Source: an uncultured Anaerobiospirillum sp.
GTDB lineage: Bacteria; Pseudomonadota; Gammaproteobacteria; Enterobacterales; Succinivibrionaceae
Reading direction: 5' to 3'
NCBI GenBank assembly: GCA_944392765.1
Contig: CALXXU010000027.1
Span: 1 to 34,155 of the forward strand
DNA: 34,155 nt
Positions 1 through 34,155 of this stretch are shown in pieces. Positions within the stretch are counted from its first letter, which is position 1. Every line of letters begins with the position of its first letter. Made by a program: the position numbers and the translations under genes. Under the pieces are notes generated by a model. It worked only from the letters and a program-made list of their open reading frames with translations. It was not told the origin of the DNA and did not search any database.

Positions 1-53
1 CTACTACTATAAGGTCGAACCGCCTCATGTGAGACACCAAAATGTTGCAAAAT

Positions 54-1304
<1,251 letters not shown>

Positions 1305-1315
1305 TTACGGCCAAG

Positions 1316-1383
1316 GCCTTGCGACCTGAAATCCAAGCATCCTTGAGGCCTTGTGACCTTGGTACTAGGAAGCCTTGCGACCT
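1316..1383. repeat. Three degenerate 12-bp repeats in the rpmA-obgE gap
   Basis: GCCTTGCGACCT or GCCTTGTGACCT occurs at 1316-1327, 1348-1359 and 1372-1383. The copies are irregularly spaced (32 and 24 bp). No coding potential is seen here. It fits the window-wide pattern of private repeats in intergenic gaps. Confidence 0.6.
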
Positions 1384-1396
1384 TTGGGCCTGATAG

Positions 1397-1436
1397 ACAA
1401 GAGGCCTGCTCACCACCAAGTGTGCAGGCCTCTTGT
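1397..1436 (-). terminator. 13-bp perfect hairpin downstream of rpmA
   Basis: ACAAGAGGCCTGC (1397-1409) is exactly complementary to GCAGGCCTCTTGT (1424-1436) around a 14-nt loop. It lies about 40 bp after the rpmA stop and before obgE. There is no U-tract on either strand, so it may attenuate, act as an RNA-processing site or protect the upstream mRNA rather than terminate efficiently. The hairpin is certain; the function is inferred. Confidence 0.4.
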
Positions 1437-1476
1437 GTGTGCTAAATAGCGTTCAAAGACTAGCTCAGGCTAGACT

Positions 1477-1743
1477 TTAGGCAGCGTCTTCAGCAATGAT
1501 CTGAACGTACTTGCGGTTCTTTGGACCACGAGTTACGAACGATACCTTACCAGTCTTCTTGGCAAATAAGGTGTCGTCCTTGCCGATACCTACATTTGCA
1601 CCTGGGTGGAAGTGAGTACCACGTTGGCGAACGATGATGCTACCTGCAGTAACTAACTCACCAGCATAACGCTTGACACCCAGACGTTGGGCCTGGGAAT
1701 CGCGACCATTGCGGACGGAACCGCCGGCTTTCTTGTGTGCCAT
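1477..1743 (-). CDS. rpmA: 50S ribosomal protein L27
   Basis: Bacterial L27 (88 residues; E. coli has 85), a 50S subunit protein whose N-terminus reaches the peptidyl transferase centre. The family signature is clear: MAHKKAGGS start, [15 protein letters not shown]-type segment, IIVRQRGT and HPGANVG, then FAKKTGKV. It follows rplU by 13 bp, and the rplU TAG stop lies inside the AGGAG ribosome binding site of rpmA (1755-1759), a typical translationally coupled pair. Confidence 0.99.
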
Positions 1744-1756
1744 TGATTCTTATCTC

Positions 1757-2071
1757 CTAGAGACCAGTAATACCGGTAATTTGTAATTGGGTGTACCACT
1801 GACGGTGGCCAGTAACCTTCTGGTGGTGCTTACGGCGACGGAACTTGACGATCTTAACCTTCTCGCCTGGAACCTCACCTAAGACCTTGGCCGAAACCTT
1901 AGCACCCTCAACGTATGGGTTACCAACCTTAATGTTGGTGCCATCGGAGACTAAGAGAACCTTGTCTAACTCGACAGTGCTATCAGCCTCAGCGTTCAGC
2001 AGCTCAACGCAGAGCTTCTCGCCCTCGCTTACCTTGTGCTGCTTGCCACCGCAAAAAATAACTGCGTACAT
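1757..2071 (-). CDS. rplU: 50S ribosomal protein L21
   Basis: L21, a 23S rRNA-binding protein of the large subunit. ATG 2071 gives 104 residues beginning [17 protein letters not shown], matching the family start and usual length (103 in E. coli). A reading frame extends 19 codons further upstream but has no family similarity. Conserved features are [15 protein letters not shown] and the C-terminal HRQW...ITGI. The ribosome binding site (GGGG, about 7 nt before ATG) is in the loop of a small perfect hairpin at 2074-2088. Transcription probably starts near 2448, leaving an unusually long leader. Confidence 0.98.
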
Positions 2072-2448
2072 GCTCAAACCCCGTTTGAACGCAGGAGTTT
2101 GCGCTCCCGCTCCAATACAATTCATCAAGTGCCTTCAAACCCATCCCAACGTAAAACTCAAGGATGGCACGTGTAACGAAACGCTCCCGCCTAAATGGCT
2201 CAATGTCCTTGCTAGCACCTACCCTAATGCGGGCCGTCCTAGCGACAAGGAGGCTTGACGTTCACGGTTCAAGTAGCCTTAGGGCCAATCACAGCTGGTG
2301 CCTAGAGCATGGCCAGAGGCAAGCTGGGGCGCAAGAAAGCTCTTACGCGTTTGGCCGTCAAAACTTCACTTTCCAAGTCCACTCTAGCCTTTCGACCAAG
2401 AGCTTGACTCGTTGGAACCCACGGTCATTGAAGGTCTATTAATAGTGA
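2072..2448 (-). promoter_or_regulatory. Long rplU leader with a Shine-Dalgarno hairpin
   Basis: The predicted start near 2448 and ATG 2071 imply a 5' UTR of about 377 nt. Next to the start codon the RNA can fold TCAAAC/GTTTGA (2083-2088 with 2074-2079) around a GGG loop that is part of the ribosome binding site. Reading frames on either strand here have no recognisable family and I treat them as spurious. Leaders of r-protein operons often carry autoregulatory structures. Whether this one does is inference; I could not match it to a known r-leader family. Confidence 0.45.
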
Positions 2449-2454
2449 GCGCAT

Positions 2455-2484
2455 ATTCTACTCACTCAAAGTTTGAAAAGTCAA
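2455..2484 (-). promoter_or_regulatory. Sigma70-type promoter of rplU-rpmA(-obgE)
   Basis: On the minus strand TTGACT (2479-2484) and TAGAAT (2455-2460) are separated by 18 bp: 5/6 matches at each box. No other reading of this region gives comparable boxes facing rplU. The predicted start is near 2448. Confidence 0.7.
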
Positions 2485-2655
2485 CCAAAGGTTACTTTCA
2501 AAACCGCGAAATTATCGCACAAATCAGCCCTGAGATCAAGCCAGTTATCTCACAATTCCACTAAAACCACTGCCCCGAGCCGCGCCTACTTCCCCTAGAG
2601 CGCCCCCCAGAACCTGCGCCGCTCCATTACGCCCGCGCCTAGCCCATGAACCGGA

Positions 2656-2811
2656 CCTAGCTAGCCCATGGCCCGAACCTAGCTAGCCCAAGGCCCGTTC
2701 CTAGCTAGCCTATAGCCTGCACCTAGCTAGCCCGTGGCCCCGCGCCTAAGCTAGAGCGTAGACCGTTCCTAGCTAGCCCATGGCCTTTTCCGAGCTAACC
2801 CGTGGACCGTT
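2656..2811. repeat. 22-bp tandem repeat rich in CTAG
   Basis: A degenerate minisatellite with period 22 bp. The core CCTAGCTAGCCC recurs at 2656, 2678, 2700 and 2722 and in weaker form near 2745, 2768 and 2790, followed by ATGGCCCG-like sequence. It sits between the divergent rplU and ispB promoters in non-coding DNA. The tetranucleotide CTAG, usually scarce in enterobacterial genomes, appears about ten times. The rest of 2500-2950 holds no gene that I can support. Confidence 0.75.
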
Positions 2812-2993
2812 TCTGGACCGTTTCTGGGCCAAGCTTGGATGGGGCTAGACCTAAGCCGCGCCGAGGTTAACTCGAGGCTAGGTCGGGGTTGGTGTCCAAG
2901 CGCTAGCTGAGGTCAGATCCGGGCTTGCGTGGGCCAAAGTGAGGCCATTTTGCGGCTCCGCAGCGCGCGTGCATATGCCCATAATATTTAATG

Positions 2994-2999
2994 TTAGAA
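2994..2999 (+). promoter_or_regulatory. Possible -10 box for ispB
   Basis: TAGAAT lies in the only AT-rich patch (about 2975-3010) upstream of ispB, but no convincing -35 box is seen. A GGGCC/GGCCC palindrome (3015-3028) lies just downstream. Confidence 0.3.
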
Positions 3000-3043
3000 T
3001 GTTGTCATTTGGTTGGGCCCTATGGCCCTAGGTGATGGTCTTA

Positions 3044-3092
3044 GCCGCAGGTTGCCGCCGAGCAACTACGGCCGTGCCGCGTCTTTTTTTTT
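3044..3092 (+). terminator. Attenuator-like hairpins plus nine T before ispB
   Basis: GCCG (3044-3047)/CGGC (3069-3072) with GTTGC (3051-3055)/GCAAC (3062-3066) can form a two-part stem. A short CGGC/GCCG stem (3069-3079) is an alternative. Nine T follow at 3084-3092, 56 bp before the ispB ATG. It could be a leader attenuator. The stems are short, so confidence is limited. Confidence 0.35.
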
Positions 3093-3147
3093 ACTATGAC
3101 CCGGCATCCGAGTTGGGCGCTTTACAGCTCAAACGGTGAGGATACTT

Positions 3148-4209
3148 ATGGCAGCTCAAGTTATTAACGCATCTTGCACTCAGGAGAGTGACACCACTAA
3201 TGCAACCTCAGCTGCCAGTGCGTTAACCGCCGCACAAGATGCGGTGACGCAGGGCTTAAGCCAGGTTGAGGCCTTGCTTAACGCCACCTATACCGACCAC
3301 CACCTCGAGACCCAAGTTAATGCCATGTGCATGCATGTCATTAACGCCGGCGGCAAGCGCATTCGTCCGCGCATCGTGCTCAGCGCTGCGCAAGCGCTGC
3401 CCAGCTACGATGCCGTGCGCGACCATGAGAATATCTGCTATGTCGCCGCTGCGATCGAGATTTTGCACACTGCGACCTTAGTGCACGATGACGTCATCGA
3501 TAAGGCGCCGCTGCGCCGGGGCGCCCCGACCTTACATGAGCTTAACGGCAATCATGCCGCCGTGCTCGCCGGTGACTACCTCTTCACGCGCTGCTTTGCC
3601 TTGCTCCATCGCCCGCGCAACTTCGATATCATCGCAGAGCTCAGCCGCACCTTAAGCCAGCTTGTAGTAGGTGAGCTCTATCAGCTTGAGCATGAGGGTG
3701 ACCTCAATCTCTCACTTGAGACCTACTACCAGACCATTTACGCCAAGACCGGCGTGCTCTTTGAGCTCGCTGCCAGTGCCCCGGCCTTCTTAATCCCTGA
3801 GAGCAGCGCCTTTATTGTCCCACTTAAGACCTTTGGCCGCGAGCTGGGCATTGCCTTCCAAATCACCGATGACATCTTAGACTACAGTTCCACCAGTGAT
3901 ACCTTAGGCAAGGATATCGGCACCGACCTAGCCGACCAGCGCATCACCCTACCGGTGCTCTTAGCCTTGCAGACTTATGAGCGCACCGGCCAGCAAGCCC
4001 AAAAGGACGCCCTGATCGCAGCGATCAAGCAAGCCGATCTCGACGCGGTCCGCACCGCTATTGCCGACACTGACGCTATCACCCAATGCCGCGCTCAAGC
4101 CCAAGCAGCCAGCGAGCGCGCCCAGCAGGCCTTAAGCGCCTTGCCCGCAAGCGCCGAGCGCAGCTTGCTCTCAGAGCTCGCTCTCAAGGCCATTGCCCGC
4201 AGCCACTAA
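3148..4209 (+). CDS. ispB: Octaprenyl-diphosphate synthase-type polyprenyl synthase
   Basis: Trans-prenyltransferase that elongates farnesyl diphosphate with isopentenyl diphosphate to make the quinone side chain. Both aspartate-rich motifs are present: DDVID at about 114-118, followed by LRRGAPTLH, and DDILD at about 241-245, followed by a GKDIGTDL segment. GGKRIRP, typical of the family, lies near 68. ATG 3148 is chosen because GAGG lies 6 nt upstream; an in-frame GTG at 3136 lacks such a site. The product is 353 residues, about 30 longer than E. coli IspB owing to an extra N-terminus. Its position divergent from rplU-rpmA is the usual gammaproteobacterial arrangement. Confidence 0.95.
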   Translation: MAAQVINASCTQESDTTNATSAASALTAAQDAVTQGLSQVEALLNATYTDHHLETQVNAMCMHVINAGGKRIRPRIVLSAAQALPSYDAVRDHENICYVAAAIEILHTATLVHDDVIDKAPLRRGAPTLHELNGNHAAVLAGDYLFTRCFALLHRPRNFDIIAELSRTLSQLVVGELYQLEHEGDLNLSLETYYQTIYAKTGVLFELAASAPAFLIPESSAFIVPLKTFGRELGIAFQITDDILDYSSTSDTLGKDIGTDLADQRITLPVLLALQTYERTGQQAQKDALIAAIKQADLDAVRTAIADTDAITQCRAQAQAASERAQQALSALPASAERSLLSELALKAIARSH

Positions 4210-4311
4210 GGCTCCTACCAGCAGTCCGTGCGTCAGCCCTGGCGGCAAGATGGGACTTAACGCCTCCCCTGATAGCTGGAGATTAACCGAGACTGCTGGG
4301 ATATCCGACCA

Positions 4312-4322
4312 TTTTTTTTTTT
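4312..4322 (+). repeat. Eleven-T homopolymer before an uncharacterised gene
   Basis: An uninterrupted run of 11 T ends 4 bp before the GGAG ribosome binding site (4327-4330) of the gene starting at 4337. Only a weak GGATATCC palindrome precedes it, so it is not a convincing terminator of ispB. Homopolymers of this length are prone to slippage. Confidence 0.6.
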
Positions 4323-4336
4323 CAATGGAGAAGCTT

Positions 4337-5230
4337 ATGCCTAAGCGTCCTGCCCCGATCTTTTGCCGTCAATTAGAGCGGGCTGATGGCACCATCGAGC
4401 CCCTTCAGCTCTGTGCGTTTGAGCCCAAGGCGCTCCAGCTCAAGCAGGCTCAGTGCATCCAGGCATATAACGCCACCAAGGGCTTTTTGGCGCACGACGC
4501 ACAGCTTAAGCATGCGGTAGATTCCATCTACCAAGAAATCGCGCAGCGCACCGGCCACCAATGCTCGAGCACTGCTCCGTACCTCGATCAATTTGACCTG
4601 CCCTCCATAGTCTTTTTGTTCTTATGCCTTAATCTGGAGCGCCCACGATCCTTAGATCTAATGCCACGCATGCTCAACGAATACGAGCCGCTGCGCCGGG
4701 GCGCGCTCAGTGCTTTGGTGCCTACGGCCTTAGTTCCACAGCAAAATTACTGGCTCGATTTGTTCCGGTCGATGATGAATGACACCGGCGCCGCCTTTTT
4801 CCCGCAGGAGGCAGCACAGCTTCAGGGCCAAGCGGTCAAGGTCATCACCCGAGTGCTGGCGCAACTGCGCCCACACTACGAGCGCGAGCTCAACACTCTT
4901 GCCGAGTTCCTGCATGTAGTGGACAAAAACCGCTTGTACCCACGCACCGTTTACGCTCGCTACGAGCAGCGCACCCTCAAGCTCAGCTTCCAAGCTGCCC
5001 AAACTCACCAGCCTCTGAGCCTCGACCTGATTGCCGGCCCTGATGCACCGGCGCTTGAGCTTAATTTTGTCATCCCACCTGCGGCCAAGCACGATGACAT
5101 TGTGGCTTACTTCTTCGAAGGTTTTAACGTGAGCTGCCTTAACAATGCCAACAACACGCTGGTCTGTGCCAACAAGCTGCCCGCCCGCATTTTCGATTGC
5201 ATCAGCCTGCTCTTCAGATGCGATGACTAA
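4337..5230 (+). CDS. Uncharacterised 297-residue protein
   Basis: I do not recognise this family. ATG 4337 is preferred because GGAG lies 6 nt upstream; ATG 4325 and a frame open to 4193 have no such site. The product has no signal peptide and no clear membrane helix, although a short hydrophobic patch (IVFLFLCLNL) occurs about one third of the way in. It looks soluble and largely alpha-helical, with several Cys residues but no zinc-type CxxC pairs. It lies 127 bp downstream of ispB on the same strand and converges on purA, with which it shares a long bidirectional terminator. Reading-frame length and codon pattern make it a real gene; the function is unknown. Confidence 0.75.
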   Translation: MPKRPAPIFCRQLERADGTIEPLQLCAFEPKALQLKQAQCIQAYNATKGFLAHDAQLKHAVDSIYQEIAQRTGHQCSSTAPYLDQFDLPSIVFLFLCLNLERPRSLDLMPRMLNEYEPLRRGALSALVPTALVPQQNYWLDLFRSMMNDTGAAFFPQEAAQLQGQAVKVITRVLAQLRPHYERELNTLAEFLHVVDKNRLYPRTVYARYEQRTLKLSFQAAQTHQPLSLDLIAGPDAPALELNFVIPPAAKHDDIVAYFFEGFNVSCLNNANNTLVCANKLPARIFDCISLLFRCDD

Positions 5231-5278
5231 GTCCCGCCCCTATAGGCGCGCTCAGTAGCTGCGCGGGGTGAGCATAGC

Positions 5279-5354
5279 CTTGCATTGTGTGGGGACGCTT
5301 TATTTTTGCCCCAAGAAAAAATAAAGCGTCCCTACACAATGCAAGGACGCTTTT
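5279..5354. terminator. Bidirectional terminator with nested alternative hairpins
   Basis: Left arm 5279-5307 and right arm 5317-5345 are complementary over 29 positions with one mismatch (loop 5308-5316). A third copy of GGACGCTTT at 5345-5353 can instead pair with AAAGCGTCC at 5323-5331. On the plus strand the second hairpin is followed by TTTT. On the minus strand it is followed by ATTTTTT, a standard terminator for purA. It lies between two convergent genes. The two folds share the 5323-5331 segment and are mutually exclusive. Confidence 0.85.
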
Positions 5355-5403
5355 GTAACGATTTGGAAACTGGGTTGATCCTAGTTGCGCCTAGGTTGAG
5401 CTC

Positions 5404-6702
5404 TTAGGCCATTGGGTTTTGAACCATAATGGTCTGCTCACGCTCTGGACCAGTCGAGATAATGGCCACTGGAACCCCGGCTAACTGCTCTAAACGGCGG
5501 ATGTAAGCCTGGGCGTTCTGTGGTAAATCCTCAAACTTGGTGATGCCCACGGTCGAGGACTTCCAGCCTGGCATGCTCTCGTAGATTGGAGTTACCTTCG
5601 AGTACTCGTAGGCGGCAAGTGGTGGCAACAGGCTCTCAGAGCCATCTTCTAAGCGGTAGGCGGTGCAGATCTTGAGCTCGTCTAAGTCGTCTAAGACGTC
5701 GATCTTCATTAAGGCTAAGCCCGAGAGCGAGTTGATGTCGACGGCACGGCGCATCGCGACGGCATCGTACCAGCCCACGCGGCGGGGACGGCCGGTAACC
5801 GCACCAAACTCAGCACCGACCTTGCGGATGTGCTCGCCTAACTCATCGTTGAGCTCTGTTGGGAATGGACCACCACCAACGCGGGTCGTGTAGGCCTTGC
5901 AGATACCTAAGACATATTCGATATGACGTGGACCGGCGCCTGAACCCGTGCAGCAGCCACCTGCGACCGTGTTCGAGGAGGTGACGTATGGATAGGTGCC
6001 ATAGTCGATATCAAGGAAGGTACCCTGAGCACCCTCAAATAAGATCTTCTTACCTTGCTTGCGGGCATCTGCCAGGATGGCCGAAACGTCGGCGACCATC
6101 GCTAAGAGGCGGTCGCGTACCTTCATAATGCCCTCTAAGATCGAGTCAAAGGACACTTCCTCAGCACCGAAGTAGTGCTTTAAGGTGAAGTTGCGGTAAT
6201 CAAGCAGTGCCTGTAACTTCTCCTTGAAGACGTCCATATCGTAGAGGTCGCCTACACGCAGACCACGACGGGCAATCTTGTCCTCATAGCAAGGACCAAT
6301 ACCACGACCGGTGGTGCCGATGGCATTCTTGCCGCGCTTTAACTCCGAAGCCTTATCAATAGCTACGTGAATTGGTAATAACAGCGAGGAAGCGGCCGAA
6401 ATCTTGATGCGCGACTCGGCGTCGGTGATACCAGAAGCCTTGAGCTCAGCGATTTCACCAAATAAAGCCTCAGGCGAAACCACTACACCCGAGCCGATCA
6501 GGCAGAGACTGGAGGAGTGCAGAATGCCTGATGGAACTAAACGTACCACTACCTTCTTATCGCCGACAACGAGGGTGTGACCGGCGTTATTGCCACCTTG
6601 GCTTCTGACCACGATATCCGCATTGACGGTCAACAGATCGGCAATTTTGCCCTTACCTTCGTCACCCCACTGGGTGCCAAGCACTACGACATTGTTAGGC
6701 AT
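5404..6702 (-). CDS. purA: Adenylosuccinate synthetase
   Basis: GTP-dependent ligation of aspartate to IMP, the first committed step to AMP. Starting at ATG 6702 the protein has 432 residues, the same as E. coli PurA, and opens with the conserved [11 protein letters not shown]. The catalytic pair Asp14 and His42 (in NNAGHTL) is present, as are [10 protein letters not shown], the GAQGT segment, the TSSNT region and a C-terminal STGPERE. An in-frame start 11 codons upstream has no family similarity, and a GAGAG site fits ATG 6702. It follows hflC as in E. coli, but the small yjeT gene is absent and purA has its own promoter. Confidence 0.99.
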
Positions 6703-6757
6703 CTTTATCTCTCTAGATCTACGAGCGTCACACAAAGAGGTTGGGCGGCGTCTGTAG

Positions 6758-6837
6758 CCCTGGCATTGCCTTTAGCATTGCCCTGGCATTGCCTTTAGCA
6801 TTGCCCTTGGCATTGCTTTTAGCAGAGCCTTTAGCAT
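6758..6837. repeat. 23-bp tandem repeat upstream of purA
   Basis: Two identical 23-bp copies (6758-6780 and 6781-6803) and two decayed ones follow each other. Each contains GGCATTGCCTTTAGCATTG or a variant. It lies in the purA leader between the predicted start near 6906 and ATG 6702. No coding function is supported. Confidence 0.75.
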
Positions 6838-6912
6838 TTTGCCATTGGCCGTGCCCGCAACCTTCTTGGCCGTATCATTGCTGGGCTTGTCTTTGGCCCG
6901 AGCAAACATCTC

Positions 6913-6941
6913 ATTCTAGCTTAATTGCGCCATTTTGTCAG
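6913..6941 (-). promoter_or_regulatory. Sigma70-type promoter of purA
   Basis: On the minus strand CTGACA (6936-6941) and TAGAAT (6913-6918) are spaced 17 bp, with 5/6 matches each. The predicted start near 6906 leaves a leader of about 204 nt containing the 23-bp repeat. I found no PurR-like operator. Confidence 0.7.
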
Positions 6942-6966
6942 GTCTTGTGCGGCGCTTTATCCCAAG

Positions 6967-7000
6967 AAAAAAGGCAAATTCCTCAGGAATTTGCCTTTTT
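6967..7000 (-). terminator. Intrinsic terminator of the hflK-hflC unit
   Basis: GGCAAATTCC (6973-6982) pairs with GGAATTTGCC (6986-6995) around a TCA loop, with A6 and T5 flanks extending the stem. On the minus strand a run of U follows, 22 bp after the hflC stop. The symmetrical flanks would let it work in both directions. Confidence 0.9.
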
Positions 7001-7021
7001 CTTGTTTAGGAGCGCTGGCGC

Positions 7022-8101
7022 TTAGTAAAGTGAGCCACCATTGCCCTTAGGATCGTTGAAGTAGCGGAAAAATTCGCTATCAGGCTTGAGCACTAAGACG
7101 TCGTTACCTTGGGCCATCGACTTGCGATAGGCGTCCATCGAACGCAAGAAGTCAAAGAGCTCTGGGTTGCGCGAATAAGCCTGAGCATAAATGCGGGTGG
7201 CCTCGGCATCGCCCTCGCCCATCAGCAGGCGGGCTTCACGCTCGGCGGTCGCAATCTTAACTGCAACCTCACGATCGGCCTGGGCCTTGATGGTTTCAGC
7301 CTCACGACGACCTTGCGAGCGGTGTAACTTCGCTACCGCATCACGCTCGGCGCGCATACGCTGATAAATCGAGTTGGAGACTTCAGGTGGCAGATTGATC
7401 TGCTTGATACGTACGTCCACAATCTCGATACCCAGCTCGGCTGAATTGTTGCTCAAGTCGCGTAAAGCATTTTGCATCACCTGATCGCGCTTGGAGCTGG
7501 CAATCATATTCTCGCTGGAGTTGGCCTCAACATCAGTGGTGACCGCTAAGGTCTCATCGCTTGCCTCAGTACTTACTGATTCAGGCAGCACTTGAACCTC
7601 TTGATCCGAGGTGAAAGCGCGATCAAAGCTGCTATCGTAGGAGCCATAGCCTTCCTTCTCTTGACCCGAGACAATCTCGTGAATGGTCAAGCGACCGATT
7701 TGGCTACGTAAGGAGTTGTTGATACGTCGACGTAACAGCTCCTCAGCTTGCATAATATTGCCACCGGCGGTGGTGAGGTAGAAGGTAGAAGGATCAGAGA
7801 TACGCCACTTAACGTAGGAATCGATGATCAAGTCCTTCTTCTCAGCCGTCACGAAGCGGTCAGCGCGAGCACTTAAAGTCTGGATCCTGGCATCTAAGAC
7901 GCGCACTTGATCGATAAATGGGATCTTAAAGTGCAGGCCTGGCTGCGATACCGCCAGCTCCGCCTCGGAATTGCGCACCACCTTGCCAAAGCGGGTCACA
8001 ATACCCACATTGCCTTCGCTGATGACAAAGAGCGAGTTGAACCCCACAAAGAGCACGACAATTAAGCCCGTCAAAATGATATTTAAAGTCGAACTACGCA
8101 T
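7022..8101 (-). CDS. hflC: HflC, SPFH-domain modulator of FtsH protease
   Basis: Inner-membrane SPFH/band 7 protein that assembles with HflK into a large periplasmic cage around FtsH. A single hydrophobic segment (about 8-28) is followed by a periplasmic domain with GNVGIVTRFGKV, the PGLHFKIPFIDQV segment and KKDLIIDSYVKWRI. The long C-terminal helix is rich in Ala/Glu/Arg, with REAETIKAQADREV and the GEGDAEATRIYAQAY motif. At 359 residues it is slightly longer than E. coli HflC (334), the extra length being a Ser/Glu-rich loop around 150-205. The hflK TAG stop overlaps the AGGAG of hflC, so the two are translationally coupled. Confidence 0.97.
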   Translation of the reverse strand: MRSSTLNIILTGLIVVLFVGFNSLFVISEGNVGIVTRFGKVVRNSEAELAVSQPGLHFKIPFIDQVRVLDARIQTLSARADRFVTAEKKDLIIDSYVKWRISDPSTFYLTTAGGNIMQAEELLRRRINNSLRSQIGRLTIHEIVSGQEKEGYGSYDSSFDRAFTSDQEVQVLPESVSTEASDETLAVTTDVEANSSENMIASSKRDQVMQNALRDLSNNSAELGIEIVDVRIKQINLPPEVSNSIYQRMRAERDAVAKLHRSQGRREAETIKAQADREVAVKIATAEREARLLMGEGDAEATRIYAQAYSRNPELFDFLRSMDAYRKSMAQGNDVLVLKPDSEFFRYFNDPKGNGGSLY

Positions 8102-8112
8102 TTGAAGTGCTC

Positions 8113-9408
8113 CTAACGGTTGCTACCATAACTGCCACCGACGGCACGATCGCTGTTAGGACGCACGTTGGTGCGCGTCGGCGCCGTATTGGTGGAGCTG
8201 GAGTACTGATAAGGGGCCGTGCTCTGAGTTGAGCTCAGCGGAGCGCTGCCGCTTTGATAGGCGCTGGTGCCGCCTAAGGAGCCATTGGAGCGCAAGCTCG
8301 GTGCACTCTTAGTGGCTGTGCCTTGTGGCATCGGCAGATAGAGCACTGGGCTCGAGCCCTCTGGGGTATCTAAGATAATCTTATTGCTCGAGCTTAAGAC
8401 GTCCTGCATCGTCTCAAGATAGAGACGGGTGCGGGTAATCTCAGGCGCGGCATTGTACTCAGGCAAGATTTGCTCGAAGCGCGCGACCTCACCTTGGGCG
8501 TCTAAGACCACCTGGGAGCGATAAGCTTCTGCCTCTTGGCGAATACGCTGCACTTGACCTTCAGCCCGTGGCAGTACTTCATTGGCGTAGGCTTCAGCCT
8601 CACGCTTGAAACGCTGCTCGTCCTCTTGCGCGGCGATTGCGTCGTCAAAGGCTTCCTTAACCTCGTCTGGGGCACGAGCTGGCAAGAAGTTAACGTCGAC
8701 AATAGTCAGGCCCATCTTGTATGGCTCAATAATCGAGATTAAGAGCTCACGGGTGTCCTGACGGACGCGCTCACGACCCGAGGTTAAGATGTCATCCATA
8801 AAGGTATGACCGACCACATAGCGCAGGGCACTATCGGTCGCTTCCATCAGGCTGTTATCAGGGTTGGTCACCGAGTACAGGTACTGGAATGGATCGGAGA
8901 TACGGTACTGCACGTCCATTTCGACGATTACCACGTTCTCATCCTCGGTTAACATCGCACCAGAGGACTGAATCGAACGTACCTGCTCGATATCGACGGT
9001 CGTAACTTGGTCGATACCAGGAATCTTCCATTGCAGACCAGGATTTACCACCTCGTAGAACTTACCAAAACGCAGCACCACGCCACGCTCGGCTTCACGC
9101 ACGGTGTAAAAGCCAGTGAAAATGAAGATACCAATTGCTACGACTATAGCTACGGTTAAAAGGCCCTTGAAGCTGCCAGAGCGCTTAAAGCCGCCATTAC
9201 CGCCGCCCTTTTGTAAGACCTTACCGGCCTTCTTGAAGAGCTGGTTGACGCCACCATCACCATTATTGCGGTTTGCGCGGCCCCAAGGATCGTCATTAGG
9301 AGCGTCATTACGTGGCTCTTCGCTTTGCGGGCGCGAATCCTTGTTACCAGAGCCCTGTGGCCCTTGGGAGGGTGGATTCCAACCCATGGTCGAAATATTT
9401 TCTTTCAT
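8113..9408 (-). CDS. hflK: HflK, SPFH-domain partner of HflC
   Basis: Partner of HflC in the FtsH-regulating complex. The order is a hydrophilic Gly/Asn/Pro-rich cytoplasmic N-terminus (1-80), one membrane helix (about 82-102), then the SPFH domain (REAERGVVLRFGKF, NPGLQWKIPGIDQV, VVIVEMDVQYRI). A coiled region and a Ser/Thr-rich, low-complexity tail follow. The start is uncertain. ATG 9408 and ATG 9387 are both possible, the second giving MGWNPPSQG, which resembles the E. coli start MAWNQPG. Neither has a strong Shine-Dalgarno. The gene is separated from hflX by 377 bp, so an own promoter is likely. Confidence 0.96.
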   Translation of the reverse strand: MKENISTMGWNPPSQGPQGSGNKDSRPQSEEPRNDAPNDDPWGRANRNNGDGGVNQLFKKAGKVLQKGGGNGGFKRSGSFKGLLTVAIVVAIGIFIFTGFYTVREAERGVVLRFGKFYEVVNPGLQWKIPGIDQVTTVDIEQVRSIQSSGAMLTEDENVVIVEMDVQYRISDPFQYLYSVTNPDNSLMEATDSALRYVVGHTFMDDILTSGRERVRQDTRELLISIIEPYKMGLTIVDVNFLPARAPDEVKEAFDDAIAAQEDEQRFKREAEAYANEVLPRAEGQVQRIRQEAEAYRSQVVLDAQGEVARFEQILPEYNAAPEITRTRLYLETMQDVLSSSNKIILDTPEGSSPVLYLPMPQGTATKSAPSLRSNGSLGGTSAYQSGSAPLSSTQSTAPYQYSSSTNTAPTRTNVRPNSDRAVGGSYGSNR

Positions 9409-9785
9409 GCCAACCCAATTAGAAACAAACTAAGTGCAACGTGCCCAAGCCCCACTGCTTGAAGCGCGTGGCTTGCTTAGCAAATGATGGCCTTCCATCA
9501 AGTACAAAAGTAACATTTTAACCGGTAATGCTCAGTTAGAACTTAGAGCTAACCGAAAATTCTGTCTTTTCCCCACTGCGCCCCACGCACCGCGCACCGC
9601 GCTTTGATGCTGAGGTACCGCCCAGGGCGCAGCCGCTGTGACCACCACAGCGCATGGGCCTGCCCTTAAAGGCTGAGCTTGCCCTTCAAGGCTTTGCCCG
9701 GAGCTGCCCTCAAGGGCTGTGCTAGGCGCGGCAGCTGGGCTCAGTCTATTAGCTTGGCGTACGGGCGCGTCGCTTGTTGCGAGAT
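9409..9785. other. hflX-hflK gap: hairpins and palindromic repeats
   Basis: No gene is supported in these 377 bp. A perfect CGCTGTG/CACAGCG hairpin (9634-9640 with 9646-9652) lies beyond the hflX stop but lacks a U-tract. At 9660-9725 a short motif of the form GCCCTT-AAGGC recurs about four times, each copy nearly self-complementary. The AT-richer part near 9505-9560 could hold the hflK promoter (TAAAAT on the minus strand), but no matching -35 box is clear. Confidence 0.5.
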
Positions 9786-11138
9786 TTAGTCGATGTCCTC
9801 GAAGTCAAAGACCTCCTCTTGCACCCACGGCAGTGGAGCGCCCTCTTTACGCACTAAGCAGGCGCTGAGGCGGCCGCCCGAGAGTTTTTCGATGCGGGCA
9901 CAGTCTTGCGGCTTTAAGGCCACCTTGAGGTGCTCGTAGCCTTCCTCGTCGTAGCTTGAGCTGGTGATGGCCTTGAGCTCGTAGAGGCTCGCGCGCAGCT
10001 TGCCGTCTTGGTAGCCTAACTTGAGCTCAAACTCGCATTGGTCTAAGGCTAAGAGCTCGGCGACCGCCTGCAATAGATCCTCTAAACCAGCCTTGGTTTT
10101 GGCCGAAACGTTAACGCGTACCGGGCGTCCCTCTTCATTGCGCACAATGCCGATCGCCACATCGTCCTTTAAGTCAGACTTGTTGAACACAAGCAAGGTC
10201 GGCACTTGATCCGCACCAATCTGGCCTAAGACCGCATTGACCGCCTCGATATTGTCATCAAGGCGCGGGTCGGCGATATCGATGATGTGCAGGAGTAAGT
10301 CCGATTGAATCGTCTCCTCCAAGGTCGCGCGGAACGCGGCCACCAGTTCGTGCGGCAGGTGGCGAATAAAGCCTACCGTGTCGGCAAAGACCACCTTGCC
10401 TACCGTCGGCAAGACCATATTGCGCAAGGTCGGATCCAAGGTCGCAAAGAGCTGGTCAGCGGCATAAACCTCAGAGCGCGTGATGGTGTTAAAGAGCGTG
10501 GACTTACCGGCGTTGGTGTAGCCGACAAAGGACACCACCGGAATCGCGTTCTTCTTGCGCTCATTGCGGTTTTGCTCACGACGGCGTGCCACCACCTCAA
10601 GGTCTTGCTTGATCGCGGCAATGCGCTCACGCAGAGCACGACGGTCGAGCTCAATCTGGGTTTCACCTGGACCACCACGTAAACCAAAGCCACCCTTTTG
10701 GCGCTCTAAGTGGGTCCAACCGCGCACCAAACGGGCCTGCTCATAGCGCAGCTGCGCCAGCTCCACCTGGAGCTTGCCCTCGTAGGTACGGGCGCGCATC
10801 GCGAAGATCACTAAGATTAAGGCGATACGGTCCATCACGCGTACGCCCACCTCCTTTTCGAGGTTGCGCTCTTGGGCTGGGGTCAGCGGGCAATTGAAGA
10901 CCACGACCTTGGCATCATGGGCGCGCACGGCGTCAGCAAGCTCCGTGACCTTACCCGAGCCAATGTAGGTACGCGGCTCAATCACGTCACGGCGACACAC
11001 GATTGCATCGCAAATTGTGCTCCCGGCGGACTCGGCCAGGCGATGGAGTTCTTGTAAGTCTTCTTGATTTTTGGCCTGAGGCAATTCCACATGAACCAGA
11101 ATGGTTGGCCCCAGCGGCTCAAATTCTTTGTCAGCCAT
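9786..11138 (-). CDS. hflX: Ribosome-associated GTPase HflX
   Basis: GTPase that splits stalled or heat-damaged ribosomes. The N-terminal ATP/subunit-binding domain contains the GSGKV signature (60-64), and the linker contains the family marker GGFGLRGGPGETQIE (149-163). The G domain shows G1 GYTNAGKST at 206-214, DTVGF at 253-257 and NKSD at 319-322. The product has 450 residues (426 in E. coli). It lies between an unrecognised gene (upstream) and hflK, where hfq-hflX-hflK would be expected. Between it and the upstream gene an 8-bp inverted repeat (CCTCAAGT 11158-11165, ACTTGAGG 11225-11232) encloses GC-rich stems. Confidence 0.98.
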   Translation of the reverse strand: MADKEFEPLGPTILVHVELPQAKNQEDLQELHRLAESAGSTICDAIVCRRDVIEPRTYIGSGKVTELADAVRAHDAKVVVFNCPLTPAQERNLEKEVGVRVMDRIALILVIFAMRARTYEGKLQVELAQLRYEQARLVRGWTHLERQKGGFGLRGGPGETQIELDRRALRERIAAIKQDLEVVARRREQNRNERKKNAIPVVSFVGYTNAGKSTLFNTITRSEVYAADQLFATLDPTLRNMVLPTVGKVVFADTVGFIRHLPHELVAAFRATLEETIQSDLLLHIIDIADPRLDDNIEAVNAVLGQIGADQVPTLLVFNKSDLKDDVAIGIVRNEEGRPVRVNVSAKTKAGLEDLLQAVAELLALDQCEFELKLGYQDGKLRASLYELKAITSSSYDEEGYEHLKVALKPQDCARIEKLSGGRLSACLVRKEGAPLPWVQEEVFDFEDID

Positions 11139-11300
11139 AAAAAACCTTATTTTAAATCCTCAAGTCGCCGCGCTTCCCAGCGCTGCGGGCCAGACCGACC
11201 TGCGGCCTTACCTTGGGCCCTTCAACTTGAGGGGAAAGAAAATTGGTACTTTATTTGTTTTTTCGGTAGCTTGAACTCCGGCCGCTTGCGCGCCGCTTGT

Positions 11301-11804
11301 TTAAGCAGGCTTGCGGTAGTTGTTTTGCAAGGAGCGAATGAGCGCGGGCACCTCGCCGTAGAACAGGTCGGCGATGGCCGCTACGTCCGAGCGCGCCTGA
11401 GCATCGGAGATAATCTTGAGCACCAAAACAAAGTTCTGCTTGAAGGTGGTATCGGCAAAAGGCAAGAGCTTTTCTATATCCTGGATAAAAGCCGCAATGC
11501 GATCGTAGGTCCACACTGGGGCCCGAACCACCGCCATTTCACACAAGGCGCGGCAGTCTTGCAAGAGCTTGGTGCAATAAGCGTCAATGTTCAGAGGTGA
11601 GAGTTTCTCACCCTCGGGATCGGGGGCAAACAGCATAATGGTTTGGCGCCGCAGCACCGCCTCGAGCTCTTCGATCTCCTGTGCCCGCTGCACCCGCTCA
11701 TCGAGCTTGATGAAATCAGGATGGTGATCCAAATTGAGGTTATGCGCAATCATCAGCTCTTGCTTGCGATAACGCTCTAGCGCTTTTTTCTGCCGTTGCT
11801 CCAA
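11301..11804 (-). CDS. Uncharacterised 167-residue protein at the hfq position
   Basis: I do not recognise it. It starts at TTG 11804, 7 nt after an AAGGAG ribosome binding site; no ATG occurs before residue 18. The N-terminus is strongly charged (EQRQKKALERYRKQE) and the rest is predicted mostly helical, with no signal peptide, membrane helix or Sm-fold motif, so it is not Hfq. It lies between miaA and hflX, exactly where hfq normally lies. A basic, helical start would suit an RNA- or ribosome-associated protein, but that is speculation. The good ribosome binding site and full-length frame support a real gene. Confidence 0.7.
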   Translation of the reverse strand: MEQRQKKALERYRKQELMIAHNLNLDHHPDFIKLDERVQRAQEIEELEAVLRRQTIMLFAPDPEGEKLSPLNIDAYCTKLLQDCRALCEMAVVRAPVWTYDRIAAFIQDIEKLLPFADTTFKQNFVLVLKIISDAQARSDVAAIADLFYGEVPALIRSLQNNYRKPA

Positions 11805-11846
11805 ACACTTTCTCCTTGCTGCTGCGACTTCAGGCCCCTTTGAGCT

Positions 11847-11935
11847 GCCACTTTAAGGCTGGGCCACTTTAAGGCTGGGCTGCCACTTTAAGGCTGTGCC
11901 ACCTTAGGGCTGGCCGGTTACAGGCTCTTAAGGCT
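11847..11935. repeat. 17-19-bp tandem repeat between miaA and the 167-residue gene
   Basis: GCCACTTTAAGGCTGGG and close variants occur about four times in a row, decaying towards 11935. The repeat lies in the leader of the 167-residue gene and upstream of its ribosome binding site. No coding potential is supported. Confidence 0.65.
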
Positions 11936-11937
11936 GT

Positions 11938-11953
11938 GCCGCTCTTAAGCGGC
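11938..11953 (-). terminator. Hairpin after miaA
   Basis: GCCGCT (11938-11943) and AGCGGC (11948-11953) form a perfect 6-bp stem with a four-base loop, 24 bp past the miaA stop. There is no U-tract, so termination is uncertain. Confidence 0.35.
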
Positions 11954-11976
11954 GCTCCAACCGCGCATGGGCTATC

Positions 11977-12948
11977 TTAGCGCAAAAAAGCCTGCACCCC
12001 ATGGTGCTGAGCGCATAAAGCTAACACTGCCTTTAGTTTAGCGGTGGCGCTTTGCTCAATTGGGACAATGAGGCGCTGCGTCTTATCATCATCCTTTAAG
12101 CCGCCGCGCAGCCAGGTCATTTGATGCTTGGCAAGACGCGCCGTCGCAATCACCGCCAGCTCAATCATCTCCTCATAGGAGACCTCGCCACGCAAATACA
12201 TCAGCACCTGGCGATAGCCCACCGAGCGCATCGCCGGCATGGTGTCGTTGAGGTCGTGGCGCGCATAGAGCTGTTTGACCTCGTCAATCAGGCCCTGCTC
12301 TAACATCTGCATAAAGCGCTGGCGGATGAGCTCACGCAACTGCGTACGATCATTGTTTTTAGGAAGTAGCACCACCTCAAGCCTGCTAAATGGGCAGCCT
12401 TCCTTAGGGGCGCTAAAGTATGAGCTCATCGCACGGCCCGTGAGGTAATAGACCTCTAAGGCCCGCGCCACGCGCTGCTTGTCCTTAGAATCAAGTCGGG
12501 TGTAGCTCTCAGGGTCGATCTCTTTTAAGAGACTATGGACGTACGGCCAGTCGTGGGCGTCGGCCAGGGCTTGAACCTGAGCGCGCACCTGCGGGGTGCT
12601 CTCTGGTACTGGCGAGAGGCCATCGACTAAGGCCTTGTAGTACATCATCGTGCCCCCGCAGATCACCGGGAGATTACCCCGTGCTCTGATTTCCTGAACC
12701 AAGCGGATACAGTCGGCGCGAAAGTTCGCGGCACTGTAGCTTTGGGCGGGGTCGCAGATATCGATCAAATGGTGCGGGCAGATAGCCAGCTCTTCTTTAG
12801 TGGGCTTGGCCGAACCGATATCCATGCCCTGATAGACCAAGGCCGAATCCAGCGAGATGATCTCGATGCGATAGTGCGCGCTCAAAGCCAAGGCCAGCGC
12901 ACTTTTGCCCGATGCCGTTGGGCCCAAGATCACCAATGCTTCACACAT
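11977..12948 (-). CDS. miaA: tRNA dimethylallyltransferase MiaA
   Basis: Transfers the dimethylallyl group to N6 of A37 in tRNAs that read UNN codons. The product is 323 residues (316 in E. coli). The P-loop GPTASGKS lies at 9-16, followed by SLDSALVYQGMDIGSAKP in the substrate loop and HHLID, and further on VICGGTMMYYKALVDGLSP, DSKDKQRVARALEVYY (the usual D-x-NP region in altered form) and the C-terminal RLAKHQMTWLRG. ATG 12948 is preceded by GAGG. It follows mutL after a 63-bp gap with its own -10-like box, as E. coli miaA also has promoters inside or near mutL. Confidence 0.97.
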   Translation of the reverse strand: MCEALVILGPTASGKSALALALSAHYRIEIISLDSALVYQGMDIGSAKPTKEELAICPHHLIDICDPAQSYSAANFRADCIRLVQEIRARGNLPVICGGTMMYYKALVDGLSPVPESTPQVRAQVQALADAHDWPYVHSLLKEIDPESYTRLDSKDKQRVARALEVYYLTGRAMSSYFSAPKEGCPFSRLEVVLLPKNNDRTQLRELIRQRFMQMLEQGLIDEVKQLYARHDLNDTMPAMRSVGYRQVLMYLRGEVSYEEMIELAVIATARLAKHQMTWLRGGLKDDDKTQRLIVPIEQSATAKLKAVLALCAQHHGVQAFLR

Positions 12949-13003
12949 AGTTCGCCCTCACCTAAATTCCGAACTCGCCCTCACCAATCTGAGAAAAAGC
13001 CGA

Positions 13004-13009
13004 ATTATA
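13004..13009 (-). promoter_or_regulatory. Consensus -10 box for miaA beside the mutL stop
   Basis: TATAAT on the minus strand lies 3 bp downstream of the mutL stop codon. The -35 region inside mutL is poor (TGTTAG at best). A short duplication, GGTGAGGGCGA, occurs twice between this box and the miaA ATG, so a second ribosome-binding-like site is present. Confidence 0.45.
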
Positions 13010-13011
13010 GC

Positions 13012-16000
13012 CTATTTATGCTGTCCTAACATCTGGTAGGCCAGGCTACACAGGTCAAGCTCGCAGATGGTAAAGCCCTCGCGCTTTAGACTTAAGTTAA
13101 GCTTGGTCTTGGCATCGAGCGTCCCTTGCGCCGAGGTCGCCTCGCTGACCAAAACCTCCAGCTCACTGGGCTGCAAATGCTCAATTAACGCCTTGGCATC
13201 GAGCACGGTATTGAGCTCGTAGCGCTTAGCCTGACTGATGCACTTCACCAGGGGCTCAGGGGCGGTGCCCGCGCTGTTAATAACCTCATGGGACGCGGCA
13301 ATCAAGGCCAGCGCCTGACCTGCCACTTGCGCCAGGTTAGTGCCACGTACCATCTTAGGAATGGCAATCAGTTCAATGGCCGAGCGGGTGAGCTGACTTT
13401 TGACCACAAAGCCCGCGCGCGCGGCCGCACTTACCAGCTGAGTTTGCTTATAGGCCTTAAGCAAGCCCGGCTCAAGGCGCAGGGCAAAAGGCAAGGTCAA
13501 CTCGCAGCGCTCGACCGTATCGCCGACCACACCCTGACGGTAGACCTGCGCTAAGAAATGCGCAAATAAAGCCGAGCCTTGCGCCATAAAGTAACGCCGG
13601 TCATGCGCAAAGAGCACCACATTAGGCGCCACCAACGCCAGAAACTGGGCCTTAGCGCCCCCTTCCGTGCCACCTGCCGGAGCACTCACCTGAGCGCTGG
13701 TAGCAGCGTTTTCGGTTTTGCCCCCGGCAAAAGTCAGGTCAAGCTCCAGCGGCGGCTCCGCCTCCGGCTGCGGCGACTGCTCCAGCAAGCTGTGCGGATT
13801 AAAGTTTGGGCTAGCCTGCGCCCCCAGGCGACTTGACTGCAAGCGCGCCGCCAGCAGCGAGCGGGGCGCATCCGCCTCCGACTCCAGGGAAAGCTCAACG
13901 CTATCTTCCACCGCAGTCGGCCGCGCCGTAGTCCCTGACGCTGGGAACGGCTCCGTGGCCGGGAACGGTTCCGTGGCCGCAGCGCCCGCAACCGGTGCCG
14001 CACCTGATGCCGCACCGTGCACCACAGCACCTTGTTCTGCCACAGCACCTTGTTCTGCCGCAGCACCTTGTTCTGCCTCGTGCGCCACAGTGGCCCTAGC
14101 TTCAGGCTCTAGTTCTGGCTGTGGTTCGGCTGTGCCCTGGCCTGCAGGGAACGGTACAGTTACGCCCAGGGTCCCATCCACCTTAGGTCTTATCGCAAAA
14201 GGCGCGCCCACGCGCGCCTGAGACGCGGCACTGGCTGGGGCGGTCGCACTCGGCGTAGCTTCTGCTTCATCCGGCGTTGCGGCGGCGTCAGCTGGGCTTT
14301 GGTTTGGATTAAGTGCCCCTTGCGCTACAGCGGCAGCTTGCGCCCAGACCTCATTTAACTCGGCGCCGCTCTTGAGGGTGCTAAAGTCCACTAGCGCCCC
14401 TTCTAAGCGCGCAGCATCAGGGTTAGGCGGGGTGAGCGCGGCATGAGCGGTACGCTCTAAGTACGCTTCCACCGCCGGGCGCAGCGCCTCAGGCGCAGCC
14501 TCGGTTTGGCCTTTCGCGGCAATCTTAGCCTTGAGGGCATCCCAGCGCGAGCGCACTAAATCAGGCTGTTCCTCAGAGCGGCCTGGAGCTGCGCCCTGAG
14601 CTGCCGGTTGGGCTGACTGTTCAGCCGCCGGTTGGGCTGACTGTTCAGCTGCCGGTTGGGCTGACTGTTCAGCCGCCGATTGGGCTGACTGTTCAGCCGC
14701 CGATTGGGCTGACTGTTCAGCCGCCGATTGGGCTGACTGTTCAGCCGCCGATTGGGCTGACTGTTCAGCTGCCGGTTGGGCTGACTGTTCAGCCGCCGAT
14801 TGGGCTGACTGTTCAGCTGCCGGTTGGGTTGTTGGCTGCGCTGATTCTTGAGGTGCGCTCTTGGTTGCTTGGCCGTCCTTTTCTGCTTGGTCAAAGCTTA
14901 GGTCGAGGCTACCCTTGGCGGCCGCGTCCAGATGGTGGGTGAGCAAGGCCGCACGCACATTGGTCACAATGGCGTCGTAGATGAGATTGCTCTCGTGAAA
15001 GCGCACTTCGTCCTTGCGCGGATGGACGTTGACGTCCACGATGTGCGGGTCACAGCGCAAAAAGATAATGGCCCTCAGGCACGGCTTAAAGCTCGGATCG
15101 TCTTGCACCACACTCAAATAGCCCTCACGCAAGGCGTGATTGACCATTTTGTCGGCGATGATACGGCCGTTTAAAAAGGTCAGGATGCGATCAGGCAGCG
15201 CCCGAATCAGCGAAGGCGGCTTGATAATCAGCCCGTGCACCTGAAGTAATTTGGTGCTGAGCGGATCGGGAGTCTCGTAATGGCCATAGCTTTGGTAACT
15301 ACTCTGCGCGGCTTGATAGGCCTGCCACGCCGCTTGCAACTTGGAGTCTTCGTTATCAAAGGTGATGCCCGGATAGTTAAAGTCCGCGCCTAAGAGCTTG
15401 CTAATGCGCTGGGGCAATTGGGCCTTGCTCTGCGCTGGAACTTGCAAGATGGTGCGCCCGTCACTGATGAGGGTAAACTCAATGCCGTAATTGACTAACG
15501 CCAGGCGCGTCACCAGCTCCTTGATATGGGTCAGCTCGGTCTTATCTGACTTGAGAAATCTACGGCGGGCTGGGGTGTTAAAAAAGAGCTCGCGCACGAT
15601 CACCGAAGTGCCAATCGGATGGGCCGCTGGGGCGACCGCCGGATTTTGCTCCGGGCCTGACACCTCGACCTGGTAGCCATGGGGCTGCCCTTTAGTATTG
15701 GAGACTAAGGTCAGACGACTGACCGAAGCAATCGAAGCCAAGGCCTCGCCGCGAAAGCCCATCGTGGTGATGGCCGCAAGATCTTCTAAGCAGCTGATCT
15801 TAGAGGTCGCGTGCGGGGCTAAGGCTAATACGAGCTCGTCCTTAGGAATCCCCGCGCCATTATCGGTGACCTTGATGAGCTGCTTACCTGCTTGCTTGAG
15901 CTCCAAGGTAATGGCGCTGGCGCCTGCATCCACCGCGTTTTCTAACAGCTCCTTGACCACCGAGGCCGGGCGCTCGACCACCTCACCTGCAGCAATCTGA

Positions 16001-16035
16001 TTGGCCAGCTGCACCGATAGCTTGCGAATCGGCAT
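13012..16035 (-). CDS. mutL: DNA mismatch repair protein MutL with giant linker
   Basis: Matchmaker ATPase coupling MutS recognition to strand incision. The GHKL ATPase is intact: ENAVDAGA 32-39, DNGAGI 58-63, GFRGEAL 93-99, then DVNVHPRKDEVRF near 340. A C-terminal dimerisation domain occupies about 815-1007 and lacks the DQHA-type endonuclease motif, as in MutH-dependent species. The protein has 1007 residues against about 615 in E. coli. The excess is an Ala/Gln/Pro/Glu-rich linker (about 390-815) that includes nine 8-residue AAEQSAQS/P repeats. The start gives MPIRKLSVQLANQIAAGEVV, as in the family. It starts 9 bp after the amiB stop, so the two are cotranscribed. Confidence 0.97.
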   Translation of the reverse strand: MPIRKLSVQLANQIAAGEVVERPASVVKELLENAVDAGASAITLELKQAGKQLIKVTDNGAGIPKDELVLALAPHATSKISCLEDLAAITTMGFRGEALASIASVSRLTLVSNTKGQPHGYQVEVSGPEQNPAVAPAAHPIGTSVIVRELFFNTPARRRFLKSDKTELTHIKELVTRLALVNYGIEFTLISDGRTILQVPAQSKAQLPQRISKLLGADFNYPGITFDNEDSKLQAAWQAYQAAQSSYQSYGHYETPDPLSTKLLQVHGLIIKPPSLIRALPDRILTFLNGRIIADKMVNHALREGYLSVVQDDPSFKPCLRAIIFLRCDPHIVDVNVHPRKDEVRFHESNLIYDAIVTNVRAALLTHHLDAAAKGSLDLSFDQAEKDGQATKSAPQESAQPTTQPAAEQSAQSAAEQSAQPAAEQSAQSAAEQSAQSAAEQSAQSAAEQSAQSAAEQSAQPAAEQSAQPAAEQSAQPAAQGAAPGRSEEQPDLVRSRWDALKAKIAAKGQTEAAPEALRPAVEAYLERTAHAALTPPNPDAARLEGALVDFSTLKSGAELNEVWAQAAAVAQGALNPNQSPADAAATPDEAEATPSATAPASAASQARVGAPFAIRPKVDGTLGVTVPFPAGQGTAEPQPELEPEARATVAHEAEQGAAAEQGAVAEQGAVVHGAASGAAPVAGAAATEPFPATEPFPASGTTARPTAVEDSVELSLESEADAPRSLLAARLQSSRLGAQASPNFNPHSLLEQSPQPEAEPPLELDLTFAGGKTENAATSAQVSAPAGGTEGGAKAQFLALVAPNVVLFAHDRRYFMAQGSALFAHFLAQVYRQGVVGDTVERCELTLPFALRLEPGLLKAYKQTQLVSAAARAGFVVKSQLTRSAIELIAIPKMVRGTNLAQVAGQALALIAASHEVINSAGTAPEPLVKCISQAKRYELNTVLDAKALIEHLQPSELEVLVSEATSAQGTLDAKTKLNLSLKREGFTICELDLCSLAYQMLGQHK
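14608..14823 (-). repeat. Nine-copy 24-bp repeat inside mutL
   Basis: Nine contiguous 24-bp copies (starts at 14608, 14632, 14656, 14680, 14704, 14728, 14752, 14776, 14800; decayed tenth at 14824) encode AAEQSAQS or AAEQSAQP. The copies are nearly identical, differing mainly at the codons for Ser/Pro and at one synonymous site. That suggests recent expansion or homogenisation. Gain or loss of a unit keeps the reading frame. Confidence 0.95.
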
Positions 16036-16044
16036 AGCGTCCCC

Positions 16045-17733
16045 CTACTTGGTGGCCGCCGGTGCGGTCGGAGGAATGATGAGCTTCTGACCGATGCGGA
16101 TGTTATCGCTCTTGAGGCCGTTTTGGCGCTTTAAGGCGGACACCGTAGTCTTGTACTTGTGCGCAATCACCGAGAGCGAATCGCCCTTGGCAACCTCATG
16201 GATCGTGACCTTGACTGCGCCGGTGCGAATGGCACTTTCATAGCGGCTCTTGATGTTCTGCACTGTGTAGTTTTCGTAGTAGGAGACGATACCTTGGTAG
16301 ATGCAGTAGGCAATCTGCTTTTGATAGTTCGGCTGGTTGAGCTGAATCTCCTCATAGCGATTGGATAAGAAGCCGGTCTCAATTAAGAGCGACGGGATAT
16401 CTGGGGACTTTAACACCGCCAGCGAAGCGTGGATCGGCTTGTCCTTATGCAATTTGGTGAACTTGCCTAGCTTGTCCAAGATCTCCTGGCCCATGTTGTA
16501 GCCCTCAGAGCGGGTATTGTCCGAGGACATCGCCAAAATCGTCGCGGCTAAGTACGGATTTTCTTGGTCTTTAGAGCTGCTTGAGAGCACCTCACTGACA
16601 CCGCCTAAGAGCTCGCCCTTACCGCCCTTTAAGACCTTGGTGTTCTCACGCTGGGCACGATTGGTCGATAAGACCCAAATCGAGGCACCACGGGCCGAGG
16701 AGGCCCCCGAGGCTACCGAGTCGGCGTGAATAGAAATTAAGATGTCGGCCTTGTAATCACGCGCAATCTCCGAGCGCTTGTCGAGATCGACAAAGACGTC
16801 GGTCGAGCGAATCAGGCGGCCGCGAAAACGTGGATTGGAGTTGACGTACTTGGCAAGCTGAGTGGCGATCGCCAGCGTTACGTTCTTTTCCTTAACGCCG
16901 CGCTTACCGATCGCACCTGGATCCTTGCCGCCGTGACCGGCGTCAATTGCGATGATATATGGGTTAGCTGCTGGCAGCGTAACCGGCTGCGGGGGCGGTG
17001 GGGCTTGAGTGTCGAGTACTTCCTCTTCGACCGGAGCAGTCTGAGTGCCCGTACGCTGGGCTTGGCGCTGCTCTTCTTGCTGCTCGCGCAATTGCTCGAT
17101 ACGCTCTTGGTAGGCCTGAGCCTGCGCTGGAGTCATCGTGCGAATACCATCGGCGCCCACGGTCGAAAGCGAGTTGAGCAAAGCATTCTCGGCGGCATCC
17201 GCGTCTTGTAGGGTAATAACTTGGACCGGAGGCTGGCCCGAGCCATGGCCGGTGCCGATAAGGGAGGAGGCGGTCTTTTGGTCGAGCACTTTAACTTCAG
17301 CATTACCGGTCGGCTCACGACTTGAGGCCGTGTGCGGGAAGTCGAGTACCACGCGATAATTCTGACCATTCATCGGCTTGAGCACAAAGACGTTAGGGGT
17401 ACCCGAGCCCTCTAAGGCAAAGATATAGCGCACGTCATCGTTGCTTAGATTCTTGGTCATGCGCTTGACCACCGAGCGGCCCTCTAAGCTCAGCTTGTCG
17501 GGCGCACTCTTATAATTGGTGACGTCATTTAAGCGGATGACAAAGGTCGCGCCATCGTTATTTAAGGCGGTCGAGTACTTAGGCTCGTAGTCGAGATCTA
17601 AGACCACGCGGGTTTTATCGGCATTGGAAAAGGCGCGCACGCCCTTAATATTGTCAGCAAAGGCGCTCGTACCCACCGACCACAGGAGCGTGGCACCCAA
17701 GGCCCACGCGGCAAAACGCTTTAGTGCTGACAT
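16045..17733 (-). CDS. amiB: N-acetylmuramoyl-L-alanine amidase with AMIN and LysM domains
   Basis: Periplasmic zinc amidase that cleaves septal peptidoglycan during daughter-cell separation. ATG 17733 starts a clear signal peptide (MSALKRFAAWALGATL..., cleavage after AFA). An upstream GTG (17817) would bury it. The order is an AMIN domain (about 25-125), a Gln/Glu-rich linker, the Amidase_3 domain with zinc and catalytic residues in DAGHGG, GVKEKN, SIHAD and IETGFLSN, and a C-terminal LysM domain (EVAKGDSLSVIAHKY...). It has 562 residues. The LysM tail and the place between tsaE and mutL point to AmiB. Seven T precede the weak ribosome binding region. Confidence 0.93.
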   Translation of the reverse strand: MSALKRFAAWALGATLLWSVGTSAFADNIKGVRAFSNADKTRVVLDLDYEPKYSTALNNDGATFVIRLNDVTNYKSAPDKLSLEGRSVVKRMTKNLSNDDVRYIFALEGSGTPNVFVLKPMNGQNYRVVLDFPHTASSREPTGNAEVKVLDQKTASSLIGTGHGSGQPPVQVITLQDADAAENALLNSLSTVGADGIRTMTPAQAQAYQERIEQLREQQEEQRQAQRTGTQTAPVEEEVLDTQAPPPPQPVTLPAANPYIIAIDAGHGGKDPGAIGKRGVKEKNVTLAIATQLAKYVNSNPRFRGRLIRSTDVFVDLDKRSEIARDYKADILISIHADSVASGASSARGASIWVLSTNRAQRENTKVLKGGKGELLGGVSEVLSSSSKDQENPYLAATILAMSSDNTRSEGYNMGQEILDKLGKFTKLHKDKPIHASLAVLKSPDIPSLLIETGFLSNRYEEIQLNQPNYQKQIAYCIYQGIVSYYENYTVQNIKSRYESAIRTGAVKVTIHEVAKGDSLSVIAHKYKTTVSALKRQNGLKSDNIRIGQKLIIPPTAPAATK

Positions 17734-17877
17734 AGCCAAAAACCCACCACAAAAAAACCGGTTCTGCGCAACCAACCGCTCACAACCTGTCTTGGTCTCA
17801 AGAAGCAGTCGGCTCACATACTTAATTCAGACCAGAAGGTAATAAATGCAAAGAAGGCGCCCAATGATGAAATAAGA

Positions 17878-18390
17878 CTAAGCTTCGTCCCCAATGGTTC
17901 CCACCAGCGCTTGCAGCTCTGCTTGAGGCACGAGCTGCGCGGCAATGCTCACGGTACGGCCTTGAGGCTCATGCGTGAGCGTGATGGTCATATCAGCAGG
18001 CGGCAAAATCCCCGCACCGCGCTCCGGCCACTCAATAAAGCACAGGGCGCGCTGGGCAAAGTAGTCGCGAATACCCATCATCTCCAGCTCTTCAGGGTCT
18101 TGCAGACGATAGAGATCAAAGTGGTAAAGCGTTAAAGGACTGCCCACCAAGGCACCTAGGTCATAGCTTTCGACCAAGGTATAAGTTGGGGACTTGACGG
18201 TACCCTGATAGCCCAGAGCAGTGAGCAGCGCCCGCGTCAGAGCCGTCTTACCTGCCCCTAAGTCACCTTCGAGGTACACGCACAAAGCGCGACCTTGCGG
18301 CAACCAGGCCGTCACGTGCTGGGCTAAGGCTGCGCCTAGACGCTCGGTCGCCGCCTCATCTGGCAAAAAGGAACTTACTTGCGCGCTCAT
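17878..18390 (-). CDS. tsaE: tRNA threonylcarbamoyladenosine biosynthesis ATPase TsaE
   Basis: P-loop ATPase of the TsaBDE complex that makes t6A37 in ANN-reading tRNAs. ATG 18390 gives 170 residues (153 in E. coli); the frame is open upstream, but those residues are not family-like. Motifs: Walker A EGDLGAGKTALTRALL, KSPTYTLVESY in the switch region, YHFDLYRL and the FIEWPERG segment near the C-terminal third. It stands first in the tsaE-amiB-mutL-miaA series. A 144-bp gap separates it from the amiB ATG. Confidence 0.96.
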   Translation of the reverse strand: MSAQVSSFLPDEAATERLGAALAQHVTAWLPQGRALCVYLEGDLGAGKTALTRALLTALGYQGTVKSPTYTLVESYDLGALVGSPLTLYHFDLYRLQDPEELEMMGIRDYFAQRALCFIEWPERGAGILPPADMTITLTHEPQGRTVSIAAQLVPQAELQALVGTIGDEA

Positions 18391-18419
18391 ACCACCCCCG
18401 CACTCCCAAAAAGAAACCA

Positions 18420-18444
18420 AATTGCCCCTATTATAACGGCAATT
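18420..18444 (-). promoter_or_regulatory. tsaE promoter with inverted repeat centred on the -10 box
   Basis: A consensus TATAAT (18430-18435, minus strand) sits exactly in the middle of a perfect 7-bp inverted repeat, AATTGCC (18420-18426) and GGCAATT (18438-18444). No -35 box is visible. A dimeric repressor site overlapping the promoter is a plausible reading. The repeat is certain, its role inferred. Confidence 0.5.
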
Positions 18445-18575
18445 GTCATGACCTAGCCGGAGCACTCTCGTAGCTGTACCAGCGCCCGCATTTATCGGGC
18501 TGAGCCCTGCTTGTGTGTAGCAGGTAGCTGAGATGGCACGGGGCTGGGGGCTGAGATGGCTGGGGACGTGCTGGG

Positions 18576-18659
18576 CAAGGCTGGGGCCGCGCGAGGCAAG
18601 GCTGGGGCCGCGCGAGGCAAGGCTGGGGCCGCGCCTGGCAAGGCTGGGGCCGCGCCTGG
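18576..18659. repeat. Four-copy 21-bp tandem repeat between tsaE and nnr
   Basis: Four adjacent 21-bp copies start at 18576, 18597, 18618 and 18639. Each begins CAAGGCTGGGGCCGCGC and ends GAGG (first two) or CTGG (last two), with decayed units on both sides. Because 21 is a multiple of three, long repetitive reading frames appear on the plus strand, but none has a plausible start or family. The rest of the 468-bp divergent gap holds the two promoter regions. Confidence 0.85.
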
Positions 18660-18796
18660 CAAGGCTTGTTCCTTGCTTTTACGAACTCAGGTGCGCGCTA
18701 GAGCACAGATTGAGGCCAAAAGCACCGGCCCTAATGAGGCTGTGCGCTAAAATCGTCTAATGTGCGCCCATCATAAGAGGCACGCCCGGCGTAAGC

Positions 18797-18838
18797 TCAC
18801 GTCAATGGTGTAGTGACGTCAATCGGGCGCTGTGCGCC
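18797..18838 (+). promoter_or_regulatory. Direct repeats and hairpin before nnr
   Basis: TCACGTCAATGG (18797-18808) and TGACGTCAATCG (18814-18825) form a direct repeat 17 bp apart, close to the nnr start. A GGCGC/GCGCC hairpin (18826-18838) follows. A possible -10 (TAAAAT, about 18748) lies upstream. They could be regulator sites or part of the leader; I cannot decide. Confidence 0.3.
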
Positions 18839-18858
18839 AATCAGCTAAGGAGAGCAGC

Positions 18859-20487
18859 ATGGCTACCACGCTTCCGCATCACGTTTTTACCACTCAGGAA
18901 ATCCGCATGATCGAGCAAGAGCATGCGCAGGTACACAATGGCCATTGTTACGACCTGATGGAAAAGGCCGGACGCGCGGTCTTCGATGAAATGCGCCAAG
19001 TCAACGCTCATCCCAATATGGTCTATGTGCTCACCGGCAAGGGCAACAATGGCGGCGACGGCTATATCGTGGCGGCGATGCTCTTAAAGCACCATATTCC
19101 CTTCCGTCTCTTTGCCTTAGGCGAACCCCACGCCGACTCTGAAGCCCACACCGCTTTTTCCTACTTTACCCAAGTGGGCGGCGTGGTCGAATACGAGCTC
19201 CCTAACTTAAGCGCCGAAGCCGCTCAGGGCAATAGCCCCGATATCGTGATCGATGCCTTGCTCGGCACGGGCCTGGAGTCCGCACCGCGTGCGCCGGTGG
19301 GTCAGTGGATTGACTTTATCAACAGCACTAAGGCCTACGTGATTGCCGTTGATGTGCCTTCGGGTATCAACGCCGATACCGGCACCGTCTACACCGACAG
19401 CGTAATGGCCAATAAGACCGTGTGCATGTTGGGCCTAAAGCCCGGCCTAGTCACGGGCGATGCCGTCGACTATGTGGGCGAGATCAAGGTCGCGCACTTA
19501 GGGCTCGACGTCAACAGCTACCACGGCAAGATTTCCGCCTCTGAGGTGGATGGCGCCCCCTACTATCCGCTCTACCTCTCAACCTATGAAGACATCATCG
19601 CCGACCTGCCGGTGCGCACCCAGTCGGCCCATAAGGGCGACTCCGGCCGCGTGTTGTTAATTGGCGGCAGCGTAGGCTTTGGCGGGGCCATTTGCCTGGC
19701 AGGCCAAGGCGCACTGCGCGCCGGCGCAGGCCTAGTCAAGGTCGCCACCGATAAGGCGAACATCAGCGCCTTAAACGCGGCCCGCCCTGAGCTTATGACC
19801 GTGGACATGGCCGATGACGACGCCATGCAGCAAGCCTTAGCCTGGGCTGACGTGATCGCCATTGGCCCGGGCTTAGGCCAAAGTGCGCGCGCCGAAGAGC
19901 TGGTCGAAATGGCCTTAGCGGCTGAAAAGACCACGATCTTGGACGCCGACGCCTTAAACATCATCAGCCACCATGGCATGAGCTTTAATCAGCGCACTAT
20001 CATGACCCCGCACCCAGGCGAGGCGGCGCGCCTCTTGGGCACTACGGTAGATAAGATCAACGCAGACCGCTACAAGGCCATTTATGAGCTGCAGCAGCGC
20101 AGCGGTGGTGTCGTCCTGTTAAAGGGTGCGGGCACCTTAATCTGCGATGGCAAGTCCATCATCATCGTTAAGGAAGGCTCACCGGCGATGGCCTCAGGGG
20201 GTATGGGTGACCTCTTAACCGGCATCATCGCCGCCTTGCGCGCCCAAGGCTTATCGCAGATGCAAGCAACCCTGGCCGGTGCCTGCATCCATGGCCGCTC
20301 GGGCGAGCTCTCCGGTGATGACTTTGGCATTATGGGCACGCTTGCGCTCGACTTACTGCCTTACGTGCGCTACTTAGTCAACAAGCGCCCAGGTCTTGCG
20401 GCCCATCATCGGGGCAATGGCGAGCAAGAGTTTTCGCTGGCGCGCTATGAAGCCCAGGTCAACGCCATGCTGACCAACCCGGCCTAA
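18859..20487 (+). CDS. nnr: Bifunctional NAD(P)H-hydrate repair enzyme Nnr
   Basis: Repairs hydrated NAD(P)H. The N-terminal YjeF_N domain epimerises the R and S hydrates, and the C-terminal ADP-dependent dehydratase (ribokinase-like fold) restores NAD(P)H. The epimerase half shows GKGNNGGDGYIVA and a VDVPSGINADTG segment. The dehydratase half shows KGDSGRVLLIGGS, DADALN, TPHPGEAARLLG and GMGDLLTGIIAALRAQG. ATG 18859 (AAGGAG 6 nt upstream) gives 542 residues, slightly above E. coli (515). It adjoins tsaE as in E. coli, but here it is transcribed divergently rather than as its upstream neighbour. Confidence 0.97.
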   Translation: MATTLPHHVFTTQEIRMIEQEHAQVHNGHCYDLMEKAGRAVFDEMRQVNAHPNMVYVLTGKGNNGGDGYIVAAMLLKHHIPFRLFALGEPHADSEAHTAFSYFTQVGGVVEYELPNLSAEAAQGNSPDIVIDALLGTGLESAPRAPVGQWIDFINSTKAYVIAVDVPSGINADTGTVYTDSVMANKTVCMLGLKPGLVTGDAVDYVGEIKVAHLGLDVNSYHGKISASEVDGAPYYPLYLSTYEDIIADLPVRTQSAHKGDSGRVLLIGGSVGFGGAICLAGQGALRAGAGLVKVATDKANISALNAARPELMTVDMADDDAMQQALAWADVIAIGPGLGQSARAEELVEMALAAEKTTILDADALNIISHHGMSFNQRTIMTPHPGEAARLLGTTVDKINADRYKAIYELQQRSGGVVLLKGAGTLICDGKSIIIVKEGSPAMASGGMGDLLTGIIAALRAQGLSQMQATLAGACIHGRSGELSGDDFGIMGTLALDLLPYVRYLVNKRPGLAAHHRGNGEQEFSLARYEAQVNAMLTNPA

Positions 20488-20663
20488 GAGCAAGCAAGAC
20501 ATTAAGCCCGAGTGGTTAGATCCAAGGCCTATAACTTTTAGCCCTAAAGCTTCGCTTGTTTCAGGGCTGCCTGCGGCGAACTGAGGGCGGGCGCTCTGAG
20601 GCCAACTTTGGACGGGCACGGGCCCTTGTGAGACTTTTCTTTGTGATTTAGTGCACGATTGAT

Positions 20664-20736
20664 GTGACCTGAGTCCCTAGACGCCGCGCGCGCCCCTATA
20701 ATGGTAGAGGTGCCCGACTTGTTCAGGTCACGGGCA
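20664..20736 (+). promoter_or_regulatory. ppgK promoter between 9-bp inverted repeats
   Basis: A consensus TATAAT (20697-20702) lacks a -35 box but is flanked by perfect inverted copies GTGACCTGA (20664-20672) and TCAGGTCAC (20723-20731). A second inverted pair, TGCCCG (20711-20716) and CGGGCA (20731-20736), lies in the leader. The flanking repeats could be two operator half-sites or a paired operator; this is inference. Confidence 0.45.
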
Positions 20737-20782
20737 AAAGATTAAAAGCGCCTACTTCAGGCAAAATGGGACGGATTGTTAG

Positions 20783-21529
20783 ATGGAACTTTTAGGTGTA
20801 GACATCGGTGGCAGCGGCATTAAGGGCGCTATTGTAGATACGGTCACAGGTCAGCTCATCACGGAGCGCTTACGTTTAGAGACCCCTAAGCCATCCACTC
20901 CTGATGCAGTAGCCGCTACGATTAAAGAGTTAGTCAACCAAATCGGCTACAAGGGCCCAATTGCCTGCGGCTTCCCAGCACGCGTCATCAACGGCACGGT
21001 CTTAACCGCAGCTAACGTCGATAAGAGCTGGATCCAAGTACCAATTGAGAAGCTGTTATCGCAAGCCTTAGGCACGGACGTCTTCGTTGCTAATGACGCC
21101 GACGTGGCCGGTTTAGCTGAGATGAACTTTGGTGCTGGCCGCAACGAGAAGGGCAAGGTCTTAATCGTTACCATCGGCACGGGCCTGGGCACGGCTATGT
21201 TCTTTAATGGCGAATTACTGCCAAACTTCGAGATGGGCCACATCCTGCTCAACGGCGACGACGCTGAGCGTTACTGCTCCGATGCCGCCCGTGAGAAGTT
21301 AGACCTCAAGTGGAAGGAGTTCGGCAAGCGCTTTAACGAGTACTTATGCCGCATCGAGTTCTTAATCCAGCCTGACCTCTTCATCTTAGGCGGTGGTGCC
21401 TCCAAGAAGTTTGAGAAGTTCTCAGATCAGCTCAAGCTCGAGCAAGCCCGCGTTATCCCAGCTAAGACCTTAAACTTAGCCGGTATCATCGGTGCTGCTA
21501 TGTACTGCGAGCGTCGCTTACACAGCTAA
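20783..21529 (+). CDS. ppgK: Polyphosphate glucokinase, ROK family
   Basis: Probably phosphorylates glucose to glucose 6-phosphate with polyphosphate (and possibly ATP). The family start is typical: GVDIGGSGIKGAIVDT at about 5-20. The second nucleotide/phosphate-binding loop is TIGTGLGTAMF, with EMGHI nearby, NDADVAGLAE in the sugar-binding region and a GGGASKK near the C-terminus. The 248 residues equal the usual PpgK size, and the zinc-binding Cys-rich motif of other ROK kinases is absent. Such enzymes are best known from actinobacteria. The gene has a neat terminator and its own promoter, so it is a single-gene unit. Confidence 0.88.
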   Translation: MELLGVDIGGSGIKGAIVDTVTGQLITERLRLETPKPSTPDAVAATIKELVNQIGYKGPIACGFPARVINGTVLTAANVDKSWIQVPIEKLLSQALGTDVFVANDADVAGLAEMNFGAGRNEKGKVLIVTIGTGLGTAMFFNGELLPNFEMGHILLNGDDAERYCSDAAREKLDLKWKEFGKRFNEYLCRIEFLIQPDLFILGGGASKKFEKFSDQLKLEQARVIPAKTLNLAGIIGAAMYCERRLHS

Positions 21530-21580
21530 ACGAGCAGCAAACCTAAGCTAAGCGCACCACCTGCACCTGCGGTGGTCACC

Positions 21581-21606
21581 AAAAACCCGGAATGTTCCGG
21601 GTTTTT
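21581..21606. terminator. Bidirectional terminator between ppgK and recJ
   Basis: AAAAACCCGGAA (21581-21592) pairs with TTCCGGGTTTTT (21595-21606). The A and T flanks give a U-tract in both directions, suiting two convergent genes whose stops lie at 21529 and 21615. Confidence 0.95.
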
Positions 21607-21614
21607 TGTACCAG

Positions 21615-23909
21615 CTAAAAGCTGGCAGCAGCTGTTAAATCAGGCACAGTGCCTGGGGCACTGGAGGTGCTGGGAGCGCCTGGGGCGCTGGCGTCGAGCG
21701 GCTCAATGGCCTCAATTTGCAGCTGGAGGCGCGGATTGTTGAAGTAGCGGTCGATGCCTAGGGTATAGACGATTTGCACCCGTGTGTCCGGGACAATCGA
21801 CTTCTCTTGGAGGCTGGCGCGAAACTTAATCGCCTCCACCAATTGGTTGGTGTCGGTGCGCAGTTTGACCTTTAAGTGGCGGTTTTTGAGGATATTGACC
21901 GCAACTACGGTGAAGATGCCATCAAAACAAGGCTCCTCAAAGTCCTTGCCCCAAGGACCAAACAACTCGATATCATGCGCAAAAGGTAAGCACAGATAAT
22001 CATGCGGTAAGGTGGCATCGCAGGTATAGGCGTCCTCGTCGACTACCTCCTGACGACAGGCGGCACAAGCGTCGTTGAACAAATTCTTAAAGCGCGCCAC
22101 GTCACGAGCATGAATGGTGGCACCGGCGGCCATCGCATGACCACCTCCAGCCACTAAGATATTAGGCTCGCGCTGCTTGATATAGGCAAAGACCTCCATC
22201 AGGTCGATCCCTGAAACCGAGCGGGCTGAGCCAACGATCAGATCGTCTGCTTCCTTCGTGCTCTGCTCCTGGCTCTGATCCTTACTCTCTTCTGTTGGGT
22301 GGTTCAGGGCACGCTCGACGTTAGGCATAATGCCTGAGGCAGCCGACATCACCTTGCCCCGAGGCGGGAAGTTAACACCTGAAGTATCAGTGCTCGGAAT
22401 GACCTGTTCCTTATTGTCGATGACGCTCATGAGGTCGACGCCCCCGTCAATGCCTGCCCCCAAGTCCGCGCCAAAGATCATGCACGGCCGGTGGTAGCGC
22501 TCGCGCATCCTAGTGGCCACCAGGCCCACTAAGCCCCTAAGGAAGGTCGGCTCGTAGAGCACAATGCCAGCGGTGAGGTCATTGCTCTCCTCCTCCGAGC
22601 CATCAAAGTCATTGTAGGCAGCCTCAATTGCATCCAGCTCACTTTCGCCCTCGCTGCCCTTGCCCAGCAGGTGCTGAATCATGGCCGCTTGGCTTGAGTC
22701 CTGGGGCGCTAAAGCGTGAGCGTGAAACTTAAGCTGCATCAAGTCGGCGCTCAAAGGTGGCAGCTCACTTGGTGCCTCGTCCTTAGGCTCAGGTAATTCT
22801 TGGCCTAAGACCGCGTTTTCATCTGGTACTGGAGCGCTAATCTTGCCATTGACCAAATCAATTAAGGCACGCTCTTCAGCGTAGAGACTTAGGGCCTTAG
22901 CCAGCATCACCTTTTCGTGATCCATACGGCGCTTGTTGCACATATCAAGTTGCTTAGCGTACAACAGCGCCAAATTGTCATCCTCGCTTAAGAGGTTGAG
23001 GATAGCCGGGTTCTGGGCAATCTTGATGCGGGTGGCCGCATTAAAGCGTGGACACAGATCAAAGGCGATGGTGCGAATCTTGACCTTGGCCGGATCGATC
23101 TTGAGGTAGCCCAATAAGGCCAACAGGCCCCGACAGGCCTTACCCTTGTGGATATGACGCAGGCCTTCCTTAACCAAACGGCGGTTATTGCTATCTAAGG
23201 TCATAACGTCACCGATGGTGCCTAAGGCCACCAAGTCGGTGAACTGAGTCATATTAGGTGACTTGCTCTTATCGGCGTAATAGCCCAGCTCCACCAGGCG
23301 GCTGCGCGTGGCGGCCATCACGTAAAAGAGCACGCCCACACCGCTTAAATGCTTAGATGGGAACTCATCGTCCTTGCGCTTAGGGTCAACTACCGCATCA
23401 GCAGGTGGCAGTTCAGCTCCCGGCTCATGGTGGTCGCTCACCACGACTGTAAGGCCCTTGTCCTTAGCGTAGGCCACAGCCGCATTAGCGCTAATGCCGT
23501 TATCGACCGTGACGATCAGCTTTACCCCATTTAAGATGGCATGGTCGACCACCTGCTCATTGAGGCCATAACCGTCGTCATAGCGTGAAGGCACGTAGTA
23601 GCTGATCTTCTCCTCAGGCAAACCAAAGGCGGTCAAGCAGCGCACACCTAAGGCGGTGCCGGACATACCATCGATATCGTAGTCACCGGAGATCATGATG
23701 TGCTCTTGGCGCATCACGGCATGGGCAATAATATCGGCGGCCTTAGCGCAATCGCACATATTGGTTGGAGGCAAGAGTCCCTTGATACTTATATCGAGAT
23801 CTGACACCCCCTTGACCCCGCGTACAGCCAAGATTTGGCGCATGATGGGATCAGGTATGAACTGACTTAAATAGCTGTCAGCTACATTAGGGCGATGTAC
23901 GATTTTCAA
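21615..23909 (-). CDS. recJ: Single-strand-specific 5'-3' exonuclease RecJ, enlarged
   Basis: DHH-family nuclease for recombination and mismatch repair. Metal-binding motifs are intact: GDYDIDG 75-81, VDNG 135-138, SDHHEPG 158-164, and the DHHA1 motif GGGHAMAAG 588-596. At 764 residues it is far longer than E. coli RecJ (577). Two acidic, low-complexity insertions (about 351-445 and 481-556) account for this; both lie outside the catalytic motifs. It uses a TTG start (23909) 5 nt after GGAGG, so initiation may be modest despite the strong ribosome binding site. It ends beside the ppgK terminator and is probably monocistronic. Confidence 0.95.
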   Translation of the reverse strand: MKIVHRPNVADSYLSQFIPDPIMRQILAVRGVKGVSDLDISIKGLLPPTNMCDCAKAADIIAHAVMRQEHIMISGDYDIDGMSGTALGVRCLTAFGLPEEKISYYVPSRYDDGYGLNEQVVDHAILNGVKLIVTVDNGISANAAVAYAKDKGLTVVVSDHHEPGAELPPADAVVDPKRKDDEFPSKHLSGVGVLFYVMAATRSRLVELGYYADKSKSPNMTQFTDLVALGTIGDVMTLDSNNRRLVKEGLRHIHKGKACRGLLALLGYLKIDPAKVKIRTIAFDLCPRFNAATRIKIAQNPAILNLLSEDDNLALLYAKQLDMCNKRRMDHEKVMLAKALSLYAEERALIDLVNGKISAPVPDENAVLGQELPEPKDEAPSELPPLSADLMQLKFHAHALAPQDSSQAAMIQHLLGKGSEGESELDAIEAAYNDFDGSEEESNDLTAGIVLYEPTFLRGLVGLVATRMRERYHRPCMIFGADLGAGIDGGVDLMSVIDNKEQVIPSTDTSGVNFPPRGKVMSAASGIMPNVERALNHPTEESKDQSQEQSTKEADDLIVGSARSVSGIDLMEVFAYIKQREPNILVAGGGHAMAAGATIHARDVARFKNLFNDACAACRQEVVDEDAYTCDATLPHDYLCLPFAHDIELFGPWGKDFEEPCFDGIFTVVAVNILKNRHLKVKLRTDTNQLVEAIKFRASLQEKSIVPDTRVQIVYTLGIDRYFNNPRLQLQIEAIEPLDASAPGAPSTSSAPGTVPDLTAAASF

Positions 23910-24036
23910 AGCATCCTCCAGATCTCAATGAACTAGTTCCCACAGGGAATCCCCTCAGTTTAGACGATCATCTCCTTTAGGGTGTGAAAATTCCTTGCAA
24001 AAAGCCAAAGTCGGCCCTTATATTAGGCTCCGGCCT

Positions 24037-24255
24037 GAGCCTCAGCGGTCGGTTGAGCCTCAACAGCCGCTTTAGCCCCAGCAACCGCTTTAGCCCCAGC
24101 AACCGCTTTAGCCTCAGCGGTCGGTTGAGCCTCAACAGCCGCTTTAGCCCCAGCAACCGCTTTAGCCTCAGCGTTCGGTTGAGCCTAAGCTGCTGTTTTA
24201 GCCATAGCGTCCCGTCTTAGCTCCAGCAGCCGCTTTATCCCCAGCAACCGCTTCA
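24037..24255. repeat. Twelve-copy 18-bp tandem repeat between recJ and the helicase
   Basis: About twelve 18-bp units with a visible higher-order order: GAGCCTCAGCGGTCGGTT, GAGCCTCAACAGCCGCTT and TAGCCCCAGCAACCGCTT follow one another twice (from 24037 and again from 24109), then decay. On the minus strand the units read as Ala-rich peptides (AKAVAG, AKAAVE, AQPTAE), but a TAG interrupts the frame soon after the only ATG. No gene is supported in the 409-bp gap. Confidence 0.8.
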
Positions 24256-24318
24256 GCGCCCTTCTCGGCAGCGCCCGCTCAAGATTCCGGCGCCGCCCTG
24301 TCCTAAACGCGTACCGCT

Positions 24319-26556
24319 CTACAGCTCGTGGCTTAACTGCTTAAAGAACGCTAAGGCTCCCTCTAAGTCGAGGTGGGTGTGAGCGTAGGTTAAGTACTTA
24401 AGCTCTAGGGGCAAATAGCAGTTGAACTTTTCCCAATCGAGGTTTTTGACCCGCTTGAGCAGGCTGTTAACGTCATAATTGCCCTTCTTACCCTCAAGTA
24501 AGATCGAGGCCACAGCCGTCTTGAGGTTATCAAGGCTCGCGTACTCCAGCTCAATGTGGCAGCCAATGCGGTTAGCGGCAATCGAAGCCTTATTGAGCAT
24601 CAAGACTACGGTGTCCAGCACGCGATCACCCCGCCATGGGAAGAGCGCTAGGCCCATTGGACCTGTGATCATGACCTTGCGGTCGAGGTGATAGCGCTTA
24701 AAGGTCTCTTGGCCGCGCTTGAAGTTGACCATGGCCTGCTCATTGAGGCAAGGCGGGACGTCACCGGTGAGGTAGATGCGCTGCATCTCAGCACGCACCA
24801 CGTCATGCACCAAGCTGCTCACGCCCGAGAGCGGCAGTCCCATCGCCTTGTTTTGGCTTGGCTTGACGCCTATCACGCGCTTTTGCTCGTTGAAATAGAC
24901 CACACGCCACGCCTTACCGGCAAAGAGGAAGGTGTCGTCCTCCTTTAAGGAAGTAAGCAGCGGCAAACGGCCGATAGTGCGGCCATCGTGATCGACGCGA
25001 TAGTCGCGATTGTTGTTGAAAGCGGCAAAGAACTCATAGTTTGAGACCAAATGCTCGCCCTCCACGCCCAAGGTCAAGGTGCCATCTTGCATCTGGATGA
25101 TGAGATCGTTGGCGCCCAGGCCGCGCAGCAATTGCGCATACTGCTGCGGCGTGGTCAGGTTGAACGGACCGGTCTGACACAATAGCTGGTAGAGGTTCTT
25201 GGCACTGACCGAACCTTGAGCCGCAATCACCGAGAGCGTCTGCTGAATCAGGGTAGAAAAAGCGTACTCTTGCGCCAGCGGCGGCTCATACCAACGCTTG
25301 AGTAAGAGGTTGATGATGGCACAGCTCAGCACCGTATCCTCACACAAGAGCGACGACAAGCGGTTGCAGCTTGGGTCAAACTCAGGGATGAACAGACGCA
25401 GCACCGCCCGGCCATCGCGGCGACCCGAGCGGCCCAGACGCTGACGCAGCGACGCCACCGAGGTCGGCGGCGCAAATTGGGCAATCGACTGAACGTCGGA
25501 GATATCAATGCCCAGCTCCAAGGTTGAGGTGCAAATTGCAGTGGTCGGCAGGCGCCCATCGATTAAGCGCTGCTCTAAGGTCTCACGCAGCTCCTTAGAC
25601 AGCGAGCCATGGTGCGGGAAAAACTCCTCCGGCACTCGCGCCGCATGGCAAAGCTCACGCAGGTCGTTCGCGAGTTTCTCGGTATCCGAGCGCGAGTTGG
25701 TGAAGACCAGATTGTTCTTGCCGCGCAGCAAGCGATAGATATCTTTTGCCACCAAGGTAATAGCGGCATCATGCATCAACAAGGTACTAGCCCGAGGATC
25801 CTCGCCCTCAATCTTGCCGATGTCATAACCCAAGATCTTTACGGCAAGAGCTGCCGTAGTATGTTCATCCGAGGTGATGATTTGGCACTTGATGCGCGAG
25901 TTGTTAGCGCGCAAATACGAGGCCACCGAGCCGATATCGTTCGAGAAGGTCGCGGAAATAGCAATACGTACCGGTACTTTGCCGATCAAATTCTCGATGC
26001 GGTGTAACTGCGATTGCAGCTGATAGCCACGCTCCTCGCCCATTAAGGCGTGGAACTCATCGATTACGATATAAGCCAGATCTTTAAAAGCTTGCTTGAA
26101 GACGCTGGCCTGGTTAATAAGCAGCGACTCTAAGGACTCTGGGGTAATGAGCACAATACCCGAAGGGTCCTTTAATAATTTGGTCTTCTTGTTGACGGCG
26201 ACATCACCGTGCCATGGCGTGATTTTCACCCCTACCGGCTCAGCCATATCCATCAAGCGGCGCGCTTGATCGTTAATCAGAGCCTTAAGCGGGCTGATGT
26301 ACAAAACCGACACACCCGAGAGCTTCTCGCGATTTTGGCGCAGATAAGTGAGCACCGGCAGGAAGGCCGCTTCGGTCTTACCCGAGGCGGTCGAGGCCGA
26401 GATGATAACGTCGTCCTTGTGCTCTAAGATCGGGGCAATCGCCTTTTTCTGGATCGAATGCAGATCGCGCCAGCCTTGGCGTCCAATCCAGCGGCACACC
26501 AAAGGATCCAGCATTGAGATACAAGCTTGATTGGTTAAGCTCTCAGAGGACTCCAC
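24319..26556 (-). CDS. Lhr/YprA-like DEAD/DEAH-box superfamily II helicase
   Basis: Predicted ATP-dependent nucleic-acid helicase. GTG 26556 (AAGGAG 7 nt upstream) gives 745 residues; a longer frame to 26718 has no ribosome binding site and encodes a Cys/Arg-rich, unlikely start. Motifs: Q-like SIQKKAI, Walker A ASGKT at about 57-61, DEFH 166-169, SATF 201-204, STLELGID, QRLGRSGRRDG 372-382. A roughly 350-residue C-terminal part of unknown fold follows. It resembles helicases found beside BrxD-like ATPases in BREX-type and TerB-linked clusters, from memory of those families. It is the last gene of this stretch, 382 bp from the ATPase, with a hairpin and U-tract just before the start. Confidence 0.9.
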   Translation of the reverse strand: MESSESLTNQACISMLDPLVCRWIGRQGWRDLHSIQKKAIAPILEHKDDVIISASTASGKTEAAFLPVLTYLRQNREKLSGVSVLYISPLKALINDQARRLMDMAEPVGVKITPWHGDVAVNKKTKLLKDPSGIVLITPESLESLLINQASVFKQAFKDLAYIVIDEFHALMGEERGYQLQSQLHRIENLIGKVPVRIAISATFSNDIGSVASYLRANNSRIKCQIITSDEHTTAALAVKILGYDIGKIEGEDPRASTLLMHDAAITLVAKDIYRLLRGKNNLVFTNSRSDTEKLANDLRELCHAARVPEEFFPHHGSLSKELRETLEQRLIDGRLPTTAICTSTLELGIDISDVQSIAQFAPPTSVASLRQRLGRSGRRDGRAVLRLFIPEFDPSCNRLSSLLCEDTVLSCAIINLLLKRWYEPPLAQEYAFSTLIQQTLSVIAAQGSVSAKNLYQLLCQTGPFNLTTPQQYAQLLRGLGANDLIIQMQDGTLTLGVEGEHLVSNYEFFAAFNNNRDYRVDHDGRTIGRLPLLTSLKEDDTFLFAGKAWRVVYFNEQKRVIGVKPSQNKAMGLPLSGVSSLVHDVVRAEMQRIYLTGDVPPCLNEQAMVNFKRGQETFKRYHLDRKVMITGPMGLALFPWRGDRVLDTVVLMLNKASIAANRIGCHIELEYASLDNLKTAVASILLEGKKGNYDVNSLLKRVKNLDWEKFNCYLPLELKYLTYAHTHLDLEGALAFFKQLSHEL

Positions 26557-26594
26557 AACACTTCTCCTTTGGGTGCAGAACACAATAGCAAAAA

Positions 26595-26613
26595 GGACAC
26601 GACCTCCGTGTCC
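26595..26613 (-). terminator. Intrinsic terminator or attenuator before the helicase
   Basis: On the minus strand GGACACG and CGTGTCC form a 7-bp GC-rich stem with a 5-nt loop, followed at once by five T. The AAAAA flank is at 26590-26594. It ends about 35 nt before the helicase GTG. It would stop read-through from the ATPase gene unless opened, and there is little room for a separate promoter. Confidence 0.75.
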
Positions 26614-26775
26614 TCCATAAAACCGGCCGCACAAGGCCCCATTGCAGCAAGCAGGGCGTCGCCTCAAGCTGAGCCCACCACCGCTCAGGTGGGCTGGGCA
26701 CATCATTCTGGGCCTCATGCAACCCCAGCTGGATAGAGGCTCAGACTGCCCCCACTCTTTCCCTGCAGGCGGGAC

Positions 26776-26840
26776 GGCTCAAGCAGGGCTTTGCGGCTCA
26801 AGCAGGGCTTTGCGGCTCAAGCAGGGCTTTGCGGCTCAAG
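26776..26840. repeat. 19-bp tandem repeat between ATPase and helicase
   Basis: GGCTCAAGCAGGGCTTTGC is repeated at 26776, 26795 and 26814, with a partial fourth copy at 26833 and GCTCAAG-containing remnants to about 26900. All three full copies are identical. It lies in the 382-bp gap between ATPase and helicase. No coding sequence is supported there. Confidence 0.9.
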
Positions 26841-26938
26841 CAGAGTGTTACCTCAAGCGAGGCTTGACGGCTCAACCTGGGCCGATTACGCTCAAGTAGA
26901 GCCAGTTAGCCGACTTGGGCCCCAGCCCGTTAGAAGCG

Positions 26939-28255
26939 CTACAACTTGAAGGTGACTAAGTCGTCATCGTCGGATGGCGCAGGATCAGATGCGCCCGTCG
27001 TGACCAAGGATGGGTCGCTTTCGTTTTCGACGTGGACATTAGCAATGAGCGACTGCCACTTGATCTCTGGATTTTGCTCTAAGACCGAGAGCAGATCGAC
27101 AAAGGCCTTGATGGTGTTGCGCGGCGTTCTAAAGTAGGCCTCGCCGATGTTCTGCGAGCAATGGCGCAGGAAGGCAGTCAGGGCTTCGTCCGGCACTAAG
27201 TACTTGCTTGGGTCGCCGTTAGCAAAAACATTGCGGATATTAGCCAGGAGCACGTAAAGCTCCTCTGGCGATAAGTTCTCAAGCTTGAGCACTGGGCCGT
27301 GGTAATCGACCACATTGGCCACCTGAGCAAAGGTGTTCTCAGCTAAGCGCGAGCGTAGCGCCTCGTAGCTATAGAGGCCCTTACGGGTATCGCACAGGAA
27401 ATCGGTGGTGCCACCGAGCATAAAGCCGATATTCTCAGCGCTGCCTTGCAAGCAGTCATTTAAGATGCGCAGAATTTGCTCGTAATTAGCACTACGGGAG
27501 CGGGGCGATGGCAACTTGTAGAGGTTGACCATCTCATCTAAGTTGACCAAAAGGCCTTTGTAGCCTGCTTGGCAGACAAAGCGCGCTAAGAGCTTTAAGT
27601 GATCGTAGATCGAGCTATCGGAGACAATCGAGCGCACGCCTAAATCAGCGCGGGCCTCGGTCTTGGTAGCATATTCACCACGTAAATAGCGAATTGCAGC
27701 ATCCTTGAGCTCATCGCGTCCTTGCTCGTAGCCTTGGTAGTACTTGGCGATCACCTCAGCAAAGTCATAGCCGTCCACTAGCTCCGACAAGGACTTAAGC
27801 TTGGACTTGATGACAGCTTCCACCGCCAAGCCCTGCTCTTGGGCTACACCGATTTGGGTGGTGATGAACTTCTCGACCACCGGAATCATGGCATTGCCCT
27901 CAGGGTGGGCGCGCGTGGCCATATTGCGCATCAGCTCTTGATAAAGCGAACGTGCCTGACCGCCCGAGGCTTGCAGACGACGATCTGGGGCTAAATCAGC
28001 ATTGACTACCACCAGGCCCTTTTCCAAGGCTAAGTAGCGAATGAGCTGCAAGAAGAAGCTTTTACCAGCACCGAAGTCACCGACCACGACCTTGAAGGTA
28101 CTGCTGCCTTGGCATACGCGCTCTAACTCCTCAATCATCGCCTTGACTTCGTTGACGCGTCCCACTTGGATATGCTCCAAGCCCACACGCGGAGTCACAC
28201 CGGCCCGTAATGATTGAATGATAGCAGCACGCTCGCGCGGCCTGATCTTAGCCAT
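26939..28255 (-). CDS. BrxD-like (DUF2791) P-loop ATPase
   Basis: 438-residue ATPase of the DUF2791/BREX ATP-binding family. The start region RAGVTPRVGLEHIQVGR (17-33) is characteristic. Walker A is GDFGAGKS (59-66), and a family segment (NADLAPDRRLQASGGQARSL, 85-104) and Walker B LLVNLDE (235-241) follow. The tail is acidic. In known contexts such ATPases pair with an Lhr-like helicase, either in BREX type 2-like loci or next to TerB-domain proteins. Here a helicase lies downstream and a methyltransferase protein upstream. The function is likely nucleic-acid- or defence-related, but unproven. It has its own consensus -10 box at 28376-28381. Confidence 0.88.
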   Translation of the reverse strand: MAKIRPRERAAIIQSLRAGVTPRVGLEHIQVGRVNEVKAMIEELERVCQGSSTFKVVVGDFGAGKSFFLQLIRYLALEKGLVVVNADLAPDRRLQASGGQARSLYQELMRNMATRAHPEGNAMIPVVEKFITTQIGVAQEQGLAVEAVIKSKLKSLSELVDGYDFAEVIAKYYQGYEQGRDELKDAAIRYLRGEYATKTEARADLGVRSIVSDSSIYDHLKLLARFVCQAGYKGLLVNLDEMVNLYKLPSPRSRSANYEQILRILNDCLQGSAENIGFMLGGTTDFLCDTRKGLYSYEALRSRLAENTFAQVANVVDYHGPVLKLENLSPEELYVLLANIRNVFANGDPSKYLVPDEALTAFLRHCSQNIGEAYFRTPRNTIKAFVDLLSVLEQNPEIKWQSLIANVHVENESDPSLVTTGASDPAPSDDDDLVTFKL

Positions 28256-28350
28256 AGTCAGAACTCCTCAAGCTCAAGCTCCCACGATGCCCCAACCACT
28301 ACCAGCCACAACAAGTTTGTTGGCAGCTCCTAAGACACGGGCTATCGTCA

Positions 28351-28431
28351 CCCCGCCAATTTACGGGGGATCCCCATTATAACGCAAGATTTTGGCCCAT
28401 ATCGGGCATGAAAACGCTAGGTTTCACGCCC
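28351..28431 (-). promoter_or_regulatory. ATPase promoter, 5' hairpin and operator-like repeat
   Basis: The -10 TATAAT is at 28376-28381 (minus strand). An imperfect palindrome, GGGCATGAAA (28404-28413) and TTTCACGCCC (28422-28431), matching at 9 of 10 positions, lies at about -35 to -62, replacing any clear -35 box. A CCCCG/CGGGG stem (28351-28355 with 28364-28368) begins at the predicted transcript start near 28369. The leader is about 114 nt. The palindrome position suits an activator or repressor site; that is inference. Confidence 0.5.
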
Positions 28432-28512
28432 AAGGCCCAAAGCAGCGCACCGTCACTAAAGCCCCGCCCCCACAGTAGTACCGAACGCGGATGCAGGCAC
28501 GCTGGAATTTGG

Positions 28513-30870
28513 TTATGAGAGCTTGCGGAAGATAGTGCCCTTGTTAACCACGGTAAGGCGCTCCCCTGACGGCGCAAAGGTCGGCACATAACCAAAAAGT
28601 GCCGCTGTTAAGCTCTGCGGGCCTTGCTGCGCCGCACGCTCAAAGGCCTGAGCTAATCCCCCAGAGCTTGCTAAGAGCTGCACTAACTCTTGCCGGTCTT
28701 GAGCTGGGAACAGGCGCTGATAGTGGGAGCTGAGCTCACTGTCCTCAAGGGCATAATTGGTGTTGAACAGACACAGCAGGCCACTGGGCTTTAAAGCTTG
28801 ATCTAAGAGCTGTAAGGTTGCAGCAAAATCTACCCAGTCATACACCCCTTGAGCATTCTCAAGCCGCGCTGTATCAGGGTGCCGACACAACACAGTCATG
28901 GCACAGATCACGTCGCACTGCAGGTTCTTAGCACCTACCAGCTCTTCTAGCTGTGCCGTTGTGATAAAACTGGCATTTTGGGCCTGAGGCACATAAGGTA
29001 GCTGTTCTAAATTGTGCCAGAGCTGCCGGGCTTGCGCTAAGGCATCTTCATTTAAGTCCACACCGAGATAGTGGTGCGCCCCCAGAGGCCCTAACAGCGC
29101 ACGCAGCTCCGCTAACTCTTGGCCTGTGGAGCAGCCAAAGCTCATAATGGTCAACTCTTGCTGCTTTTTGTGTGGCAGCATGGTCTTTAAAGCCTGCCAT
29201 TGCATCTGATAGCGACCAGTACCCGTAAAGTTCGCTCGCTGCGCCAATTGCAGGGCGCCGCGATGTTCTTGCTCAGTTAAACCCAGCTTGCGCCTTAGCG
29301 CCGTGAGTTGCTCTTGGGGATGGAGGTGCTGTGCTTTGTCCTGCAAAGCATGCTGCCACGCTGCGTTGAGCGCTTGCGGCCGTTCTAGTTGAGGTGATGC
29401 TTTTAGCGTAGCGAGCGCCTGAGTTATGGTCTCATGAGGGTGAGCGTTTAGCTCACTGAGCTTGAGGCACGGGAAGATAGTGCTGGTACCAAAGCTAACC
29501 GGACTTAACTCCTGATAACTGCCCACTTTGACCCCGCGATTGAGCACACCAGAGCGAGCTAAATCATCATAGGCTTGGTAGGCCTCTTGGTAGGCCTTGT
29601 CATCACGTTCATTCGGGCTTGCGTCCAAGTAATTATCCTGATTTACCTTAAAGGATTCATAGGTGGCAAAGTACTCCTTACTGATCGGCTGCTCTAAATC
29701 AAGATCAAGTGTTAAGCCCAGGGTCGCAGTACCGCAGCTTGCCGCCAAGAGCTGCTCGCAAGCGTTTTCTGTGATCAGAAGCTGCACCCGCTCAAGCAAA
29801 CTACGATAGTCCTCATAGCTTTGGCCGAGGAAACAGCCCGCCACGCCCGGCGCACTAATGCTACTTGGACGCATGCTAGGGTCAGCTTGATCTTGCAGCA
29901 TTGCCTGAGTCAGGGCATGACGCTTGAGCTGGGCCGAGAACTCTTCGCACCAATGCCGCGCTAAATTACCCGCTTGCATAGTCTGCTCAACGCACAGATA
30001 GGTCGCCTCGCTTAACAGCGGCGCATAGGAAAAAATGCCAGGCCCGAGCATCACCACAAAACGCGCCTTAGGCCAAACCGCATTTAGGGCCTTTAGTAGA
30101 TTTAAGGCCTCAGGGGAAAGTCCCAGCTGCGCATGCCGAGTAAAGAGAGTGGAGCTCACTGCAATCGTAACTACATCTGAGCGTCCATCTGAGTGGTCAA
30201 GTAAACCTTTCAGGCTCTCTAAAGCGCGTTTAGTCTTGGCTTGATGAAACCAGAACAAGGCATTAACGTCACTTGTGACCTGGTACGGCAGGTGAGCTAA
30301 CGCTTGAGTTCCTAAGGTGTGAACAAACTTAGCCTTAGTGCTTACAGTGTGCAAGAAAAGCTGCAAGCTGGGACTGAGCGCTGGGGTACTCGGGACAGTC
30401 AGGTTGAAGATAAAACTTGGAGGGCAGTTTGCGGCGCACAATAAGGAATTGAGACTTGCGGGAATGGTCGAGCTGGGCGTCAGTGGATGGTTTAAGCACA
30501 GGCAAATCGCATCAAAGTGGGTGCTGATGTAATCCACATCGATGGGAGTGTGTTCGCTCATCGTGTAAAAGCGCGCGGCGCCCCACAACTCGAGAATCTT
30601 GAGCTCATCTCGCGTCAGCTCTGGGACGTTAGGTTCACGAGCTTTTAACTGCGGTTTCATCTGGGTAGCGTAAAGCGCATCTGGATTGATCCGCACCAAG
30701 TGGCTTAGTACTACCCCTATAGCCATCGTACGACTAGCGTAAGGACTCAAGCGCCACCCACGCAGGGTGGTTAAATCTTCATTGAGGCTAAAGCCATGGC
30801 TGAGCCGATCGTCACTGACGTTGACCGGGGCAAAGTTATCGTCAGTAAGCACTAATACCGCATAGGACAT
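28513..30870 (-). CDS. Large protein with C-terminal class I methyltransferase domain
   Basis: 785 residues. The C-terminal 210 residues form a SAM-dependent methyltransferase: motif I in MSFGCSTGQELAEL (about 576-589), an acidic end of strand 2 in GVDLNED (603-609), then a motif-IV-like CDVICAMTVL and ALKPSGLLCLFN. There is no NPPY/DPPY motif, so a DNA N6-adenine methyltransferase is unlikely. Residues 1-550 match no family I know. A stretch near 230-290 alternates strand and helix, like the second half of a GT-B glycosyltransferase, but this is weak. ATG 30870 has AGGAGA about 10 nt upstream. The gene ends 257 bp before the ATPase on the same strand. It could be a sugar/polysaccharide or small-molecule methyltransferase rather than a partner. 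Confidence 0.7.
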   Translation of the reverse strand: MSYAVLVLTDDNFAPVNVSDDRLSHGFSLNEDLTTLRGWRLSPYASRTMAIGVVLSHLVRINPDALYATQMKPQLKAREPNVPELTRDELKILELWGAARFYTMSEHTPIDVDYISTHFDAICLCLNHPLTPSSTIPASLNSLLCAANCPPSFIFNLTVPSTPALSPSLQLFLHTVSTKAKFVHTLGTQALAHLPYQVTSDVNALFWFHQAKTKRALESLKGLLDHSDGRSDVVTIAVSSTLFTRHAQLGLSPEALNLLKALNAVWPKARFVVMLGPGIFSYAPLLSEATYLCVEQTMQAGNLARHWCEEFSAQLKRHALTQAMLQDQADPSMRPSSISAPGVAGCFLGQSYEDYRSLLERVQLLITENACEQLLAASCGTATLGLTLDLDLEQPISKEYFATYESFKVNQDNYLDASPNERDDKAYQEAYQAYDDLARSGVLNRGVKVGSYQELSPVSFGTSTIFPCLKLSELNAHPHETITQALATLKASPQLERPQALNAAWQHALQDKAQHLHPQEQLTALRRKLGLTEQEHRGALQLAQRANFTGTGRYQMQWQALKTMLPHKKQQELTIMSFGCSTGQELAELRALLGPLGAHHYLGVDLNEDALAQARQLWHNLEQLPYVPQAQNASFITTAQLEELVGAKNLQCDVICAMTVLCRHPDTARLENAQGVYDWVDFAATLQLLDQALKPSGLLCLFNTNYALEDSELSSHYQRLFPAQDRQELVQLLASSGGLAQAFERAAQQGPQSLTAALFGYVPTFAPSGERLTVVNKGTIFRKLS

Positions 30871-31040
30871 GGGTTTCTTCTCTCCTGATTGCAGGCTGCG
30901 TCAAAAGCTCACTTACGGTGACGAACGTGCTCCTGCTTAGAGCAAGCCGAGTGCGCAAGCCTTAAGCTCTCAACTTAACACAAACTTCCAGCCCCGCTCC
31001 AGAACTGCAAGCTTCCTTCAGCTGGGCATCAAGACACGAA

Positions 31041-31066
31041 AGCCCATAGCAGTTACGCCATGGGCT
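31041..31066 (-). terminator. Weak hairpin downstream of prmA
   Basis: AGCCCAT (31041-31047) pairs with ATGGGCT (31060-31066), followed on the minus strand by TTTCGTGTCTT. It is enclosed by an 8-bp pair CCTTCAGC (31015-31022)/GCTGAAGG (31081-31088). It is 99 bp beyond the prmA stop. No gene is seen in 30871-31164. Confidence 0.35.
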
Positions 31067-31164
31067 CTCTGGTTTTGCTTGCTGAAGGTACGGCGACCCA
31101 AAACTTAGATCTTGCGCAAACTAGATCCTATGCCTTGGGGAGCTACTTAAGCTCTATGCTGTGA

Positions 31165-32058
31165 TTACTTGCGGGTGGCAACGACCAGCATCCAGCCGTC
31201 CTTGACCTTGGTGTAGTCGATCTCAAAGTCCTGTTGATAGGCCGCGATGACCTCGTCGCCTTGCGCCTCTAACAGACCCGATAAGGCGAGCTTACCGCCC
31301 TTTTGGCACAGTGCAGCGATATTAGGCTCCAGCTCCACTAATGGACCAGCTAAGATATTAGCGACCACAATCTCGCATGGGTGCAAATCTTGGCTTGGGC
31401 CATCAAAAAGCTTGATCTGATCTGCGACCTGATTGCGCTCAGCGTTATCCTTACTTGCGATAATGGCTTGCGGGTCAATGTCGACGCCATAGGCTTCCTT
31501 GGCGCCCAGCTTGAGCGCGGCAATGGCTAAGATACCCGAGCCGCAGCCATAGTCTAAGATTTCCTTGTCTTTAATGTCTTTGATGCTATCTAAGAAATTC
31601 AGGCATAAGAAGGTCGTTGGGTGCGTGCCCGTACCAAAGGCTAAGCCTGGATCTAACATCACCATGACTGCGTTTTCGTCCTCGATCTTGCTCCAGGATG
31701 GGCAAATCCACAGGCGCTCACCGCACTTAATCGGCTTGAAATTCTCCATCCAGACGCGCACCCAATCGCGATCCTCTAAATCGTGCGCCGCAATCGGGTA
31801 CTGGTCACCATAGACGTGCTGGAGATAGGACACAACCGGATCGGTATCCGCGCCTTGCTCAAATAGGCCTACCACCACTGTAGTTGGCCATACCCGCTCC
31901 TCACCTGGGCGGGGCTCTAAGATTGGGTCGTCCTTGGCGTCGACTAAGGTTACCGACAAGGCACCTAAGCCAAACATGATTTCGGACAATTCATCCGCTT
32001 TAGCGCCGTCACAAACTACGGACACCTCTTTCCATGCCTGCTGTTCGTTCTCACTCAT
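31165..32058 (-). CDS. prmA: Ribosomal protein L11 methyltransferase PrmA
   Basis: Trimethylates L11 at several amino groups. ATG 32058 (AAGGAG 6 nt upstream) gives 297 residues (293 in E. coli); the frame extends to 32145 but that part is not family-like. The small N-terminal substrate-recognition domain contains VTLVDAKDDPILEPRPGE. The catalytic domain has DPGLAFGTGTHPTT, motif I LDYGCGSGILAIAAL, VDIDPQA and the NIL active-site loop VVANILAGPL. There is no panF-like gene upstream. It lies downstream of a membrane protein gene on the same strand, 275 bp away. Confidence 0.97.
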   Translation of the reverse strand: MSENEQQAWKEVSVVCDGAKADELSEIMFGLGALSVTLVDAKDDPILEPRPGEERVWPTTVVVGLFEQGADTDPVVSYLQHVYGDQYPIAAHDLEDRDWVRVWMENFKPIKCGERLWICPSWSKIEDENAVMVMLDPGLAFGTGTHPTTFLCLNFLDSIKDIKDKEILDYGCGSGILAIAALKLGAKEAYGVDIDPQAIIASKDNAERNQVADQIKLFDGPSQDLHPCEIVVANILAGPLVELEPNIAALCQKGGKLALSGLLEAQGDEVIAAYQQDFEIDYTKVKDGWMLVVATRK

Positions 32059-32333
32059 TGCTAACTCCTTGTGCTGTAGCGGTTGGGCATCAGGGCCCGT
32101 AATCTTAACAATTTGCTGGGTTGCAGTGTGGGAGTAACACAGCACCTGCGTTCACTTGACCTAAACCACAGTCTGCACAGCCCTTCGATCATTTTGCGGC
32201 AGGAGCGCTTAAATTAGAGCATGCCCTTATGGGTAAATCGCATCAACCCAGTTGGTACAAGGCCTTTACCAAGCTGGAGCTGCCTCGGCTTCCCAGCGGG
32301 CGATGGGGCTGTTGGCACAGCGCACCTGCGCGG

Positions 32334-33806
32334 TTAAGCTGAGACTGATCTTGGTGGGACATAGCCCTTGGCTGCTTGCTTTTTGCTGGGATGCGGCATC
32401 GGCTCAATATGGAACGGCATGCTGACTTGAACCTCGTACTCAGCCTCACCTAATGGGTTCTCTAAGAATTTGGTCAAACGTAAATGCAGGAAATTGCTTT
32501 GCTCGCCCACATTGCATAGATAAAGCATCGCCGCGCGATCCACTACCACCTTTTCTTGGGTCAAGCCATTGAGCGCACCTAAGGATACGCTCTCATTGTT
32601 CACCACTTGAATGTAGAGCCAAGGGCCGTCCACTGCAATATCGATGATATTGCTCATACCGCCGAGCGCTCGGAGGAAAGCTAGCGCATTTAATTCGGGA
32701 GCACTGGTGGTACCGATGGAATAGCCAACATTCAATGAGCGCAGCTTGCGTTTGCGATCCCGAATCCGCTCGCGCTGAATGAACATAGCAAAGAACACCA
32801 GTCCTGCCGGGAAAATTAAGGCAAAGGCTTCCAGGCTTGCAATCTGACTGTTGACGTTATTGAGCGCCATCGTGGTCAGGGCGAGGTTGGTGTCGGGTAA
32901 ATAGAGGTTTTGCACCAAGGTAATAGCCGGAACCTCCAACAGATAGGACAGCGCAAAGCAGGACATTGCGGTGACGAGCAAGGTGCTAAAGGAACCGGGG
33001 AAAAAGATCAAAAGCATGAGCAGGGTCAGCGAGACACAAGCGCCAATTGAGCCGGTCATAATCGCAATAATGACCAATAAGGTCAAAAAGAGCCGTACAT
33101 GCTTCTTGGTGAAAAAGGAGCGCACAAAAAGCGTGGTCGGCAAAGCAATGAGATTGGTCACCAAGATCGCGTTCACAAAGGCCGTCACCATAGTGTTTTG
33201 ATAGCGCAGCGTGACCAGAGCTCCCACTAAATCCTGCGCCCCTAAGGTCTGCAAGAGCAGATAAATCGGCACATAAATGACCGAGAGCATACTGTTGCCA
33301 AAGCACTCTTCAAAGGTAAACAGGATAAAGGTGTTGATTTGGCGCAGGATCAGCCCCAGGCAGATAAAGGTGATGACTGGCAGTACCACCACAAAAAAGC
33401 AGGTCAATAAGATGCGCTTCGGCTTGGGCACAAAACTGTCTTCAAGGCCGTTTTGATACGGCAACAGGGCAAATAAAGTCGACACTGCCGTGATCACGCA
33501 AACGATCGGATTGATCAGAAAGTCGATGGGATTTCCCGGCAGGCACAATAAGGAAATCACATAGACTGCTGCGACCACACTGAGCTGCACAAAACGGTCG
33601 ACCGTTGGTACGACAAAGGCGACCATCAGAACAAAGAGTCCAGGGAAAAAGATGCGGCCTGTTAACAGAAGATAATTGCGCGTCCCTGGATCCAGCTGCG
33701 GCGCCACTTGGTTGCTTAAAGCCCAAGTGCTGATCGCTAGCAACATTAAGGGCAATAGCAGCAAGATGCTGCGATGCTGATAGCCGTAAGTGTGTATCCG
33801 TCGCAT
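32334..33806 (-). CDS. PTS EIIC-EIIB-like membrane protein without EIIB cysteine
   Basis: 490 residues: about ten hydrophobic segments (17-345), then a soluble region. Residues 373-445 resemble the glucose-family EIIB domain (LGGMSNIIDI... aligned with the E. coli PtsG FGGKENITNL). The phosphocysteine position holds Asp393, and the arginine in the CITRLR motif is replaced by Trp396. The membrane part carries a segment (LPTTLFVRSFFTKKHV) like the EIIC LPAA...A loop, but the TEPIEF motif is replaced by LEVPAI. I infer a PTS permease descendant that cannot take the usual phosphoryl group, perhaps a sensor or transporter. No EIIA or HPr gene is nearby. ATG 33806 has a weak ribosome binding site. 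Confidence 0.55.
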   Translation of the reverse strand: MRRIHTYGYQHRSILLLLPLMLLAISTWALSNQVAPQLDPGTRNYLLLTGRIFFPGLFVLMVAFVVPTVDRFVQLSVVAAVYVISLLCLPGNPIDFLINPIVCVITAVSTLFALLPYQNGLEDSFVPKPKRILLTCFFVVVLPVITFICLGLILRQINTFILFTFEECFGNSMLSVIYVPIYLLLQTLGAQDLVGALVTLRYQNTMVTAFVNAILVTNLIALPTTLFVRSFFTKKHVRLFLTLLVIIAIMTGSIGACVSLTLLMLLIFFPGSFSTLLVTAMSCFALSYLLEVPAITLVQNLYLPDTNLALTTMALNNVNSQIASLEAFALIFPAGLVFFAMFIQRERIRDRKRKLRSLNVGYSIGTTSAPELNALAFLRALGGMSNIIDIAVDGPWLYIQVVNNESVSLGALNGLTQEKVVVDRAAMLYLCNVGEQSNFLHLRLTKFLENPLGEAEYEVQVSMPFHIEPMPHPSKKQAAKGYVPPRSVSA

Positions 33807-34155
33807 AGAAACAACCGCGCCGCCCAGTAAGAGAGTCCGTCAGAACCAAAACTCGGCGGTGCTGCCAAGTACTAAGCCAGCAAACCAGTATTAAGCCAGT
33901 GCCAAGCCCGAGCATCCATCCGAACCAAAACCCAGCTTTGATTATAGCAAAGGGCTCAAATAGGCGCAGATCTCGCGACTGTATGATCTCGCTTGCAAGT
34001 TAGCGTGCTCAATCCGCCTAATCTGTGGCATAGCGACTAAGGAAGCTGTCACTTAATTAATGTCCAAATTTTTGGCATAAGTGCTGGACCACATCTTGAG
34101 TTTTGGCTAAAGTTTACGCAGCCAACACCTCCTCAGGCCTTATGCAAATTTTTGG
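33807..34155. other. Upstream region of the EIICB-like gene
   Basis: An extended -10 (TGCTATAAT on the minus strand, TATAAT at 33951-33956) faces the membrane protein gene. CTTTG and CAAAG flank the box symmetrically. The leader is about 138 nt. At the window end an 11-bp direct repeat CAAATTTTTGG occurs at 34065-34075 and 34145-34155, exactly 80 bp apart, next to GCATAAG/CTTATGC in inverted order (34075-34081, 34139-34145). No gene or tRNA is seen. The region may continue beyond the window. Confidence 0.5.

Follow-up and report, generated by a model that had tools for sequence, protein, structure and literature searches.

The window, by which we mean the whole 34,155-nucleotide stretch of Anaerobiospirillum DNA that was analysed, contains three consecutive genes on its minus strand, as the initial annotation had described; the open reading frames (ORFs), a GTG start at 26556 and the Pfam domains all bear this out. 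Together with one housekeeping gene on each side, they are arranged as follows:

21615..23909, minus strand: recJ, a housekeeping landmark on the opposite side, no component (TIGR00644, E = 2.1e-119)
24319..26556, minus strand: sngC, SF2 helicase of the Shango type, SngC (PADLOC SngC, E = 1.9e-221)
26939..28255, minus strand: sngB, AAA+ ATPase of the BrxC/BrxD superfamily, Shango type, SngB (PF10923, E = 3.6e-148; PADLOC SngB, E = 2.1e-175)
28513..30870, minus strand: genus-specific protein with a C-terminal class I methyltransferase domain, a neighbour and probably no component (Methyltransf_23, E = 3.3e-07)
31165..32145, minus strand: prmA, a housekeeping landmark of the sngBC site, no component (TIGR00406, E = 3.8e-84)

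By a mechanical rule the helicase ORF spans 24319-26718; we placed its start at the GTG at 26556, which has AAGGAG ahead of it, giving a protein of 745 residues with DEAD and Helicase_C domains (Pfam). The ATPase ORF encodes 438 amino acids, and its earlier assignment to DUF2791 is confirmed by Pfam (PF10923), to which it is the single match in the whole genome. The third gene had been read correctly as a 785-residue protein with a methyltransferase at its C-terminus, for which the best Pfam match is PF13489 (E = 3.3e-07). The window proteins have intact Walker and helicase motifs. The closest named relative at the locus is another uncultured Anaerobiospirillum of the Succinivibrionaceae (L113), with 97% identity in SngB. 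The spacer between sngB and sngC is about 380 bases long in the window, where a 19-base repeat (TTGAGCCGCAAAGCCCTGC) occurs three times in succession within 26780-26840; in G010 and G027 it measures about 5-12 bases.

PADLOC was run on 15 window proteins (RecJ, PPGK, YjeF and small ORFs were left out), and beyond sngBC the only matches were to mad2, of methyltransferase type, by the 28513-30870 protein (4.7e-07) and by PrmA (1.8e-14). The remaining matched proteins are housekeeping ones (Obg, a polyprenyl synthetase, PurA, two Band-7 proteins and an HflX-type GTPase), and further housekeeping matches in the window comprise MiaA, MutL, an amidase, YjeF/NnrD, polyphosphate glucokinase, RecJ and PrmA; several of these gene names are our interpretation of the names of the matched families. 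No mobile-element genes were identified among the scanned window proteins, and promoters and terminators around the genes showed no excess over the shuffled expectation.

Identity of the ATPase-helicase pair

The ATPase matches the PADLOC model of SngB at 2.1e-175 vs. 1.1e-43 for BrxD, and the helicase matches SngC at 1.9e-221 vs. 1e-117 for BrxHI. The SngB alignment covers residues 2-437 of the 438 and positions 4-438 of the 439 in the profile, and the NCBIfam equivalog model of BrxD is missed, with 148.1 bits against a cut-off of 350. Judged by these profile scores, the two proteins are SngB and SngC of Shango, and no BREX variant. The initial annotation had proposed a possible variant of a BREX/TerB-type module, of which the BREX reading is rejected on the PADLOC and NCBIfam model scores, and had pointed to a trio of TerB protein, ATPase and helicase as a lead, which proved to be the right one: that trio is Shango, whose models match far better than those of BREX. 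It had also noted that PglZ and BrxL are missing, and in agreement with this neither they nor the BREX methylase had a PADLOC match among the 15 window proteins (for the helicase, among the best 25 of its 60 matches). When solved structures were searched by sequence, SngB had no relative at E up to 0.01, and the helicase found known helicases, including YprA (4.5e-24).

In the available text of PMC10250203, Shango is an anti-phage operon of a TerB protein, an ATPase and a helicase; its activity on plates was modest (10-100-fold), and its protection of Pseudomonas aeruginosa in liquid was stronger. Millman et al. 2022 is named in connection with Shango in the accessible part of PMC10952713. According to the available portion of a study of helicase phylogeny, SngC groups with BrxHI, DruE and DpdJ in a potentially distinct clade (PMC12278908). 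Shango appears to be undescribed in Succinivibrionaceae as far as the open-licence literature goes, where no paper contains both words, and none of the matches listed there deals with the mechanism of Shango. The available main text of a rumen survey that mentions Shango does not name Succinivibrio or Ruminobacter (PMC13356809).

Neighbourhood, distribution and descent of sngB and sngC

To compare gene neighbourhoods, we obtained 80 loci by SngB similarity; they represent the best 80 of 509 relatives and are a similarity-ranked, non-random sample. In other bacteria (L132-L191), 60 of 60 loci encode a protein of one sequence cluster immediately upstream of SngB; among the Succinivibrionaceae loci (L113-L131, L192) the count is 0 of 20. 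In the non-family loci this protein is usually 720-830 amino acids long, and we regard the cluster as SngA because each of three members checked in Pfam has TerB_N, TerB and TerB_C. SngA is absent from the sngBC operon at these 20 family loci, and in the window the gene upstream of sngB is that of the methyltransferase. The remainder of the arrangement is stable. Directly downstream of sngB lies sngC in all 37 family loci that were read (out of 48 carriers; in G028 the sngB ORF is hidden by an antisense ORF in the ORF caller, and its position was taken from coordinates obtained separately). In 32 of the 37, prmA precedes sngB on the same strand, at a distance of up to about 7.5 kb; the five exceptions are G001 and G007 (about 21-22 kb), G029 (contig start), and G032 and G042 (prmA unseen in the stretch). 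The recJ gene recurs in the neighbourhood across genera, with varying position and orientation. At prmA in six non-carrier loci, from genera g12 and g13, sngBC is absent (in G051 the prmA ORF is hidden in the caller). A conserved, apparently hydrophobic protein of 490 amino acids (32334-33806) adjoins prmA in most family loci read, and matched no model of Pfam, NCBIfam or PADLOC (E up to 0.001).

A few loci depart from this arrangement. In G055 the helicase is broken into ORFs of 127 and 614 amino acids (G055:C37; L081:9838-12056), and a second, very divergent SngB copy is found on another contig (G055:C43; L082:8584-9909), beside which no SngC-like ORF was detected, the flanks being partly masked. 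In G008 (C34; L094), sngC is inverted and adjoins the methyltransferase gene, and no sngB was found in the genome; this could be a rearrangement or an assembly error.

Defence systems are usually patchy and mobile. SngB was found in 48 of the 56 family genomes. In an order sample, split by genome labels into 33 family members and 361 others, it was found (E up to 1e-80) in 29 and 2 genomes, respectively, and a class sample of 368 genomes held six carriers besides the genome of the window. The sngB-sngC pair is thus a core gene pair in the Succinivibrionaceae, mostly located near prmA. In a tree of 97 SngB sequences, whose root was chosen arbitrarily, all 36 family sequences and the divergent second copy of G055 form one clade (support 0.996), this clade and nine non-family sequences form another (support 1.0), and family SngB groups among canonical SngB. 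A tree of PrmA and RecJ, rooted on E. coli, with g13 left out and several deep nodes poorly supported, places four g12 genomes, which are non-carriers, outside all carriers (support 0.964). Distances of SngB and SngC correlate with those of PrmA and RecJ (Mantel r = 0.883 for 24 taxa and 0.868 for 11 genus representatives), and neither value was reached in any of 2000 permutations. The simplest account is that SngBC was gained after the g12 split, the alternative being an early gain followed by loss.

The pair is also well conserved. In simple pairwise estimates between the window and G005, for which dS is high (in a second pair, G004/G003, dS was saturated for eight of nine genes), SngB is 97.7% identical with a dN/dS of 0.025 and SngC 92.2% identical (0.060), next to 91.2% (0.045) for PrmA and 79.6% (0.132) for RecJ. 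As estimated from these sequences, sngB-sngC is under strong purifying selection. Across the family, with one genome for each of nine genera, median identity is 64.5% for SngB, 52.2% for PrmA, 47.5% for SngC and 40.6% for RecJ. Walker A and a Walker B ending in LDE, MDE or IDE are present in 36 of 36 aligned family SngB; the SngC motifs DE(F/Y)H and SAT are present in 37 of 37 aligned sequences, and the first helicase motif is seen in all but one of them (36 of 37), the exception being a gapped row.

The likely third component and the possible role of the system

The SngA profile has a single match in the genome of the window, at the end of a 2,197-amino acid ORF on another contig (G000:C19:15358-21951; L073:7358-13951), with an E-value of 2.3e-8 over profile positions 397-510 of 528. 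A canonical SngA was sought elsewhere in this genome, and only this TerB_C protein turned up. The copy from the window's own genome matches Pfam TerB_C at E = 0.0062 (17.2 bits, under the cut-off of 26.3) and that from G027 at 5e-15; TerB_C was found in all 13 scanned members at E up to 0.01, and neither TerB_N nor TerB was detected by Pfam in these 13. The alignment of the large protein with SngA by hhalign (98.9% probability, E = 1.3e-17) is carried by the TerB_C end. Full-length homology to SngA was rejected, since the one significant match given by hhalign, first with 13 sequences and later with 33, was carried by the TerB_C end. One version of the 33-sequence alignment extends back over SngA columns 457-794 and may reach the TerB domain; other segments taken alone gave E = 0.26 for the preceding segment and 0.05 or worse for the rest. 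From these comparisons, only TerB_C appears securely common to the large protein and SngA.

The large protein is variable in other respects. Nine sequences from the window's genus have 1,738-2,197 amino acids, and the 24 from other genera have 1,021-1,199 (20 of these 33 lengths were measured between stops or up to a contig end). The nearly doubled length in the window's genus apparently comes, as judged by eye, from Ala/Gln-rich low-complexity insertions. In G055 the protein is in two ORFs (L110), and in G018 and G021 only part of it is seen. A search of solved structures by sequence found no relative at E up to 1. Of the 46 genomes having the large protein, 14 loci were read with flanks, and in 12 of these the gene lies within about 3 kb of xseA; two others, both from g11, adjoin tig-clpP-clpX, and L111 has both contexts. 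These four names were assigned by reading the sequences, and we take xseA to be an exonuclease VII subunit gene. Between the window's genome and G005, the large protein is 62.7% identical with a dN/dS of 0.222, and its family median identity is 17.3%. This fast evolution is by itself no sign of an arms race because the neighbouring XseA evolves equally fast (66.6%, 0.228).

The profile of the large protein finds it in 46 of the 56 family genomes. SngB and the large protein are both present in 45 genomes, SngB only in three (G037, G038 and G040), the large protein only in one (G008, which also has sngC and in which no sngB was found), and neither in seven (G048-G054, genera g12 and g13). The contig of G037 stops about 600 bases past xseA, and no xseA was found in G038 or G040. 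In five non-carriers the xseA locus could be read, and the large protein is absent beside it. The co-occurrence gives a Fisher p of 4e-6, which overstates it because the genomes come from one family, are not independent of each other and represent few independent events. In the order sample, the profile matched three genomes outside the family; two of them carry SngB, and there it is the TerB_C end that matches, immediately upstream of SngB; the third match is weak (7.5e-4) and lies in a different region. Taken together, the co-occurrence and the common domain suggest that the large unlinked TerB_C protein is the likely third component.

Alternatively, the third place might be filled by the methyltransferase protein, substituting for SngA as the initial annotation had allowed. 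Its gene lies on the same strand as sngB and directly adjoins it in 6 of the 10 genomes that have it, with one small ORF between the two in a seventh (G003). However, relatives (E up to 0.001) occur in only 10 of the 56 family genomes, all of which belong to the window's genus, and none was found in the 46 others, 39 of which keep SngB; this is the outcome that the initial annotation had named as refuting such a variant. The gene adjoins prmA in 10 of 10, and stays with prmA where a long insertion separates prmA and sngB in G001 and G007. Moreover, the protein (61.6% identical to that of G005, dN/dS 0.161) evolves far faster than SngB and SngC, and it is the TerB_C protein that co-occurs with the pair instead. 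On its distribution and its attachment to prmA, the methyltransferase was rejected as a third component; a three-gene variant of this kind is largely refuted already, and we consider it very improbable. The gene seems to be an incidental, genus-specific one at the prmA site. Six aligned members have a methyltransferase core in common, the N-terminal two thirds have no Pfam match at E up to 0.01, and solved structures searched by sequence gave weak methyltransferase matches only (best E 0.0056); that it acts on a protein or a small molecule is a plain guess. The insertions between the methyltransferase gene and sngB exceed 15 kb (G007:C27 and G001:C80; L084, L085, L098, L099) and have many genes in common, and the two genomes are closely related. 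Another possibility is that SngB and SngC work alone as a reduced system, to which the TerB_C protein would be unrelated, its domain being common by chance. The genes are indeed unlinked and TerB_C alone is securely common, but the co-occurrence is near-complete, all seven g12 and g13 genomes are without both, and in the order sample matches to the TerB_C end are found only in SngB carriers, and we consider such a reduced system unlikely. Of the initial reading as a reduced pair with a chance neighbour, the incidental neighbour stands and the reduction does not: since the pair is accompanied by a TerB_C protein encoded at another site of the genome, the family system is probably dispersed rather than reduced.

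We therefore favour, with good but not full confidence, the view that an ancestor of most members of the family acquired Shango once. SngB and SngC would then have become a fixed pair close to prmA in the core chromosome. Their third partner does not seem simply to have been lost; its place is probably filled by the large unlinked protein, in which only TerB_C is securely retained from SngA. In this model, TerB_C would dock the large protein onto the SngB ATPase, SngB would assemble on DNA and then load or control the SngC helicase/translocase, and the divergent body of the large protein might sense the substrate or decide the response. By analogy with Shango, we consider protection against foreign or damaged DNA the likeliest role, provided by standing equipment and not by a mobile island. 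Defence and chromosome maintenance are both compatible with the parts list, and a modest edge is given to a defence-like role because the only tested function found for such a set, in the available text of PMC10250203, is of that kind. It is also conceivable that the pair and the TerB_C protein have been exapted as a housekeeping machine for chromosome repair or replication, with defence abandoned. The family-wide presence, the site kept near prmA and often recJ, a purifying selection on SngB that exceeds that on PrmA (dN/dS 0.025 vs. 0.045) and the partner gene close to xseA in most loci read would fit this reading. However, in canonical Shango, too, SngB is the best-conserved subunit (median identity 78.7%, against 63.2% for SngC and 44.9% for SngA), which makes its conservation unremarkable, genera g12 and g13 live without SngB, and adjacency to repair genes is weak evidence; exaptation is thus a reading that we hold only tentatively. 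Its likelihood overlaps with that of the acquisition of Shango with a dispersed third subunit, because the parts list is common to both. With similar reserve, we entertain the idea of a core anti-phage motor pair with a new giant unlinked subunit that keeps only TerB_C, the role of which may now be chromosome maintenance, instead of or besides defence.

Shango itself was already known, and what we claim as new is its occurrence in a dispersed, vertically inherited form. This form offers a natural test of which parts of Shango cannot be dispensed with (the motors and TerB_C) and which are replaceable, and it makes testable whether TerB_C is a coupling domain. It also suggests that searches demanding SngA, SngB and SngC side by side would overlook the dispersed form, and that a gene neighbour at the level of a genus may mimic a system component.

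Relation to BREX and Shango

With BREX, the window pair has in common an ATPase of Pfam family PF10923 and a helicase that matches BrxHI (1e-117). It differs in that it matches the BREX models far more weakly than those of SngB and SngC, and in that neither PglZ nor BrxL has a model match among the same 15 proteins (same 25 of 60 for the helicase). As for Shango, SngB and SngC of the window are clear family members, a TerB_C protein co-occurs with SngB in Succinivibrionaceae, and the subunits rank by conservation as they do in canonical Shango. Unlike Shango elsewhere, in which SngA adjoined SngB at every locus compared (60 of 60), the Succinivibrionaceae have it at none (0 of 20). The partner in this family is unlinked, 1,021-2,197 amino acids long (33 sequences) and with TerB_C as the only domain shown, and the set is present in most members of one family, whereas Shango is otherwise scattered.
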